Positions 1 through 64,000 of a DNA stretch of 64,000 nt are shown piece by piece; the first letter of the stretch is position 1, and each line of letters opens with the position of its first letter. The notes beneath the pieces were generated by a model, which made no database searches, was not told the origin of the DNA, and saw only the letters and a program-made list of their open reading frames with translations. The stretch lies in contig CANQSB010000004.1 in the NCBI GenBank assembly GCA_947626435.1, positions 1 through 64,000 of the forward strand. The letters run 5' to 3'. A program made the translations under genes and the position numbers. This DNA comes from an uncultured Lachnospiraceae bacterium (GTDB taxonomy: Bacteria > Bacillota > Clostridia > Lachnospirales > Lachnospiraceae).

Positions 1-75
1 GGAACTGGCAGACGCACAGGACTTAAAATCCTGCGGGACTAACCTCCCGTACCGGTTCGATTCCGGTCGCCGGCA
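1..75 (+). tRNA. tRNA-Leu (UAA), 5' end cut by the window
   Basis: The anticodon stem CAGGA/TCCTG encloses the loop CTTAAAA, giving anticodon UAA. A long variable arm (CGGGACTAACCTCCCG) marks a class II leucine tRNA. The T arm ACCGG-TTCGATT-CCGGT and the 3' acceptor strand CGCCGGC with discriminator A close the gene. CCA is not encoded directly after it. The 5' acceptor strand and the start of the D arm lie outside the window. A second tRNA follows after 25 bp, so the two are probably co-transcribed. Confidence 0.93.
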
Positions 76-100
76 TTGAGACAAAAGAATATTTGCTGAT

Positions 101-174
101 GTGCGTTTAGCTCAGCTGGATAGAGCGTTTGGCTACGGACCAAAAGGTCGGGGGTTCGAATCCTCTAACGCACG
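101..174 (+). tRNA. tRNA-Arg (ACG)
   Basis: Acceptor strands GTGCGTT and AACGCAC pair perfectly. The anticodon stem TTTGG/CCAAA holds the loop CTACGGA, giving anticodon ACG, whose A34 would be converted to inosine by TadA. The D arm (GCTC...GAGC) and T arm with GGTTCGAATCC are normal. It sits 25 bp behind tRNA-Leu and 6 bp ahead of a strong intrinsic terminator, so it is the last gene of the tRNA transcript. Confidence 0.95.
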
Positions 175-180
175 CTTATA

Positions 181-212
181 TACGAACATATTTTATGTGT
201 TCGTATTTTTTA
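181..212 (+). terminator. intrinsic terminator of the tRNA transcript
   Basis: The inverted repeat TACGAACATA / TATGTGTTCGTA with a TT loop is followed by a T-rich run (TTTTTTATT). It lies immediately after the tRNA-Arg gene. Confidence 0.85.
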
Positions 213-434
213 TTGTTAGGATAAAGTTCTGTTTTTATTGAAGATTTTTTTCGCTAATTCAAAATCATATTATTTCAACCATGAAGTTTTAGTTGTAGGA
301 ATGCAATAAAGCTTTATGCAAAGGGTAAAAACGGCGAATATAATTTATATTTTTATCAAATATTGTACAAACAAAATAACACGAAGAAAATAGATGTCAT
401 TATTCACAAAAAGATTATTAATATATTGTTAATA

Positions 435-469
435 TTTCCAATTGAAAATAAATTTTCCAATTGATAATA
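435..469 (+). repeat. direct repeats, possible operators upstream of the sugar uptake operon
   Basis: TTTCCAATTGAAAATA (435-450) is repeated 19 bp later as TTTCCAATTGATAATA (454-469), 15 of 16 bases identical. A weaker third copy (TTTCCAATAGACAAA) lies near 554. The repeats sit just upstream of a candidate promoter in the AT-rich 454 bp gap before the binding-protein gene. Regulator binding is an inference; no regulator gene is adjacent. The rest of the 213-666 gap shows no convincing ORF. Confidence 0.45.
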
Positions 470-475
470 TTAACT

Positions 476-505
476 ATGACAAATTTTTATAATATATAAT
501 ATAGT
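476..505 (+). promoter_or_regulatory. candidate promoter of the sugar uptake operon
   Basis: ATGACA, an 18 bp spacer and TATAGT form a plausible sigma-A promoter directly after the paired repeats, about 160 bp upstream of the binding-protein start. The surrounding DNA is very AT-rich, so chance matches are likely and the call is tentative. Confidence 0.35.
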
Positions 506-666
506 AGTTGCTGTATTTAATGTTTTAATTTTGGATATTGTTTTTTGGTATCGTTTCCAATAGACAAAAATCAATGAAATGGATTAATTTGTTTATTATT
601 ATTCTATGTAAATAGGATATTAATAATAGAAACACAAAATTTTTATTTATTAAGGAGAGGAAAAAA

Positions 667-2004
667 ATGAAAAAGCGAGTATTAGCATTAGTAATGTCAA
701 CAGCTATGATTGCTTCTGTACTTACAGCGTGTGGTGGCGGTTCAAGCGACGCACCTGCTACAGATTCAAACACAGGCACAACTGACGCAAACACGACGAC
801 AGAGGCGGAGGCTTCAACAGAGGCCGCTACAGAGGAAAAGCCGGATTTAGGCGGAGCGCCTGCAGCAGATGAGGTTGTTGTATGGGTTGCTGACAACGTA
901 ACTGATTTCACAAAGGAGAAGCTGGCAGAGTTCCAGGAGGCTAATCCTGATTATGCAGATTTCTCTGTAAGAGTTGAGTCTGTCGGTGAAGGTGACGCAG
1001 CAAACAATATGATAACGGACGTAGAGGGCGGCGCGGATATTTATGCGTTTGCACAGGATCAGCTTGCTCGTCTTGTTGCAGCAGGAGCTATTTCACCGAT
1101 TACAGGTGATTATGCTACATTTGTAAATGAGCAGAATGATGCTGGTGCGGCTGCCGCGGCGACAGTAGGCGGTATGGTATATGCATTCCCTATTACATCA
1201 GACAACGGATATTTCCTGTATTATGATAAGAGTGTTGTTTCAGATCCTACATCTTTGGACGCTATTATCGCTGACTGCGAAGCAGCAGGAAAGAACTTCT
1301 ATATGGAGATTAACTCAGGCTGGTATCAGCCCGCATTCTTCTTCGGCGCAGGCTGCACTTTGACATATGATGCTGATGATGCAGGTAACTTTACAGCTTG
1401 CGATATCGACTATGCATCAGAGAATGGACTTGCCGCATTAAAGGCGATTATCAACCTTAAGAAGTCTTCTTCATTCCAGAATGGTTCATCAGCAAATACA
1501 GCTACTAACTATGCTGCTATTGTTGACGGTACTTGGGATAAGGATACTATTAAGAGCGTATTTGGTGATAATTATGCCTGCGCTAAGCTTCCGACATTTA
1601 CAGCAGGTGATGCTCAGAAGCAGCTTGGCGGTTTCGGCGGATTTAAGCTCATGGGCGTTAAGCCTCAGACAGATGCTACAAAGCTTCAGGTATGCCTTGC
1701 AATGGCTCAGTTCCTTTCAAATGAGGAAACACAGCTTGCACGTTTCGATGCTGTAGGCTGGGGTCCTTCAAACGTAGCAGCTCAGCAGAGTGATGCTGTT
1801 AAGGCTGATGAGGCTCTTTCAGCGCTTGCAGAGCAGCTTGCATGCACAATCCCTCAGGGACAGTATCCCAACGAATACTGGGATCTTGCGAAATCACTTG
1901 GCGATTCAATAATTTCAGGTGACTATGACAATGCTACAGATGATGAGCTTATGGCAGTCCTTGAAGATTTCCAGGCTACTTGCAAATCATATGCAGGTCA
2001 ATAA
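667..2004 (+). CDS. sugar ABC transporter substrate-binding lipoprotein (MalE type)
   Basis: Extracellular solute-binding protein, family 1, that captures an oligosaccharide, probably maltodextrin, for the MalF/MalG channel encoded next. Residues 1-21 form a lipoprotein signal peptide ending in the lipobox LTAC (Cys22). A low-complexity Ser/Thr/Ala/Glu linker (about 23-60) is typical of a tether. The mature domain carries an alternating alpha/beta binding-protein fold, with Trp/Tyr-rich stretches such as SGWYQPAFFFGAGC that could stack on sugars. A strong ribosome site (AAGGAGAGG) precedes the ATG. The maltodextrin assignment rests on the permeases and the GH13 enzyme downstream, not on binding residues. 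No ATPase gene is present in the cluster, so the complex probably borrows a shared MsmX/MalK-type ATPase (inference). Confidence 0.88.
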   Translation: MKKRVLALVMSTAMIASVLTACGGGSSDAPATDSNTGTTDANTTTEAEASTEAATEEKPDLGGAPAADEVVVWVADNVTDFTKEKLAEFQEANPDYADFSVRVESVGEGDAANNMITDVEGGADIYAFAQDQLARLVAAGAISPITGDYATFVNEQNDAGAAAAATVGGMVYAFPITSDNGYFLYYDKSVVSDPTSLDAIIADCEAAGKNFYMEINSGWYQPAFFFGAGCTLTYDADDAGNFTACDIDYASENGLAALKAIINLKKSSSFQNGSSANTATNYAAIVDGTWDKDTIKSVFGDNYACAKLPTFTAGDAQKQLGGFGGFKLMGVKPQTDATKLQVCLAMAQFLSNEETQLARFDAVGWGPSNVAAQQSDAVKADEALSALAEQLACTIPQGQYPNEYWDLAKSLGDSIISGDYDNATDDELMAVLEDFQATCKSYAGQ

Positions 2005-2037
2005 AAAGATAACAGACATAAAATGATTGCATAATTG

Positions 2038-2066
2038 AATACAGGGGGATAATTTCCCCCTGTATT
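2038..2066 (+). promoter_or_regulatory. stem-loop between the binding protein and permease genes
   Basis: AATACAGGGGGA / TCCCCCTGTATT pair perfectly over 12 bp around a 5 nt loop, without a long T tract. Such hairpins in mal-type operons are known to protect the 3' end of the binding-protein message or to cause partial termination, giving more binding protein than permease. That role is inferred here. Confidence 0.7.
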
Positions 2067-2227
2067 TGAAATATTATTGAAGGGCTGTGATTGGTTTTAA
2101 GCCGATCAAAGCTATTGGGCATATGGTAGTGCTCTGACTATCGAGAAAATTATAAAAAATGGCAGTGTTTTTATAATCGGATATTATTATTGTAAGAATA
2201 TGAGAGGTCTGGAGGGATATTGCAAAT

Positions 2228-3643
2228 ATGGGAAAAGAAAAACAGCCTTCTGGCAAACTGGCTTCCGCAGGAAATGCGGTGGCGAATTTTTTTAAATGGC
2301 TGGGCGCGGACTTAGCCGATATTGGTTCTACTTTTGTGAACGGCGATTGGAAAACCAAGTTTTCCTTCATTATTATGGGTTTTGGCCCGCTGATGCGTAA
2401 GCAGTTCGTTCGCGGAGCTGCGTTTCTGCTGGTGGAGATTGCATTTTTCTACTATCTGATATCTTTTGGCTGGGGTTACTTAAAGGATATCAATACGCTT
2501 GGCACTCAGGGAAGGGGCTTTAATCCTGACGGAACGGTTTCCTATGGCGATAACAGCTTTATGATATTGTTGTATGGCTTATTGACTATTACATTAATTT
2601 TGATGTTTATATTTGTGTGGCGTATGAATGTGCGCCAGAATAGAAATGCGGAGCTTATGCTTAAAGAGGGCAAAAAGCTTCCTACGGTTAAGCAGGATCT
2701 TATGTCGCTGTTAGATGAACATTTTGACAAGACGCTGCTGGCGCTTCCTGTGCTTGGCGTATTTGTATTTGTAATGCTTCCCATTCTCTTTATGATATGT
2801 GTGGCATTTACAAACTATGATGCCAACCATCAGGCTCCCGCGCAGCTGTTTACGTGGGTAGGCTTTGAAAACTTCAAGAACCTGTTTTCATTTGGTTCGA
2901 CAGGCTTTGGCAGTACGTTCCTGACAGTTTTGGTTTGGACATTAATCTGGGCGTTTTTCGCGACATTCCTCAATTATTTCCTAGGAATGGCGGTAGCTAT
3001 TTTGATAAATAAAAAGGGGATTAAGTTTAAAAAGCTTTGGAGGACAATTTTGGTTATGACTATTGCCATACCTCAGTTCGTATCTCTGCTTTATGTCGGC
3101 AAGATGTTTGCGGCAGACGGTTTGGTAAACGGATATCTGATTAAATGGGGGATTGTCAGTCAGGCTATTCCGTTCTGGACTAATCCTACGCTTGCCAAGG
3201 TTATGATTATTGTTATAAATGTGTGGATTGGTATTCCTTATGTAATGCTTATCTGTACAGGTCTTTTGATGAATATACCTGCAGACCTTTATGAGAGCGC
3301 GCGTATTGACGGAGCTAATCCGTTCCAGATGTTTATGAAGATTACGCTTCCGTATATGCTGTTTGTGACAGGTCCTTATCTGCTTACTTCATTTACGGGC
3401 AACCTGAACAATTTCAACGTTATTTACCTGCTTTCACAGGGCGGGCCTCAGTCGATGAATCTGACGGGCAACGCTGGATATACGGATTTGCTTGTAACAT
3501 GGCTGTATAAGATGACTATTAACAGTACGGATTATAAGATGGCAGCCGTTATTGGTATTATGGTATTCGTGGTTACGGCGGTTATTTCACTTGTAGTGTA
3601 TAATATCCTGCCTTCAGTTAAGGATGAGGAGGGATTCCAATAA
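2228..3643 (+). CDS. malF: sugar ABC transporter permease, MalF type
   Basis: Integral membrane permease of a carbohydrate ABC importer. The 471 aa length is longer than simple MsmF-like permeases because of an N-terminal extension with two extra membrane segments (about 60-90 and 115-140), as in MalF. The permease core starts near residue 175. The cytoplasmic coupling loop with the EAA-like motif ESARIDGANPFQMF lies near 355, followed by NLNNFNVIYLLSQGGP, which is characteristic of MalF proteins. GGAGGG lies 11 bp before the ATG. Its stop codon overlaps the malG start (TAATG), which implies translational coupling and equal stoichiometry. Confidence 0.9.
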   Translation: MGKEKQPSGKLASAGNAVANFFKWLGADLADIGSTFVNGDWKTKFSFIIMGFGPLMRKQFVRGAAFLLVEIAFFYYLISFGWGYLKDINTLGTQGRGFNPDGTVSYGDNSFMILLYGLLTITLILMFIFVWRMNVRQNRNAELMLKEGKKLPTVKQDLMSLLDEHFDKTLLALPVLGVFVFVMLPILFMICVAFTNYDANHQAPAQLFTWVGFENFKNLFSFGSTGFGSTFLTVLVWTLIWAFFATFLNYFLGMAVAILINKKGIKFKKLWRTILVMTIAIPQFVSLLYVGKMFAADGLVNGYLIKWGIVSQAIPFWTNPTLAKVMIIVINVWIGIPYVMLICTGLLMNIPADLYESARIDGANPFQMFMKITLPYMLFVTGPYLLTSFTGNLNNFNVIYLLSQGGPQSMNLTGNAGYTDLLVTWLYKMTINSTDYKMAAVIGIMVFVVTAVISLVVYNILPSVKDEEGFQ

Positions 3644-4494
3644 TGACAACAAAAAGAAGAATAAGCAACGGTATCGCTTATGCCGTATTAGTTTTGATAA
3701 GCATTATATGGTTGTTCCCATTTGTGTGTCTGGTGCTGCAGAGTTTTCGCTCATATAAGCTTGAGCATGGCGGAATGGTAGATTATCTTCTGCCAAAGAC
3801 TTTTTCACTTGACTCGTACACATATCTTTTTAGCGCGGATTGCCAGTTCTTTAGGTGGTACGGCAATACGCTTATTATCGCGGTATTTGTAGCGATATTC
3901 CAGACGATATTCGTGCTTTGCGTGTCTTATGCGCTTTCACGAATGAGATTTAAGGGCAGGGAAGCTTTGATGCGCTTATGGCTTATTTTGGGAATGTTCC
4001 CTGGCTTCCTTACAATGATTTGCTTGTATTTCCTGTTGAAGCAGTTTGGACTTACTCAGGAGGGCGCTGTTCCGGGCTTGATATTGATTGGATTTGCAAG
4101 CTCTGGTATGGGATATTATGTATGTAAGGGATATTTTGACACTATTCCCAAATCGCTTGACGAGGCGGCGCGCATTGATGGGGCGAATAGATTTCAGGTG
4201 TTTACGATTATGCTTATCCCTCTGTCGAAGCCGATTATCATTTATACCGCGCTTGTAGCATTTATGGCGCCTTGGTGTGATTATATTTTTGCATCATATG
4301 TAGCGTTCGGATATTCAGACAGCTACAATGTCGCAGTGGCTATGCAGCGTTGGGTATTTACGAATGACTATCAGGGATTTTTCACAAGGTTCTGCGCTGG
4401 CGGCGTATTGGTAGCGGTTCCTATTACAATCCTCTTTATGTGCTTGCAGAAGTATTATGTAGAAGGTGTAACAGGCGGTGCAGTAAAGGGTTAA
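3643..4494 (+). CDS. malG: sugar ABC transporter permease, MalG type
   Basis: Second permease subunit of the maltodextrin-type importer. The 283 aa length and about six membrane segments are normal for the family. The EAA loop DEAARIDGANRFQVF near residue 175 is the contact for the ATPase subunit. The start overlaps the malF stop by one base. The operon ends here at a strong terminator. Sugar specificity cannot be read from the sequence; the alpha-glucosidase gene downstream favours alpha-glucans. Confidence 0.9.
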   Translation: MTTKRRISNGIAYAVLVLISIIWLFPFVCLVLQSFRSYKLEHGGMVDYLLPKTFSLDSYTYLFSADCQFFRWYGNTLIIAVFVAIFQTIFVLCVSYALSRMRFKGREALMRLWLILGMFPGFLTMICLYFLLKQFGLTQEGAVPGLILIGFASSGMGYYVCKGYFDTIPKSLDEAARIDGANRFQVFTIMLIPLSKPIIIYTALVAFMAPWCDYIFASYVAFGYSDSYNVAVAMQRWVFTNDYQGFFTRFCAGGVLVAVPITILFMCLQKYYVEGVTGGAVKG

Positions 4495-4503
4495 TCAAAA
4501 TAG

Positions 4504-4536
4504 AAAATCGGCGGTCGTTATGGCTGCCGATTTTTT
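4504..4536 (+). terminator. intrinsic terminator after malG
   Basis: AAAATCGGC and GCCGATTTT form a 9 bp stem followed by TTTTTT. It separates the transporter genes from the GH13 gene, which therefore probably has its own promoter in the 120 bp that follow. I could not identify a convincing promoter there. Confidence 0.85.
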
Positions 4537-4658
4537 AAGTATATGAAAAATATTTTGTGGTGAAATAAAAAATAAGTAATTGTTCAGGTGGAAAAGGAAA
4601 TTAAGTTTGTAAATATAAGGCTGTGTATATTTGGTTTAGTTGCAGGAGTGAGGAAATT

Positions 4659-6455
4659 ATGAGTAAGGAATTTAGAATTTATATGCGGAAAATAACAGCA
4701 TTTGCTATAGCTGCGGCATTTGCCATTGGTGTGGCAGGCTGCGGAAACAAAAATGTGACACAAGTGTCAGAAAAAAGTACGGCTGAAAACCAGGAACAGG
4801 GTGAGTTGGCGCAAGGTAGTTCGGCAGACAGTGAGAGCGTAGTACAATCAGAAAGCGGTCAGACAGACGGTAATGGTGGCGAACAGGCGGAAAGTAATCA
4901 GTCGGGCAGCGAGGGAAAGTCAGAAAACGGTCAGGAGGAGATTGTATATGATTACGAGCAGGAGCTTAATATAATTGATGACAATTACAGAAATTACTAT
5001 GAGATTTTTGTTTATTCATACTATGATTCTGATGGAGACGGCATTGGCGATTTGAACGGAGTGACACAGAAGCTTGATTATATTGCCGATTTGGGCTTTA
5101 ACGGCATATGGCTTATGCCGATAATGCAGTCAACGACTTATCATAAATATGATGTGGTTGATTACAATACGATTGATAAAGAGTATGGCACGATGGAGGA
5201 TTTTAAGCGTCTTGTTGAGGAGGCGCATAAGCGCGGCATAAGAGTGGTTATCGACTTTGTTATTAACCATACATCATCTCAGCATCAGTGGTTTACACAG
5301 GCTTGCGAATACCTGCGCGGGCTTGGTAATGACGAGGAGCCCGATGTGGTAGAGTGCCCGTATGTGGAGTATTATCATTTTTCGAGGGATAAAGTGAATG
5401 GTGTTTATTATCCCGTAAGCGGGAGTGGCTGGTATTATGAGGGTTCATTCTGGTCGGAGATGCCTGACTTGAATTTGAGCTGCGGGGCGCTTAGGAAAGA
5501 GCTGGAGGCGACGGCGAAAAACTGGCTTGATATGGGCGTAGATGGTTTTAGAATGGACGCGGCTATGCATTTTGAGGAAAATGACACGGTATTTAATACT
5601 GAGGTGCTTAACTGGCTTTATGAATACTGCAGGAGTATAAATGAGGATTTTTATATGGTGTCCGAGGTGTGGGCGGGCAAGGCGACAATTGCTGATTATT
5701 ATGCGAGCGGTACGCCAAGCATGTTTAATTTTGACGCTGCGGATGCGGAGGGCAAGCTTATAAAGGCGGCGAGAGGCAATTATAAGGCGGCAAGCTTTGT
5801 GCAGGCTATGGCAGGTTATCAGGCAGATTTTTCGGCTGAAAACGCTGATTTTATAGATGCTCCGTTTATCACAAATCATGATATGGGGCGCGTCGCCAAT
5901 GCGCTTATGAAAGATGAGAAGGATTTAAAGATGGCGTGCGGTCTGCTTATGACTATGAACGGAAGTCCGTTTGTGTATTATGGCGAGGAGATTGGCATGT
6001 CAAGCTCAGGCAAGAAGGATGAGAATAAGCGCCTTGCTTTTGTATGGTCGGACACGGACAGCACGGGAATGACCGACGGTCCGAAAGACGCTGACAAGGG
6101 CATAGAATTTGCGTTTGAAGGAGCCGAGCAGCAGCTTGAAAATCCGTACTCCATTTTAAATTATTATAAAAGGGCGATAAGGCTCAGAAATGAAAATCCT
6201 GAGCTTGCGCGCGGAGAGATAAAAATAATCGAGGCACTGACGGCGGACAATCAGGCGGCAATAACAAAGACATACGAGGACAGTACAATAGGCATAGTGT
6301 ACAATACCTCTGATGAGGAGATAGGCGTTATGCTTGGCGGCACAGAGCTTGAAAATATGCAGATACGCGGCTATCTGACGCTTAATGGAGAAATAATTTC
6401 GCTATCGGATAAGACGCTCTCAATGCCCGCTCAGTCGATATGTATATTAAAGTAA
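4659..6455 (+). CDS. exported GH13 alpha-glucosidase/alpha-amylase lipoprotein
   Basis: Cell-surface glycoside hydrolase of family 13 that cleaves alpha-glucans for the adjacent importer. The start at 4659 is preferred over the ORF start (4623) because GAGTGAGG lies just upstream and it gives a clean lipoprotein signal (lipobox VAGC). A long Ser/Gln/Glu-rich tether follows. GH13 regions are visible: DFVINH (region I), GFRMDAAMH with the nucleophile Asp (II), MVSEVW with the acid/base Glu (III) and FITNHD (IV). DSDGDGIGDLNG is the calcium-binding loop common in oligo-1,6-glucosidase and neopullulanase-like enzymes. A small C-terminal beta domain ends in SICILK. Exact specificity is not resolvable by eye. 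Confidence 0.9.
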   Translation: MSKEFRIYMRKITAFAIAAAFAIGVAGCGNKNVTQVSEKSTAENQEQGELAQGSSADSESVVQSESGQTDGNGGEQAESNQSGSEGKSENGQEEIVYDYEQELNIIDDNYRNYYEIFVYSYYDSDGDGIGDLNGVTQKLDYIADLGFNGIWLMPIMQSTTYHKYDVVDYNTIDKEYGTMEDFKRLVEEAHKRGIRVVIDFVINHTSSQHQWFTQACEYLRGLGNDEEPDVVECPYVEYYHFSRDKVNGVYYPVSGSGWYYEGSFWSEMPDLNLSCGALRKELEATAKNWLDMGVDGFRMDAAMHFEENDTVFNTEVLNWLYEYCRSINEDFYMVSEVWAGKATIADYYASGTPSMFNFDAADAEGKLIKAARGNYKAASFVQAMAGYQADFSAENADFIDAPFITNHDMGRVANALMKDEKDLKMACGLLMTMNGSPFVYYGEEIGMSSSGKKDENKRLAFVWSDTDSTGMTDGPKDADKGIEFAFEGAEQQLENPYSILNYYKRAIRLRNENPELARGEIKIIEALTADNQAAITKTYEDSTIGIVYNTSDEEIGVMLGGTELENMQIRGYLTLNGEIISLSDKTLSMPAQSICILK

Positions 6456-6518
6456 ATGAATAGCTACTACGAAACTATTTTCAGCATATATTAGTATATG
6501 GTATCATTAGTTTGGATT

Positions 6519-6779
6519 TTATTTTATAAGGTTTTCAAGTGTTTTTCTTAATTTAACAGTCAAACTTTCTTGGAGGTTTGAATTGGTAGGAGTGGGTCCT
6601 GTCCATGAGTAGGGATGTTTAACAAGGTCATGCTTAAACAGATTAGCAATACATTTTGCACCTTTCTTGTCAATTTTCTTTCCACAGATAGCATTAACGT
6701 ATTCGTGATGGGAAAGGACAATCGAACAATTGTTTCACAATGTTGTAGGCGGGATTCCAATATTTGCTAGTAGCGTACC
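6519..6779 (-). pseudogene. decayed gene fragment, C-terminal part of an unrecognised protein
   Basis: The ORF track shows only an out-of-frame ORF here. Two other minus-strand frames give coding-like peptides: RYATSKYWNPAYNIVKQLF, then, after one frameshift near CCCATCACG, HHEYVNAICGKKIDKKGAKC running to a stop at 6519 (end ...RKTLENLIK). The lysine-rich, low-stop composition suggests the 3' end of a former gene. I do not recognise the family. Its upstream end runs into the start of the ABC transporter gene on the other strand, so the rest has been lost. Confidence 0.5.
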
Positions 6780-6809
6780 TTGAGCGAAGAGAAAGGAATG
6801 GGTATAAAA

Positions 6810-8564
6810 ATGATGATTAACAAACGCTTGATAGGCATTGTGCCTGAGAGCAGGCGCTATATTGCGGGCAATGTGGCGCTGCAGTGGTGTTCGCTGGTGG
6901 CGAATATAGCGCTTATGACGAGCATTGCCTGCTTTTTGCAGGGGATTTATGAGGGAACGGGTGGAAGGACGCAGACGGCGGCGACGGCTGTGATTGTGGC
7001 GGCAGCGGTAGTTGTGCGCTTTTTGTGCGCGGTTGGGGCAAGCAGGATGAGCTATCTTTCATCAAAGGCGGTAAAGCGCACGCTCAGGGAGAAGATTTAC
7101 CGCAAGCTGCTTTCTCTGGGAGCGTCGTATAATGAGCAGGTGAAAACCTCGGCAGTGGTGCAGGTGTCGGTGGAGGGCGTGGAGCAGCTTGAAACTTATT
7201 TTGGCGCGTATCTGCCGCAATTTTTTTATGCAATGCTCGCGCCGCTGACATTGTTTATCTATATGTGCTTTTGGAGCGTCTTGTCCGCGGTGGTGCTGCT
7301 GATATGTGTGCCGCTTATTCCTGTGTCCATAGCCGTAGTCCAGACTTGGGCTAAGAAGCTGCTTTCAAAGTATTGGGGACAGTATACGGCGCTTGGCGAC
7401 ACATTCCTTGAAAATCTGCAGGGTCTGACGACACTAAAAATATATCAGGCGGACGGGTTTAAAAACAGGCAGATGAATGAGGAGGCTGAAAAATTCAGAA
7501 AAATCACGATGAAGGTTTTGACAATGCAGCTAAATTCCATTACCATTATGGATTTGATTGCATATGGAGGCGCGGCTGCGGGCGTGATTATGGCTGCGGT
7601 GCAGTTTTCGGGCGGACAAGTATCGCTTGCGGGAGCGCTGCTTATTATTCTGCTTGCGGCGGACTTCTTTATTCCGATGCGGCAGCTTGGTTCTTATTTT
7701 CATATTGCCATGAATGGCATGGCGGCAAGCGACAAGATTTTTAATCTGCTTGATTTGCCTGAGGCGGACAGGAAGACGGCGGCTGTGCCGGATGACTGCA
7801 CTATTATCTGTTCAGGGCTTAAATTTTCATATGACGGTGGCAGGGAGATTTTGCATGGAGTTGATTTGCGGTTCCCGAGAGGTGGGTTTACCGCTGTGGT
7901 GGGTGAGAGCGGCTGCGGCAAATCCACGCTTGCCAATATTTTTATGGGAAAAAACAAGGGTTATGGCGGCTCGGTGACTGTCGGCGGCGTGGAGCTTAGT
8001 GATATATGCGAGGAAAGCCTGCTTGAGAGCTTTACATATATAAGCCATCAGAGCTATTTATTTAAAGGAACTGTGCGCGGCAACCTGCTTATGGGAAAGC
8101 CCACAGCGTCTGACGATGAACTGTGGAGTGTGCTTGAACGCGCGAAGCTGGCGGATTTTCTGCGCAGCGAAAACGGGCTTGATACGGCGATTGACGAAAA
8201 GGGCGCGAACCTTTCGGGAGGACAGTGCCAGAGGCTTGCGCTTGCAAGGGCGCTTCTTCATAACAGCCCCGTCTATATTTTTGACGAGGCGACTTCAAAT
8301 ATTGATGTGGAGAGCGAAAATGACATTATGGAGAAGATACATGCGCTTGCCCAAACCAAGACAGTCATACTTATCTCACACCGCCTCGCAAATGTGGCGG
8401 GAGCAGACTGTATATATGTGCTTGACGGCGGAAATGTGGCGGAAAGCGGCACGCATGAAGAGCTCCTAAAAAAGGACGGGCAGTATGCGGCGCTGTGGAA
8501 AGCGCAGCAGGAGCTTGAAAATTATATAGTTAACGCAAAAGCTGTTAAGGTTAAGGAGCGATAA
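6810..8564 (+). CDS. ABC exporter half-transporter, CydD-like (membrane + ATPase domains)
   Basis: Fused membrane and ATPase protein of the exporter type. Six membrane segments occupy about residues 15-300. The ATPase domain follows with Walker A GESGCGKST, signature LSGGQCQRLALARA, Walker B YIFDEATSNID and the H-loop ISHRLA. The ORF track begins at a TTG (6780). I prefer the ATG at 6810, 12 bp behind AAAGGA; 6798 and 6813 are alternatives. It pairs with the next gene as a heterodimer, both with intact ATP sites. The overall shape resembles CydDC thiol exporters, but no cytochrome bd genes are near and the substrate is unknown. Confidence 0.85.
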   Translation: MMINKRLIGIVPESRRYIAGNVALQWCSLVANIALMTSIACFLQGIYEGTGGRTQTAATAVIVAAAVVVRFLCAVGASRMSYLSSKAVKRTLREKIYRKLLSLGASYNEQVKTSAVVQVSVEGVEQLETYFGAYLPQFFYAMLAPLTLFIYMCFWSVLSAVVLLICVPLIPVSIAVVQTWAKKLLSKYWGQYTALGDTFLENLQGLTTLKIYQADGFKNRQMNEEAEKFRKITMKVLTMQLNSITIMDLIAYGGAAAGVIMAAVQFSGGQVSLAGALLIILLAADFFIPMRQLGSYFHIAMNGMAASDKIFNLLDLPEADRKTAAVPDDCTIICSGLKFSYDGGREILHGVDLRFPRGGFTAVVGESGCGKSTLANIFMGKNKGYGGSVTVGGVELSDICEESLLESFTYISHQSYLFKGTVRGNLLMGKPTASDDELWSVLERAKLADFLRSENGLDTAIDEKGANLSGGQCQRLALARALLHNSPVYIFDEATSNIDVESENDIMEKIHALAQTKTVILISHRLANVAGADCIYVLDGGNVAESGTHEELLKKDGQYAALWKAQQELENYIVNAKAVKVKER

Positions 8565-8643
8565 GGCAGCAGAAAAACAGGCTGCCAAAGGTAAATGCTG
8601 AATCGTTTGGAGAACCGCGAAAGCGGTGGAATGGAGATTGAAA

Positions 8644-10302
8644 ATGAAAAAACGAAACGGATTTGTGGTGATGGCAAGGCTTATCGTGCTTGTAAAGCCT
8701 TTAGTCGGATTTATGGCGCTTGCAATATGCATGGGGCTGATTGGCAATCTGTGCGCCTCTTTTATCACTATTTTCGGCGGTTATGCCATTCTTGCGGCGC
8801 TTGATTTTGACATACCGTTTAGCTTGAAATTTATATTTGCCGCGGTATGTATATTTGCGCTAGTGCGCGGCGTGCTTCGGTATGCGGAGCAGGCGTGCAA
8901 TCATTTTATTGCTTTTAAGCTGCTTGCGATTATCCGCGACAAGGTTTTTGTGGCGCTCAGGAAGCTGTGTCCTGCCAAGCTTGAGGGAAGGGACAAGGGT
9001 AATCTGATTTCGATTATTACTTCGGATATTGAGCTCTTGGAGGTATTTTATGCGCACACGATTTCGCCTGTGGCGATTGCGTTTCTCTATACTGTCATAC
9101 TTTGCGCCTTTATCGGGAGCTTTCATTGGACGCTTGGCGCGCTTGCCCTTTGCGCATATATCACTGTGGGTATAATTATTCCGCTCGCTGTGTCAAAGGC
9201 AAGCGGCGATATTGGGATGAGTTTCCGCTCCAAGTCAGGAGATTTGAGCAGCTTTGTGCTTGACGGCCTGCGCGGGCTTTCGGAAACGCTGCAGTACGGA
9301 CAGGGGGAAAGGCGCGTCGAGGAGATGAATGTCCGTACCGACGAGCTTTCGTATTATGAAGAAAGAATGAAAAGGACGGCAGGGCGCAATCAGGCTGTCA
9401 CGAATACAGTTATTTTGCTGTTTGACTTGGCAATGCTCTTTGCTTCGGCGGCGCTGTATCGAAAAGGCGTTGTTGGGTTTGACGGGGTATTAATCCCTAC
9501 AATTGCGCTGTTTTCGTCGTTTGCACCAAGCCTTGCACTGGCAGCGCTTGGAAGTACGCTGCAGAATACATTTGCTGCGGGCAATCGTGTCTTGGATATT
9601 CTTGACGAAACGCCCGTTGTGGAGAAAATCACTGGCGAAAAGGATATTTCTTTTGCGGGCGCGTCGGTGGAAGATGTGTCGTTTGCATATGGCGGGGAAA
9701 AGGTTTTGTCCGATGTTTCCATTAATATTCCTTATGGGAAAGTGGTCGGAATCACAGGCAGAAGCGGCAGCGGCAAATCTACGCTGTTAAAGCTTTTGAT
9801 GAGGTTTTGGAATGTGCAGAAGGGGAATGTCAGGCTTTCGGAGGTCGATGTTTCAAAAATCAATACGGCAAACCTGCGCGATATGGAAAGCTTCGTGACG
9901 CAGGAAACGCATCTTTTCAATGACAGCATAAAGAATAACCTGCTTATCGCCAAGCTTGACGCGGATGACAGTGAGCTTGAGGCGGCATGCAAAAAGGCTT
10001 CAGTGCATGATTTTATTATGACGCTTCCACAAAAATATGACACGAGTGTCGGTGAATTGGGCGATATGCTCTCGGGCGGTGAAAGGCAGCGTCTTGGGCT
10101 TGCGAGGGCATTTCTACATGACGCGCCGCTTATGCTGCTTGACGAGCCGACAAGCAATCTGGACAGCCTTAACGAGGCGGTGATTTTGAAGGCGCTCAAT
10201 GAGGAGCGTGAAAATAAGACGGTCGTGCTTGTGTCCCACAGAAAATCGACAATGTGCATAGCGGATATGTTTTATTCGGTGGAGAGCGGCAGGGTGAGCT
10301 GA
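8644..10302 (+). CDS. ABC exporter half-transporter, CydC-like
   Basis: Partner of the preceding gene. The membrane domain covers about residues 15-300, and the ATPase domain has Walker A GRSGSGKST, signature LSGGERQRLGLARA and Walker B LMLLDEPTSNLD with catalytic Glu. The ORF track starts at a GTG (8626). The ATG at 8644 sits 7 bp behind GGAG and is the better start. The gap to the upstream gene is about 80 bp, so one operon is likely. The polyamine gene nspC follows after 68 bp and may be co-transcribed, but this does not prove a shared substrate. Confidence 0.85.
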   Translation: MKKRNGFVVMARLIVLVKPLVGFMALAICMGLIGNLCASFITIFGGYAILAALDFDIPFSLKFIFAAVCIFALVRGVLRYAEQACNHFIAFKLLAIIRDKVFVALRKLCPAKLEGRDKGNLISIITSDIELLEVFYAHTISPVAIAFLYTVILCAFIGSFHWTLGALALCAYITVGIIIPLAVSKASGDIGMSFRSKSGDLSSFVLDGLRGLSETLQYGQGERRVEEMNVRTDELSYYEERMKRTAGRNQAVTNTVILLFDLAMLFASAALYRKGVVGFDGVLIPTIALFSSFAPSLALAALGSTLQNTFAAGNRVLDILDETPVVEKITGEKDISFAGASVEDVSFAYGGEKVLSDVSINIPYGKVVGITGRSGSGKSTLLKLLMRFWNVQKGNVRLSEVDVSKINTANLRDMESFVTQETHLFNDSIKNNLLIAKLDADDSELEAACKKASVHDFIMTLPQKYDTSVGELGDMLSGGERQRLGLARAFLHDAPLMLLDEPTSNLDSLNEAVILKALNEERENKTVVLVSHRKSTMCIADMFYSVESGRVS

Positions 10303-10370
10303 TTAATGCTTGAGGAGAGGTAGTTAAAGTTTTTGGCAAATAGCGGCATTTTAATATGGGAGGGAATATT

Positions 10371-11558
10371 TTGCAGAAACCAAAAATCTACGATGAAGTG
10401 CCGACACCCTGCTATATAGTGGGTGAGGCGCTTTTGAGGCATAATCTTGAGATTTTAAGGCATGTTCGTGACAATACCGGCTGCAAAATCCTGCTCGCGC
10501 AGAAAGCATTTTCGATGTATTATTTTTATCCGCTTATTGGTAAATATCTTGACGGCGTGACGGCGAGCGGGCTGTTTGAGGCAAAGCTTGGATATGAGGA
10601 GCTTTGCGGAAAGAAGCTTGAGGATATAAGCGGAGCGGAAAAGAGCTGTGAAAATCATGTTTTTTCACCTGCGTATCTTGAAAGTGACTTTGACGAGCTT
10701 ACAAAAATATGCGACCACATGGTTTTCAATTCATTTAACCAGTGGAGCAGGTACAAGGATAGGGCGCTTGCGGCAGGATGCGAGTGCGGGATTCGCATAA
10801 ATCCTGAATTTTCCACGCAGGATGTGGCAATTTATGACCCATGTTCACCCGGCTCGCGTCTTGGAGTCACGATTGAAAGCTTTGAAAAGGGCTTTGCTGA
10901 AACAGGGCTTGACGGAATTTCGGGGCTGCATTTCCATTGCCTGTGTGAGCAGAATGTTGATGCGCTTGAAAAGACGCTCGCGGCTGTGGAGGAAAAGTTT
11001 GGCAAATATCTTCCTCGAATGAAGTGGCTTAATTTTGGCGGGGGACATCATATTACAAGGGTGGATTATGATGTTGAAAGATTGATTGGGCTGATAAATG
11101 ATATTCAAAGCAGATATGCCTTGCAGGTTTATCTTGAACCGGGCGAGGCAGTGGCGCTCGACGCGGGTTTTCTTGTGACGCGGGTGCTTGAAATCGTGAA
11201 AAATGGCGATGTGGCTATTGCGATTCTTGATGCGTCTGCCGCGTGTCATATGCCTGATGTGCTTGAAATGCCATACCGCCCGCCATTGTGTAATAGTGGG
11301 GAGGCGGGAGAAAAAAAACATACATATCGTCTGGGGGGATCGACCTGTCTTGCCGGCGATATAATTGGCGACTATTCCTTTGACAATCCGCTAAAGCAGG
11401 GCGACAGGCTTGTGTTTGGCGATATGGCGATTTATTCTATGGTGAAAAACAACACTTTTAATGGGATGAAGCTGCCGGATATTATCGCGCTGCGTGAGAG
11501 CGGAGAGTGGGAGCTTGTCAGGCATTTTGGGTATGAGGACTTTAAACAAAGACTGTAA
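10371..11558 (+). CDS. nspC: carboxynorspermidine/carboxyspermidine decarboxylase
   Basis: PLP-dependent fold type III decarboxylase that forms (nor)spermidine from its carboxy precursor, the last step of the carboxyspermidine route used by many gut bacteria. The N-terminal PTPCYIV, then LLAQKAFSMYYFYPLI (PLP lysine region), LHFHCLCEQ, WLNFGGGHH and YLEPGEAVALDAG match the NspC family; length about 395 aa is normal. TTG at 10371 is preferred because GGGAGGG ends 6 bp upstream; ATG at 10356 lies in front of that site and has no ribosome site of its own. The partner carboxyspermidine dehydrogenase is not in this window. A perfect bidirectional terminator follows. Confidence 0.9.
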   Translation: MQKPKIYDEVPTPCYIVGEALLRHNLEILRHVRDNTGCKILLAQKAFSMYYFYPLIGKYLDGVTASGLFEAKLGYEELCGKKLEDISGAEKSCENHVFSPAYLESDFDELTKICDHMVFNSFNQWSRYKDRALAAGCECGIRINPEFSTQDVAIYDPCSPGSRLGVTIESFEKGFAETGLDGISGLHFHCLCEQNVDALEKTLAAVEEKFGKYLPRMKWLNFGGGHHITRVDYDVERLIGLINDIQSRYALQVYLEPGEAVALDAGFLVTRVLEIVKNGDVAIAILDASAACHMPDVLEMPYRPPLCNSGEAGEKKHTYRLGGSTCLAGDIIGDYSFDNPLKQGDRLVFGDMAIYSMVKNNTFNGMKLPDIIALRESGEWELVRHFGYEDFKQRL

Positions 11559-11567
11559 AATCTGTGC

Positions 11568-11609
11568 AAAAAAGACCTTGCGGAAGGTAAATGCCGCAAG
11601 GTCTTTTTT
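11568..11609. terminator. bidirectional terminator between nspC and buk
   Basis: AAAAAAGACCTTGCGG and CCGCAAGGTCTTTTTT are perfect 16 bp complements around a 10 nt loop. A-run and T-run flank both sides, so it can stop nspC (+) and buk (-), which converge here. Confidence 0.93.
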
Positions 11610-11621
11610 GATTTTTATTTA

Positions 11622-12689
11622 TTAGTATTCCATAGCTTTTTCTTCGCCGTTCAGCACTCTGAGTGCTCCCTGAGCGAGCGCAAGCAGTTCGTCCTCGCCG
11701 GGATAAACGGTAAACGGCGCAATCCACTCCGCATATTCGCGTAGAGCGGCAACGACATCTTCGCCGTAAGCGATGCCGCCTGTCACGATAATTTGGTCAA
11801 CTTTTCCATTCAGCACGCATGCCATAGAGCCGATATCCTTCGCTACCTGTAAAAGAAACGCTTTCTTGACCTCGGCTGCCTTTTCGTCGCCTTCGTTTGC
11901 GCGCTTTGTTACCTCGCGCATGTCGTTTGTGCCAAGGTAAGCGTTAAATCCGCCTTTGCCTACGACCTTACTGTATACTTCCTTTTCAGTGTATTTTCCT
12001 GAAAAGCACAGCTTGATAAGCGCTCCGCTTGGTACAGCGCCCGCGCGCTCGGGTGAGAAAGCGCCGTCGCCGTCAAGCGCGTTGAACACATCTATAACCT
12101 TGCCGTTTAAATGCGCTCCGACTGAAACACCGCCGCCCATATGAACGACTATCAGGCGCAGCTCCTCATAGCGTTTGCCAATCTCTTTGGCGTATCTCTT
12201 TGCCACAGCTTTCTGGTTAAGCGCGTGGAAAACGCTGATGCGCGGAAGTTCAGGCACGCCTGAATATCTTGCGATAGGCATAAGCTCGTCAACAACGACA
12301 GGGTCAACGATATATGATGGCACACCGATTGAATCCGCAATCTCCCTTGCAAGGATGCCGCCTAAATTAGACGCATGCTGTCCTTGGACACCGACCTTTA
12401 AATCTTCAAGCAACGCGTCAGTAACAGGATATGTACCGCCGGAAATAGGCTTCAACATACCGCCGCGCCCTACGACGACATTGAGCGATTTAATATCAAA
12501 ATTTTTCTCCGCGAGCAAATCCGTAATAATCTTTTTGCGGAAATCCTTCTGGTCAACGATATTGGCAAACTGTGAGATTTCCTCGGTAGAATGTCTGAGC
12601 GTTTCCTCAAACAAAAGGTTCTCGTCTTCAAACACACCGATTTTGGTAGAAGTAGAACCGGGATTAATAATCAAACTTTTAACAGACAT
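11622..12689 (-). CDS. buk: butyrate kinase
   Basis: Converts butyryl phosphate and ADP to butyrate and ATP, the energy-conserving end of butyrate fermentation. It belongs to the acetokinase family: [15 protein letters not shown] at the N terminus is the phosphate-binding block, [13 protein letters not shown] and [10 protein letters not shown] are the family signatures. Length about 355 aa is normal. The second ATG (12689) is preferred: GGAGG directly abuts the first ATG (12695) but lies 6 bp before the second. It is downstream of ptb on the same strand, the usual ptb-buk order, with two hairpins between the genes. Confidence 0.95.
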
Positions 12690-12739
12690 AAACATCCTCC
12701 ATATATTTTTTTAGTTTTAATTCAGTAAATTTGAATGGG

Positions 12740-12813
12740 AAAGAACGCCGCCCTTTGGCGTTCTTTCAAAAACTTAGCAACTCTTAGAACGCGTCCTTTG
12801 TGTTCTTAGAGTT
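12740..12813 (-). promoter_or_regulatory. two hairpins between ptb and buk
   Basis: AAAGAACGCC/GGCGTTCTTT (12740-12766) and AACTCTTAGAAC/GTTCTTAGAGTT (12779-12813) are perfect inverted repeats of 10 and 12 bp. Neither is followed by a clear T tract on the minus strand. They may process or stabilise the ptb part of the message, or attenuate buk; the role is inferred. Confidence 0.65.
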
Positions 12814-12815
12814 GG

Positions 12816-13727
12816 TTAGTTTTTTGTTTCGGCTACGACTGCGGCAAGCGCAATCGAGTTCATCTTTGTCTCAAATGTATCTGAGCGTGAAGTCAGAATG
12901 ACAGGCGCGGCAGTGCCGGTCAATATGCAGCCGTTCTTTACCTCGCAAAGGTGCGTGAGCGTCTTGTAAACAAGATTTCCCGCATGGATATCAGGGAAAA
13001 GAAGCACATCGGCGTCGCCCGCGATTTTTCTTCCCGTACCGCCCTTGTGAGCAGCAGCCTCTTTGTCAATAGCCATATCCATAGAAAGCGGCCCGTCAAC
13101 GATGCAGCCTGTAATCTCACCGTCTTCATTCATCTTGGTGAGGGCTTCGGCTTCAACGGTGCATGGCATTTTGGGATTGACAACCTCGACAGCCGCGATA
13201 GGAGCGACCTTGGGATTGGGAATGCCGCATGCATGACAGACGGCGACTGTGTTTTCGATAATGGCTTTCTTGTCCTCAAGCGTGGGGTAAGTCATAAAGG
13301 CAACATCTGTCAAAAACAGCAGATGGTCAACGCCTTTAACCTCAAAAACTGCGACATGGGAGAGCGGCTTGCCTGTGCGAAGTCCTACCTCCTTGTCAAG
13401 TACGCTCTTTAAGAAGCTCTTGGTGTCGATAAGTCCTTTCATATACATATCAGCCTGTCCGTTATGTACAAGGCTTACCGCCTTGAGCGACGCCTGAATG
13501 TGGTCGGGTTCATTAATAACCTCATAGCCGGACAAATCCATATTCAGCTTGTCTGCAACTTCTTTAATTTTTGCCTCGTCACCGACCAAAATAGCGTCCG
13601 CTATGCCCTGTTCCTTTGCCGCCTTTATAGCCTCAAGAACAGGCTCGTCCTCGGCAACCGCTACAGCTACCTTTTTGCGGCTGCACTCGGAAACTCTTTT
13701 AAGTAAATCATCAAATCCTTTGCTCAT
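12816..13727 (-). CDS. ptb: phosphate butyryltransferase
   Basis: Transfers the butyryl group from CoA to phosphate, supplying butyryl phosphate to Buk. The 303 aa length and the phosphotransacylase pattern fit Ptb: KKVAVAVAEDEPVLEAI at the N terminus, then ILVGDE, MKGLIDTKSFLKSVL, HVAVFE, VDGPLSMDMAID and DVLLFPDIHAGNLVYK. GGAGGT lies 6 bp before the ATG and a good minus-strand promoter lies about 50 bp upstream. It starts the ptb-buk operon. Butyrate producers with this pair, such as Coprococcus-like Lachnospiraceae, do not need butyryl-CoA:acetate CoA-transferase; whether one is also present cannot be seen here. Confidence 0.95.
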   Translation of the reverse strand: MSKGFDDLLKRVSECSRKKVAVAVAEDEPVLEAIKAAKEQGIADAILVGDEAKIKEVADKLNMDLSGYEVINEPDHIQASLKAVSLVHNGQADMYMKGLIDTKSFLKSVLDKEVGLRTGKPLSHVAVFEVKGVDHLLFLTDVAFMTYPTLEDKKAIIENTVAVCHACGIPNPKVAPIAAVEVVNPKMPCTVEAEALTKMNEDGEITGCIVDGPLSMDMAIDKEAAAHKGGTGRKIAGDADVLLFPDIHAGNLVYKTLTHLCEVKNGCILTGTAAPVILTSRSDTFETKMNSIALAAVVAETKN

Positions 13728-13772
13728 AGAAAACCTCCGTATGCGTTTTGCATTAATAATTTATTTGTTAAA

Positions 13773-13801
13773 ATAATAACACTTTAGCCCTTTAATTTCA
13801 A
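13773..13801 (-). promoter_or_regulatory. promoter of ptb-buk
   Basis: On the minus strand TTGAAA, a 17 bp spacer and TATTAT match the sigma-A consensus, about 45 bp upstream of the ptb start. Confidence 0.6.
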
Positions 13802-13884
13802 CCCAAAACGCAAAGAAATTAATTATAGGCGCGCACAATGCATCGGATGGGGAGAACTTTGGCATATGGATGAATGTGTCGGCT

Positions 13885-14220
13885 CTATTTAATCAAATAT
13901 ATTTTATCCAAGTGCGTATGATAAACCATCATGCCAATAATACCGCCGACGCACTCTGCTATCGTAAAGATACATGACCATTCTTCTCCGAATGGCATTC
14001 CTGCGAAAAATGAAACAGGTATGCCCAGACCAAATAGAATCCACATTATGCCATGCTTTTTGTTATAAGCCGCAATGTCGCGTATTCTGTCGGCTTCGGG
14101 CGGTTTCTGTCCTGACCAGAAGCCGACAGGTTTTTTGCTTTTATATTGGGAGATGCCGATTACCACTAAAGGCAGCGAGCAGATAAGCAGTATTACGATT
14201 ATGATGATTGTTTCAGCCAT
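13885..14220 (-). CDS. small membrane protein of unknown function
   Basis: About 111 aa, starting at MAETIIII with AAAGGTG about 10 bp upstream; the ORF-track start (14262) is a TTG without a ribosome site. Three hydrophobic stretches are visible: residues 3-22, about 58-75 and about 80-100. A polar cytoplasmic-type segment KSKKPVGFWSGQKPPEADRI lies between the first two and is distantly reminiscent of SdpI-like proteins, but I cannot assign a family. It lies on the same strand as, and downstream of, the PadR/DUF3887 genes, and may be co-transcribed. Confidence 0.65.
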   Translation of the reverse strand: MAETIIIIVILLICSLPLVVIGISQYKSKKPVGFWSGQKPPEADRIRDIAAYNKKHGIMWILFGLGIPVSFFAGMPFGEEWSCIFTIAECVGGIIGMMVYHTHLDKIYLIK

Positions 14221-14301
14221 AAGGAGTTTGCACCTTTCATTAATGATTAAATGTTTTCTCAACCGTCAGAATTGGGTTTTGAAAATGCCTATTGATTATT
14301 A

Positions 14302-14949
14302 TTATCTCATATACATTCCCGCCAGCTTCATATCATTATCAAATGACAGGCGGTATGTGACGGTGACATTTTCATAAACGACTGTAATTTCACCGACGGC
14401 GAAATGCTTTCCCAATTGTGATACTTCTGTCATATAAATGTTGCCGAAAGACTTTAATGTACCCCAGTCGGAGGCAAGCTGATTTTTTATGTTTGGCAGA
14501 TAATCTTCGGCAAAGAATGGCTTCATCTGCTCTGTGGCGTTTGCCTGTAAGGCGGCGTAATCATTTTCTCCGACCTGTATTGCGATGTTTTTCATATATT
14601 CCTCTACGATGTCCTTTTGGAAACGGGCGCTGTCCTCAATAGGGGAGGACTTTGGCAGATATATGTAAATGCCCGCAAGCAGTATTATGATAACGGCAAA
14701 AATTGGGACAAATATTTTGAGGCGTTTTGTGCGCTTATATTTTTTACGCTCGTCGTTGGAAAGATTTTCATTGAAGCCCTCGGCAATCTCGGATGCGGCG
14801 CCCATTTGACGCATGATGTCGTCAAGGCTGTGTCCCTGTGCTGTCTGCGCGCCGATGTCTGATAAAAGCTGCTGCCTGATTTCCTCTTTGCGTTTCTTGC
14901 CGCATTTGATTTTCCTTACAATTGTATTTACATATTTTTCAGCCGTCAT
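14302..14949 (-). CDS. HAAS-domain membrane protein with DUF3887-like C-terminal domain
   Basis: Residues 1-65 form a helical HAAS-type (DUF1700-like) domain, as found in proteins encoded next to PadR regulators. One membrane segment follows (about 75-95, IFVPIFAVIIILLAGIYIYL), then an extracytoplasmic DUF3887/NTF2-like domain (about 105-215). It starts one base after the padR stop, so the two are translationally coupled. PadR/HAAS pairs usually report on membrane or envelope conditions; the ligand is unknown. Family assignment is by pattern only. Confidence 0.75.
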   Translation of the reverse strand: MTAEKYVNTIVRKIKCGKKRKEEIRQQLLSDIGAQTAQGHSLDDIMRQMGAASEIAEGFNENLSNDERKKYKRTKRLKIFVPIFAVIIILLAGIYIYLPKSSPIEDSARFQKDIVEEYMKNIAIQVGENDYAALQANATEQMKPFFAEDYLPNIKNQLASDWGTLKSFGNIYMTEVSQLGKHFAVGEITVVYENVTVTYRLSFDNDMKLAGMYMR

Positions 14950-14950
14950 G

Positions 14951-15244
14951 TCATGCCTCCCTCATAATTTTAAAAACACCGTCAGCCATGCTCTGCCAGA
15001 CACTTTCCATTTCCGTAAGCGCCTGCCTGCCCGCCTCAGTAATCTCATAATATTTTCTCGACACCTGTTTCCCCTCCGCTTCGCTCCAGCGGCATGCGAC
15101 AAGCTTTTCGTCCTCAAGCCGGTACAAAATAGGGTACAGCGTGCCGTCCTTTAGTAAAAATGTTCCTCCGCTTTTTGCTTTAAGCTCCTGAATAATGAGG
15201 TATCCGTATTTTGGCTCACTTTCAAGCAGCTTTAGTACGAGCAT
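14951..15244 (-). CDS. PadR-family transcriptional regulator
   Basis: A 97 aa winged-helix repressor. VLKLLESEPKYGYLIIQELK (helices 1-2), FLLKDGTLYPILYRLEDEKL (recognition helix and start of the wing) and RKYYEITEAGRQAL are textbook PadR. AAGGAG lies 8 bp before the ATG. It is the first gene of the operon with the HAAS protein, and a dyad overlapping its own promoter suggests autorepression. Confidence 0.9.
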   Translation of the reverse strand: MLVLKLLESEPKYGYLIIQELKAKSGGTFLLKDGTLYPILYRLEDEKLVACRWSEAEGKQVSRKYYEITEAGRQALTEMESVWQSMADGVFKIMREA

Positions 15245-15327
15245 GTCAAGGACTCCTTTTTTTAGCTCGCGTTCATATTTTTCCTTAATAATTATTCCCC
15301 CATTTTCGATAAGTGTTCGTTTTCATA

Positions 15328-15362
15328 TACTTTGTATAACTAAGTACATTGTATTACGACAA
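15328..15362 (-). promoter_or_regulatory. padR promoter with overlapping operator dyad
   Basis: On the minus strand TTGTCG, an 18 bp spacer and TATACA form a promoter. The imperfect dyad TACTTTGTATAACTAAGTA (15328-15346, 7 of 9 pairs match) covers the -10 box, the usual place for a PadR operator. The 318 bp gap to the next plus-strand gene holds nothing else that I recognise. Confidence 0.5.
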
Positions 15363-15563
15363 TATGGATAAGTCAATCAGAAAAATGTTTTTTGTTTCAA
15401 AAAGCTTTCATTAGGCAGTTGGAACAAATGTATCTACAAAAAGTAAGATATGACATAACGACGAACATCAAAAATTATATGACATTCAGCATGGGAGATG
15501 ATATAATAAATTTAAACTTTTTATTTTCATTGATTTGTTTTGAAAGCCCATTGGAGGAAAACC

Positions 15564-16682
15564 ATGTTTTTAAAAGGGACGAAAGAAAAAATATTATTGC
15601 TTGCCGCCGTCCTGCTGCTTGGCGCGAAATGCGAGGCGGCGCAGGATGGACAGGTACAAGACGGTCGGGCAAAGGACAGTCAGGTGCTTGAACAGTACCG
15701 CGAGTACCAGAGTCGCCTAAATGCGATAGAAACGCTTTCTCAGATAGACGAGCAGGGCTTTGGCGTCATAGAGGAGCAGAGCTTTCCGATAGAAACTAAG
15801 GACTTTGGCGAGGTGTCGCTTGTGCCTGCTTTGGAAAAGAAGTACAGCCGCCTTGCGCTTTTTCTGGCAGATGAAGACGGCAGGATTGTATGGCGGACGG
15901 ACCAGCTTGAGGCAAACAGCAGGATACTTGGACAGATGGAGCAGCCGATAGAGGGGATATCCGCGGTGTCCTTTCAGGATTTGAACGGAGACGGCTTAAA
16001 GGACATAGCGTTGATTGTCCTATGCGTAAATGACAGCGGCGCGTATGCGGGCAAGACATATAAAACGGGCGATGTGCTTTTTCAGACGGACGGAGGATTT
16101 TACAGGGATTACCGCATATCGGAGAAGATAAACCGTTTCAGCATGAACAAGGGGATAGACAATATTACGGCGTTTGTGCGCGACGGGTATTCGGCGGAAT
16201 TTCTTTATACGGCGACGACGGAAAAAGAGCTTGTCCGGAATGGCTTTGTGATAGCGCAGGACCAGCACTATGCGCGTAAGTTTGAAAAGCTCGGCAGGCT
16301 GGATGTGGTGCCGGGGACTTACAAAATGGCAGATTTTACATACTTTATGATTTATCTGGTAAACGAGCAGGGGTACATAGTCTGGAGCTTTCAGCCGATG
16401 GGTGAGTATGACAATCTCTATGCACTGAAGGGGATAAACTGCCGCGATATTGACGGTGACGGCATGAAGGACATTATCGTGCTTGCGGATTACAGCTATG
16501 CGGGCGAGAACAATGAGCTTTTGACAAAGAGTGAATATTCAATTTACTATCAGAGGACAGGCGGCTTTGCCACAGATACGGAGGTAAAGGCGCACATAAG
16601 CTGCGGCGCGGACGATACGCTGAACGCGATTATCGAAAAAGCAAGAGCCTATTGGGGCTGGAGGGTGGAGGAAGATGATTAA
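15564..16682 (+). CDS. exported protein with two FG-GAP/VCBS-like calcium loops
   Basis: An N-terminal signal peptide (about residues 1-25, ILLLAAVLLLGAKCEA) is followed by about 345 aa of extracytoplasmic protein. Two DxDGDGxxD-type loops, DLNGDGLKDI and DIDGDGMKDI, stand about 150 residues apart, each in a similar context, which suggests a duplicated domain. The start at 15564 has GGAGG 6 bp upstream; the TTG at 15540 is rejected. The gene overlaps the response regulator gene by 8 bp. It may be an accessory sensor for the two-component system (inference). I do not recognise a named family. Confidence 0.8.
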   Translation: MFLKGTKEKILLLAAVLLLGAKCEAAQDGQVQDGRAKDSQVLEQYREYQSRLNAIETLSQIDEQGFGVIEEQSFPIETKDFGEVSLVPALEKKYSRLALFLADEDGRIVWRTDQLEANSRILGQMEQPIEGISAVSFQDLNGDGLKDIALIVLCVNDSGAYAGKTYKTGDVLFQTDGGFYRDYRISEKINRFSMNKGIDNITAFVRDGYSAEFLYTATTEKELVRNGFVIAQDQHYARKFEKLGRLDVVPGTYKMADFTYFMIYLVNEQGYIVWSFQPMGEYDNLYALKGINCRDIDGDGMKDIIVLADYSYAGENNELLTKSEYSIYYQRTGGFATDTEVKAHISCGADDTLNAIIEKARAYWGWRVEEDD

Positions 16683-17340
16683 GATACTTATTGTAGATGA
16701 TGAAAAACCAATATGTGATTTGATAGACATAAATTTGTCCGCGGCGGGCTATGATTGCACCGCCGTACAGGATGGAATAGAGGCGATAGACCTCATTGAC
16801 AAAAATAAAGACGGCTATGACCTTATTCTGCTTGACATAATGCTGCCGGGGGCTGACGGCTACGACATAATGGAATACATCAGGCCGCTCGGCATACCTG
16901 TTATTTTTATTACGGCAAAGCACGAGGTAAAGGACAGGGTAAAGGGGTTGAAGCTCGGCGCTGACGACTACCTTGTTAAGCCCTTTGATGTGGTGGAGCT
17001 TGTGGCGCGCGTGGAGGCTGTGCTTAGGCGTTACAACAAGGCGGAAAGGCAGGTGCGCGTAGGCGATGTCGTGGTGGATATGGAGGCAAGGCGCGTGATG
17101 AAGGCGGGAAGGCTGGTGGAGCTTACAAACAAGGAGTTTGGACTGCTTAAGCTGTTCGTTGAGAACAAAAATGTCGCTCTTTTCAGGGAAAAGCTTTATG
17201 AAAAGGTCTGGGAGGAGGAGTATTTCGGCGACAGTCGCACGCTCGACATTCATGTGCAGAGGCTGCGCAAAAAGCTTGGCTGGGAGCATAATCTGGTGGC
17301 GGTATATAAGGTGGGCTATCGTTTAGAGGTGGAGGAATGA
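16675..17340 (+). CDS. OmpR-family response regulator
   Basis: Receiver domain at residues 1-115: ILIVDDEKPIC (acidic pocket), LILLDIMLPGADGYD (phospho-Asp), IFITAK and YLVKPF (Lys). Winged-helix DNA-binding domain at about 125-221, with ELTNKEFGLLKLFVENKN and RTLDIHVQRLRKKLG. Overlaps the upstream gene by 8 bp and the kinase by 4 bp (ATGA), so the proteins are made together. All receiver key residues are present. Confidence 0.95.
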   Translation: MIKILIVDDEKPICDLIDINLSAAGYDCTAVQDGIEAIDLIDKNKDGYDLILLDIMLPGADGYDIMEYIRPLGIPVIFITAKHEVKDRVKGLKLGADDYLVKPFDVVELVARVEAVLRRYNKAERQVRVGDVVVDMEARRVMKAGRLVELTNKEFGLLKLFVENKNVALFREKLYEKVWEEEYFGDSRTLDIHVQRLRKKLGWEHNLVAVYKVGYRLEVEE

Positions 17341-18788
17341 AATTTTCTTTAAAGCTTTTGCTGTCGACAATGATTGTCATGGCTTTGGCGCTCGGGTTCA
17401 GCGGATTTTATTTTGTAAACTATGTGTTCGACACATCGTTGGAGCGCGAGACAAGCCAAGCGATTGATGAAAACAGCATACTGCGGTTTGCGTTTGAGAC
17501 GGCTGTGCTCAATGTGCCTGTAAAATACGACATTCTTCAGGACCATACTGTGGAGCAGGTCGCGTCAAATTTGGAAGGAAGCGGGGAAGTCGGCAGGCTC
17601 CTGCGCCTTTCAGACGAGCAGAAGAATATATTGTACGCAAGCGACGGATTTGACGCAGACGAGGCGCTGCTCATGCAGACGGGCGAGAATGTCAAGGCAT
17701 ACAGGATAATAAACAGCGGAGGGCGGTATTATGTACATACGGGCAGCGCCGTCAACGCGCTTGACAGGGTGCTTTATCTGGAAACGCTGAAGGATGTGTC
17801 GGGAGTTTTCCATGAGAGGGCTATGGGCTTTAGCGTCTACCGTCGTATGACAGTGCTTATGCTTGTGGTGGGCATGGTCGTCATGCACTTCATTTCGTCA
17901 TGGCTTACCAAGCCGATAAAGCTTTTGACGAAAGCCGCGCGACGCATGGAGAAAGGCGATTATTCTTATCGCGCAAGGCGTGTGAGTCATGACGAGCTGG
18001 GGCAGCTTACCATGGATTTTAACCGCATGGCGGCAGCGCTTGAGGATAATATCACGATGCTTGAGGAGGAAATACAGGCGCGTGAGGACTTTGTCGGGGC
18101 GTTTGCGCATGAGTTGAAAACGCCGCTTACCTCAATCATAGGATACGCGGATATGCTGCGCTCGCGAAAGCTTGATGAGGAAAAGAGCTTTATCTCGGCG
18201 AACTATATTTATACTGAAGGTAAAAGGCTTGAGGCTATGTCGCTCAGGCTGCTTGATATCATAGTGACAAGGCGGGGTGAGGCAAAATTTCAGTATGTGG
18301 CTGTGGAGGATGTTTTTGAGTATCTGCGCGACACCTTTTCGGAAAGGACAGAGTATGGGATTGAATACGCATATGACGGCGGCGTAGTGTGGGCTGAGGC
18401 GGATTTGATAAAGACAGTGCTTGTCAATCTGCTTGACAATGCCTGCAAAGCGTCGGAGGCAGGCGGGCGCATCGAGGTGACGGGCAAAAGCTGTGATGGG
18501 TATTATTATTTTACGGTCAAGGATTACGGCGAGGGCATACCGCAGGAGGAGCAGGCAAAGATTACACAGGCGTTTTATATGGTGGACAAGTCGCGCTCGA
18601 GGAGCAGGAACGGTGCGGGGTTAGGGCTTGCGCTTTGCGCTGAGATACTTGCTCTGCATGGCGCGTCGCTCGATATAGAGAGTGAGCCGGGTAAGGGCAC
18701 AAGCATGAGCTTTGCGTTGGAGTTTACGGGAATGGAGGAAGATAAGGCGTATGGGCAGGACGACGAGGAGCAGACAGGCAATGACTGA
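17337..18788 (+). CDS. sensor histidine kinase
   Basis: Membrane segment 1 (about 10-28), an extracytoplasmic sensing region (about 29-172), membrane segment 2 (about 173-193, MTVLMLVVGMVVMHFIS), HAMP (about 194-245), HisKA with AHELKTPLTSIIGYADMLR, and a HATPase domain with VLVNLLDNACKASEAG (N box), VKDYGEGIP (G1) and GAGLGLALCAEI (G2). It partners the preceding response regulator (4 bp overlap). The signal is unknown. Confidence 0.95.
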   Translation: MKFSLKLLLSTMIVMALALGFSGFYFVNYVFDTSLERETSQAIDENSILRFAFETAVLNVPVKYDILQDHTVEQVASNLEGSGEVGRLLRLSDEQKNILYASDGFDADEALLMQTGENVKAYRIINSGGRYYVHTGSAVNALDRVLYLETLKDVSGVFHERAMGFSVYRRMTVLMLVVGMVVMHFISSWLTKPIKLLTKAARRMEKGDYSYRARRVSHDELGQLTMDFNRMAAALEDNITMLEEEIQAREDFVGAFAHELKTPLTSIIGYADMLRSRKLDEEKSFISANYIYTEGKRLEAMSLRLLDIIVTRRGEAKFQYVAVEDVFEYLRDTFSERTEYGIEYAYDGGVVWAEADLIKTVLVNLLDNACKASEAGGRIEVTGKSCDGYYYFTVKDYGEGIPQEEQAKITQAFYMVDKSRSRSRNGAGLGLALCAEILALHGASLDIESEPGKGTSMSFALEFTGMEEDKAYGQDDEEQTGND

Positions 18789-19650
18789 CAAGGGCAGGCA
18801 TAAGGGTAAAAGAAAATGGGCAAATAAGCCTGCAATCAACATATTTCTTTTGTGCTGTGCCGCGCTCGCGGTGTTTTTGTCGGTCTGGGGACCGGAGGCA
18901 TTTACGGATTACAATGACAAAAATGTGTTGAATAATATAAAGTTTGCCCAAGAGGATTCGGAGGATGCGGGCTACCGCTACAGCCTGAGCAGCAACGAAA
19001 AGCTCTTTATACTTTCGGAGTGCCTAAACAGCCAGAACATACCCGAAAGCGAAATGAACGCGCTTACGCGTGTTTCGGACGGCGCGGCGGAATACTCGGA
19101 TTTGATGGGCACATACGCTTTTGTGCTAAATCACAAAGGACCTACGGGCGAGGAAATAACAAACTCTGAAATTTACGATACCTGTAATCAAGGCATTAAT
19201 ATGCTGAAGGAGCTTGGCATACTTCCAAACGAAATAATGGATGTATCGGCGGCCACGCACGAGGCGACGCTCTACTCGGCGATAGATGTTCCGGAGCCTA
19301 GGAATAATGTCGCCGTCTGGAAGCTCAGCCTTGCAAACGACAGGCAGAACGCCAATAAGGAAAACCGCCTGATTGATGCGTACATTGATGCTGACGACGG
19401 CAGGATATATGAATTTTATGCGCGCACAAACCTTGCGTGGGAAGACATAGACGCTGATGAACTTGTTAGCGGTTGGAGCGGCTATATGGGGCTCGGCGCG
19501 CCGCAGGAGTACGAAACGGACAATCCGCTTTTGGAAACTACGCCCTATTATAAAAAATATGTTTTTGAGGGCATGGGCGATGAGCGCACTATAGTGACGG
19601 TCGGCTTTTACGATGGCATAAACGAGCTTTTTTTAAAAATTTCCAAATAA
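18781..19650 (+). CDS. membrane-anchored extracytoplasmic protein in the two-component operon
   Basis: About 289 aa. A basic N terminus (DKGRHKGKRKW) precedes one membrane segment (about residues 18-38, INIFLLCCAALAVFLSVWG), then a soluble outside domain with two cysteine-poor halves. ATG at 18781 overlaps the kinase stop by 8 bp, matching the other overlaps in this operon; the ORF-track start would overlap the kinase by 76 bp. I recognise no family. The position suggests an accessory modulating or responding to the kinase (inference). Confidence 0.75.
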   Translation: MTDKGRHKGKRKWANKPAINIFLLCCAALAVFLSVWGPEAFTDYNDKNVLNNIKFAQEDSEDAGYRYSLSSNEKLFILSECLNSQNIPESEMNALTRVSDGAAEYSDLMGTYAFVLNHKGPTGEEITNSEIYDTCNQGINMLKELGILPNEIMDVSAATHEATLYSAIDVPEPRNNVAVWKLSLANDRQNANKENRLIDAYIDADDGRIYEFYARTNLAWEDIDADELVSGWSGYMGLGAPQEYETDNPLLETTPYYKKYVFEGMGDERTIVTVGFYDGINELFLKISK

Positions 19651-19672
19651 GGTGCGGATATAAAAAAACTAA

Positions 19673-19701
19673 TTGAAGACGGGCATATTTTATGCTACTA
19701 T
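19673..19701 (+). promoter_or_regulatory. promoter for the TIM44-like gene
   Basis: TTGAAG, a 17 bp spacer and TACTAT, about 145 bp upstream of the start at 19845. Nothing else is evident in the 19651-19844 gap. Confidence 0.55.
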
Positions 19702-19844
19702 TAAAGACGGCGACTGTTAAGCCCCAAATACTAAAAGCCTCGAAAAAACGGCGGAATGAGAGGAAAAAATGGAATACCTGATACAAAGTCGATAAGTAAG
19801 GAAAAGTTCTAAAGAAAATAAACGGGACGGTATAGAGGATGAAA

Positions 19845-20852
19845 ATGCGGAAAAATAAGAGAGTGTTAAACATTATCAGAGGAGCGCTGTTTGCGGCTGT
19901 GGCGGCGTTGGCAGTATGCTTTGGCGCAATTGACGCGTATGCGGGCTTTGGTGATTTGAATGATTATGATTATGGCGGTGATGATTGGGATGATGATGAC
20001 TGGGGCGACAGCTATGATTATGATGGCTGGTCGGGTGGCGGCTCATATTCACATTCATATTCGGGCAGCAACGGCGCGGTGAGTGTGCCGGTGGTTGTCA
20101 TTGTGATAGTGATAATCGTCGTATATTCGGTGTCAAAATCAAAGTCGGCTAAAAACGGCCAGGGAGCAGGTCAAAACAGGCGCGGTGCGGCAAGCGGCAG
20201 AAGCGTATCGAATCAGCCTGCAAAGACGCTTCCTGACAGGACGGAGCAGATTTCGCAGATAATGAAGCAAAGGGATGTAAACTTTACGGCAAATGACTTT
20301 TTAAGCTATGTAAAGCGGGTGTATGTGGATATTCAGGATGCGTGGTCAAAACGCGATTTAGAGCCTGTGCGCTCAGTGCTGCACCCTAATCTTTACCAGC
20401 AGACGCAGCAGCAGATTGACAAGAAGATTGCGGACGGCATAGTTAATCATTTGGAGCGGATTGCCGTAAATACGGCGTATCTGACTGGTTACAGACAGGA
20501 TGATGATTATGAGTACATGTCGGTTTACCTTGCGGCGCAGATGATAGATTATCAGGTTAAAGAGGAGACGGGCGAGGTGCTCTACGGCGACAGGAATACG
20601 CTGTGGCATATGTTTTATAAGATGACATTTGTGCGCGCTATGACAATGCGGACGCCTGACATTACCGAGGAGGAGAACGAGGTCATGAGGTGCCCGAGCT
20701 GCGGCGCGCCGATAGAGGGTACGGCATTTGGAAAATGCGAGTATTGCGGTACGGTGGTATCTACCGGGAAGTACGGCTGGGTGTTGTCTGATTTTGGGAT
20801 TATACGCAATGACACCCGCGACGACGGCATACATTTAAAAACAGAGCGGTAA
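19845..20852 (+). CDS. TIM44-like domain protein with C-terminal zinc ribbon
   Basis: A signal peptide or signal anchor (about residues 8-34), an acidic, aromatic and glycine-rich stretch (DYDYGGDDWDDDDWG) and then a Ser-rich stretch lead to a second membrane segment (about 78-96, VPVVVIVIVIIVVYSV). A TIM44-like domain (about 135-265, with FLSYVKRVYVDIQDAWSKRD and NLYQQTQQQI) follows, then a four-cysteine zinc ribbon, CPSCGAP...CEYCGT. GAGG lies 6 bp before ATG 19845, which is better than 19839. TIM44-like domains in bacteria often bind membranes or act near transport machinery; the role here is unknown. A terminator overlaps the stop codon. Confidence 0.82.
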   Translation: MRKNKRVLNIIRGALFAAVAALAVCFGAIDAYAGFGDLNDYDYGGDDWDDDDWGDSYDYDGWSGGGSYSHSYSGSNGAVSVPVVVIVIVIIVVYSVSKSKSAKNGQGAGQNRRGAASGRSVSNQPAKTLPDRTEQISQIMKQRDVNFTANDFLSYVKRVYVDIQDAWSKRDLEPVRSVLHPNLYQQTQQQIDKKIADGIVNHLERIAVNTAYLTGYRQDDDYEYMSVYLAAQMIDYQVKEETGEVLYGDRNTLWHMFYKMTFVRAMTMRTPDITEEENEVMRCPSCGAPIEGTAFGKCEYCGTVVSTGKYGWVLSDFGIIRNDTRDDGIHLKTER

Positions 20853-20867
20853 AATGCTCTGTTTTTT
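20837..20867 (+). terminator. intrinsic terminator overlapping the TIM44-like stop codon
   Basis: AAAACAGAGC and GCTCTGTTTT pair around an 8 nt loop that contains the TAA, followed by a T run. It can also act on the convergent minus-strand araC-type message. Confidence 0.85.
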
Positions 20868-20879
20868 CGTGCGCTTATG

Positions 20880-21785
20880 TCAGCAGGTATGGCGGTATTC
20901 AGTGGGAGTGCAGCCCATATATTTTTTAAAAATTTTGCTGTAGTAGCTTGTATTGTTGAAGCCGACTGAACCCGCAATCTCGGCGATGGATTCGTACGGC
21001 TTTTGGCGCATGCGCTTTGTGGATTCGAGTATGCGGTATTTCATAAGGTATTCAAACGGGGTAACATTGAGCGTGCGCTTAAAGCAGCGGCAGCATTCGC
21101 TCTTGCTCACGAGGATAGAGCCCGCTATGTCGTCAAGCGTTATCGGCTCGGTAAAATGCCCGTATATGTACAATATTGCCTGTTCAATGCGCTGCTCGTC
21201 CTGTGTGGAGGCGCCTGCGGCAAAATCGTCACTTGGTTTTGAATGAAAATATTTGTATATGTATGTCCAAAGCTGTAAAATTGATGATTTTGTCAGCATT
21301 TCATAGCATATAGGCTTGTACTCGTTTAGCTTGAAGATTTCTGACATGTGTGTCATAATTTTTGGTTAGTCGCGGCTTTTGGGTGTGAGGTGGAGATAGC
21401 TGATTTTGCTGTCAAATATAACCGGGTTTATGTATTTTTTTTCCAGCTCAAGCTGACCTAAGCCAAAGATAAAATAAGGATTTACTATGACTGCGCGGAA
21501 AATGCATTTGTTATTTGCCGCGGGCGTATTGGAGTGCTCGACATGTCGGTTGATGAACAGTATATCTCCTTCGCCTGCGGTAAAGCTTTTGCTGCCGCAG
21601 GTGACAAGCGTCTGCCCGCTGACGACATATTGGATTTCTACTTCGTCGTGGCTGTGCAGGCTGGTCATTTGGTCGTGGGTGAAAAAATTGTAATCAATCA
21701 CAGATACGGGATAACCGCTTGCAATAAGCTCCTGAGTGCGTCTGTGGTAAAAGTCGGAGTCCTGTGCGGGCTTGGCAAGAGTCAT
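20880..21785 (-). pseudogene. AraC-family regulator interrupted by an in-frame stop
   Basis: Two ORF-track entries are halves of one gene in the same frame. The N-terminal half (21366-21785) is an AraC cupin domain: HSHDEVEIQYVVSGQ, GEGDILFIN. The C-terminal half (20880-21356) has the linker helix and two helix-turn-helix motifs: ITLDDIAGSILVSKSECCRCF and IAEIAGSVGFNNTSYYSKIF. Only a TAA (21366-21368) after KSRD breaks the reading; there is no shift. A start at 21785 has GGAGGG 8 bp upstream. The C-terminal half could be re-initiated at an internal ATG, but no ribosome site is seen there. Could also be a base-call error. Confidence 0.85.
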
Positions 21786-21864
21786 GGCTGTGTCCCTCCC
21801 CAAAAATAAATGCTGTTATATAAAGTATAGCAGAATGGGCAGAAAAATTGAATAGTTTTTTGGC

Positions 21865-21916
21865 AGATAATTTTCATAGATAATTTTTACTGATAATTTT
21901 TACAAATAAATTCTAT
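21865..21916. repeat. 13 bp tandem repeat, 3 to 4 units
   Basis: AGATAATTTTCAT, AGATAATTTTTAC and TGATAATTTTTAC follow one another without gaps, with a degenerate fourth unit AAATAAATTCTAT. It lies in the short gap between the araC-type pseudogene and the prodomain gene. Confidence 0.75.
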
Positions 21917-21952
21917 TTTTGGGGAAGGTTTTGAGGCTAGGTTTGGGACTGA

Positions 21953-22243
21953 TTAATTGAAGTATAGGTATTTGGGCTTTTCAATATATTCCACCTCGTC
22001 TAAGTCGGCAAAGGCGTCGATGAAGTCTTCGCGGACTGTGGCGATGCAGTAGCCGTTTATCAGGGGCTCGATGTGGATTACTTCGGATTCGAGGCGTTCA
22101 AGAGCGCCATGGTATTTGACTATCAGCTCCCAGCTTTTTGCGGCTGTGTCGTAGCCTGTCATGAGGGACTGCGATTTTTGGCGTTCTTCTTCGGTCGCGG
22201 AGAGCGCGAGGTTTAGGAGGTTTTCGAGTTTGGAGTTTGGCAT
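21953..22243 (-). CDS. orphan N-terminal prodomain of an S8 (Csp-like) subtilase
   Basis: A 96 aa protein starting MPNSKLENLLNLALSATEEE, with AGGAG 6 bp before the ATG (the ORF-track start at 22351 has none). The sequence WELIVKYHGALERLESEV, a central ATVREDFIDAFADLDEVE and a final YIEKPKYLYF match the prodomain that opens clostridial S8 family peptidases, from memory of that family. The catalytic domain should follow directly, but a stop codon comes first and no protease sequence is found downstream. It is either a remnant or a stand-alone inhibitor/chaperone; the intact ribosome site leaves the second possible. Confidence 0.65.
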   Translation of the reverse strand: MPNSKLENLLNLALSATEEERQKSQSLMTGYDTAAKSWELIVKYHGALERLESEVIHIEPLINGYCIATVREDFIDAFADLDEVEYIEKPKYLYFN

Positions 22244-22414
22244 GGGGGCTCCTTTAATGCATATGATTTTTTGGGCTGGGAAACGGTTTATGATAATATA
22301 ATATGAGCGGCGCTTATCGCGCGTGACAGCAAAAAAATTATGTTGTGGCATGGCTGTGATGTGGTATAATTTATGTATCGGTTTATGGTATTTAAGGAAT
22401 TGAGAGGCATATGC

Positions 22415-22993
22415 ATGGAAAGCAGCAGGATAGGCGTGCTTGCCGTATTGTATAATGTGTGTTCGTATTTATTTTCTCCTGTTTTGCTCTGCCTTAATGC
22501 AGTCTGGTATTATGAAACAAAGAGTTTTCTTTCAGAGGGCGATGGGAGCTTTACTTTTTTGGTGTTCATGATGGCTTGGGTGCCTGAGGGGATATTCAGG
22601 CTCAAATGGAAGATTGACAGCAGGCTTTTTGTTTTGTTCTGCGTGTCGCTTACGGCGCTTGCGCAGATGTGGCTTGGCGGACTGCTTTTTGCAGATGCTC
22701 CAATGACGCGCTGCATGGCGTTTTTTATCACGCTTATGGAGTTTGCGTGGACGATTATTTTGGAGCTTGATGAGGAGTTTAGGGAATATATCATTTCCTG
22801 TGATGGCTTTGGGTATTTTGTCCCATGCGCTCAAGACAGTGAAATTTCAAAGCTGCTTTTAAGAGGCTGGGATATAGATATAGCGTTGGCTTTGATTTTG
22901 GTGTGTTACATAAGGGGCGGCTTTTTGATGGCGTTATTGTTGTTCGCAGTGTGTGGAGCGCTTATTGCCATTGGGAGGTGGCGCAGACGATAA
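22415..22993 (+). CDS. integral membrane protein of unknown function
   Basis: 192 aa when started at 22415, where GAGAGG lies 7 bp before the ATG; the ORF-track ATG (22373) has no ribosome site. Hydrophobic segments lie at about residues 8-32, 44-58, 72-92, 96-114 and 155-187. No motif that I recognise. It is divergent from the prodomain gene and lies 57 bp upstream of the aldo/keto reductase, with which it could be co-transcribed. Confidence 0.65.
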   Translation: MESSRIGVLAVLYNVCSYLFSPVLLCLNAVWYYETKSFLSEGDGSFTFLVFMMAWVPEGIFRLKWKIDSRLFVLFCVSLTALAQMWLGGLLFADAPMTRCMAFFITLMEFAWTIILELDEEFREYIISCDGFGYFVPCAQDSEISKLLLRGWDIDIALALILVCYIRGGFLMALLLFAVCGALIAIGRWRRR

Positions 22994-23050
22994 TATTGCA
23001 GGCAATGCAAAATAAATGTTGCGACAGGTGTTTTTGAATGGAGGGTAAAG

Positions 23051-24139
23051 ATGAAAAAATTAGGTTTTGGCACTATGAGGCTGCCGCTTTTGGAGACGGA
23101 AGATGTAAAGAGCATTGACTATGGGCAGCTTTGCCGGATGGTTGACAGTTTTCTGGACAACGGCTTTGAGTATTTTGACACAGCGTACCCGTATCATGGC
23201 GAGATGTCAGAGGGGGCTGTGAAAAAGTGCCTTGTGGACAGGTATCCGCGCGAGAAGTATGTGCTGGCGGATAAGATGCCTATTCTGCGGGTGACGGCGG
23301 CGGAGGAGTATGAGAAATATTTCGAGGAGCAGCTTAAACGCTGCGGGGTGGAATATTTTAACTATTATCTTTTGCACAATATGGGTAAGGAGCGCTACGG
23401 CAATACTCTTAAATTCGGGGGCTTTGAATTTATATGCGACTTGAAAGAGCGAGGTCTGGTGAAGAATATCGGATTTTCTTATCATGATGACCCGCAGCTG
23501 CTTGATGAGATTTTGACGAAATATCCTGAGATGGATGTGGTGCAGCTTCAAATCAATTACCTTGACTGGAACAGCGCTGCAATTCAGTCGGGAGCTTGCT
23601 ATGATGATGGCAAAAAGATTATTGTGATGGAGCCTGTGAAGGGCGGAAGTCTTGCTACGCTTCCCGATAAGGCTATGGAGGTGATGAGGGAGTGCGGCGC
23701 GAAGGGTTCGCCTGCGTCTTACGCTATACGCTATGCCGCTTCGCTTGACAATGTGATGATGGTGCTCAGTGGTATGAGCAGCTTGGAGCAGGTGGAGGAT
23801 AATGTTTCGTATATGAAGGATTTTAAACCGCTGAACGGCGACGAGCAGAAAATGCTTGAACGGATTACGGATATTGTAAATGACAGCATTACGCCCTGCA
23901 CAAACTGTAAATACTGCATGGAGGAGTGTCCTCAGAATATAAATATTCCCGCGTATTTTGGCTTGTACAATATGTATGCGGCTACAGGGAAAAAGACGAA
24001 TATGTATTATGAGAGGTATTCGATGAACCATGGAAAGGCGTCGGAGTGCGTCAAATGCGGGAAATGCGAGCACATCTGTCCACAGCATATAAAGATACGC
24101 GATGAACTGGTGAAGTTTGCTGATTTGTATGAGCGTTAA
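23051..24139 (+). CDS. aldo/keto reductase with C-terminal 4Fe-4S domain
   Basis: Oxidoreductase with an NADPH-type TIM barrel followed by a ferredoxin-like tail. FDTAYPYHGEMSEGAVKKCL carries the catalytic Asp and Tyr, VLADKMPI the Lys, LHNMG the His, and PASYAIRYAASLDNVMMVLSGM the cofactor end of the barrel. The tail has two cysteine clusters: CTNCKYCMEECPQ and CVKCGKCEHICPQ. This two-domain type is common in anaerobes and can accept electrons from ferredoxin; substrate unknown. Start supported by GGAGGG. Confidence 0.92.
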   Translation: MKKLGFGTMRLPLLETEDVKSIDYGQLCRMVDSFLDNGFEYFDTAYPYHGEMSEGAVKKCLVDRYPREKYVLADKMPILRVTAAEEYEKYFEEQLKRCGVEYFNYYLLHNMGKERYGNTLKFGGFEFICDLKERGLVKNIGFSYHDDPQLLDEILTKYPEMDVVQLQINYLDWNSAAIQSGACYDDGKKIIVMEPVKGGSLATLPDKAMEVMRECGAKGSPASYAIRYAASLDNVMMVLSGMSSLEQVEDNVSYMKDFKPLNGDEQKMLERITDIVNDSITPCTNCKYCMEECPQNINIPAYFGLYNMYAATGKKTNMYYERYSMNHGKASECVKCGKCEHICPQHIKIRDELVKFADLYER

Positions 24140-24235
24140 AGATGCTCTGTGGATTAGAGGATGTTTTGCAATTATTTAATAAGACATAGGATAAAATGAA
24201 CGCTGATTGTATCTGGAAAAAGAGTGTAAAGAGAA

Positions 24236-24301
24236 AACTGCCGTACTAAAGGACATAAGCGCAAGCTATAGCTTGCATGCATAATCCTTATTGCGGCAGT
24301 T
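24236..24301. promoter_or_regulatory. long interrupted hairpin between convergent genes
   Basis: AACTGCCG pairs with CGGCAGTT at the base, AGGA with TCCT inside, and a perfect palindrome GCAAGCTATAGCTTGC at the tip. There is no T tract on either side. It lies between the aldo/keto reductase (+) and the SnoaL-like gene (-) and may act as a transcript end or processing site. Confidence 0.5.
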
Positions 24302-24326
24302 CCTGTGTGAAAGTCCGTTCAGATAT

Positions 24327-24659
24327 TTATTTGGGGCGCACTGTAAGCTTTTTGATATATCCGTCGTTATCAACCTCGCGGACTGTGGCGATTGCCATTA
24401 TGTTGTAGCCGCCGAAGTTTGCGATAAATTCAGCCTGTTCATTGTTTACGACTTCCGCGCCGAATATCGAATATTGGCGGAAGCCGAATTTATTCCTAAA
24501 AAACATATTTATCGCTTCCCTGCCGTATATGTGGTATTCCTTCTGGCTTGAAGAATTGGAGCAGTAGTCGCACAGAATCCCGTCTTTTGCAAAAAGCTCT
24601 GCGAGCGCCGCGAAGTCTTTGTTTTCCATAGCTTCTACATATTTTTCGATAGGTGTCAT
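24327..24659 (-). CDS. SnoaL/NTF2-like protein
   Basis: 110 aa with the cone-shaped NTF2-like pattern: N-terminal helix TPIEKYVEAMENKDFAALAE, then LFAKDGILCDY, GREAINMFFRNKF and beta strands ending IKKLTVRPK. Such proteins bind or isomerise small molecules. It lies 18 bp downstream of the SDR gene on the same strand, so the two are likely one transcript and may act on the same compound (inference). The ribosome site is weak (GGGGGC). Confidence 0.8.
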   Translation of the reverse strand: MTPIEKYVEAMENKDFAALAELFAKDGILCDYCSNSSSQKEYHIYGREAINMFFRNKFGFRQYSIFGAEVVNNEQAEFIANFGGYNIMAIATVREVDNDGYIKKLTVRPK

Positions 24660-24676
24660 AAATGCAGCCCCCTTTT

Positions 24677-25465
24677 CTAATAAACCTTCTCAGAATTGAG
24701 AAGCGCGTCTGTGCCGCCGTCTACAAACAATATGTTGCCGTTTATGCCGTTTGCCTTTGATGATACGAGAAAGACCATTACCTCGGCGATTTCCATGGGG
24801 TCCATCAGGGTTTCCAGCCCGTATTTGGTGGGTATGGGCAGGGCGTTGAGCGCTGTTTTGGATGAGGTTGACATTGTCGCGGTCATGGCGGTGTTTACAT
24901 TGCCTGGGGCGATGGCGTTTATTCTTACGCCGTTTGCCGCCCATGATGCGGAGATGCGTCTTACCCAGCGGGCGAGTGCGTATTTAGTGGAAACATATAT
25001 GCTGTTGCCTACGCTTAGCTTTGAGGAGTCTAATCTTTTGACGAGCTCTAGGATGCGGGCTTCGTCTTCGATGTTATTCAGGAGGTCTGCGATGTCTGTT
25101 CTGCCTGCACCTTGGGAGATGGTGTTTGAGGAGGTTACTACGCAGCTTCCATGTTTTTTTTCGAGTAGGTCGTATACTCCTTTGGCGAGCGCGACTGTGC
25201 CGAAATAGTTTAGTGATACTATGAGGCTTAGGTTTCCGCATGCACCGGGTACGCCTGCGCAGCAGATTAGTCCGTCGAGTCCGTTTGGGTAGGTTTTGTG
25301 GAGTTCGTCTATTGCGGTTTGTCTGCCTTCGGGGGTGGCGAGGTTGGTGCAGATGTCGCCGTTGTTTAGGTCGATGTTTATTACTTTGTGTTTGTCGGTT
25401 TCGAGAAGTTTTTTGGTGGCGGCGCCGATGCCGCCGGATGCGCCGGTTATTGCGTATACGCCCAT
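24677..25465 (-). CDS. short-chain dehydrogenase/reductase (SDR)
   Basis: NAD(P)-dependent oxidoreductase. [11 protein letters not shown] is the Rossmann nucleotide motif, CCAGVPG the NNAG-equivalent, SSNT the catalytic Ser region, YVSTK the Tyr-x3-Lys pair, and [13 protein letters not shown] follows. Starting at MGVYAITG (25465) with GGAGG 5 bp upstream; the longer ORF start lacks a site. The sequence layout recalls hydroxysteroid or coniferyl-alcohol dehydrogenase-like SDRs, but substrate is not predictable by eye. First gene of an apparent pair with the SnoaL-like gene. Confidence 0.9.
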
Positions 25466-25667
25466 TTTTCCTCCGTTCTGCACTGATATGTGTGCCTGAT
25501 ATTACTATTTTGTTGTTTTTCTCTCTATTTATTATTATAATTAAAAGTGGTGGGTTGTAAATAAGTATTTTGAAAAAATAATTTAGTGGGTTGTGGCGTA
25601 GGTCGCCCTAGCAGTGGAATATACCATCTGCGGACACCGATGGCGCGGGAAAGGAGGATTAGGTGGC

Positions 25668-27395
25668 GTGAAGAGAGTGATTATGTATTATTTGCGACCG
25701 TATTATCTTCGGATGATGTTTGGGTTTGTGATAAAGTTTGTGGGGACTATTATGGATTTGTGTCTGCCTTGGATTTTGGCGTATATGATTGATACGGTTA
25801 TTCCGCAGGGGAGGCAGGGGGATATATTTTTCTGGGGCGTTGTGATGTTTGGGTGCTCTGTGCTTGCGCTTGTGTTTAATGTTATTGCAAACAGGATGGC
25901 GTCGAAGGTGGCGAGGGATGCTACGCAGGCGGTGAGGCATGATTTGTTTGAGCGGATTATGTGGCTTTCACATTCGCAGACTGACGGTTTTACTAAGCCG
26001 TCGCTTATATCGCGGCTTACGACGGATACTTACAATGTGCATCAGATGCTGGGGCGGGTGCAGCGTCTTGGGGTGCGGGCGCCGATTTTGATTGTGGGGG
26101 GTATTTTGGTGACGCTTACGCTTGACCCTGTGTTGACGCTGGTGTTGGTGTCGGTTATGCCTGTTATTGTGTTTATCACTGTGTATGTTTCAAAGAAAAG
26201 TATTCCCATGTATACGGCACTGCAGGCGGCTGTGGACCAGTTTGTGCGGATTATACGCGAGGATGTGGCGGGGATACGCGTCATAAAGGCGTTGTCAAAG
26301 ACTGACTATGAGAAGGAAAAGTATGACGCTGTGAATAAGGAGGTAGTGGGGCGCGAGAGGAAGGCTGACACTACGATGGCGGTGGTAAATCCGAGTATGA
26401 ATATGTTCCTTAATCTGGGGCTTGTGTTTGTCGTGCTGGCGGGGGCTTACCGCGTGAATGCGGGGCTTTGCGAGGTTGGGAAGATACTGGCGTTTCTTAC
26501 TTATTTTACTATTATACTTAACGCGATGATAAATATTTCAAAGATGTTCGTGATTATATCAAAGGCTGTGGCGTCGGCGGACCGTATTGTGGAGGTAATT
26601 GACGCGCCGCCTGAAATGCTCTGCGGGGTGTTTGAGCGGCTTGAAAATGAGGACGCGTTTATCAGGTTTGAGCATGTGAGCTTTTCATACAAGGGCGGAG
26701 AGCCGGATGTTGACGATATAAGCTTTTCGCTGAAAAGGGGAGAAACGCTTGGAATACTGGGGGCTACGGGTTCAGGGAAAAGCACGATTGCGCAGCTTCT
26801 CATGCGATTTTATGATGCTGACAGTGGTGCCATATACATAGATGGGGAGGACATACGCTCGATAGAGGCGAAGGCGCTGCGGGATAAGTTTGGAGTGGTG
26901 TTTCAAAACGATACGCTTTTTGAGCAGTCGATTACGGAGAATATCAGGCTTGGCAGGGAGCTTAGTGATGAGCAGGTAAAGGAAGCTGTGCTTTATGCCA
27001 GGGCGAAGGAGTTTGTCGAGGAGAAAGGACGCGGTTATGACAAGCTTGTCAATATCAGAGGCGCGAATTTGAGCGGTGGGCAGAAGCAGCGTATTCTGAT
27101 TGCGAGGGCGCTTGCCGCGCATCCTGAGATACTGGTGCTTGATGATTCGTCGAGTGCGCTTGACTATAAGACGGACGCGGCGCTTAGGCATGAGCTTGCG
27201 GAGCATTTCAAGGATACGACGAAGGTGATTATTGCGCAGCGAATAAGCTCTGTGATGTACGCCGACCATATTTTGGTGCTTGATGACGGCAAAATGATTG
27301 GCTATGGCACACATAATGAGCTTATGGAAAGCTGTGAGGTTTATCGTGAGATAGGCATTTCGCAGATAGGCGAAGGGCAGGAGGTATCTGTTTGA
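25668..27395 (+). CDS. heterodimeric ABC exporter subunit with degenerate ATP site
   Basis: Multidrug-type exporter half. Membrane domain about residues 1-300, ATPase domain with Walker A GATGSGKST, a normal signature LSGGQKQRILIARA, but Walker B LVLDDSSSALD, where the catalytic Glu is replaced by Asp. This is the hallmark of the non-catalytic subunit in TM287/288-like or BmrCD-like heterodimers. I place the start at GTG 25668, 10 bp behind GGAGG; ATG 25683 is an alternative, and the ORF-track start is too far upstream. Its partner is the 28336 gene, with an SGNH hydrolase gene in between. Confidence 0.9.
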   Translation: MKRVIMYYLRPYYLRMMFGFVIKFVGTIMDLCLPWILAYMIDTVIPQGRQGDIFFWGVVMFGCSVLALVFNVIANRMASKVARDATQAVRHDLFERIMWLSHSQTDGFTKPSLISRLTTDTYNVHQMLGRVQRLGVRAPILIVGGILVTLTLDPVLTLVLVSVMPVIVFITVYVSKKSIPMYTALQAAVDQFVRIIREDVAGIRVIKALSKTDYEKEKYDAVNKEVVGRERKADTTMAVVNPSMNMFLNLGLVFVVLAGAYRVNAGLCEVGKILAFLTYFTIILNAMINISKMFVIISKAVASADRIVEVIDAPPEMLCGVFERLENEDAFIRFEHVSFSYKGGEPDVDDISFSLKRGETLGILGATGSGKSTIAQLLMRFYDADSGAIYIDGEDIRSIEAKALRDKFGVVFQNDTLFEQSITENIRLGRELSDEQVKEAVLYARAKEFVEEKGRGYDKLVNIRGANLSGGQKQRILIARALAAHPEILVLDDSSSALDYKTDAALRHELAEHFKDTTKVIIAQRISSVMYADHILVLDDGKMIGYGTHNELMESCEVYREIGISQIGEGQEVSV

Positions 27396-27452
27396 ACTGC
27401 TGAAGCGGCATGGAAGGTTAAAAAACGAAAGGACTAAAATGGAGGGATTGAG

Positions 27453-28082
27453 ATGAAGAAATTAGCGATTATCGGGGATTCTTACAGTACCTATGAGGGG
27501 TATATGCCTGAAGGGTATTCGTATTGGTACGGTACGGTGAACGAGGCGCCGAATGATGTGGAGCGGGTAGAGGAGACCTGGTGGCATAGGCTCTGCTCGG
27601 AAAGAGGCTATGAGATTGCGGCAAATTGCAGCTTCAGCGGAAGCGCGGTATGCTATTCGGGCTATCCTGAGATGGACGGAAAGGGTACAGCGTTTGTTAC
27701 GCGTATGCATCGGGAATTTGGTGAGCTGAAAAGCGCCGGAATCAAGCCGGATTGGATTATCATATTTGGCGGTACTAATGATTTCTGGGCGCAGAGTCCG
27801 ATTGGCAGAATAAAATACGGTCCGAAGTCGGAGGAGGATTTGTTTTCGTTTGCGCCGGCGTTTTGCCTTATGGTGGAGTACATTACGGAGAATTTTCCGG
27901 ACAGCAGAATTACGGTGCTGCTGAATGATGAAATCACATCTGAGATTAGGAATGTGCAGAAAGAAGTCAGCAGGCATTTTGGAGTGGAGCTGTTGGAACT
28001 GAAAAACATTGACAAGCAGAACGGGCATCCGTCAAAGCTTGGGATGAAGCAGATTGCGGAGGCTTTGATGGAAATAGAGTAA
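27453..28082 (+). CDS. SGNH/GDSL-family hydrolase
   Basis: 209 aa cytoplasmic-looking esterase (no signal peptide). Block I GDSYSTYEG with the nucleophile Ser, an Asn/Gly region at ANCSFSGSAVC, block III FGGTNDF and block V HPSKLG with the catalytic His are present. Acts on an ester or acetyl group of unknown substrate. It sits between the two halves of an ABC exporter, 57 bp after the first, so a link to the exporter's cargo is possible (inference). Confidence 0.88.
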   Translation: MKKLAIIGDSYSTYEGYMPEGYSYWYGTVNEAPNDVERVEETWWHRLCSERGYEIAANCSFSGSAVCYSGYPEMDGKGTAFVTRMHREFGELKSAGIKPDWIIIFGGTNDFWAQSPIGRIKYGPKSEEDLFSFAPAFCLMVEYITENFPDSRITVLLNDEITSEIRNVQKEVSRHFGVELLELKNIDKQNGHPSKLGMKQIAEALMEIE

Positions 28083-28170
28083 TTAAAAGCTGGGAAAATC
28101 AGTACGCGGACAGGGAAAAAAGCCGCATGACAGATGATAAGAAAAATGGTAGAAAGCGGTTGTAGATAAG

Positions 28171-28305
28171 CATTTGCGAAACTCTATTCGACAACATAGA
28201 ATTTAGGCAAAATATATAAAATAAGCGGCGTCTCGCGAAGCGCCTAGCCGCGTTTTTATATATTTTGCCTAAATTCGGACAGTTTAGAACACATTTCACA
28301 ATTAA
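28171..28305 (+). repeat. long-hairpin dispersed repeat, copy 1
   Basis: A perfect 23 bp stem (GAATTTAGGCAAAATATATA... with its complement ...TATATATTTTGCCTAAATTC) continues through GCGGC/GCCGC to a short GC-rich loop. Conserved flanks lie on both sides: CTATTC...ATA before and GGACAGTTTAGAA...TTTCACAATTA after. Copy 2 lies at about 51657-51824. The end of the element is about 30 bp before the ATG of the next ABC gene. The remaining gap (28083-28170) shows nothing else. Confidence 0.85.
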
Positions 28306-28335
28306 CTAGCTATTAAAAAAGGGGAGGGCGCATAA

Positions 28336-30108
28336 ATGGCAGATAAGCAGAACCAGAAGTATGAAAAACCGAAAAACAGAAAAGGGACAATGCTGCGGCT
28401 TGGCGTGTATATGATGAAGTATAAGTTTTTGCTGCTTTTTGCGCTTGCGCTCACTGTGGGGAGCAATGTGATGGCGCTGATAGGACCTATGCTTTCGGGC
28501 TATGCTATAGACGCGATAGAGCTTGGAAAGGGGAAAGTGGATTTTCAGCGCGTGTTTTATTACGCGGGGCTTATGGTGGTGTTTTATCTGCTTTCATCGC
28601 TGTTGTCGTATGCGCTTGCGGTGCTGATGATAAATATAAGCCGCAAGGTCGTGTATCAGATGCGCCATGATGTGTTCCACAAGCTTATGGAGCTGCCTGT
28701 CGGGTATTTTGACACGCACCAGACGGGCGATATCATAAGCCGTATTTCGTATGACATAGATACGGTAAATACATCGCTTTCTAATGATATCGTGCAGATT
28801 TTGACTACGGTTATTACGGTCATCGGCGCGCTTTTTATGATGGTGGTGATTTCGCCGAGGCTTGTGCTTGTGTTTGCGGTTACGGTGCCGCTTTCCATAG
28901 TGATTACAAAGTATCTGACGGGAAAGACGCGTCCGATGTTCCGCCTGCGGTCGAGGAAGCTTGGCGAGCTTAACGGCTTTGTAGAGGAGATGATTTCGGG
29001 GCAGAAGACGCTGAAAGCATACAATCAGGAGGAAAATACAATCACGCGCTTTGACGGCAAAAATGAGGAGGCGGTCGAGGCGTACTACAGGGCGGAGTAT
29101 TATGGCAGCGTCGTCGGACCGTCGGTAAATTTTGTGAATAATCTTTCGCTCACGCTGGTAAGTACATTCGGGGCTTTTCTGTTTTTACATGGGCAGTTGA
29201 GTGTGGGAAAAATTTCGTCATTTGTCTTATATGCGAGAAAATTTTCGGGGCCGATAAACGAGGCGGCAAATATTATAAGCGAGCTGCAGTCGGCGCTTGC
29301 TGCGGCGGAGCGCGTTTTCAATATGATTGACGAGCTGCCTGAGCCTGCCGACAGAGAGAATGCCCTTATTCTTGAGCATACGGACGGTGATGTGCGCCTT
29401 GAAAATGTGAGCTTTGGCTACAATAATGACACACCTGTCATAAAAAATCTGAACCTGCACGCTGCGCGTGGCAGACTTGTCGCTGTGGTAGGGCCTACGG
29501 GCGCAGGAAAGACTACGCTGATAAATCTGCTAATGCGTTTTTATGACACTGATGACGGAAATATATATGTTGACAATAATGACATAAGGGAGATAACGCG
29601 TTCAAGCCTGCGCCGTTCATATGCCATGGTGCTGCAGGACACATGGCTTTTCCAGGGGACGATTTTTGAAAATATTGCTTACGGATGCGCTGACGCGACT
29701 TATGACGAGGTGGTTGAGGCGGCAAAGGCGGCAAAAATCCATTCTTATATAAAGCGCCTGCCTGACGGATATGATACTGTCCTTACTGACGACGGCACGA
29801 ATATTTCCAAGGGGCAGAAGCAGCTTCTCACGATTGCGAGAGCAATGCTGATGGATGCGCGCATGCTGATACTTGACGAGGCGACTTCAAATGTGGATAC
29901 GCGGACGGAAATTCAGATACAGCAGGCGATGCGCAGGCTGATGGAGGACAAGACATGCTTCGTCATTGCGCATAGGCTTTCGACGATAAAGAATGCTGAT
30001 GTGATACTTGTCGTAAACCATGGCGAGATAGTCGAGCAGGGAAGCCATAAAGAGCTCATGGAGAAGAAAGGGTTTTATAGCCAGCTTTATAATGCGCAGT
30101 TTGAGTGA
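28336..30108 (+). CDS. heterodimeric ABC exporter subunit with catalytic ATP site
   Basis: 590 aa exporter half. Membrane domain about residues 30-320, ATPase domain with Walker A GPTGAGKTT, Walker B LILDEATSNVD with catalytic Glu, H-loop IAHRLST. The signature is unusual, ISKGQKQLL instead of LSGGQ, which fits the heterodimer rule that the altered signature faces the degenerate site of the partner. It therefore complements the subunit at 25668. SD GGGGAGGG lies 9 bp before the ATG. The function is likely drug or lipid export; cargo not predictable. Confidence 0.92.
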   Translation: MADKQNQKYEKPKNRKGTMLRLGVYMMKYKFLLLFALALTVGSNVMALIGPMLSGYAIDAIELGKGKVDFQRVFYYAGLMVVFYLLSSLLSYALAVLMINISRKVVYQMRHDVFHKLMELPVGYFDTHQTGDIISRISYDIDTVNTSLSNDIVQILTTVITVIGALFMMVVISPRLVLVFAVTVPLSIVITKYLTGKTRPMFRLRSRKLGELNGFVEEMISGQKTLKAYNQEENTITRFDGKNEEAVEAYYRAEYYGSVVGPSVNFVNNLSLTLVSTFGAFLFLHGQLSVGKISSFVLYARKFSGPINEAANIISELQSALAAAERVFNMIDELPEPADRENALILEHTDGDVRLENVSFGYNNDTPVIKNLNLHAARGRLVAVVGPTGAGKTTLINLLMRFYDTDDGNIYVDNNDIREITRSSLRRSYAMVLQDTWLFQGTIFENIAYGCADATYDEVVEAAKAAKIHSYIKRLPDGYDTVLTDDGTNISKGQKQLLTIARAMLMDARMLILDEATSNVDTRTEIQIQQAMRRLMEDKTCFVIAHRLSTIKNADVILVVNHGEIVEQGSHKELMEKKGFYSQLYNAQFE

Positions 30109-30173
30109 ATGATTTTTGATTTTTATGGCAAAGCCTGATTGCAAAAAATGAATTATGGGAGGAATGGAAGGTT

Positions 30174-30695
30174 ATGGAGAATAAAGCAGAAATAAGGTTG
30201 GAACTGCAGGATACGGAGTGGGCTTTTGAGTATACGGATCATGACAGGGAAATTGTCAGGGCAATTGTTTTTGATGAGCAGGGATATTATTATTTTGTGA
30301 GGGTTATGCGCGACGACCATTTTGGCAAGGCTGCTTTGATTGAGACATCGGGCGGCGGAGTTGAAGAAAAAGAGAGTTTGACTGATGCGCTGAAACGGGA
30401 ATTAAGTGAAGAGCTTGGCGCAGAGGTTCAGATACTTTGCAAAATCGGGGTTGTGGATGATTACTATAATTTAATTCACAGGCACAATATCAACAACTAT
30501 TATCTTTGTAAGGCTTTGTCTTTTGGAGAGACGCATATGATGCGTGATGAGATAGAAGACTTTCACTTGTCTACTCTGAAAATGACATATGATGAGGCTT
30601 TGAAGGAATATGAAAAGTGTGCCGATACAAAATTGGGGAGGCTGATTGCAAACAGGGAAGTGCCTATTTTGCGGAGAGCGAAGGAGCTGCTATGA
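30174..30695 (+). CDS. NUDIX hydrolase
   Basis: 173 aa. The Nudix box GGGVEEKESLTDALKRELSE-ELGAEV is complete, with the metal-binding RELSEELG residues. The family hydrolyses nucleoside diphosphates linked to another moiety. Substrate unknown. Its stop overlaps the GNAT gene start (ATGA), so the two are coupled. Confidence 0.92.
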   Translation: MENKAEIRLELQDTEWAFEYTDHDREIVRAIVFDEQGYYYFVRVMRDDHFGKAALIETSGGGVEEKESLTDALKRELSEELGAEVQILCKIGVVDDYYNLIHRHNINNYYLCKALSFGETHMMRDEIEDFHLSTLKMTYDEALKEYEKCADTKLGRLIANREVPILRRAKELL

Positions 30696-31126
30696 TGATA
30701 AGGGATATGCGTAAAGCGGACGCTGAAAAAGTAATAGATATGATGCGGGTATTTTATGCCTCACCCGCGGTATTGAGCAACGGCTCGGAAGAGATTTTCA
30801 GGAGCGATGTAGAAAATTGTGTGTCAGATTGTCCATATTTAGAGGGGTATGTTTTTGACGAGGGCGGGGAGCTTTTAGGTTATGCGATGGCGGCGAAAAG
30901 CTTTTCTACAGAGTTTGGAAAGCCATGCGTATGGATAGAGGACTTGTATGTCAAACCGGAGTATCGCGGCAGGGGCATGGGAGCGGCGTTTTTTGATTAT
31001 ATTGAGGGAAAATATTCTGACTGCATATTCAGGCTTGAGGCAGAAAGGGAGAATGTTAATGCTGTCCGTTTGTATGAAAAGTGCGGGTATGAGGTTTTGG
31101 ATTATCTGGAGATGAAGAAAGGCTAG
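30692..31126 (+). CDS. GNAT-family N-acetyltransferase
   Basis: 144 aa from the ATG at 30692, which overlaps the NUDIX stop and has GGAG 6 bp upstream; the ORF-track start is inside the NUDIX gene. Acetyl-CoA binding motif A: IEDLYVKPEYRGRGMGAAFFDYIE, motif B: LEAERENVNAVRLYEKCGYEV. Substrate unknown, possibly an amine or a peptide N terminus. Confidence 0.92.
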   Translation: MMIRDMRKADAEKVIDMMRVFYASPAVLSNGSEEIFRSDVENCVSDCPYLEGYVFDEGGELLGYAMAAKSFSTEFGKPCVWIEDLYVKPEYRGRGMGAAFFDYIEGKYSDCIFRLEAERENVNAVRLYEKCGYEVLDYLEMKKG

Positions 31127-31168
31127 GTAAAAGCAAAAAAATTAACAAAAAACAACGGAGGAAGCAAA

Positions 31169-31918
31169 ATGATTATTGATTCATTCGACCCGAAGAGTGA
31201 GGCAATCATTTCACCGAAAGCATTTTTTGGCGAACAAGGGAAAATCTGCGATATTGCGATAGGTACATTTTCAAGAGAAATATATCCTGCCGTACTGGAA
31301 CGGTTTCCAAATGAGCAGATAGGGGAAGTGCGGGCGGCAAATCAGATTAAACCTATACATCTTTTGAATATCAATGATAAGAAAATTGCCTTTTATCTTT
31401 CAGAAATTGGAGCCGCGCTTGCCGGAACGGATATAATTGAAATCAACTGGCATACGGGAGCGGGGAAATTTATCCTTTTCGGTTCAGCGGGAGCTTTAGA
31501 TAATGCAAAGACGAAAGGAAAATATGTGATTCCTTCAGAGGCGTATCGTGATGAAGGTATGTCTTATCATTACGCTCCTCCGTCAGATTACATAACAATA
31601 AAAAACGCGGATGTTGTTGAGAAAATATTTACAAAGCATGGATTTCCCTTTGTAAAAGGAAGAGTGTGGACGACCGATGCGATTTATCGGGAAACACGCG
31701 ACCTTGCAGAGAAAAGAAAAAGAGAGGGCTGCCTTGCGGTGGAGATGGAGCTTGCAGGAGTTCAGGCTGTCTGCGATTTCCACAAAATAGAACTCTATGA
31801 CTTCCTTGTGACGGGAGATGTCGTTGACACAGAGGACTATAATGCGGATGGACTGCACGAAGCAAACCACGACATGGAGAAATTTTTTGCGGCGTTGAGT
31901 ATAGCCGAAGAGCTTTGA
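31169..31918 (+). CDS. nucleoside phosphorylase-family protein (uridine phosphorylase-like)
   Basis: 249 aa PNP/UDP phosphorylase superfamily. LFGSAGALDNAKTKGKYVIP corresponds to the GxSGGL-type phosphate region and VEMELAGVQAVCDFH to the EMEaaG ribose-binding motif. The family cleaves a nucleoside with phosphate to a free base and a sugar phosphate. The spacing from GNAT is 42 bp with a GGAGG site. The exact nucleoside is unknown; the sequence is somewhat divergent from classic Udp. Confidence 0.85.
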   Translation: MIIDSFDPKSEAIISPKAFFGEQGKICDIAIGTFSREIYPAVLERFPNEQIGEVRAANQIKPIHLLNINDKKIAFYLSEIGAALAGTDIIEINWHTGAGKFILFGSAGALDNAKTKGKYVIPSEAYRDEGMSYHYAPPSDYITIKNADVVEKIFTKHGFPFVKGRVWTTDAIYRETRDLAEKRKREGCLAVEMELAGVQAVCDFHKIELYDFLVTGDVVDTEDYNADGLHEANHDMEKFFAALSIAEEL

Positions 31919-31931
31919 TGATAATGAGAAT

Positions 31932-32451
31932 TTATTGCCACTCTTTTTTGCTGAGCGGCTTTATGTAATTTTTTTTCAAATCACGGATATTTCCGAAAAA
32001 AGCCATTTCAGATTTAGAAAACATATTGTTTTTCATTTTAAGCTTCACAAGTTCTATCGTACATAAAAGGTCAGCCGCCTGAAACAGCTTATACTCTACA
32101 GGCATTACTTTACGAAAAACCGGATTGGGTAACAAGGCATTAAAAACTGAAGACAGTATCTTACTTACTTCAATCTGCCCGTTATCATAATAAATTTTGA
32201 CAATATCAAAGGAAAGAAATTCTGTGTAATGCTCATGGATGAATTGCGATATTTGTTTGGAGAGCTTTCCGGTTGCTTCGACGACATCAGAAATATTTTT
32301 CTTTTCAATAGAAAAACATTTGTATCGTATATTAATCTGCCGTATGAAAGCAACCATTTTGTTAAAAATATGACGGCGCTCTTTTACAGACATGTTTTCA
32401 TAATTCTCTAAAGTCGCCTGATTCATCAATGAAAATGCTAAGTTCCTTCAA
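31932..32451 (-). pseudogene. DUF3800 family gene, internal deletion and frameshift
   Basis: The C-terminal two thirds of a DUF3800 protein is intact in one frame (31932-32429, with KMVAFIRQINIRYKCFSIEKK and YYDNGQIEV). The expected N terminus, KELSIFIDESGDF, is found directly upstream in another frame, starting at a TTG (32451), and runs into a stop after FREL. About 50 residues between the two parts are missing. DUF3800 proteins carry a DExD RNase H-like motif, of which only the first part (DESGDF) remains here. They are often found near defence or mobile loci. A small protein from 32429 could still be made, but without the catalytic part. Confidence 0.75.
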
Positions 32452-32475
32452 TATTTGCTACCCCTGTAATCGTTA

Positions 32476-32500
32476 TAAAAAGGCGGGGAACTTCCCCGCC
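32476..32500 (-). terminator. intrinsic terminator of the leader RNA
   Basis: On the minus strand GGCGGGGAA-G-TTCCCCGCC, a perfect 9 bp GC-rich stem, is followed by TTTTTAT. Confidence 0.85.
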
Positions 32501-32552
32501 GATGATGGACCTGGGTCTTACGACCAGCCCAAATGAAATCATTGATTTCTTT
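32476..32552 (-). ncRNA. short structured leader or small RNA ahead of the DUF3800 remnant
   Basis: A strong minus-strand promoter and an intrinsic terminator bracket about 77 nt without an ORF. The predicted RNA begins with the palindrome GAAATCAATGATTTC, has a second hairpin around CTGGTCGTAAGACCCAG and ends in the terminator stem. The DUF3800 start lies 25 bp downstream of the terminator, so the RNA could be an attenuator leader for that gene or an independent small RNA. I cannot match it to a known RNA family. Confidence 0.5.
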
Positions 32553-32558
32553 CTAATT

Positions 32559-32587
32559 ATTATATGCTGAAACTGGTAAAAAATCAA
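32559..32587 (-). promoter_or_regulatory. promoter of the leader RNA
   Basis: On the minus strand TTGATT, a 17 bp spacer and a perfect TATAAT, placed so that transcription would start near 32552. Confidence 0.65.
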
Positions 32588-32638
32588 CATAAAATTTTAA
32601 TGTGTGATAAAAGAAGATTAAAGAATGGATTTATGCGG

Positions 32639-32667
32639 TTGAAAGCCGTACACGGTTTTGATATACT
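32639..32667 (+). promoter_or_regulatory. promoter of the HD hydrolase remnant
   Basis: TTGAAA, a 17 bp spacer and TATACT, about 85 bp upstream of an ATG with AGGAGGT. The promoter is still intact though its gene is broken. Confidence 0.55.
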
Positions 32668-32750
32668 AAACAAAAAATATAGATGAAAGACTCATAAAGC
32701 AGTTAAAACAATAACAGCTTTTTACGAAGAAATTAAAAGAGGAGGTCTTT

Positions 32751-33212
32751 ATGCTGCCAACAATACAAGAGGCAAAAAAGGAACTGGAAATCGCGGGACA
32801 GTTAAATCCCGGACCATGGACGGCACATTCAGTCAATGTAGGAATTGCGGCAAGGAATATTGCGCGGAAGAATTTAACTATGAACCGACAACAGAGGAAG
32901 AAAAGGAAATAAAAGCTTACATACTTAATTGTCAGGCGGATGATTACGACAAATTAATTCAGATATGCGACGCATTGGCAACGGATTACGGATTTGTAAT
33001 TTTGGAAAAGCGTTTTGTGGGTGTGACACGCAGATATGGAATCATGGAAACATATATACAAGGCTGGGAGATTACTTAAAAAAAAAGAATATTTTGAAAC
33101 GAAAATAGGCTGTTCCATTTATGATGTGCTTCCTGATATCGGCAGAACGACCTTGTTATGCCCGCCGCCGTGGAAGCCGGATAAAAGCAAAACGGCGGGT
33201 GCCGATGCTTGA
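32751..33212 (+). pseudogene. HD-domain phosphohydrolase remnant
   Basis: An ATG with AAGAGGAGGT opens MLPTIQEAKKELEIAGQLNP...GPWTAHSVNVG, the usual N terminus of a bacterial HD superfamily hydrolase. Near AARNIA the reading changes frame, the central HD part is missing, and the C-terminal part (EEEKEIKAYILNCQADDYDK, LIQICDALA, FVILEKRFVGVTRRYG) follows in another frame (ORF 32816-33079). A second shift at an A9 run moves the last piece (KKEYFETKIGCSIYDVLPD) to a third frame ending at 33212. At least two lesions, so non-functional. Confidence 0.75.
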
Positions 33213-33333
33213 GGAGATCGTTATAGACATCTGCTTTACATGCTTTATATGAAGGCGGATTATACCGCCAAACCTGATATGAGAAATAAGGTATATCCGC
33301 AGGAGAAAACTGTTTACGAGGAGTGAAAATTTG

Positions 33334-34512
33334 ATGATAGATTATACTACGATAACACCATGCGGCGAGTGTTGCATTGGATGTGTTAAAAAAGAAAATG
33401 GAATATGTTCGGGCTGCATAGAAGCAGAAGGAAAAGTCCCGGAGTGGGCAGAGTCGGGAGTATGCAGGGTTTATGCCTGCTGCAAGGAACATCACGCACA
33501 ATTTTGCGGTTTATGCGATGAGTTCCCCTGTCAAAAGCTTCCGCAGATGATATCATGGAACACTAATATCGTAAATCATCTTTTGAAGCTGCGGGATGAA
33601 TATCGAGACCAAAAGATGCGCACAGATGTAAGAAACAGCAATCAGATAGAAACTGTTATTAGCTATTGGAATTTGAATAATCCGCAAATATGCGAGCGAT
33701 TTAATGAAGAGTCCGAAAGATTAATTTTTAAGATTAAGACAGCTTCACAGGACTATCTTTTGAAGGGTATTCCATGCAAAGTGCCTGAATCCACAATAAA
33801 AAGTAATGTCAGTGCTCATCTGTTCCTTGGAAATGAAAATGGCATGGCGCCCAAGCTTTACCCGACGAAAAACGGAGAATACTATATCTGTAATCAAGGT
33901 TATTGGTTTTATCTTATGGAATTTATTGCTGGAAGAAAAATGGAGGAAAATCCGGATGATGAGTACAGGCTTGGTAAGGCGGCAAGAAAACTGCATAATC
34001 TACGGGGATATGATGTAAAATCCCCTTTTAAGCAGAGTAAAAACCGCTTTTACGATTGGTTTAGGAATCACAGTTTCGTAAAAGAATTTGACGCTATTCT
34101 TGATGCGCTTCCTGATTTTGAAACATTTGACCAGTGTTTTGTCCACACAGATATTGGCCCGCATAATGCTATGCTAAGGGATAATGGCGAGGCTGCGTTC
34201 ATTGATTTGGATGATGCAGGTATTGGAAGCCGGTACTTGGACATTGGCTATCCTTTTATCATGCAGTTTGTCAATTTCAATCATGATACGGAAGAAATGC
34301 ACTATCGATTTGATTTGGCGCAAAGCTTTCTGCGCGGGTACTATGGCGAAGAAAAAATCCCTAGAGAAGAGTATGATTTATTGTTTCAAGGGGCTGTACA
34401 GATGCACATTTCATATATGCAAGTCTACGGACCTTATGCGGTGGATTCACTTTGGAAAATTTTGCTGTTTGGCATTGAGCAGAAAGAACCATTGTGGGAA
34501 ATGATTAGGTGA
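33334..34512 (+). CDS. DUF3795 zinc-type domain fused to an aminoglycoside phosphotransferase-like kinase
   Basis: About 392 aa. Residues 1-90 are cysteine-rich (CGECCIGCVKKENGICSGC, CRVYACCKEHHAQFCGLC), a DUF3795-type metal-binding domain. Residues about 100-390 are an APH/choline kinase-like domain: LLKGIPCKVPE (Lys region), then the Brenner motif FVHTDIGPHNAML with catalytic Asp and IDLDDAG for magnesium. Likely a small-molecule kinase with an added sensor or binding domain; resistance function cannot be assumed. ATG 33334 lies 10 bp after GAGGAG. The TTG at 33331 is possible. Confidence 0.82.
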   Translation: MIDYTTITPCGECCIGCVKKENGICSGCIEAEGKVPEWAESGVCRVYACCKEHHAQFCGLCDEFPCQKLPQMISWNTNIVNHLLKLRDEYRDQKMRTDVRNSNQIETVISYWNLNNPQICERFNEESERLIFKIKTASQDYLLKGIPCKVPESTIKSNVSAHLFLGNENGMAPKLYPTKNGEYYICNQGYWFYLMEFIAGRKMEENPDDEYRLGKAARKLHNLRGYDVKSPFKQSKNRFYDWFRNHSFVKEFDAILDALPDFETFDQCFVHTDIGPHNAMLRDNGEAAFIDLDDAGIGSRYLDIGYPFIMQFVNFNHDTEEMHYRFDLAQSFLRGYYGEEKIPREEYDLLFQGAVQMHISYMQVYGPYAVDSLWKILLFGIEQKEPLWEMIR

Positions 34513-34541
34513 TTGTAACATGCGGGTAAAAATGTTATATT
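34513..34541 (+). promoter_or_regulatory. promoter of the SNF2 helicase gene
   Basis: TTGTAA, a 17 bp spacer and TATATT begin right after the stop codon of the kinase gene, about 45 bp upstream of the helicase start. Confidence 0.6.
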
Positions 34542-34587
34542 AGAAATAGCAAATAAAACATCAGGAATGGTACATGGAGGATAAAAA

Positions 34588-37500
34588 ATGAGATGGGAAT
34601 ACCTGTTCAGCAAAACAATATGTGAAAGAGGAAGAAGATATTACGCAAACGGCGAAGTAACAAACCTTACAGTATCAGGAACACAATATAGCGCAAGGGT
34701 TAAAGGCAGCAGTAATTATAAGGTAGTTATAGATTTAAAGAATTCGGACAACCCTAAAATGCGCTGTAATTGCCTTTATGCGGCAGATGGCAACAGTTGT
34801 AAGCATATGGCGGCGGTTTTGTATGAAATAGAAGCGAAAATGAAAGCATCAGCGCCAAAATCAGAAACAAGAGTCTATCCGTTTAAAAGAAAAAACGATG
34901 TAGACGAATACAGATATTTTGATTTGGAACAAATAACAAGCAAGCTGATAATCAGCGAAAATCTGTATGAGGAAGCAAAGAATATTCTGAACGACGGCGG
35001 AGTGGAAATTACCAGCGTGGACTATGGCTATAATGATGGGATTAGTAATGGGCAGCTTATGTGTTTTGCCCGCGGTATCTATAAGCAAGGCAGGACGCAG
35101 GGAATGATCTCAATTACATTTGACAGGGAAAACATTGTGAATTCATACTGTCAGGTACCAAAGTGCTATATGAATTATAACAGTATATATATAATGACGA
35201 AAGAAACAAAGCCCTGTGTGCATATAACGGCGTTTCTTCTTCTGCTTGATAAATACCTGCTGGAAAATGATACATATGATTCTACTGATTATAATGCGCT
35301 GAGACTGATGCGTACATATCGCTCGAATAATGCTTTTGAAGCATCGGAAAAGCTTGACGCGGTGAGCTCGGTAATGCTGGAGCCGCGCGTTGAAAATTTG
35401 TCGGATTCGCTTAGGCTTTCATTTATGATTGGCACTGATAAGCTGTATGTAGTTAAAAATCTGTCAGAGCTTGTTGACATTGTCGATAATAAAAAGACGC
35501 TGGCATTGGGGAAAAAGGCAGAGGTTGATTTTGGCGTAAGCAGCTTTACGGAAAGTTCGCGGAAATATTATGAATTTATACGCAGGAATGTTCTGGAGGA
35601 GCTTCAGCGCAAGGAAAATATAAGATATTCATACCGAAGCTATATGTATTCCTCAGAGGAAATCAAAGGCAGCATAAATCTATACGGTGGAAGGCTCGAT
35701 GACTTTTTTGAGCTTGCCGAGGGCAGCAGTGTGTGTTGCGTTGATAAGAGCGGAAGGGATACGGAAAAACGAAACATTACGCTTCGCCAAAACAAGCCGA
35801 AGCTTTCACTTGTTATTAAAAAGGATGTGGATGAAAGGAAGGTTTTCCATGGCGTTATTGTGTCCGGTGAAGTTCCGGTGATGATGCAGGGCGTAAAAGC
35901 CAGATATTATATTGAAGGAAATTATTTCAACAAGGTCGATAAAGAGAGCTTAAAGGAGCTTGAACCTGTTTTTGAGCTTGCCAAAGGGAAGCGAATACTT
36001 TTTCATATAGGACGCCGTCATTTGTCTGAGTTTTATTACAGAGTGCTGCCCGCCTTGCAGGAGTGCGCCCGGATAGAGGAGCAGGACACGCAGGAGATCG
36101 AAAAGTATATACCGCCGGAAGCTTCCTTTTTATTTTATATGGACGCGGAGGAAGACCGCATAAGCTGTCGCCCCTGCGCTGTGTATGACGAAAAAAGCTG
36201 TATGCTTACTGACTGGCTTGAAGAAAGCGGCAGAAAGGAGAGCTTCCGCGACGAGCTTAGGGAAAAGGAAGCATTGAGGTGCGTTCAGGAATATTTTAAT
36301 GCCCCGGATATAAAAAACGGCGTATTATTTAGCGGTAATGACGCGGATTCAGCATATAGAATATTGGAGCAGGCTGTCCCAAAGCTTATGCGTTTTGGCG
36401 AAATACGGGGAACAGACAGCTTCCGCAGCCTGAAAATACGCAGGCGCTTTAAAGTTTCCGTTGGTGTGGCGATAAAAAGCGATATGCTTAATCTGCAGAT
36501 TGCGTCAGAGGATTTGTCGCCGGGTGAGCTCCTTGAAATATTAAACAGCTATAGGAAAAAGAAAAAATTTTACCGTATGCGAAACGGCGATTTCCTGTCG
36601 CTTGAGGACGAGAGCCTTGAGGAACTGAACGCGATGCTGGAAACAATGCGAATACCAGTCAAGGAATTTGTCAAGGGAAAAATGCAGATGCCGCTCTACC
36701 GCGCGCTGTATCTGGACAAGATGCTTGAAAGCAGTCAGGAAATATACGCAAAGCGTGACAGTACCTTTAAAAATCTCGTGAAAAGCTTTAAGACGGTAAG
36801 CGATTCCGATTTTGAATTGCCCGACGCATTGACGGACACGATGCGCGGGTATCAGGTGTATGGCTACAAATGGCTGAAAACCTTGGAAAACTATGGTTTC
36901 GGAGGTATTTTGGCGGATGATATGGGGCTCGGAAAGACGCTGCAGGTTATTTCGGTGCTGCTTGCGGCAAAGCTTGGGTATGAAAAAGAAAATGCGCCCT
37001 CGCTTGTCGTCGCGCCCGCGTCGCTTGTCTATAACTGGTATGAGGAGTGCAGACGCTTTGCGCCGCAGCTTTCGGTATGCACGATTGCGGGAAGCAGTGC
37101 TGAGCGAAGGGACAAGCTTGCCGATTACCAAAAGTATGATGTGCTGGTGACATCATACGATTTGCTAAAGCGTGATATTGCGGAATATGAGGATAAGGAG
37201 TTTTTATATCAGATTATTGACGAGGCGCAGTATATCAAGAACCACACGACGGCAGCGGCAAAGGCGGTAAAGCTTATCAAAAGCAGACACCGCTTTGCGC
37301 TCACAGGGACGCCTATTGAAAACCGCCTGAGCGAGCTTTGGAGTATTTTTGACTATCTGATGCCGGGCTTTTTGTATGGCTATGAAGCGTTTAAGAAAGA
37401 GTTGGAAACGCCGATTGTAAAAAACAAGGATGCGGATGCGACAAAGCGGTTAAAGCGCATGGTTTCGCCCTTTATACTAAGGCGCATAAAAGCGGATGTG

Positions 37501-38232
37501 CTAAAGGATCTCCCTGACAAAATGGAAGAGGTGCGTTATGCAAAGCTGTCTGAGGAGCAGCAGCGGCTGTATGACGGACAGGTTGTGCATATGCGCGAGC
37601 TGCTTGACAAGCAGAACGAGGAAAATTTCCAGAAAAGCAAGCTGCAGGTACTTGCAGAGCTTACAAAGCTGCGCCAGATATGCTGCGATCCGTCGCTTTT
37701 GTTTGAGGATTATAATGGCGAATCGGCTAAGCGCGAGTCATGTATTGAACTGATACACAGCGCGATAGAGGGTGAGCATAAGATTTTGCTGTTTTCGCAG
37801 TTTACCTCGATGCTTGAGCTGCTGGAGAAGGATTTGCAGGCGGAGAAAATAGCTTATTACAAGATTACGGGAGCTACGCCGAAGGAAAAAAGGACGCAGA
37901 TGGTGAAGGATTTCAATGAGGACGATACGCCGCTGTTTTTGATTTCGTTAAAGGCTGGAGGAACGGGCTTGAATCTGACGGGAGCGGATATCGTAATCCA
38001 CTATGATCCATGGTGGAATCTCGCGGTGCAGAATCAGGCGACCGACCGCGCCCATAGGATTGGACAGACCAAGGTGGTGTCAGTGTACAAGCTGATTGTA
38101 AAGGGTTCTATAGAGGAGAAGATTTTGCATATGCAGGAGACGAAGAAAAATCTTGCCGATGAGATATTGAGTGGCGAGATGGGAGGCATTATGAATATGA
38201 GCAGGGATGAGATTATGGAGTTGATTGAATGA
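34588..38232 (+). CDS. SWIM zinc finger SNF2-family helicase
   Basis: 1214 aa DNA translocase of the bacterial RapA/HepA-like SNF2 group. SWIM finger near residues 55-80: CNCLYAADGNSCKH (CxC...CxH). A long middle region corresponds to the bacterial SNF2 helicase-associated part. The helicase core lies at about 760-1210: motif I DDMGLGKTLQV, motif II DEAQYIKN, motif III LTGTPIENRLSELWS, motif V GGTGLNLTGAD and motif VI QATDRAHRIGQ. All motifs are intact. Probably remodels nucleoprotein or recycles RNA polymerase; the exact role is unknown. It stands alone with its own promoter and a GGAGG site. Confidence 0.93.
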   Translation: MRWEYLFSKTICERGRRYYANGEVTNLTVSGTQYSARVKGSSNYKVVIDLKNSDNPKMRCNCLYAADGNSCKHMAAVLYEIEAKMKASAPKSETRVYPFKRKNDVDEYRYFDLEQITSKLIISENLYEEAKNILNDGGVEITSVDYGYNDGISNGQLMCFARGIYKQGRTQGMISITFDRENIVNSYCQVPKCYMNYNSIYIMTKETKPCVHITAFLLLLDKYLLENDTYDSTDYNALRLMRTYRSNNAFEASEKLDAVSSVMLEPRVENLSDSLRLSFMIGTDKLYVVKNLSELVDIVDNKKTLALGKKAEVDFGVSSFTESSRKYYEFIRRNVLEELQRKENIRYSYRSYMYSSEEIKGSINLYGGRLDDFFELAEGSSVCCVDKSGRDTEKRNITLRQNKPKLSLVIKKDVDERKVFHGVIVSGEVPVMMQGVKARYYIEGNYFNKVDKESLKELEPVFELAKGKRILFHIGRRHLSEFYYRVLPALQECARIEEQDTQEIEKYIPPEASFLFYMDAEEDRISCRPCAVYDEKSCMLTDWLEESGRKESFRDELREKEALRCVQEYFNAPDIKNGVLFSGNDADSAYRILEQAVPKLMRFGEIRGTDSFRSLKIRRRFKVSVGVAIKSDMLNLQIASEDLSPGELLEILNSYRKKKKFYRMRNGDFLSLEDESLEELNAMLETMRIPVKEFVKGKMQMPLYRALYLDKMLESSQEIYAKRDSTFKNLVKSFKTVSDSDFELPDALTDTMRGYQVYGYKWLKTLENYGFGGILADDMGLGKTLQVISVLLAAKLGYEKENAPSLVVAPASLVYNWYEECRRFAPQLSVCTIAGSSAERRDKLADYQKYDVLVTSYDLLKRDIAEYEDKEFLYQIIDEAQYIKNHTTAAAKAVKLIKSRHRFALTGTPIENRLSELWSIFDYLMPGFLYGYEAFKKELETPIVKNKDADATKRLKRMVSPFILRRIKADVLKDLPDKMEEVRYAKLSEEQQRLYDGQVVHMRELLDKQNEENFQKSKLQVLAELTKLRQICCDPSLLFEDYNGESAKRESCIELIHSAIEGEHKILLFSQFTSMLELLEKDLQAEKIAYYKITGATPKEKRTQMVKDFNEDDTPLFLISLKAGGTGLNLTGADIVIHYDPWWNLAVQNQATDRAHRIGQTKVVSVYKLIVKGSIEEKILHMQETKKNLADEILSGEMGGIMNMSRDEIMELIE

Positions 38233-38290
38233 AAAAATCAGGATTAATTCGCTAAGCTATGACAACGGCTGAAAAGGTAATTGAAATGAT

Positions 38291-38318
38291 GGTCCTGCCC
38301 TTTATCTGCGGCAGGACC
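38291..38318. terminator. hairpin between convergent genes
   Basis: GGTCCTGCC and GGCAGGACC are perfect 9 bp complements with a 10 nt loop. No T tract follows on either strand, so termination would be weak; it may be a processed transcript end. Confidence 0.5.
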
Positions 38319-38362
38319 GCTATCTCTTGATATGAAAGGATTAAAAAAGTCATCTAACAAAA

Positions 38363-38953
38363 TCAGACAGTAAACGCAATTTCCCATTCTCCGCTGATAA
38401 CAAGCGGTTGATCGCCTTTAGACGCTGCTGTGAAAGACTTAATTATCAGCGTATAATCACCATTATCAAGATTTTGATAAGGAACGGTCATTTCTGCTTT
38501 CCCATCAGCATAATCAAACATTTCCGTTGGCAGGCTGTCAATGACAGTTTTTCCGTTTGAATCAACAATTTTATAGTCATTCAGTTTTAGGCTGTCAAAT
38601 GCCGCATATGGAAATGCTGAGGGATCGACTGCTTCTGCAACGACAGTTATTTTTTCGGCATCAGCCATAACAGATACCTTTATCTCATTTGTTGTCTGTT
38701 CATATTTTGTCCCGACAACAGCGCCGTCATATCGGATAATATCCTTAAAAAAGCCATGATAAGCTGCGCCTGCTGCCGTACAGCCTAAACAAACAGATAC
38801 AGCAGCAGTAACAATAATACGTTTTACAATGTTTTTTTGCTTATTCATATTTTTGACCTCCATCATCTTTTCGCAATTTTTTATGAGTTCTTCCTTTGTT
38901 TCGTCTGACATCACGATTTTCCGAGCGGAAATTTTCAGATTTTCGTAATCCAT
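38363..38953 (-). CDS. putative anti-sigma factor, membrane-anchored
   Basis: About 196 aa: a cytoplasmic N-terminal helical part (residues 1-45, KISARKIVMSDETKEELIKN), one membrane segment (about 46-66, IIVTAAVSVCLGCTAAGAAY) and an extracytoplasmic beta domain similar to the DUF4179/DUF5643 group. The start overlaps the sigma factor stop by one base (TGATG), so the two are coupled. ATG 38953 is preferred to the TTG at 38956. It likely holds the ECF sigma factor inactive until an envelope signal. Confidence 0.78.
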   Translation of the reverse strand: MDYENLKISARKIVMSDETKEELIKNCEKMMEVKNMNKQKNIVKRIIVTAAVSVCLGCTAAGAAYHGFFKDIIRYDGAVVGTKYEQTTNEIKVSVMADAEKITVVAEAVDPSAFPYAAFDSLKLNDYKIVDSNGKTVIDSLPTEMFDYADGKAEMTVPYQNLDNGDYTLIIKSFTAASKGDQPLVISGEWEIAFTV

Positions 38954-39441
38954 CAAAAACCCCCCTTTAAGTAAATTTCTTTCAGCATCTTTCGACCTGT
39001 CTGCAGCCGCATTTTTACAGTTGAGGGAGTTTTCCTTATAATTTCTGCTATTTCATTTACCTTGTAACCCTCAATGTAATAAAGTGTTATAACAAGACGA
39101 TACTTTTCAGGTATTGACATAAGAACTTCTATTATGTCAGTATCAGTTTTATCGGGCAGTAACTCCTGCAGATCATCAATATTTATTTCCCTGTGTCGGA
39201 ATTTGAACCTGAAAATATCCCTGCACTTGTTCTTGGCGGTTGTTATCAGCCACGCCTTTTCGTGATCGGAGTTTTTAAATCCGTCCTTTTTCCTGAGATA
39301 ACTTACAACAGTATCCTGTACGGCATCTTTAGCATCTGCCTCATTGCCAAGCATAATGAAACATAAACGAAACAGCAGATTGCCATATGTGTTAAAAACT
39401 TCCTCACAGTTGCCAATAGGTTTTTTATTTGATATGCTCAC
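38953..39441 (-). CDS. ECF RNA polymerase sigma factor
   Basis: 162 aa. Region 2: LLFRLCFIMLGNEADAKDAVQDTVVSYL and AWLITTAKNKCRDIFR. Region 4: IPEKYRLVITLYYIEGYKVNEIA and TPSTVKMRLQTGRKMLKEI. The start is a GTG with GGAGG 7 bp upstream. First gene of the sigma/anti-sigma pair. Confidence 0.92.
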   Translation of the reverse strand: MSISNKKPIGNCEEVFNTYGNLLFRLCFIMLGNEADAKDAVQDTVVSYLRKKDGFKNSDHEKAWLITTAKNKCRDIFRFKFRHREINIDDLQELLPDKTDTDIIEVLMSIPEKYRLVITLYYIEGYKVNEIAEIIRKTPSTVKMRLQTGRKMLKEIYLKGGF

Positions 39442-39461
39442 TTTTCAGCCTCCCTTCAATA

Positions 39462-39491
39462 CATATACGTTTTAAATTGCGTTTTGGTCAA
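39462..39491 (-). promoter_or_regulatory. promoter of the first ECF sigma operon
   Basis: On the minus strand TTGACC, 18 bp and TATATG, about 20 bp upstream of the GTG start. Housekeeping-like; a second, ECF-type promoter could not be read by eye. Confidence 0.4.
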
Positions 39492-39572
39492 TTTTTTTCA
39501 AAAAAATATTAAAAGGCAGGACAGGAATATGACAAGAGAAAAATATGCTCTCATAGCGGTTGCAATAATAAA

Positions 39573-39608
39573 AGGTCTTCTATGATTTTATTCTATCATA
39601 GAAGACCT
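39573..39608 (-). terminator. terminator of the second ECF sigma operon
   Basis: AGGTCTTCTATGAT / ATCATAGAAGACCT pair perfectly over 14 bp, followed on the minus strand by TTTTATTATT. It separates the two sigma modules. Confidence 0.85.
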
Positions 39609-39651
39609 CATATATTTTTATGGAAAATTTTTAATGGGATTTCTTATCCCG

Positions 39652-40755
39652 TCATTGCAGCTCTAATTTGGTGCGCTCAGTGCCAAACAGCAGCGAGGCG
39701 ACTTCGTCAATGTCGAGGAAATTATTAAACCTAAAGGTATCAATTATTTCTCCGTCTGTCTGCGTTTCGCCCATATAGCTGATATTCAGGTCAATGATTT
39801 CGCCGTTTTTCATCGCGACACCCTTCAAATCAATCTCATTCCTCAGTCCGGCGTTTATTGTGTACAGCTTGTCGATTGCGGGCTGGAAGCTCTGCAAATC
39901 GTAATATATGACTACTGACAAAGGCGTGATTTCGACCTTATTCACAGTTAACGGTACATCAGCGATAGAAAGCCCGTCATCAGGATCATAGGCGAGCGCC
40001 TGTCCTTGTATGTCCGTGACTGGAATACTGAAAGTCCACGGTCCTTTGACTGTTTTTGAACCCGCCCCGTTTTCATTGCAGCAGACAAGATTGCTTAATG
40101 TTATAGTCAGGCTGTTGTCTTTGAAATCATAGCTGTGATTGATACTGTCAAAGCTGAAATCAATATAGAACTGGCTGCTTTTCCTGCGGTCTTCGCCTGA
40201 TGAGAAAAATGCGTGGCTGACACCGTTTATGGGACTTTCCTCGGACAGCCGTACATCAGCCGGTGACGGGTTTTGTGTTGAAAACAGCGCTGTATCGGCG
40301 TTTGAAATCTCTATGCCGCTAAAAGAGCTGAAACCGTCAAAAACAGTTTTGTCCGAGGAGGCTTCAAACAGCAGGTATATATAATCTGCATCATGCACGG
40401 CATGCATAGGCGTAATCGTGATGCCGCCAGCCGTGGCGGGTGCTGACAGGGCGCTCACTATGCCTGAATCCTCCATTTTTTCCTGAAGCTCAGCCGAGGG
40501 CGAGCCGAATATCCTAAGCAGCCGCTCATTCCATTGAAAATGTTCTGCGGCAAACGCTGTCGCGCCTATGACAAGCGTAAATGCAGCCGCAAGCGCCGCA
40601 GCTTTCGGGAGATTTGGCAGCTTGTGCCTTTCTTTTGAAATAGTATTTTGCAAATCGCTTTTTTCCCGTTCCCTTATCTGTTCCAATGCTTCAATAACCT
40701 TTGCATGCACTTCCTCTGGAACGTCAATTTGTTTTTGTTTTCTGTATGCCTTCAT
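39652..40755 (-). CDS. putative anti-sigma factor with DUF4179-type domain
   Basis: 367 aa. Residues 1-48 are a soluble helical N terminus (VPEEVHAKVIEALEQIREREK). One membrane segment covers about 53-70 (AALAAAFTLVIGATAFA). The outside domain starts HFQWNERLLRIFGSPSAELQ and has the DUF4179 layout, followed by beta-rich sequence with repeated V-x-I-T patterns. It lies 17 bp after the second sigma gene on the same strand. Larger than the first anti-sigma of the window (196 aa). Confidence 0.8.
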   Translation of the reverse strand: MKAYRKQKQIDVPEEVHAKVIEALEQIREREKSDLQNTISKERHKLPNLPKAAALAAAFTLVIGATAFAAEHFQWNERLLRIFGSPSAELQEKMEDSGIVSALSAPATAGGITITPMHAVHDADYIYLLFEASSDKTVFDGFSSFSGIEISNADTALFSTQNPSPADVRLSEESPINGVSHAFFSSGEDRRKSSQFYIDFSFDSINHSYDFKDNSLTITLSNLVCCNENGAGSKTVKGPWTFSIPVTDIQGQALAYDPDDGLSIADVPLTVNKVEITPLSVVIYYDLQSFQPAIDKLYTINAGLRNEIDLKGVAMKNGEIIDLNISYMGETQTDGEIIDTFRFNNFLDIDEVASLLFGTERTKLELQ

Positions 40756-40772
40756 GATAATAAATTACCTCC

Positions 40773-41279
40773 TCAGATTAATTTTTCCTTCAAAAGCTTT
40801 CTGCCACGGTGGAGCCGTACACGTATGCTGCCGTCGGACATTCCTGTGATTTGAGCGATTTCCTTTGTCGAGTAACCGCCGATATAGTGGAGCACAAGGG
40901 GCAGCCTGTATTCGTCGTCAAGCCGTTCAAGCTCGTAATAAAGCTCTGAAAAATCTGCCTGTTCCGTGCGTGTGCTGGCGGGTGTCAGGTTTTCGGCGTA
41001 ATCGTCGTAGGAAACGGCAGCGTGCCTGTCAAGGCTGCGCAGCAGGTCATAACACTCGTTTATTAAAATCCTTGTAATCCATGTCTTGAAATATCGTTCC
41101 TCCTTGAGCGTGTCCAGTCTTTCATATGCGGACAGGATTGCATCCTGCATGGCGTCTGCGCAGTCAGCGTCGTTTTTGAGTATGGAGCGCGCGACGCGGT
41201 AAAGGCTTGGCTCGGCTTCAAGGACTTTTTTGGCAAATTCCTCGCCTGACATAGCTGTATTTTTTGCCGTTTTTTTCAT
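40773..41279 (-). CDS. ECF RNA polymerase sigma factor
   Basis: 168 aa. Region 2: LYRVARSILKNDADCADAMQDAILSAYE and FKTWITRILINECYDLLR. Region 4: LDDEYRLPLVLHYIGGYSTKEIA and SDGSIRVRLHRGRKLLKE. GGAGGT precedes the ATG by about 11 bp. Co-encoded with the DUF4179-type anti-sigma. Only moderately similar by eye to the other sigma factor, so the pairs are probably not interchangeable. Confidence 0.92.
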   Translation of the reverse strand: MKKTAKNTAMSGEEFAKKVLEAEPSLYRVARSILKNDADCADAMQDAILSAYERLDTLKEERYFKTWITRILINECYDLLRSLDRHAAVSYDDYAENLTPASTRTEQADFSELYYELERLDDEYRLPLVLHYIGGYSTKEIAQITGMSDGSIRVRLHRGRKLLKEKLI

Positions 41280-41510
41280 ATTTGGAGATACACCTCCTTT
41301 TTGGCGTTGCAGTGCGCTGATACGCAGTTCTGCGGTTTAAGCTTACTGCAATCAGAACTGTTGCGCAAGCAATAGAATTTGGTATGCTTAAATGAGCATA
41401 TCTTGTAAAGCTTTACACTATTTAGACGGATTTGGACAGGGAAATGTTACAGGGGGTTAAAATAATGTTTTAATAGTGCAGAGATTTTAAAACGATAAAA
41501 ATAATAGTAC
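41280..41510. other. intergenic region with inverted repeats, no gene seen
   Basis: Between divergent operons. CAGTTCTG and CAGAACTG form an 8 bp stem near 41325-41365, and TATGCT-TAAATG-AGCATA (41383-41400) is a clean dyad that could be an operator. No ORF and no recognised RNA. Confidence 0.35.
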
Positions 41511-41539
41511 TTTACAATAAAAATGCTATTTGCTATAAT
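41511..41539 (+). promoter_or_regulatory. promoter of the MBOAT/SGNH operon
   Basis: TTTACA, a 17 bp spacer and a perfect TATAAT, about 60 bp upstream of the MBOAT start. Confidence 0.65.
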
Positions 41540-41599
41540 AAAAACCGTGCACTAATAATGACCAATATGGTGAAAAAGGATAAGAAAGAAGGAGTACAT

Positions 41600-43225
41600 A
41601 TGCTGTTTAATTCTATTGAATTTTTGATTTTCTTTCCAATAGTAATCTGCGTATATTTTATTTTGCCTAAAAAGTTCAAACAGCTTTGGCTTTTGATTGC
41701 GAGCTATTATTTTTATATGTGCTGGAATGCAAAATATGCGCTGCTGCTGCTTTTCTCGACTGTAGTGACATTTTGCAGCGGCCTGATGCTTGAAAAGGCA
41801 AAGCATATTGAAGCAGGTGAAAAGGATAAAAAGAAAATTTTAAACGCAATAGTGGCGGGAAGCTTTATTTTAAATTTAGCGGTGCTATTTTTCTTTAAGT
41901 ACACCAATTTTGCACTGCAGGCTCTGTCTGGTTTCTTGTCAAGGGCTTTATACATATACATAGATGTCCCTGTATTTGATATTGTACTGCCAGTCGGAAT
42001 TTCCTTTTACACGTTTCAGGCGCTGAGTTATACTATGGACGTGTACAGAAACGAGATTTATGCGGAAAAAAATTTTATCCGATATGCCCTTTTTGTATCG
42101 TTTTTTCCGCAGCTGGTAGCAGGACCAATTGAGCGTTCAAAAAATCTGTTAAAGCAGCTGAATGTCCCTAAAAAATTCTGTTTTGAAAATTTTAGGGAAG
42201 GCTTGCTTTTGATGCTGTGGGGATATTTTTTAAAGGTGGTAATTGCAGACAGGATAGCTGTTTTTGTTGATACGGTATATAATGACTATGCTACGTATGC
42301 AGGGTGGTATTTGATTATTGCGACAATGCTGTTTGCAGTGCAGATTTACTGTGATTTTTACGGATATTCGAGCATAGCGGTAGGGACGGCTAAAGTGCTT
42401 GGCATAAAGCTTATGGAAAATTTCAATGCGCCTTATTTCTCGGCTACGGTATCACAGTTTTGGCGTAATTGGCATATTTCATTGACCTCATGGTTTAGGG
42501 ATTATTTATACATTCCACTGGGAGGTAATTGCTCAAATATAGCAAAATATGGAAAAGTGGGTAACACAGACGAAATAAAAGCCAATTATGATACAAAAGT
42601 GGGGATAATAGAACAATATAGGGATATATTTATAACCATAGTGGGGGGGGGGGCAAATTACAGGCGTATTCGCAAGTATTTGAATAAAATAATAGTTTTT
42701 CTGGTGAGCGGTTTATGGCATGGCGCAGATTTCTCCTATATAGCATGGGGCGGAATAAATGGATTATACCAGGTTATAGGCGAGATGCTGCAGCCTGTCA
42801 GGGACAAGGCAGTTTCTGTTTTAAAGCTCAATAGGGATTCAATAGGGCATAGGCTGGCAAAGATTTTTGTGACGTTTGCGTTGATTGATTTTTCATGGAT
42901 ATTTTTCAGGGCATCGGGAATATCAGATGCGATTATGATTATAAAATCAATCTTTACGGTAAGAAATCCATGGATTCTTTTTGACGGCTCTCTGTATAAA
43001 TGCGGACTGGATATCAAAAATTTCCACCTGATGATTATAAGCATTGCTGTTCTTGCGTTTGCGGATTTGTGCAAATGCAGGAACATAAGGCTGAGGGATG
43101 TAATTATCCGGCAGGATTATTGGTTCAGGTGGATATTTGTCGCGGCAGCGGTGACGTTTATTTTGACGTTTGGGATTTGGGGCGCGAATTATAATGCGGC
43201 AAACTTTATATACTTCCAATTTTAG
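41600..43225 (+). CDS. MBOAT-family O-acyltransferase (AlgI/DltB-like)
   Basis: About 541 aa polytopic membrane enzyme that moves acetyl or acyl groups across the membrane for addition to a surface polysaccharide. Start ATG 41600 with AAGGAG; the ORF-track start is upstream of this site. Family motifs: PVGISFYTFQALSYTMDVYR, SFFPQLVAGPIERSKNLL, QFWRNWHISLTSWFRDYLY and SGLWHGADFSY with the catalytic His. Between GGNCSN and RRIRKYLNK there is an extra stretch of about 40 residues that contains a G11 tract in the DNA; most AlgI proteins go directly from one to the other. A putative SGNH partner gene follows after 16 bp. Confidence 0.92.
   Translation: MLFNSIEFLIFFPIVICVYFILPKKFKQLWLLIASYYFYMCWNAKYALLLLFSTVVTFCSGLMLEKAKHIEAGEKDKKKILNAIVAGSFILNLAVLFFFKYTNFALQALSGFLSRALYIYIDVPVFDIVLPVGISFYTFQALSYTMDVYRNEIYAEKNFIRYALFVSFFPQLVAGPIERSKNLLKQLNVPKKFCFENFREGLLLMLWGYFLKVVIADRIAVFVDTVYNDYATYAGWYLIIATMLFAVQIYCDFYGYSSIAVGTAKVLGIKLMENFNAPYFSATVSQFWRNWHISLTSWFRDYLYIPLGGNCSNIAKYGKVGNTDEIKANYDTKVGIIEQYRDIFITIVGGGANYRRIRKYLNKIIVFLVSGLWHGADFSYIAWGGINGLYQVIGEMLQPVRDKAVSVLKLNRDSIGHRLAKIFVTFALIDFSWIFFRASGISDAIMIIKSIFTVRNPWILFDGSLYKCGLDIKNFHLMIISIAVLAFADLCKCRNIRLRDVIIRQDYWFRWIFVAAAVTFILTFGIWGANYNAANFIYFQF
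42643..42653 (+). repeat. G11 homopolymer inside the MBOAT gene
   Basis: Eleven consecutive G residues encode part of IVGGGAN. Length 11 keeps the frame open. Loss or gain of one G would shift the frame upstream of the catalytic His motif. Confidence 0.9.
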
Positions 43226-43241
43226 AGAGGCGGAAAAAAAT

Positions 43242-44729
43242 ATGTGGGAAAAATTAAAGAAAATAATCAGCTGTGTGATTGCAGCAGCCGTAACTATTTC
43301 AATGCTTGGGTACATGACAGACTTATTGGAAAGAAAGGACAGCGACTTAAAATATCAGGATTTTTTTGATCAGGATGAGGAGTTTGACGTATTATTTATG
43401 GGTACAAGCCATGTCATAAACGCGGTATATCCTATGGAGCTTTGGAAAGACTACGGCATAGTGTCCTACAATTTTGGCGGGCATAGCAACCAATTTGCCA
43501 CTACGTATTGGGTTATGGAAAATGCGCTTGATTATACGAAGCCGAAACTCATGGTGATTGACTGTCTGACACTTTCTGGCGCTTGGAAATGTTCGGATAT
43601 TTTTTCATATATGCACTTGTCCCTTGACGCTTTTCCTCTTAGTGTGACTAAGGTGCGCGCAGTATGGGACTTGCTTGACGATCCAGTTCTGCAGGAGGCG
43701 ATTGACAATGGTAAGGCAAGAGAGAGCGATGAGCCTAGGACTAAAATAGGCCTGCTGTGGGATTATTCAGCATACCATTCAAGGTGGAACGAGGTCAAGG
43801 AGTCAGATTTTAATCCAGTGCCCCAAAGAGAAAAAGGCGCTGAGTCAAGGATAAATCTCGTACAGGCAGGCTTTAATAAAATCCCGCGCGAAAAGAAGAT
43901 TGAGGGCGGTACTGTAGGAGAGGAATACCTCTGCAGAATGATAGAGGACTGTCAAAGGAGAAATATTGAGGTTTTGCTTACATATTTGCCGTTTCCCGCA
44001 GGAGAGGGGCAGCAGATGGAGGCAAACAGGGTATATGATATAGCGGAAAAATACGGCGTGGATTATATTAATTTTTTGGATTTGGATATCGTAAATTATG
44101 GAGTTGACTGCTTTGATGCCAATTCACATCTCAATCCTTCGGGCGCGCGGAAGGTTACTAAATATTTGGGACAGTACATTACAGAGCATTATGGCATAGA
44201 GGATAAACGAAGCAATGCGGACTATGAATTTTGGGATACGGATTACAGCGAATATGAGGCAATGAAGGACAGCAATATCAAAGCGCAAAGTTCGATAGTT
44301 AATTATCCGATGTTGCTGTCAGGCGATAAAATTAATGTAATTATAGAAGTGCGCAATAAAGACATCTTCAAAAATCAGCTTATGCTGAACCTGTTCAGGA
44401 ATATGGGCGTAAACACGGACGAGCTTGGAGATAATACTGACATCATTCTGATAAAAAATGGCGGGGAAAAAGCGTGGGTGTTTAATGACTTTAAGGCTTC
44501 AGGAGGAAGTGCGGATACGGAGCTTGGGCGCATTTATATTTCTGGGGAAAGGAACGGATATTATGATATTATGCTGAACGAGCGTAAGATTTTTGAAGGA
44601 AATATCAATGAAAATAATTGCATGAAAATAGCCGTTTACAGGAGTGGGGAGCCTATAGATAATGTCAAATTTGTATATAGTGTGAACCCTGAAACGACGA
44701 TTGTAAATGTAGCATCCGTGGAAAGATAG
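43242..44729 (+). CDS. SGNH-like acyltransferase partner of MBOAT (AlgX/DltD-like)
   Basis: About 495 aa. One N-terminal membrane segment (about 10-28) anchors an outside SGNH-fold domain: VLFMGTSHVINAVYP (block I, Ser), SYNFGGHSNQFATTYWVME, LMVIDCLTL, and the C-terminal DANSHLNPSGARKVTKYL with Asp/His. A distinct C-terminal domain of about 130 residues follows. ATG 43242 is preferred (AGAGGCGG upstream); the ORF track starts inside the MBOAT gene. It likely transfers the acyl group delivered by MBOAT to a cell-surface glycan. No glycan synthesis genes are next to it. Confidence 0.82.
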   Translation: MWEKLKKIISCVIAAAVTISMLGYMTDLLERKDSDLKYQDFFDQDEEFDVLFMGTSHVINAVYPMELWKDYGIVSYNFGGHSNQFATTYWVMENALDYTKPKLMVIDCLTLSGAWKCSDIFSYMHLSLDAFPLSVTKVRAVWDLLDDPVLQEAIDNGKARESDEPRTKIGLLWDYSAYHSRWNEVKESDFNPVPQREKGAESRINLVQAGFNKIPREKKIEGGTVGEEYLCRMIEDCQRRNIEVLLTYLPFPAGEGQQMEANRVYDIAEKYGVDYINFLDLDIVNYGVDCFDANSHLNPSGARKVTKYLGQYITEHYGIEDKRSNADYEFWDTDYSEYEAMKDSNIKAQSSIVNYPMLLSGDKINVIIEVRNKDIFKNQLMLNLFRNMGVNTDELGDNTDIILIKNGGEKAWVFNDFKASGGSADTELGRIYISGERNGYYDIMLNERKIFEGNINENNCMKIAVYRSGEPIDNVKFVYSVNPETTIVNVASVER

Positions 44730-44811
44730 AGGTTAAAAGCATAAAGTCTTAATTGATACTAATGTGGCATTGAGTAAGTAAAAAAGGAAATTAAAAAGTT
44801 TGAAAATTCCC

Positions 44812-44840
44812 TTGACATCGCCGCGCAAAGGGAATATTAT
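44812..44840 (+). promoter_or_regulatory. promoter of the trp operon
   Basis: A perfect TTGACA, 17 bp and TATTAT. Transcription would start near 44847, immediately before the T-box leader. Confidence 0.85.
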
Positions 44841-44847
44841 AAGTAAA

Positions 44848-45133
44848 GAATAAATATTTCAAACTGATGACCAAGAAGAGTACGCGTGTTGTAAGATTTT
44901 CAGAGAGCTGCGGGTGGTGTGAACGCGGCAGTCGATGATGCGGGGAATGGACTTGGGAAGGCGGGAGCAACGAGCGTATGCTCTAGTAATGCCCGACGGG
45001 ATTTCCACCCGTTATAGAGGAAGACGTATGATGGTACGTGCAGAGGGGATGTATTTTGATACATCAATTTAGGTGGCACCGCAGAGGTTTATTATAAGCT
45101 TCTGTCCTAAGTATTTAGGACAGAAGCTTTTTT
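44848..45133 (+). ncRNA. T-box riboswitch, tryptophan specific
   Basis: Leader RNA that reads the charging state of tRNA-Trp and allows trp operon transcription when the tRNA is uncharged. The base of stem I is CCAAG (44871) pairing with CTTGG (44952). The AGTA of the specifier loop follows the first strand, and AATGGA directly precedes the second strand, which places specifier codon TGG (Trp) at 44948-44950. The AGAGAG and GGTGGTGTGAA apical elements are seen. The T-box sequence TTAGGTGGCACCGCAGA (45069) lies 10 bp before the terminator. Confidence 0.95.
45096..45133 (+). terminator. T-box terminator
   Basis: AAGCTTCTGTCCTAA / TTAGGACAGAAGCTT, a perfect 15 bp stem, with TTTTTT at its end. 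The 45134-45291 stretch up to trpE holds no further element that I recognise. Confidence 0.93.
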
Positions 45134-45291
45134 GATGTATTTGGCACATATGGTTTGAAATTAATTGATTAAGCGGCGGCGCCCTTTTTCACACGTCAAA
45201 CAAGGGCGTATTGGAGAATAATTTGCCATCATATACGAGATATTACTGAAAACAATATGCGCTAAAATAAAAGCGGAAAAGAGGTAAAAAG

Positions 45292-46755
45292 ATGATTAAG
45301 CCGACATATGAACAGGTAAAGCAGTACGAAAAGAATTACACATACGTTCCAGTATGCATGGAAATTCTGGCTGACGACACTACGCCGATACTTATGCTGC
45401 GAAAGCTTGCGGCTCTTGACGAGCAGTATTTCCTTCTGGAGAGCGTGGAGGGCGGCAATTTGGGCAGGTATTCATTTTTGGGCTATCACCCCAAGCTTAA
45501 CGTTTCCTGCAAAAACGGCATAACTAAGGTAAAGGAAAATGGAATGGTGCGCATACAGGAAGGCAAGCCGAAAGCCGCGCTGCAGAGCATACTAGAAAAA
45601 TACCGCTCACCGCAGATAGAGGGGCTTCCGACATTTACGGGCGGGCTTGTCGGGTACTTTGCGTATGAAATGATACAGTACGCCGAGCCAAAGCTAAAAA
45701 TCAAGCAGAGTGACGTAAATGACTTCGAGCTTATGATGTTCGACAAGCTAATCGTTTTTGACCAGCTGCGCCGCACACTTTGCATTATCGTAAACGCGAG
45801 AACCGCTGACGGAAAGGCAGGCTACGACAGGGCAGTTGAGGAGCTGCATGCGTTTGTGGAAACGCTCAGAATCACTGAGCCCGCGCCATATGAGGAGCCG
45901 CTCCCCGCGCCGAAGTTTACGTGCAACCTCAGCAAAGAAGAATATTGCCAAATGGTTGAAAAGACAAAACATTACATCAGGGAGGGCGACATTTTCCAGG
46001 GTGTTATTTCGAGGAGGTTTGAGGCGGATTACGACGGCAGCCTTTTAAACGCATACAGGGTGCTGCGCACAACAAACCCGTCGCCGTATATGTACTATAT
46101 GCAGATAAACGATATGCAGATTGCGGGCACTTCGCCTGAAACGATGGTAAAGCTCACCGACAAAAAGCTTATGACTTTTCCTGTCGCGGGCACGAGAAAA
46201 CGCGGAAAAGACAAGGAGGAGGATATAGCGCTTGAGCATGAGCTTCTTGCCGATAAAAAGGAGTGCGCCGAGCACAATATGCTTGTAGACCTTGCGAGAA
46301 ACGACCTCGGGCGCATTTCAGAGTACGGCAGCGTCAAGGTTGACGACTATATGGCAATCCACAGGTTTTCAAAGGTAATGCATATCGCAAGCACTGTTAC
46401 TGGCACGATTGCCGAGGGGAAAACGTGTCCTGACACAATCGAGGCGCTGCTCCCCGCGGGAACGCTTTCGGGCGCGCCGAAATTCAGGGCGTGCGAGATA
46501 ATTGACGAGCTTGAGCCCGTGCCGAGGGGAGTTTACGGCGGGGCTATCGGCTACCTTGATTTCAGCGGAAACCTTGACGTGTGCATTGCTATAAGGACAG
46601 CGGTTAAAAAAGGAAAAAAGGTGTTTGTGCAGGCAGGCGCGGGCATTGTGGCGGACTCAATACCCGAAAATGAATATCAGGAATGTGCAAATAAGGCAGG
46701 AGCCGTAATAGAAGCGATAAGACTGACCGAAGAATATTGCAGCCCCAAGCGCTGA
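45292..46755 (+). CDS. trpE: anthranilate synthase component I
   Basis: Converts chorismate and ammonia (from TrpG) to anthranilate. 487 aa. N-terminal FLLESVEGGNLGRYSFLGY holds the LLES motif for feedback inhibition by tryptophan. The chorismate-binding domain has IFQGVISRRF, AGTSPETMV, FPVAGTRKRGKDKEED, NMLVDLARNDLGR and GTLSGAPKFRA. GAGG lies upstream of the ATG. First gene of the trp operon behind the T-box. Confidence 0.96.
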   Translation: MIKPTYEQVKQYEKNYTYVPVCMEILADDTTPILMLRKLAALDEQYFLLESVEGGNLGRYSFLGYHPKLNVSCKNGITKVKENGMVRIQEGKPKAALQSILEKYRSPQIEGLPTFTGGLVGYFAYEMIQYAEPKLKIKQSDVNDFELMMFDKLIVFDQLRRTLCIIVNARTADGKAGYDRAVEELHAFVETLRITEPAPYEEPLPAPKFTCNLSKEEYCQMVEKTKHYIREGDIFQGVISRRFEADYDGSLLNAYRVLRTTNPSPYMYYMQINDMQIAGTSPETMVKLTDKKLMTFPVAGTRKRGKDKEEDIALEHELLADKKECAEHNMLVDLARNDLGRISEYGSVKVDDYMAIHRFSKVMHIASTVTGTIAEGKTCPDTIEALLPAGTLSGAPKFRACEIIDELEPVPRGVYGGAIGYLDFSGNLDVCIAIRTAVKKGKKVFVQAGAGIVADSIPENEYQECANKAGAVIEAIRLTEEYCSPKR

Positions 46756-46792
46756 TAAGAAGGTTTGGAATACACTTAGCAATTACTTGACG

Positions 46793-46972
46793 GTTTTAAT
46801 TATTAAGACCATTATATTATTGGAATAGTTAATAATAAATTTAACAAAGATGATGATTTTAAAGTTTGGATTATTAAGACCAATATATATTGGAATAGTT
46901 AATAGTAAATTTAACAAAGATGATGATTTTAAAGTTTTAATTATTAATACCATTATATTATTAGAATAGAGG
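46793..46972 (+). repeat. 70 bp tandem repeat between trpE and trpG, about 2.5 units
   Basis: Units start with GTTT..ATTATTAAGACC at 46793, 46864 and 46934 (spacing 71 and 70). Each continues ATTATATTATTGGAATAGTTAATA and TTTAACAAAGATGATGATTTTAAAG; the third is truncated at TTAGAATAG just before the trpG ribosome site. The stretch is very AT-rich and has no ORF. This explains the unusual 229 bp gap inside the operon. Confidence 0.88.
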
Positions 46973-46984
46973 TGACGTGTTTAA

Positions 46985-47566
46985 ATGATTTTACTTGTTG
47001 ACAATTACGACAGCTTTTCGTTTAATCTTGTTCAGGCAATCGGCGAGCTGATTGGCGGCAAAGAGGAGCTCAAGGTTATACGCAATGACGAAATGACAGT
47101 TGACGAGATACTTTCGCTTTCTCCGTCGCATATAGTGCTTTCGCCGGGACCTGGCAAGCCCTCTGACGCGGGCATATGCGAGGAGCTCATACGCGCCGTG
47201 AATGATGACGGGACAATCCCGCTGCTCGGCGTGTGCCTCGGGCATCAGGCAATCTGCGAGGCGCTTGGCGGCAGGATATCATACGCGCCAGAGCTTATGC
47301 ACGGAAAGCAGAGCAGAGTGACAGTAGATACGAAATGCCCGATATTCAAGGGGCTTTCAAAGGAGCTTGACGTGGCAAGATACCACTCGCTCGTGGCTGA
47401 CAGGAATTTTATCCCAGAGACGCTTGAAGTCACGGCGGCGGACGATGCGGGCGTGGTGATGGCGGTGCAGCACAAAAACGGGAAAATTTTCGGGCTGCAG
47501 TTCCACCCTGAGTCAATAATGACGCCTGCGGGCAAGGATATGGTGAAAAATTTTTTATCAATATAA
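46985..47566 (+). CDS. trpG: anthranilate synthase component II (glutamine amidotransferase)
   Basis: Class I glutaminase subunit, 193 aa, supplying ammonia to TrpE. LLVDNYDSFSFNLVQ at the start, LSPGPGKP, nucleophile Cys in GVCLGHQAICEALGG, and His/Glu in LQFHPESIM. Not fused to TrpD. Start ATG with AGAGGTG 10 bp upstream. The same subunit can serve folate synthesis in some Firmicutes; no pab genes are near. Confidence 0.95.
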   Translation: MILLVDNYDSFSFNLVQAIGELIGGKEELKVIRNDEMTVDEILSLSPSHIVLSPGPGKPSDAGICEELIRAVNDDGTIPLLGVCLGHQAICEALGGRISYAPELMHGKQSRVTVDTKCPIFKGLSKELDVARYHSLVADRNFIPETLEVTAADDAGVVMAVQHKNGKIFGLQFHPESIMTPAGKDMVKNFLSI

Positions 47567-47627
47567 ATGTAAATGAAAAATATAATATGACAGGCTGTAT
47601 ATCAGCGAAAGGAAAGGAGCAGTAAAA

Positions 47628-48638
47628 ATGATAGTAGAGGCAACGGCAAAGGTAGTGGAGAGGCAAAACCTGACAGCGGCGGAGGCTGAGCAGGTAATGG
47701 ATGAGATAATGAGCGGCGAGGCGCAGCAGATGAATATGGCGGCGTTTCTGACGGCGCTGCGCATGAAGGGCGAGACGGTTGAGGAGATTTCGGCGTTTGC
47801 CAAGGGCATGAGAAAGCATGGGATAAAAGTGCCTGTGGAGGGCGACGTGCTTGAAATAGTAGGAACTGGCGGCGACGAGGCAAATTCGATAAACATAAGC
47901 ACGACGGCATCCATAGTCGTAGCGGCGGCGGGTTACAAGGTGGCAAAGCACGGCAACAGGAGCGTTTCGAGCAAGAGCGGGGCGGCTGACTGTCTTGAGG
48001 CGCTTGGCGTAAAGCTTGACCTTGAGCCTGATAAGAACGCGGAGGTTCTGAAAAAGGGAAATATCTGCTTTATGTTTGCGCAGAAGTACCACGCGGCTAT
48101 GCGTTTTGTAGGTCCTGTAAGAAAGGCGCTTGGCATAAGGACAGTGTTTAATATTTTGGGACCGCTTGCAAACCCTGCTGGCGCGAATCTGGAGCTTATG
48201 GGCGTGTACAGCGAGGAGCTTGTAGAGCCTATGGCGCATGTGCTTGAGAAGCTTGGCGTAAAGCGTGCGCTTGTGGTTTACGGGCAGGACAGACTTGATG
48301 AGATTTCCGTGAGTGCGCCGACTACGTGTGTGGAGCTTAATAATGGCGAGTATAAGAAATATGAGCTTACGCCTGAGCAGTTTGGGTTTAAGAGGAGCAG
48401 CAAGTCTGACTTGGTCGGCGGCGACGGCGTGGCAAACGCAAAGATTACTGAGAGTATTTTAAAGGGTGAGTGTACTGACGCAAAGGCTGACGCTGTGCTG
48501 ATGAATGCGGGCGCGGGGATATATCTGGCTGGCGGCGCGGGTTCTATTGAGGAGGGCATAAATATAGCGCGTGAGACTATAAAGAGCGGCAAGGCGTATG
48601 AAAAGCTTAAGGAATTTGTGAAGCTTACGAATGAGTAG
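47628..48638 (+). CDS. trpD: anthranilate phosphoribosyltransferase
   Basis: Joins anthranilate to PRPP. 336 aa. [19 protein letters not shown] is the PRPP-binding motif, [21 protein letters not shown] follows, and [23 protein letters not shown] is the family signature. GGAG lies 9 bp upstream of the ATG. Confidence 0.96.
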
Positions 48639-48724
48639 GCAGGCGTTTATGTGATGGCGGCGGTTTTGCGAAAATGGCGCGTTGCGGCGGTTTGGGCTGA
48701 TATGAGCGGCATTGGGGGAAGGTT

Positions 48725-49510
48725 ATGATATTAGATGATTTGGCGAAGGCTACTAGGGTAAGGGTGGATAAGAAAAAGGCGCAGATGCCGTTTGAGGCTG
48801 TAAAGGCGGAGGCGTTGAAAAAGGCGCAGGAGGAAGGGAAATTTGAGTTTCCGTTTGAAAGGGCGATTGCTAAGGACGGCATAAGCTTTATCTGTGAGGT
48901 AAAAAAGGCGTCGCCATCTAAGGGGATTATTGCGGAGGATTTTCCTTATCTGGAGATTGCGCGGGATTATGAGCGTGCGGGGGCGGACTGTATATCTGTG
49001 CTGACGGAGCCTGATTATTTTAAGGGAGATGATGAGTACCTTAAAAGAATAAGCAGGGAGGTTTCTATTCCGACTATCAGGAAGGACTTTATTATTGACG
49101 AGTATCAGATTTATGAGGCTAAGCTTTTGGGGGCGTCGTGTGTGTTGTTGATTGCGGCGTTGCTTGATACGGATACGATTAAGAGATACAAGAGTGTTTG
49201 TGATGGACTGGGGCTTTCGGCTTTGGTGGAGGCGCATGATGAGGCGGAGATTAAAAGCGCTATGGCTGCTGGGGCGAGGATGATTGGCGTGAATAATAGG
49301 GACTTGCGGACATTTGAGGTGGATATTAATAACAGTATTAGGCTGCGTGGGCTTGTGCCGAGTGATGTTTTGTTTGTGGCTGAGAGTGGGATTAAGACGG
49401 CGGAGGATATTAGGGCGCTGCGTGAGGCTGGAGTGAATGGGGTGTTGATTGGGGAGACGCTTATGCGGAGCGCGGATAAAAAGAGAATGTTGGATGAGTT
49501 GAGGGGGTAG
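48725..49510 (+). CDS. trpC: indole-3-glycerol phosphate synthase
   Basis: TIM-barrel enzyme, 261 aa, that closes the indole ring. EVKKASPSKGII with the catalytic Lys, SVLTEPDYFKGD, IRKDFIIDEYQIYEAKLLGA, VEAHDEAEIKSA, IGVNNRDLRTFEVD and VAESGI are all present. GGGGGAAGG precedes the ATG. Confidence 0.96.
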   Translation: MILDDLAKATRVRVDKKKAQMPFEAVKAEALKKAQEEGKFEFPFERAIAKDGISFICEVKKASPSKGIIAEDFPYLEIARDYERAGADCISVLTEPDYFKGDDEYLKRISREVSIPTIRKDFIIDEYQIYEAKLLGASCVLLIAALLDTDTIKRYKSVCDGLGLSALVEAHDEAEIKSAMAAGARMIGVNNRDLRTFEVDINNSIRLRGLVPSDVLFVAESGIKTAEDIRALREAGVNGVLIGETLMRSADKKRMLDELRG

Positions 49511-49591
49511 TGGCAAGATGGCGAAGTCCGTCGGTGATGATATTGGCGGGAGGAACTAGAGAAATGTTTGTATCGGAATGGTGAAGGTGGT

Positions 49592-50233
49592 ATGACTGGG
49601 GTTAAGATTTGCGGGTTGAAGACGGTTGATGATGTGGATAAGGTGAACAGGTATCTGCCTGAGTATGTGGGTTTTGTGTTTGCAAATACCAGGCGCTTTG
49701 TTACGGATGAGCAGGCTTGTGAGATGAAGAAGCGGCTTGATGGGCGTATCAAGGCTGTGGGGGTGTTTGTGGATGAGCCGATTGAGCATGTTATAAGTCT
49801 GTGCAGGAGAGGGATTATTGACTGTGTGCAGCTTCATGGTGATGAGCCGGAAGAATATATCAGGAAGGTGAAAGAGGAAACTGACACTGTTGTCATAAAG
49901 GCGACGAAGGTGCAGAGCGCGCGGCAGGTGACGGAGAGGATGTCGGAGGCGGCGGATTTTATGCTTTTTGACACATACAAAAAAGGTGAGCTTGGCGGTA
50001 CGGGAGTGAGGTTTCCTTTGGAGGTGTTGCAGGATAGTCTTGATATGATGGCGCAGAATGGCAGAGCTGTGAAGCCGTTTTTTCTTGCGGGAGGTCTTGA
50101 CGCGACTAATGTGCGCGAAGTTTTGGGGCAGCTGGGATGTTACTGTGTGGACGTGAGTACGGGAGTTGAGACTGACGGCGTGAAGGACGAGGAGAAGATT
50201 AGGCTGTTTATTGAACAGGTAAGGGCTGTTTGA
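49592..50233 (+). CDS. trpF: phosphoribosylanthranilate isomerase
   Basis: 213 aa from ATG 49592 (GAAGGTGG upstream); the ORF-track start adds eight residues without support. VKICGLKTVDDVD carries the catalytic Cys, GFVFANTRRFV, VGVFVDEP, CVQLHGDEP and FLAGGLDATNV are normal, and VDVSTGVETDGVKD carries the catalytic Asp and phosphate grip. Confidence 0.95.
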   Translation: MTGVKICGLKTVDDVDKVNRYLPEYVGFVFANTRRFVTDEQACEMKKRLDGRIKAVGVFVDEPIEHVISLCRRGIIDCVQLHGDEPEEYIRKVKEETDTVVIKATKVQSARQVTERMSEAADFMLFDTYKKGELGGTGVRFPLEVLQDSLDMMAQNGRAVKPFFLAGGLDATNVREVLGQLGCYCVDVSTGVETDGVKDEEKIRLFIEQVRAV

Positions 50234-50359
50234 TGTAATTGGATAGTTAAGGCAGCGATGGAGTGGTGGACAATTAGAAGGTTTGTGCGAGTGCCGCGGC
50301 ATGGGCTTTTAGGCTGTTTATGCTTTTGATGAATGCGGCACAGAAATGAGGAGAAAAAA

Positions 50360-51550
50360 ATGGGCGAAAAAAAAGGAAGATATGGATTGTACGGAGGACA
50401 GTATATTCCCGAGACGCTTATTCCGGCGGTTCAGGAGCTTGAAAGGGAATATGAGAAATACAAAAACGATGCGGATTTTAAGAGAGAGCTGAACGACCTT
50501 TTGGCAAAGTATGCGGGCAGACCGTCGCTTTTGTACTACGCGGATAAGATGACCAGGGATTTAGGCGGCGCGAAGATTTATTTGAAGCGCGAGGATTTAA
50601 ACCATACTGGCTCGCACAAGATTAACAACGTGCTTGGACAGGTGCTGCTTGCAAAGAAGATGGGAAAGACGCGCGTTATAGCGGAAACGGGAGCGGGACA
50701 GCATGGCGTGGCTACGGCTACGGCGGCGGCGCTTATGGATATGGAATGTGAAATTTTCATGGGCAAGGAGGACACTGACAGGCAGGTGCTCAACTGCTAT
50801 CGGATGGAGCTTCTCGGCGCGAAGGTTCATCCTGTGACGACGGGCACTATGACGCTTAAGGATGCGGTAAATGAGACGATGCGTGAATGGGCGTCGAGAA
50901 TGGACGATACGCTTTATGTGCTTGGTTCTGTGATGGGGCCGCATCCTTTTCCGATGATTGTGAGGGATTTCCAGAAAATAATCGGAGAGGAGATAAAGGT
51001 GCAGCTTATGGAGGCGGAGGGGAAGCTTCCCGATGCCGTAATTGCATGTGTAGGCGGCGGCAGCAATGCCATGGGTGCATTTTACGAGTTTATACCTGAC
51101 ACGAGTGTCAGATTGATAGGCTGCGAGGCGGCGGGGCTTGGAGTTGACAATCCCAAGAATGCGGCGACAATCGCAAACGGCAGCGTGGGAATTTTCCATG
51201 GAATGAAGTCGCTGTTTTGTCAGGACGAGTACGGGCAGATTGCGCCTGTATATTCTATTTCGGCGGGACTTGACTATCCGGGAATCGGACCTGAGCATGC
51301 AAACCTTTATGAGACAGGGCGTGCGCAGTACGTGCCGATTACAGACGAGGAGGCGGTTGATGCTTTTGAGTATCTTTCGAGGACGGAGGGAATAATTCCC
51401 GCTATCGAGAGTGCGCATGCCGTTGCCTATGCGAGAAAGCTTGCGCCGACTATGGGAAAGGATCAGATAATAGTTGTAAATATCTCTGGACGCGGCGATA
51501 AAGATGTGGCGGCGATTGCAAGGTACAGAGGAGTGCAGATTTTTGAATAA
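50360..51550 (+). CDS. trpB: tryptophan synthase beta chain
   Basis: PLP enzyme, 396 aa, condensing indole and serine. [10 protein letters not shown], then the PLP lysine in [34 protein letters not shown] and the C-terminal GRGDKD are all present. It is the trpB1 type that pairs with TrpA. ATG 50360 with GAGGAG upstream; the ORF-track start is nine codons too long. Confidence 0.96.
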
Positions 51551-51633
51551 AACATTAAGGAACTCTAAGGCAGCAAAAGGCATGCTGCCTAAGACTTCCT
51601 AAATGTTTAGAAAAACGCAAGGGCGGCGTTTTT
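51550..51633 (+). promoter_or_regulatory. two stacked hairpins between trpB and trpA
   Basis: A 59 nt stem-loop begins at the last base of the trpB stop: AAACATT/AATGTTT at the base and AGGCAGCA/TGCTGCCT near the tip, with three mismatches between. A second, AAAAACGC/GCGTTTTT (51611-51632), resembles an intrinsic terminator. Both must be read through to reach trpA unless trpA has its own promoter. Confidence 0.7.
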
Positions 51634-51656
51634 CTTGAATGATTTACATATATTAG

Positions 51657-51824
51657 GTATTTGAAAAAAGCTATTCAGTAATATAGAATTTAAGCGAAAT
51701 ATACAAAATAGGCGGTGCTTTGAGAAGAAACTATGTACTGTATCTGTGATGCAGTACATTAACGCGATTTTGTATATTTGACTAAATTCGGACGGTTTAG
51801 AATATGTTTCGCAATTATATATTT
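51657..51824 (+). repeat. long-hairpin dispersed repeat, copy 2
   Basis: Same layout as 28171-28305: GGTATTTGAAAAAAGCTATTC and ATATAGAATTTAAGC before the stem, TATACAAAAT/ATTTTGTATA as the inner stem, and CTAAATTCGGACGGTTTAGAA...TTTCGCAATTA after. The tip is different: a separate hairpin ATGTACTG/CAGTACAT replaces the short loop of copy 1. The element ends about 20 bp upstream of the trpA ribosome site. Confidence 0.85.
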
Positions 51825-51851
51825 CACAGAACGAAATTATGGAGGTATAAG

Positions 51852-52631
51852 ATGAGCAGGATAAAAAATGCATTTGACAATAAAAAGGCGTTTATCGGTT
51901 TTGTGACGGGGGGAGATCCTGATTTGGAGACTACGGAGGAGCTTATCCCCAAAATGGCTGATGCGGGCGCTGATTTGATTGAGATTGGCATTCCGTTTTC
52001 GGATCCCATCGCGGAGGGCGTGGTTATTCAGGCGGCGGACGAGAGGGCTTTAAAGTCAGGCACGACGACGGATAAGCTTTTTGACATGGTTAAGCGCGTA
52101 CGCAGCAGGACCGACATACCGCTTGTATTTATGACGTATATGAACCCCATATATACATACGGTACGGAAAAATTTACAAAAAAGTGCGCAGAGTGCGGGA
52201 TTGACGGGATTATAGTGCCCGATGTGCCGTTTGAGGAGAAGGACGAGGTCAGCGGCGCGTGCGCGAACGCGGGAATAGACCTTATTTCAATGATTGCGCC
52301 GACGTCAAAGGAGCGTATCAGCGTGATTGCAAAGGAGGCGCAGGGATTTTTGTACTGTGTTTCCTCGCTTGGCGTAACGGGCGTCAGAAGTAAAATAACT
52401 ACAAACATCAGCGAGATGGTGGAGCAGGTAAAGGCTGTATCCGATATTCCCTGTGCAATCGGTTTCGGAATCGCGACACCCGAGCAGGCTAAAGAGATGG
52501 CATCATGCTCAGACGGCGCGATTGTGGGCAGCGCGATTGAGAAGATTATAGCGCAGTATGGAAAAGACTGTATCAAGCCTGTGTGCGATTATGTATCGCA
52601 GATGAAGGCTGCGGTAGTTTCCGCGCAGTAA
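51852..52631 (+). CDS. trpA: tryptophan synthase alpha chain
   Basis: 259 aa TIM barrel that releases indole from indole-3-glycerol phosphate. LIEIGIPFSDPIAEGVVIQ carries both catalytic acids (Glu in IEIG, Asp in FSDP). FMTYMNPIYTYG, GIIVPDVPFEE and YCVSSLGVTGVR are normal. GGAGGT lies 6 bp before ATG 51852; the ORF-track start reads into the repeat element and is rejected. Last gene of the trp operon, 302 bp after trpB. Confidence 0.96.
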   Translation: MSRIKNAFDNKKAFIGFVTGGDPDLETTEELIPKMADAGADLIEIGIPFSDPIAEGVVIQAADERALKSGTTTDKLFDMVKRVRSRTDIPLVFMTYMNPIYTYGTEKFTKKCAECGIDGIIVPDVPFEEKDEVSGACANAGIDLISMIAPTSKERISVIAKEAQGFLYCVSSLGVTGVRSKITTNISEMVEQVKAVSDIPCAIGFGIATPEQAKEMASCSDGAIVGSAIEKIIAQYGKDCIKPVCDYVSQMKAAVVSAQ

Positions 52632-52734
52632 AATAGTATGAAGCATACTGCTAAGACACCAACGGACGTCGCCTGAAATGTTTTTTCAAGTCCTAATAAA
52701 ATTATCCGAAGGCGGCCAAAAAGATATATTATAA

Positions 52735-52763
52735 TTGACTTATTTACAAAAAAATACTATAAT
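52735..52763 (+). promoter_or_regulatory. promoter of apt-relA
   Basis: TTGACT, 17 bp and a perfect TATAAT, with transcription expected near 52770 and apt at 52800. Confidence 0.8.
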
Positions 52764-52799
52764 TTATATTATTATTTCAATGAAACGGAGTGCAAACCT

Positions 52800-53324
52800 A
52801 TGAAAAAATTGGAAGAATACGTGCGGACAATACCCGATTTCCCGGAGAAGGGCATAATGTTCCGCGATGTCACAAGCGTTTTGCAGGATGCAGACGGGCT
52901 TCATCTTGCGATAGACAGTATGCAGGAGCTCGTAAAGGATTTGGATTATGATGTTGTTGTAGGTGCAGAGTCGAGGGGCTTTATCTTTGGCACACCCATA
53001 GCATACAATAACAATAAGCCGTTTGTCCTCATCAGGAAAAAAGGCAAGCTGCCTGCGGAGACAGTTTCTATAGACTATGAGCTTGAGTATGGTACGGCTA
53101 CCATAGAGATGCACAAGGATTCTATTAAGGCAGGGCAGAAGGTTCTGGTTGTTGACGATTTGATTGCAACGGGTGGTACAACGGAGGCTATGATAAAATT
53201 AATAGAATCCCTTGGCGGCAAAGTCGTAGGCGTAGTTGTACTTATGGAGCTTGCAGGCTTGAAGGGCAGAGAACGAATAGCAGGCTATAGGCTTGATTCC
53301 GTCATAACCTATGAGGGCAAATAA
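52800..53324 (+). CDS. apt: adenine phosphoribosyltransferase
   Basis: Purine salvage: adenine plus PRPP to AMP. 174 aa. IPDFPEKGIMFRDVT at the start, VVGAESRGFIFG, IRKKGKLP and the PRPP loop VLVVDDLIATGGTT are complete. CGGAG lies 10 bp upstream. It precedes relA by 25 bp, a common Firmicute order. Confidence 0.96.
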   Translation: MKKLEEYVRTIPDFPEKGIMFRDVTSVLQDADGLHLAIDSMQELVKDLDYDVVVGAESRGFIFGTPIAYNNNKPFVLIRKKGKLPAETVSIDYELEYGTATIEMHKDSIKAGQKVLVVDDLIATGGTTEAMIKLIESLGGKVVGVVVLMELAGLKGRERIAGYRLDSVITYEGK

Positions 53325-53349
53325 TCAATAAAATGGCTGGTGATTGAGA

Positions 53350-55710
53350 ATGTCAGAGGAAAAGCAGGCGAAGACAGGAACCTATGAAGATTCTCTAATT
53401 ATTAAAGGCAGCAAGACAAAGACACAGAGGGCTGACGAACGCAGAATTGAATACATCAAGGAATTTCAATCCCCAGACGCGTTGTACGCGGGGCTTATTC
53501 GTCGTGTGCATAAATATCACCCTTCGGACGACATAAGCATGATTGACAAGGCGTATGCCACAGCCTGCGAGGCGCATAAGGATCAGGTGCGCAAGTCGGG
53601 CGAGCCTTACATCGTACATCCCCTTTGCGTGGCGATTATCCTTGCCGATTTGGAGCTTGACAAGGAAACGATAGTCGCAGGGCTTCTGCACGATGTCGTA
53701 GAGGACACCATTATGACGAATGATGAGCTTAGGGAAATGTTTGGACCGGATGTCGAGCTGCTTGTTGACGGCGTGACAAAGCTAGAACAGCTTCAGTATA
53801 CAGGTGATGCCGCGCCCGACAGGGCTACAAGCCGCGAGGAGCTTCAGGCTGAAAATCTTCGCAAGATGTTTCTCGCCATGGCAAGGGATATTCGCGTCAT
53901 TTTGATTAAGCTTGCCGACAGGCTTCACAACATGCGCACGCTCAAATACAAATCCCCCGAGAGCCAGAAGCGTATTGCGAGGGAGACTTTGGACATTTAT
54001 TCACCGCTTGCCGAAAGGCTTGGCATTTCTACTATCAAAATAGAGCTTGACGACCTGGCGCTTAAATATCTTGAGCCGGACGCGTATTATGATTTAGTGG
54101 AAAAGATTGCGCTCAGAAAGAGTGTGCGTGAGAAGTACGTGCAGGATATCGTAGATGAGGTTTCCGAGCATATTTTGGGCGCAGGCATCCAGGCGCAGAT
54201 AGACGGACGCGTCAAGCATTTTTTCAGCATTTACAAAAAGATGAAGAATCAAGGTAAGACCATAGAGCAGATATACGATTTATTCGCAGTGCGGATTATT
54301 GTGGATTCCGTCAAAGACTGTTATGCAGCGCTTGGCGTGATTCATGAGATGTATAAGCCGATGCCGGGGCGTTTCAAAGACTATATAGCCATGCCCAAGG
54401 CGAATATGTACCAGTCGCTTCACACTACGCTTATTGGCTCGACAGGTCAGCCGTTTGAGATACAGATTAGGACTTTCGAGATGCACAGGGTAGCCGAGTA
54501 CGGCATTGCGGCGCATTGGAAATATAAGGAGGCAAGCGACGGCAGGGTATCGACGGGCGGCGAGGAGGAAAAGCTTGCATGGCTCAGTCAGATACTTGAA
54601 TGGCAGAAGGGCGTGTCTGACAACAAGGAGTTTATGAAGCTTTTAAAGAGCGACTTAGACCTTTTTTCGGATCACGTATATTGTTTTACGCCGTCGGGCG
54701 ACGTCAAAAATCTGCCTGCGGGTTCTACGCCGATTGATTTTGCATACAGCGTACACAGCGCCGTAGGCAACAAGATGATAGGTGCGAGGGTAAACGGCAA
54801 GCTCGTTACCATTGATTATAAGATAAACAACGGCGACTGTATTGAAATTCTGACTTCGCAAAATTCCAAGGGTCCGAGCCGCGACTGGCTCAACATCGTT
54901 AAATCGTCACAGGCGAAAAACAAAATATCACAATGGTTTAAAAACGAGTTTAAAGAAGAAAATGTAGTAAAGGGACGCGAGCTTTTGTACAGCTATTGTA
55001 AGGCAAAGAACATAAATCCAAGCGACGTGAACACGCCTGAGTACAGAGCTTCGGTCATGCACAAATACGGTTTCAACGATTGGGAGGCAGTGCTTGCGGC
55101 GATAGGCCATGGCGCGTTGAAAGAGGGTCAGGTCGTAAACCGCATGATGGAGCTTTATGCCAGGGACCACAAAAAGCAGGTGACTGATGACGAGCTTATG
55201 GCGGCTATTCAGGAGAACAGCCAGAACAAGCTGATGCGTCCTAAGGGAAAGAGCGGCATTACGGTAAACGGCATACATGACGTGGCGGTAAGGTTTTCGC
55301 GCTGCTGCGCGCCTGTACCGGGCGATGAGATAGTCGGTTTTGTGACGAGGGGCAGGGGGGTTTCCATTCACAGGACGGACTGCGTAAATATTCTGTGCCT
55401 TACTGACGTCGAGCGTTCGCGACTTATAGATGCGGAGTGGCAGCCCGAGATGCTCGACGCGCAAAATGACAAATTCCTTGCGGAGATTGTGATTTACGCG
55501 CAAAACAGAAACGGTCTGCTCGCGGATATCACAAAGGCTATTACAGAGAAAAACATAGATATACGCTCATTGAACACGAGGACGAGCAAGCAGGGGATAG
55601 CGACAATGGCGACCAGCTTTGAGATAGGAAGCCGCGAGGAACTGAATTCTATTATAGAAAAGATAAGGACGATTGAAAACGTGCTTGACATTGAGAGGAC
55701 GACAGGCTAA
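53350..55710 (+). CDS. relA: bifunctional (p)ppGpp synthetase/hydrolase
   Basis: Stringent response enzyme, 786 aa. HD hydrolase domain: HPLCVAIILADL, LLHDVVEDT, LADRLHNMRTL. Synthetase domain: YDLFAVRIIV, GRFKDYIAMPKANMYQSLHTT, FEIQIRTFEMH. TGS domain: VYCFTPSGDVKNLPAGSTPIDFAYSVH. C-terminal zinc-finger region RFSRCCAPVPGDEI and ACT domain. HD residues are intact, so both activities are expected. Start ATG 53350 rather than the TTG at 53344. Confidence 0.95.
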   Translation: MSEEKQAKTGTYEDSLIIKGSKTKTQRADERRIEYIKEFQSPDALYAGLIRRVHKYHPSDDISMIDKAYATACEAHKDQVRKSGEPYIVHPLCVAIILADLELDKETIVAGLLHDVVEDTIMTNDELREMFGPDVELLVDGVTKLEQLQYTGDAAPDRATSREELQAENLRKMFLAMARDIRVILIKLADRLHNMRTLKYKSPESQKRIARETLDIYSPLAERLGISTIKIELDDLALKYLEPDAYYDLVEKIALRKSVREKYVQDIVDEVSEHILGAGIQAQIDGRVKHFFSIYKKMKNQGKTIEQIYDLFAVRIIVDSVKDCYAALGVIHEMYKPMPGRFKDYIAMPKANMYQSLHTTLIGSTGQPFEIQIRTFEMHRVAEYGIAAHWKYKEASDGRVSTGGEEEKLAWLSQILEWQKGVSDNKEFMKLLKSDLDLFSDHVYCFTPSGDVKNLPAGSTPIDFAYSVHSAVGNKMIGARVNGKLVTIDYKINNGDCIEILTSQNSKGPSRDWLNIVKSSQAKNKISQWFKNEFKEENVVKGRELLYSYCKAKNINPSDVNTPEYRASVMHKYGFNDWEAVLAAIGHGALKEGQVVNRMMELYARDHKKQVTDDELMAAIQENSQNKLMRPKGKSGITVNGIHDVAVRFSRCCAPVPGDEIVGFVTRGRGVSIHRTDCVNILCLTDVERSRLIDAEWQPEMLDAQNDKFLAEIVIYAQNRNGLLADITKAITEKNIDIRSLNTRTSKQGIATMATSFEIGSREELNSIIEKIRTIENVLDIERTTG

Positions 55711-55755
55711 AAACATTAAAAAACGCTAAGGCGGGAGAGGTAAGGAGGGATTAGC

Positions 55756-56391
55756 TTGGCGGATTTAAAGGTAAAAAGAAGGATACTCAGCGGCGCACAG
55801 ACAAACTGCTATTATGTGTACAGGGATGGATCGGATGAGATAGTGATTATAGACCCGGGCGACCGTGGAGATGTGGTCTGGGAAGACGTAAAGGGTCTGG
55901 GCTTTGAAAAGGTAGCGGGCATTTTGCTTACGCACGGACACGCTGACCATACGGGCGGTGCTCTTGAATTAAAGGAGCTTAGCGGCGCTAAGATATACGC
56001 ATATGAGGATGAAGCGGAAATCCTGCGCGAGCCTGACAAGAATGTGTCGGGTTGGTTTGGGAAGCCGTATGGATTTGAAGCAGATGAATATTTCCATGAT
56101 AAGCAGGTATTCACAATGGCAGGAGTGCAGTTTGAGGTGCTTCATACGCCGGGGCATACAAAGGGCGGCTGTTGTTTCTATGCCAAGGATGACAATGTGC
56201 TGTTTTGCGGCGACACTATTTTCAACGGCTCTGTAGGACGGACGGATTTGTATTCAGGCTCGATGAGGGCGCTCGCAGATTCGATTCGGAAACGCATAAT
56301 GACGCTGCCTGATGACACTAAGCTGTATTCAGGGCATGGCGATGCTACTACAGTAGGATATGAGAGAAAGTATAATCTGTGTCTGGGGTAA
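55756..56391 (+). CDS. metallo-beta-lactamase fold hydrolase (glyoxalase II-like)
   Basis: 211 aa. LTHGHADHTGG is the metal-binding HxHxDH motif, then VLHTPGHTKGGCCFY, LFCGDTIFNGSVGRTD and the final YSGHGDATTVGYE. Small MBL proteins of this type hydrolyse thioesters; they sit after relA in many Firmicutes. The TTG start is supported by AAGGAGG 7 bp upstream and no better ATG exists. Confidence 0.92.
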   Translation: MADLKVKRRILSGAQTNCYYVYRDGSDEIVIIDPGDRGDVVWEDVKGLGFEKVAGILLTHGHADHTGGALELKELSGAKIYAYEDEAEILREPDKNVSGWFGKPYGFEADEYFHDKQVFTMAGVQFEVLHTPGHTKGGCCFYAKDDNVLFCGDTIFNGSVGRTDLYSGSMRALADSIRKRIMTLPDDTKLYSGHGDATTVGYERKYNLCLG

Positions 56392-56518
56392 TTCTCAGGC
56401 ACGTTTTTTGTATATGATATTTTGACGCTTACCGGGTGGTTGAAAGTTTTCATAAATCCGGCGCGGGTAACAAGGTCGCAAGGAAGCACATAAACCGCTT
56501 ATGAATGGAGGAGATGTT

Positions 56519-57970
56519 TTGATTAATGTTTATACAAACAGGGCAAATTACCAGTACGATTTGCATGCCCTAATAAAGGCGTTTTACCCGGAGCATGACG
56601 TGAAGGTGCTGGAGCTTGCGCAGTTTGGTGACGGGCAAAATGAACGAGAAAATATGGTGTGGGTGGAAGTACAGGATTTTAAAACTGACATATATGTCAG
56701 AATTGATGCTGACGCAAAGCATTATGTTAATCAGTTTGATGAAAATATGACACTAGTGTCAAAAAATCAGCATAAGCTTGTGCTGTATGGGGATTTGTGC
56801 GATTATACGGGCAGGACGCTTCCGTGGGGAAATCTTACGGGCGTGCGTCCGACAAAGCTGGCAATGGGCATACTGGCGGAAGGGTTGGATGATGAGGGTG
56901 CGGTGGAGCGTTTAAAGGCGGAGCATGCGGTAAGTGACGAGAAAGCGCGGCTTAGTGTTGACATTGCGAAGCGTGAAAAGCAGATACTCAGCGCAGTTGA
57001 TTGTCATGACGGATACAGCCTTTATATAGGAATACCGTTCTGTCCTACGACATGCCTTTATTGTTCGTTTACATCATACCCGATATCCGCTTGGAAAACG
57101 AAAATCAGAGAGTATTTTGACGCGCTTTTTAAAGAGATTGATTTTGTGGCGGAAAGATATAAGGGCAGGCTGCCCGATGCCGTATATATTGGAGGAGGTA
57201 CGCCTACTACGCTGGAGGCGGACGAGCTGGAGCGCCTGTTGGAAAAGCTTAGAATTAGTATTGATTTTAGCGGCGTGAAGGAATTTACCGTGGAGGCGGG
57301 ACGCGCCGACAGCATTACGCGCGACAAGCTGGAGGTCTTGAAAAAGTACGGCGTCACAAGAATTTCGATAAATCCGCAGACTATGAAGGAAGATACGCTC
57401 AAACTGATTGGCAGGCAGCATACGGTCGCGCAGGTGAAGGAAGCGTTTGCCATGGCAAGGAACGAGGGCTTTGACAATATAAATATGGACATAATACTCG
57501 GCTTGCCTGGAGAGCTTGAGGCTGATGTGGAAAACACGATACATGAGATAGAAAAGCTCAGTCCGGACAGTCTGACGGTACATTCGCTTGCGGTAAAGCG
57601 CGCTTCGAGGCTCAGTCAGTGGATTGAGGAAAACGGTATAGGTACGCTCATAAATACGGACGCTACAATGCGCATTGCAAGAGAGGGCGCCCGTCGGCTG
57701 GGCATGGAGCCTTACTATCTGTACAGGCAGAAAAATATGTCGGGAAATTTTGAAAACGTGGGTTATGCGCGGGATGGGAAATATGGCATTTATAATATAC
57801 TGATTATGGAGGAAGTTCAGACCATTATTGCGCTAGGCGCGGGGAGCATATCAAAAAGAGTGTATGCGGATGGGAACATTGCGCGGTGCGAGAATGTCAA
57901 GGAAGTAGCCCAGTATATCGCGAGGATTGACGAGATGATTGAGCGGAAACGTGTGTTATTTAGTGATTGA
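56519..57970 (+). CDS. hemZ: coproporphyrinogen dehydrogenase HemZ-like radical SAM enzyme
   Basis: About 483 aa. A HemZ-type N-terminal domain (about 1-145) precedes the radical SAM core with IPFCPTTCLYCSFTSYP (Cx3Cx2C), YIGGGTPTTLEADEL, TVEAGRADSIT and MDIILGLPGE. Oxygen-independent oxidation of coproporphyrinogen is the family activity; some members may handle other tetrapyrrole or heme steps. No other heme genes are near. TTG 56519 lies 5 bp after GGAGGAG and is likely the start; ATG 56501 has no site. Confidence 0.88.
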   Translation: MINVYTNRANYQYDLHALIKAFYPEHDVKVLELAQFGDGQNERENMVWVEVQDFKTDIYVRIDADAKHYVNQFDENMTLVSKNQHKLVLYGDLCDYTGRTLPWGNLTGVRPTKLAMGILAEGLDDEGAVERLKAEHAVSDEKARLSVDIAKREKQILSAVDCHDGYSLYIGIPFCPTTCLYCSFTSYPISAWKTKIREYFDALFKEIDFVAERYKGRLPDAVYIGGGTPTTLEADELERLLEKLRISIDFSGVKEFTVEAGRADSITRDKLEVLKKYGVTRISINPQTMKEDTLKLIGRQHTVAQVKEAFAMARNEGFDNINMDIILGLPGELEADVENTIHEIEKLSPDSLTVHSLAVKRASRLSQWIEENGIGTLINTDATMRIAREGARRLGMEPYYLYRQKNMSGNFENVGYARDGKYGIYNILIMEEVQTIIALGAGSISKRVYADGNIARCENVKEVAQYIARIDEMIERKRVLFSD

Positions 57971-57985
57971 TATTAAAGATTTTAG

Positions 57986-58013
57986 TTGAAAAGAATTGAG
58001 TATTTTGTATAAT
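57986..58013 (+). promoter_or_regulatory. promoter of the CYTH gene
   Basis: TTGAAA, 16 bp and a perfect TATAAT, about 70 bp upstream of the start at 58081. Confidence 0.6.
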
Positions 58014-58080
58014 AAAAGTTCAACAAATTTTTTACGGTGGATAATGTATAGTGGGCAAAAGAATGAATGGAGGAAATTTT

Positions 58081-58602
58081 ATGGGAAATGGGACAAATAT
58101 GGAAATTGAGAGGAAGTATACGCTGAAGCGTCTGCCAGAGGGGCTTGAGGTTTATCAGTGCAGGGAAATTGAGCAGGCTTATTTGTGTACCTCGCCTGTG
58201 GTGAGGGTACGGAAATCTGGGGATAAGTATTATCTGACTTACAAGGGGGAAGGGCTTATGGCGCGTGAGGAATACAACTTACCTCTTGACAAAGGAGCTT
58301 ATGAGCATCTGCGCGCAAAGGCTGACGGGAATGTCATATGCAAAAAGCGATATGCCATACCGCTTGAAAATCCTCAATTTGAAAGCTCGTATGCGCCGCT
58401 TAAAAAGCCTGAGCTTGTGATAGAGCTTGATGTTTTTGAGTTGCCATTTGCGCCGCTTATTATGGCGGAAGTGGAATTTCCAGATATTGAGATGGCAAAT
58501 GCATTTATCCCTCCTGATTGGTTTGACAAAGATGTGACGTTTGATTCCAGATACCACAACTCAGTCATGAGTGAAATGGCGCCTGACGAAATTTCCTATT
58601 AA
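58081..58602 (+). CDS. CYTH domain protein
   Basis: 173 aa. The N-terminal MEIERKY is the ExExK signature of the CYTH/triphosphate tunnel family, then VVRVRKSGDKYYLTYKG and ELVIELDVF, MAEVEF supply the basic and acidic tunnel residues. The family cleaves inorganic triphosphate or makes cAMP; triphosphatase is more likely for this short bacterial form. GGAGG lies 8 bp before ATG 58081. Confidence 0.9.
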   Translation: MGNGTNMEIERKYTLKRLPEGLEVYQCREIEQAYLCTSPVVRVRKSGDKYYLTYKGEGLMAREEYNLPLDKGAYEHLRAKADGNVICKKRYAIPLENPQFESSYAPLKKPELVIELDVFELPFAPLIMAEVEFPDIEMANAFIPPDWFDKDVTFDSRYHNSVMSEMAPDEISY

Positions 58603-58718
58603 ACTTCCATGCCGTACACATGGCACCACCTGTCCAGCCATTTCATAGGCAAAAGGAGTATAATAAAATGATAATAGACAGAGTGCCATGTCGTAAATTT
58701 TATGAAGGAGATGCCGGT

Positions 58719-58895
58719 ATGAATAAAATTTACGACAAAGGTTGTGGTATTGATGCGCACAAAAAGCTTATCGTTGCCTGCTTCTGGTGCGGCAGAAAGC
58801 AGGAAGTATGTGACTTTGGTGCAACAACCAAAGAACTCCTTGAACTGATTGATTGGCTTAAGGAAGGCGGATGTGAAGTAGCCGCTATGGAGTAG
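58719..58895 (+). mobile_element. IS110-family transposase, N-terminal fragment
   Basis: MNKIYDKGCGIDAHKKLIVACF opens the DEDD domain of IS110 transposases, with the first catalytic Asp in GIDAHKK. A stop follows after CEVAAME, where the family continues with ATGVY-like sequence, so only about 58 of about 400 residues remain. A GAAGGAG site is still present. CATGGCAC (58619) and GTGCCATG (58683) form an inverted repeat upstream and may be part of the element's left end. The tdk stop codon is 4 bp beyond the fragment. Confidence 0.85.
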
Positions 58896-58898
58896 GCT

Positions 58899-59480
58899 TT
58901 ATATAGATTTCTCACATTCTGCGCTAAGCATACCAAGTTTAAAATGTTTACGGCAGAGTGCGACGTAGCTGTCGTTTGCACCCAGCATTACCTGTTCGCC
59001 GTTCCTTACAATGCCGTCGGCGTTGTAGCGGGCGTTGCAGGTTGCCTTTTTGCCGCACCAGCATACTGTCTTTATCTCATGTATTGTGTCGGCTATCGCT
59101 ATTAGGCGTTCACTGCCCGTGAAAAGGTTGTTTTGGAAGTCAGCCCTAAGTCCATAGCAGACTACGGGCACATCCATAAAGTCGACTATATCCGAGAGAA
59201 AGTCTATCTGCTCCTTTGTCGCAAACTGTACCTCGTCGACTATTATGCAGTCATAGCCTTTTATTTCGTCCTCGCTCATCTGCTGCAGTTCGCCGAGCAA
59301 TATACAGTCCATTTCAAGGCCTATTCGTGAGCGGATTTTTCTTGCACCGTCGCGCGTGTCTGCTTCAGTCTTGCACAGAAGCGCGCGCTGTCCGACCTCC
59401 TCATAATTGAAATGCGTCATAAGTGCGTTTGCCGTCTTCGAACTGTTCATCGCACCGTAGTAATAATATAATTTTGCCAT
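58899..59480 (-). CDS. tdk: thymidine kinase
   Basis: Salvages thymidine to dTMP, 193 aa, type II enzyme. P-loop YYYGAMNSSKT, Walker B-like CIIVDEVQF, GLRADFQNNLFTGS lasso region and zinc ligands CWCGKKA with a further CRKH. GGGAGAG precedes the ATG. The C terminus ends exactly at the IS110 fragment, but the length is normal, so no truncation is evident. Confidence 0.95.
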   Translation of the reverse strand: MAKLYYYYGAMNSSKTANALMTHFNYEEVGQRALLCKTEADTRDGARKIRSRIGLEMDCILLGELQQMSEDEIKGYDCIIVDEVQFATKEQIDFLSDIVDFMDVPVVCYGLRADFQNNLFTGSERLIAIADTIHEIKTVCWCGKKATCNARYNADGIVRNGEQVMLGANDSYVALCRKHFKLGMLSAECEKSI

Positions 59481-59507
59481 AAAAATCTCTCCCGTTAAAC
59501 GAAATAA

Positions 59508-59536
59508 GCTGCCGCACTAAGGATTAGCGCAGCAGC
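59508..59536 (-). terminator. terminator of tRNA-Leu
   Basis: On the minus strand GCTGC-T-GCGC and GTGC-G-GCAGC form a stem followed by TTATTT. It lies directly downstream of the tRNA-Leu gene and upstream of tdk. Confidence 0.7.
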
Positions 59537-59546
59537 CCTTTTATAA

Positions 59547-59626
59547 TGCGGATAACAGGACTTGAACCTGCACGGTCTCCCACCAGAACCTAAATCTGGC
59601 GCGTCTGCCACTTCCGCCATATCCGC
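59547..59626 (-). tRNA. tRNA-Leu (UAG)
   Basis: Read on the minus strand: acceptor GCGGATA/TATCCGC with discriminator A, anticodon stem CCAGA/TCTGG with loop TTTAGGT (anticodon UAG), a long variable arm and T arm GCAGG-TTCAAGT-CCTGT. Preceded by an excellent promoter. Confidence 0.95.
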
Positions 59627-59640
59627 ATACGTTAGAGATT

Positions 59641-59669
59641 AATATATCAAATCATAAAATAAATGTCAA
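59641..59669 (-). promoter_or_regulatory. promoter of tRNA-Leu
   Basis: On the minus strand a perfect TTGACA, 17 bp and TATATT, about 15 bp upstream of the tRNA 5' end. Confidence 0.85.
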
Positions 59670-59698
59670 GCGCGAAATTAATTCAAAACATTAACTTA

Positions 59699-59727
59699 TT
59701 GCAATCTTGCACCATTAATGATAAAAT
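59699..59727 (+). promoter_or_regulatory. promoter of the DJ-1 gene
   Basis: TTGCAA, 17 bp and TAAAAT, 40 bp upstream of the DJ-1 start; GGAGG follows at 59753. The chemotaxis genes downstream may share it. Confidence 0.55.
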
Positions 59728-59766
59728 AAAAAACAAAAGCAAACAACAAACAGGAGGAAACACAAA

Positions 59767-60318
59767 ATGAAAAAAGCCGGCATCTTTTTCGCAGACGGAT
59801 TTGAAGAAATAGAAGCGCTCACAGTAGTAGACCTGCTCCGACGCGCAGGCATAGAAGCAGTATGCGTTTCAACCGCCAATACCCCGGACGCAACAGGCAG
59901 CCACAACATCAAAGTCGCAATGGACACCACAATCGACCAGCTTGACTTTGACAGCCTCGACGTAATAGTATGCCCCGGTGGAATGCCAGGCACAAAAAAT
60001 CTCGAAAAATGCGATAAACTTACACAAAAAATAAAAGAATTTTACGACAGCAAAAAACTCATAGCCGCTATATGTGCAGCCCCTATGATATTCGGGCATA
60101 TGGGCCTGCTAAAGGATAAAGAAGCCTGCATATACCCCGATATGGAAGACGAACTAATCGGCGCAAAAGTAGTATACGATAAAGTAGTCAAGACAGATAA
60201 CATCATCACAAGCCGCGGAATGGGCACAGCAATCCCTTTCGGGCTTGAGATAATCGCATCACTTGCAGGCAGAAGCGCGGCAGAAAGCCTCGCAAAAAAA
60301 ATCGTCTACGCGGACTGA
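59767..60318 (+). CDS. DJ-1/PfpI family protein
   Basis: 183 aa. FADGFEEIEALTVVDLLRRAG at the start has the conserved Glu, and AAICAAPMIFG the nucleophile Cys at the elbow. SRGMGTAIPFGLEIIASLAG ends the fold. The family includes YajL/ThiJ-like stress proteins; function uncertain. Its codon choice is noticeably more AC-rich than its neighbours. It lies 32 bp upstream of cheR. Confidence 0.92.
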   Translation: MKKAGIFFADGFEEIEALTVVDLLRRAGIEAVCVSTANTPDATGSHNIKVAMDTTIDQLDFDSLDVIVCPGGMPGTKNLEKCDKLTQKIKEFYDSKKLIAAICAAPMIFGHMGLLKDKEACIYPDMEDELIGAKVVYDKVVKTDNIITSRGMGTAIPFGLEIIASLAGRSAAESLAKKIVYAD

Positions 60319-60350
60319 TTAATAAAACCAATTGACGGCGGATTTTTATT

Positions 60351-61154
60351 ATGATTACAGAACCGGAATTTGACCGCATAGTGCGCTATGTAAAGCGCAA
60401 GGCGGGAATAAATCTTGTAGAAAAGCACGTGCTGGTGCAGGGACGGCTTGAAAATTACATACAGCGCAACGGCTACGCGTCATATAACGAATTTATGGAT
60501 TTGGTAGAGCGCTTCCCCACAGGTCAGGAGGCAAAAGATTTGATGAATATGCTCACCACAAACCATACATATTTCTGGCGCGAGTACGAGCAGTTTTTGT
60601 ATCTCAAGCAGGAGGTATTTCCATATCTTCGCAAAAAGACAGAAAGCACAAAGGACTGGCGCATATGGTGCGCGGCATCGTCGTCAGGAGAGGAAGCGTA
60701 CACGCTTGCAATGCTCTGCATGGACTTTCTGGGATTGGAGCATCCCCAATGGGACACAAAAGTGCTCGCCACAGACATTGACACAAACGTGCTCGAGCAG
60801 GCAATAAAAGGAGTATATACGAAGGATTCCGTCGAGCAGCTTCCGCACCAGTATGTACGCCGCTTTTTCAAGCGGATAAATGACATAGAGTATAGGGTTA
60901 CGGACGAACTGAAAAAAGAAGTGATTTTCAGACAGTTCAACCTCATGCACCAGCTTCCTTTCAGGAAACCGCTTCATGTGGTGTTTTTGAGAAACGTTAT
61001 GATATATTTCGACGAGCCGACCAAGGAAAAGCTGCTGCATAACATATATGAAAAGATGGAGCCGGGCGGCTATCTTTTCATAGGCTCGACAGAGTCGCTC
61101 AGCCAGAATAATACGGAATTTCAATATATAAAACCGGCCATATACCGCAAATAA
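60351..61154 (+). CDS. cheR: chemotaxis protein methyltransferase CheR
   Basis: Methylates glutamates of chemoreceptors using SAM. 267 aa. N-terminal helical domain with LTTNHTYFWREYEQF, SAM motif WCAASSSGEEAYTLAM, LATDIDTNVLEQA and FLRNVMIYFDEPTKEKLL. Full length. First of five chemosensory genes in a row. Confidence 0.95.
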   Translation: MITEPEFDRIVRYVKRKAGINLVEKHVLVQGRLENYIQRNGYASYNEFMDLVERFPTGQEAKDLMNMLTTNHTYFWREYEQFLYLKQEVFPYLRKKTESTKDWRIWCAASSSGEEAYTLAMLCMDFLGLEHPQWDTKVLATDIDTNVLEQAIKGVYTKDSVEQLPHQYVRRFFKRINDIEYRVTDELKKEVIFRQFNLMHQLPFRKPLHVVFLRNVMIYFDEPTKEKLLHNIYEKMEPGGYLFIGSTESLSQNNTEFQYIKPAIYRK

Positions 61155-61200
61155 TGCGAAAAAATATCAAATACGGGGAATTTTATGTAGGAGGCAGGCA

Positions 61201-62226
61201 ATGAGGGGATTGAGGCTATTGATTGTGACGGCAAGCCTTGAGCTTGGACGCGTCCTCAAACAGATTGTCAGCAAGGATAACCAGCTTGTGATTGCCGCCG
61301 AGGCGAATAATGCCTATATTGCAAGGGACAAGATACTTGAGTGCAAGCCGGACGTAATGCTTATCACAAATGATTTGCCGAGAATGTCAGGCATTACGTT
61401 CCTCAGTAAGCTTATGCCGCAGTATCCTGTTCCTACAGTGATGATTGCGTCACCGGCGCTTGAAAGCAAGGCGTACGAGGCAGGCGTGGCGGACTTTATT
61501 CCTTTCGATGAAAGCCGGGAAAATATAAAAAACGCGGCAGGCGAGCTCAGCAGTCGGTCAATATGCGACAGGCTGAAAAAAGCGGTTTATCCCGAATGGG
61601 ATAAGCTTGCCGTAAACAGCAAGGGAATGATAAAGCTGGATTCCAATTCAAAGGTAAGGTCAGTCATAGCAATGGGGGCTTCTACAGGCGGTACCGAGGC
61701 GCTTGCCACAGTTTTAAGCGGGCTGCGCAAGGATATACCGGGAATTGTGATAGTGCAGCATATGCCCGAGGGTTTTACCCAGATGTATGCCCAAAGACTC
61801 AACAACGAATGTGAGATTACGGTTAAGGAGGCAAAAACGGGGGATACCGTCATAAAAGGACAGGCGCTTCTGGCGCCGGGCGATAAGCATCTCAGGCTTA
61901 TAAAGGTGAATGGGGTCTATCAGGTGGAATGCAGCGCAGGACCCAAGGTAAGCGGGCACTGTCCGTCAGTAGACGTACTGTTTAAATCAGTGGCGAAATC
62001 GGCAGGCAGAGATGCCGTAGGAATACTTCTCACAGGAATGGGACGTGACGGAGCGCAAGGGCTTCTTGAAATGAGGAAAGCGGGCGCACTTACGATAGGG
62101 CAGGATGAAAAAACATGTATAGTATACGGTATGCCCAAAGCCGCATATGACTTAGGCGCGGTGACTTGGCAGGCGCCACTTGAAAACATAGCTCAAAAGC
62201 TTTATTATATATTAGATAAAAAATAA
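61201..62226 (+). CDS. cheB: CheB-type methylesterase with degenerate receiver
   Basis: 341 aa. The C-terminal methylesterase domain is intact: MGASTGGTEAL (Ser), IVQHMPEGFTQMYAQRLN (His) and TGMGRDGAQGL (Asp). The N-terminal receiver lacks its key acids: LLIVTAS replaces the DD pocket, and PDVMLITNDLPRMSG has Thr where the phospho-Asp normally stands. It is therefore probably not switched on by phosphorylation from CheA, unlike standard CheB. GGAGG lies upstream. Follows cheR by 46 bp. Confidence 0.92.
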   Translation: MRGLRLLIVTASLELGRVLKQIVSKDNQLVIAAEANNAYIARDKILECKPDVMLITNDLPRMSGITFLSKLMPQYPVPTVMIASPALESKAYEAGVADFIPFDESRENIKNAAGELSSRSICDRLKKAVYPEWDKLAVNSKGMIKLDSNSKVRSVIAMGASTGGTEALATVLSGLRKDIPGIVIVQHMPEGFTQMYAQRLNNECEITVKEAKTGDTVIKGQALLAPGDKHLRLIKVNGVYQVECSAGPKVSGHCPSVDVLFKSVAKSAGRDAVGILLTGMGRDGAQGLLEMRKAGALTIGQDEKTCIVYGMPKAAYDLGAVTWQAPLENIAQKLYYILDKK

Positions 62227-62242
62227 AAGGGAGAGAAAAAGT

Positions 62243-62635
62243 ATGAGAATATTGATTGCTGAGGACGATTTTGCAAGCAGAAAGGTAATCTTAAAGTTCC
62301 TTTCAGCATACGGCGACTGCGATGTGACTGTTGACGGCATGGAGGCGATAGACGCTTTTATGATGGCTCTTGAGGAGGGCAATCCGTATGACCTTATATG
62401 CCTTGACGTCATGATGCCCATAATGGACGGCTATCAGGCGCTTAAAAACATAAGGGACATCGAGAAGGAGCAGAATGTTCCGGAGGACAAGGCGGTAAAA
62501 GCCATTATGACTACCGCGCTGAATGAGGAGAAAAACGTCAAAAAAGCATTTGAGCTTGGCTGTACCGTATATTGCGGCAAGCCCATCGACATGGAAAAGC
62601 TGAAAAGCACGTTGGAAACAATAGGGCTTATTTAG
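62243..62635 (+). CDS. CheY-like single-domain response regulator
   Basis: 130 aa stand-alone receiver. ILIAEDDFASRK (acidic pocket), LICLDVMMPIMDGYQAL (phospho-Asp), IMTTALNEEKN (Thr) and YCGKPID (Lys) are intact. No output domain. Starts 16 bp after cheB. Could act on the flagellar switch or on the neighbouring kinase; which one is not known. Confidence 0.92.
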   Translation: MRILIAEDDFASRKVILKFLSAYGDCDVTVDGMEAIDAFMMALEEGNPYDLICLDVMMPIMDGYQALKNIRDIEKEQNVPEDKAVKAIMTTALNEEKNVKKAFELGCTVYCGKPIDMEKLKSTLETIGLI

Positions 62636-62694
62636 CGTGCGTAAGGCCTGCGTGGGATATAACGCCGCAAATGGCGGCAGAATGAGAGGAAACT

Positions 62695-63225
62695 ATGGAA
62701 GAAAATATTCAGGAGTTAGAGCATGAGCTTGAGCTTGAAATGCAGGGGGACGTCAGGCGGGGCAAATATATGACTTTTCCCATCGGTCCGGACGTATTCG
62801 GAGTGGAGCTCAAATATGTGAATGAGATTATACAGATGCAGCCAATTGCGCCATTTCCGGAGGTTGAGGAGTTTATCAAGGGACTTATAAACCTGAGAGG
62901 AAAGATAATACCCGTTATTGACGTGGCGGAGCGCTTCGGCAAGGAAAAGTTTGAATACAATGACCGCACCTGCATTATCGTCATTGAGGTTCAGGGCGTG
63001 GAGGTAGGGCTTATCATACCGAGCATAGCGGAGGTCGTATCAATAGACGAGGAGAACATACTTCCGCCGCCTAATATCTCACATGCGCCGTCAGCGAGCA
63101 AATTTATTCATGGCATTGGCAAAGTGGGCGACAGCGTAAAGCTTCTGCTTGACCCCGTAAAGATTTTGAGTGATGACTCTCTTGATTTCACAAAGGAGCA
63201 GGAAAATGAGGAAGACGAGGCGTAA
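62695..63225 (+). CDS. cheW: chemotaxis coupling protein CheW
   Basis: 176 aa. YMTFPIGPDVFGVELKYVNEI, LINLRGKIIPVIDVAERFG and CIIVIEVQGVEVGLII are CheW signatures. It links receptors to CheA. An acidic N-terminal extension (EENIQELEHELELEMQ) and an acidic C-terminal tail are additions. No receptor or cheA gene is in the window. Confidence 0.95.
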   Translation: MEENIQELEHELELEMQGDVRRGKYMTFPIGPDVFGVELKYVNEIIQMQPIAPFPEVEEFIKGLINLRGKIIPVIDVAERFGKEKFEYNDRTCIIVIEVQGVEVGLIIPSIAEVVSIDEENILPPPNISHAPSASKFIHGIGKVGDSVKLLLDPVKILSDDSLDFTKEQENEEDEA

Positions 63226-63278
63226 TAAGTGCATAGCTTTCGGGGTTATCCGGTTATAAATGTAGCATGGGGGATTAA

Positions 63279-64000
63279 ATGTTAAAAAATCGTGAAGAAC
63301 TTTTGTATTATGCTTTGAATAACAGTCAGGAATGTATTATAAGGTATGATGGACATGGGTGCATAAGCTTTTGCAATGAGAGGCTTCTCGGGCTTACAGG
63401 CTATGCGCCAAGCGAGCTCGTGGGCGCTTATGTGGGGGAGCTTTTTCAGGACACGTTTGAAATCGTTGACAACCATGTGCAGCTCAAAAAGGCATATTCC
63501 CACATGGAAATCATAGAGACTGATATATATAGAAAAAACAAAACCTGCTTTCCCGTAGAGATGAGGATACTCGCCGAGGAGTATGATGGGAGAGAGGTTT
63601 TTATATGTACGGCGGTAGACATGACGCGCTACAAGGAGAGCCTGCGCAAGGTAGAGGAGACTACCCTGAAGCTGCAGGATTCCATGAAAGCAAGGGACGC
63701 GTTTGTCGCAAATGTGACGCATGAGCTGCGCACGCCCGTAAACGGCATAAAGGGTCATACGGAGCTTTTGATGGAGCAGGAGACGGATTTTCAAAAAAGC
63801 AATTATTTAAAAATGATACTTGACTGCTGCAGCACGATGGAGGGCATAATAAACAATATCCTTGATTTCTCTAAGCTTGAGGCGGGCAAATTTCAACTTG
63901 ACGAGAAGCCGTTTTCATTTTATGATTTTATGTCAAAAATGGAAAAAATGTTTAGTATGCTTACTATGCGCAAAGGGCTCAGGTTTATGCTGAACGTCGA
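63279..64000 (+). CDS. PAS-domain sensor histidine kinase, 3' end outside the window
   Basis: Absent from the ORF track because it runs off the window. ATG 63279 has GGGGG 6 bp upstream. Residues about 8-110 form a PAS domain (YALNNSQECIIRYDGHGCIS, CNERLLGLTGYAPSELVG), then a PAC end (EVFICTAVDMTRYKE), a helical linker, and HisKA with FVANVTHELRTPVNGIKGH. The sequence that follows (NNILDFSKLEAGKFQLDEKP) is typical of hybrid kinases of the BarA/LuxQ type. No membrane segment is seen, so it may be cytoplasmic. Confidence 0.9.
   Translation, partial: MLKNREELLYYALNNSQECIIRYDGHGCISFCNERLLGLTGYAPSELVGAYVGELFQDTFEIVDNHVQLKKAYSHMEIIETDIYRKNKTCFPVEMRILAEEYDGREVFICTAVDMTRYKESLRKVEETTLKLQDSMKARDAFVANVTHELRTPVNGIKGHTELLMEQETDFQKSNYLKMILDCCSTMEGIINNILDFSKLEAGKFQLDEKPFSFYDFMSKMEKMFSMLTMRKGLRFMLNV

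Follow-up and report, generated by a model that had tools for sequence, protein, structure and literature searches.

A dispersed repeat with a long hairpin, present in the 64,000-nucleotide window (the whole stretch of DNA that was analysed) of an uncultured Lachnospiraceae bacterium, is a MITE, as supported by its terminal repeats, target duplications, empty sites, many copies and lack of a gene. The best explanation overall, in which we place high confidence, is a MITE family that would be moved in trans by the transposase of an insertion sequence (IS) with the same ends, and whose hairpin can be lost.

Copies in the window and anatomy of the family

The window is part of a 3.7 Mb assembly of 98 contigs (G000). 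The preliminary description had placed two homologous stretches in it, and these were confirmed, with 79 % column identity and differing tips. Both places were right and both copies are real, but the true ends, as defined by the terminal repeats, lie at 28167–28308 and 51654–51821, and the two are only part of a family of at least 84 copies genome-wide, of which a third, hairpin-less member also occurs in the window. The features are as follows:

14238–14291, minus strand: third window copy, a short form without hairpin (relic; covariance model, end pattern)
28167–28308, plus strand: copy 1, full-length element (covariance model match of 169.5 bits; 82 BLAST matches in its own genome)
28167–28181, plus strand: left terminal repeat of copy 1, TAAGCATTTGCGAAA (66-copy alignment; end pattern)
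28199–28221, plus strand: 5' arm of the 23-bp stem of copy 1 (inverted-repeat search; RNA fold)
28225–28251, plus strand: GC-rich inner hairpin of copy 1 (GCGGC...GCCGC), then a T-rich stretch (folds; terminator-like site)
28254–28276, plus strand: 3' arm of the stem of copy 1 (inverted-repeat search; RNA fold)
28294–28308, plus strand: right terminal repeat of copy 1, TTTCACAATTAACTA (copy alignment)
28336–30108, plus strand: gene after copy 1, an ABC transporter of 590 aa, with its start codon 28 bp past the element
51643–51653, plus strand: probable left copy of the copy 2 target duplication, TTTACATATAT (comparison with the empty site in G017)
51654–51821, plus strand: copy 2, with a nested-palindrome tip, ATGTACTGTATCTGTGATGCAGTACAT (covariance model match of 113.8 bits; same site in G017 without the element)
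51852–51854, plus strand: start codon of the gene after copy 2, 31 bp past the element

A genome search using BLAST, the 3'-flank pattern and a covariance model located the further copies on both strands. With the 3'-flank pattern alone, 45 matches were obtained in the forward and 39 in the reverse direction, as compared to three and eight for a reversed control. As the covariance model matched every one of the 84 candidates scored, this number is a lower bound.

Complete copies measure approximately 141–175 bp, which leaves no room for a gene, and share a layout in which a terminal inverted repeat of 15 bp at each end is followed inwards by about 17 bases and then, in the centre, by a 20–25-bp stem with a GC-rich inner hairpin at its tip. 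The terminal inverted repeats suspected earlier are real; in the 66-copy alignment the family starts with TAGGCATTTGCGAAA and ends with TTTCGCAATTACCTA, which are imperfect inverted copies of each other over about 15 bp. Reading of around ninety stretches carrying the 3' flank distinguished subfamilies with a short tip, with a tip plus an extra AGCTTGCTGCA, with a nested palindrome in the tip (ATGTACTGTATCTGYGATACAGTACAT) and with an alternative stem (TTTGGGTGAAATATACAAAA / TTTTGTATATTTCACACAAA), as well as tandem pairs and short forms of 54–65 bp without the hairpin. A palindrome-ended insert of approximately 100 bp (GTACTGTTGATATTTAGCAT...GGTACAGTAC), which looks like a further small element that is nested within the hairpin, lies within or replaces part of the copies at four loci (L169 on G000 contig C10, L057, L059 and L085). 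Tandem elements occur in G000 (L017, L025, L026 and L099) and in the more distant genome G210 (L271, L274 and L278), where they stand about 10–11 bp apart with the target duplication as spacer, as if a second copy had reused the site.

The stem of copy 1 is a perfect 23-bp inverted repeat, and its RNA fold is more stable than those of shuffled sequences (z about -7), while the stem of copy 2 is interrupted and weaker (z -3.9). Copy 1 and a 209-aa open reading frame make up a 944-bp block (27378–28321) between two ABC-transporter genes, which is missing in relatives; in G017, G010 and G012 the flanking genes lie immediately side by side. No evident target duplication was found for copy 1 by comparison with these relatives, which lack the whole block. 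Copy 2 lies within what, on reading the encoded proteins, we take to be a trpB-trpA-like gene pair, with the trpA-like gene downstream. Copy 2 is immediately preceded by another dispersed repeat, about 100 bp long (51546–51650); that repeat is likewise missing from the trp site of G017, a genome that itself holds many copies of it (85–93 % identity), with some also in G007, G010 and G012.

Evidence for transposition

That the repeat is MITE-like, one of two possibilities raised in the preliminary description, is borne out by its terminal repeats, by numerous copies on both strands, by target duplications and empty sites, and by a candidate partner IS with matching ends. Good flanking direct repeats of 9–12 bp were found for 13 of 70 copies, as compared to 0.5 on average and three at most when flanks were randomly re-paired; examples include ATCGAATATAAA (L002), ATTATAAAGCT (L005) and AAAGGATATAA (L027). 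The site of copy 2 is empty in G017, where the ancestral ATGATTTATATATCCGCAG is uninterrupted. Similarly, L021 is empty in G017 and G051 and L009 in G051, with about 11–13 bp common to both flanks, and L049 is filled in G000 and G017 and empty in G051. Five other loci considered as empty-site candidates (L023, L016, L047, L005 and L040) could not be read because of rearrangements.

Candidate partner insertion sequence

Searching the genus with the end sequence revealed convergent end pairs 1.77 kb apart in the sister species G044 and G002. These enclose a transposase gene of 491 aa, intact in G044 and interrupted in G002. The IS is flanked by repeats of 11–13 bp, including an 11-bp target duplication (TCAAAATAGAT) in G002 and GGAATCTGTTAAA around a copy in G010, while no clear target duplication was seen in the flanks of the G044 copy. 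In G017 a partner copy that shares the left end is cut off by the end of its contig, and the window's own genome assembly contains only relics of the transposase. Pfam DUF772 (E 1.4e-12) and the IS1182 model of NCBIfam (E 7.8e-20) both match the protein, the latter at 71.2 bits against a cut-off of 270, and it is therefore termed IS1182-like rather than a confirmed member. We know of no name for this IS. Judged by its sequence, it is an IS1182-like element with a DDE transposase and the likely mobiliser of the MITE; action of the transposase on the MITE is suggested by the shared ends and the similar duplication length. The MITE and the IS have only the terminal 15–17 bp in common, and the MITE is thus not a simple internal deletion of the ISs seen. 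Of the expectation that a match to a known IS end would make the repeat a plain MITE, one part is borne out: the ends agree with those of an IS, albeit one without a name known to us. None of the nine loci with DDE_Tnp_1 (PF01609) genes in G000 and G017, which were considered as alternative partners, is flanked by the family ends, and one of them (L201) merely comprises two element copies beside an unrelated transposase gene. The partner transposase was absent from the viral contigs searched.

In the proposed mechanism, a DDE transposase from the same-ended IS would bind to the terminal repeats and mobilise the element in trans, a staggered cut would leave approximately 9–12 bp of duplicated target, and insertion, or later survival, would favour positions some 30 bp ahead of start codons, immediately before the Shine-Dalgarno sequence. 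Once inserted, an element may have its hairpin deleted between short direct repeats, giving remnants of 54–61 bp.

Conservation of pairing in the stem

The family goes beyond an ordinary MITE in that the structure of its stem is kept while the sequence turns over. Across 66 copies in the own genome the 23-pair stem is 96.4 % paired, and the compensatory T:A to C:G change noted earlier between the two window copies is real, with U-A in 48 copies and C-G in twelve at that pair. Changes on both sides of a pair were counted in 60 cells of these 66 copies, against 17 after shuffling and at most three for slid structures, counts which are inflated by the kinship of the copies; the number of pairs with double changes, seven, is barely above the 5.3 of the shuffles. 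More telling than these within-genome counts is the comparison between genera, for which the distant relatives were gathered with a structure model that favours paired stems. In G200, G205 and G237, which represent three other Lachnospiraceae genera, the main stem starts 26–34 bases into the stretch and comprises 21–24 pairs, yet the 5' arms are only about 50–70 % identical to those of G000 and to one another. Two copies in G205 have largely different arms, each almost fully paired. The element of G210 is closer to that of G000 (approximately 80–87 % in the arm; 25 pairs), and the stem of G204 is shorter (15 bp).

The pairing may be kept by selection on the hairpin, as RNA or as DNA, or alternatively by replication-linked correction of imperfect palindromes, whereby the arms would be made to match while their sequence drifts. 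Such templated correction predicts compensatory changes, and there is no clear one-strand bias among the imperfect pairs. It agrees less well with a stem whose place and length are constant across several genera and, as deletion readily removes the hairpins, something must renew them. We consider it possible, though the less probable account of the covariation, and it is a rival to the covariation only, not to the identification of the family as a MITE.

Loss of the hairpin

A second departure from an ordinary MITE is the loss of the hairpin in place. At two orthologous loci the full element in G000 is matched by a short form in G017, with ATTCGA at both deletion ends in one case (L165 vs L174) and TTTAG in the other (L006 vs L183). 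These short forms fit deletion across the palindrome between short direct repeats, and the reverse direction, gain of the hairpin, is also compatible with the two loci. Independent insertion as the sole origin of the short forms is weakened by such orthologous pairs. Several short forms nevertheless carry perfect target duplications (L181 and L184 among them), and some may therefore move as such.

Position relative to genes and rival readings

The copies also cluster about 30 bp before start codons, in either orientation, be it through target choice or through survival, and this again goes beyond an ordinary MITE. A Shine-Dalgarno sequence and start codon lie just past one end in 43 of about 70 copies, with the start codon mostly 24–38 bp away. 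With stricter gene calls, which are simple open reading frame calls, the start codon is 22–40 bp from the element in 16 of 30 same-direction gene pairs, where uniform insertion would give five and the maximum in 100,000 draws was 14. Several G210 copies show a similar spacing by eye. The end facing the gene is the left in 22 copies and the right in 21, so that the shared orientation of the two window copies towards their genes, remarked upon in the preliminary description, is a coincidence.

The inner hairpin is preceded by an A-rich and followed by a T-rich stretch, and one plus-strand terminator-like site was scored. From its sequence the GC-rich hairpin could terminate transcription of either strand; an element inserted ahead of a ribosome site could then attenuate the gene, and one within an operon, as for copy 2 in the trpB-trpA-like pair, could shift the balance between genes. 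Examination of the element ends by eye revealed no convincing, consistent -35/-10 pair of an outward promoter.

These properties bear on two readings in which mobility plays little or no part. The copies might be ordinary intrinsic terminators that are alike through composition, as a GC-rich inner hairpin with a T-rich stretch behind it would suggest, but they precede start codons rather than following stop codons and have target duplications, and the empty sites and the shared ends, conserved outside the hairpin, refute this reading, which retains a negligible probability. A structured 5'-UTR RNA, the other possibility raised initially, finds some agreement in that most copies lie just before a Shine-Dalgarno sequence and compensatory changes keep the pairing. 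The element could accordingly have been domesticated as a cis-regulatory RNA whose hairpin terminates, attenuates or stabilises the transcript, its mobility being incidental. This is improbable, however, considering that both orientations are equally common, that presence varies between sister species, that the hairpin is lost at shared loci and that neither window copy matches an Rfam family; a dedicated regulatory RNA family is not supported.

Distribution and comparison with known elements

Within the genus, four of 38 genomes (G000, G017, G051 and G052) contain the family, with between 38 and at least 84 copies each. At the family level, seven genomes besides G000 matched among 299. A nearly identical element is found in G129, while G210 encodes at least ten copies, several with target duplications of at least 10 bp, and weaker matches occur in G200, G205, G237, G307 and G204. 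No match to the element was obtained in phage records, plasmids or viral contigs. Among 4227 Rfam families none exceeded its gathering cut-off for either window copy; elsewhere in the window Rfam matches a DUF3800-XI RNA (32485–32531, minus strand) and a T-box leader (44858–45112), and a Clostridiales-1 RNA match in G204 (L286, 1–150) stands directly before the distant relative there, outside the element. A literature search for the end strings gave nothing related, as judged by titles and abstracts, and one for MITEs in Lachnospiraceae nothing pertinent. The earlier view that no named family fits stands as far as Rfam and the literature searched are concerned.

REP and REPIN sequences, associated with RAYT proteins, resemble the family in their many extragenic palindromic copies. 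They are, however, of the IS200/IS605 type, with a Y1 HUH transposase and no target duplication, while the present family has target duplications and terminal repeats in common with an IS encoding a DDE-like transposase. The RUP, BOX and SPRITE elements of Streptococcus pneumoniae are likewise short, AT-rich interspersed repeats with strong hairpins and terminal repeats, and IS630-Spn1 has been proposed as the partner IS of RUP (PMC3049150). They differ in their ends and partner, and are over-represented between convergent genes rather than before start codons (PMC3049150). The bcr1–bcr3 repeats of the Bacillus cereus group are similarly MITE-like and intergenic, often in UTRs or intra-operon gaps (PMC3446304). 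They differ by description, bcr1 being B. cereus group-specific according to the title of a paper cited in PMC3446304, rather than by sequence, and no similarity of ends is known. IS1272, of the IS1182 family, has been reported to insert in place of target stem-loops and to produce no target duplication (PMC5678879); the partner transposase matches the IS1182 model, yet the partner has flanking repeats.

For annotation, the family accounts for a large number of repeats in uncultured Lachnospiraceae of the gut which might be taken for riboswitch-like RNAs. It is unsettled why long hairpins are so common among bacterial MITEs, and the family provides a natural test: each genome offers dozens of insertions whose distance to the start codon varies little, sister species show one and the same locus filled, empty or stripped of its hairpin, the stems have changed in sequence with their pairing intact, and there is a candidate transposase with matching ends. 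As a speculative and rather unlikely extension, the family may represent a multi-genus transposon whose target is the junction of transcription start and ribosome site, with a hairpin selected for its structure alone, and may so constitute a portable and sheddable two-way terminator or attenuator. If true, such insertions would tune dozens of genes per genome.
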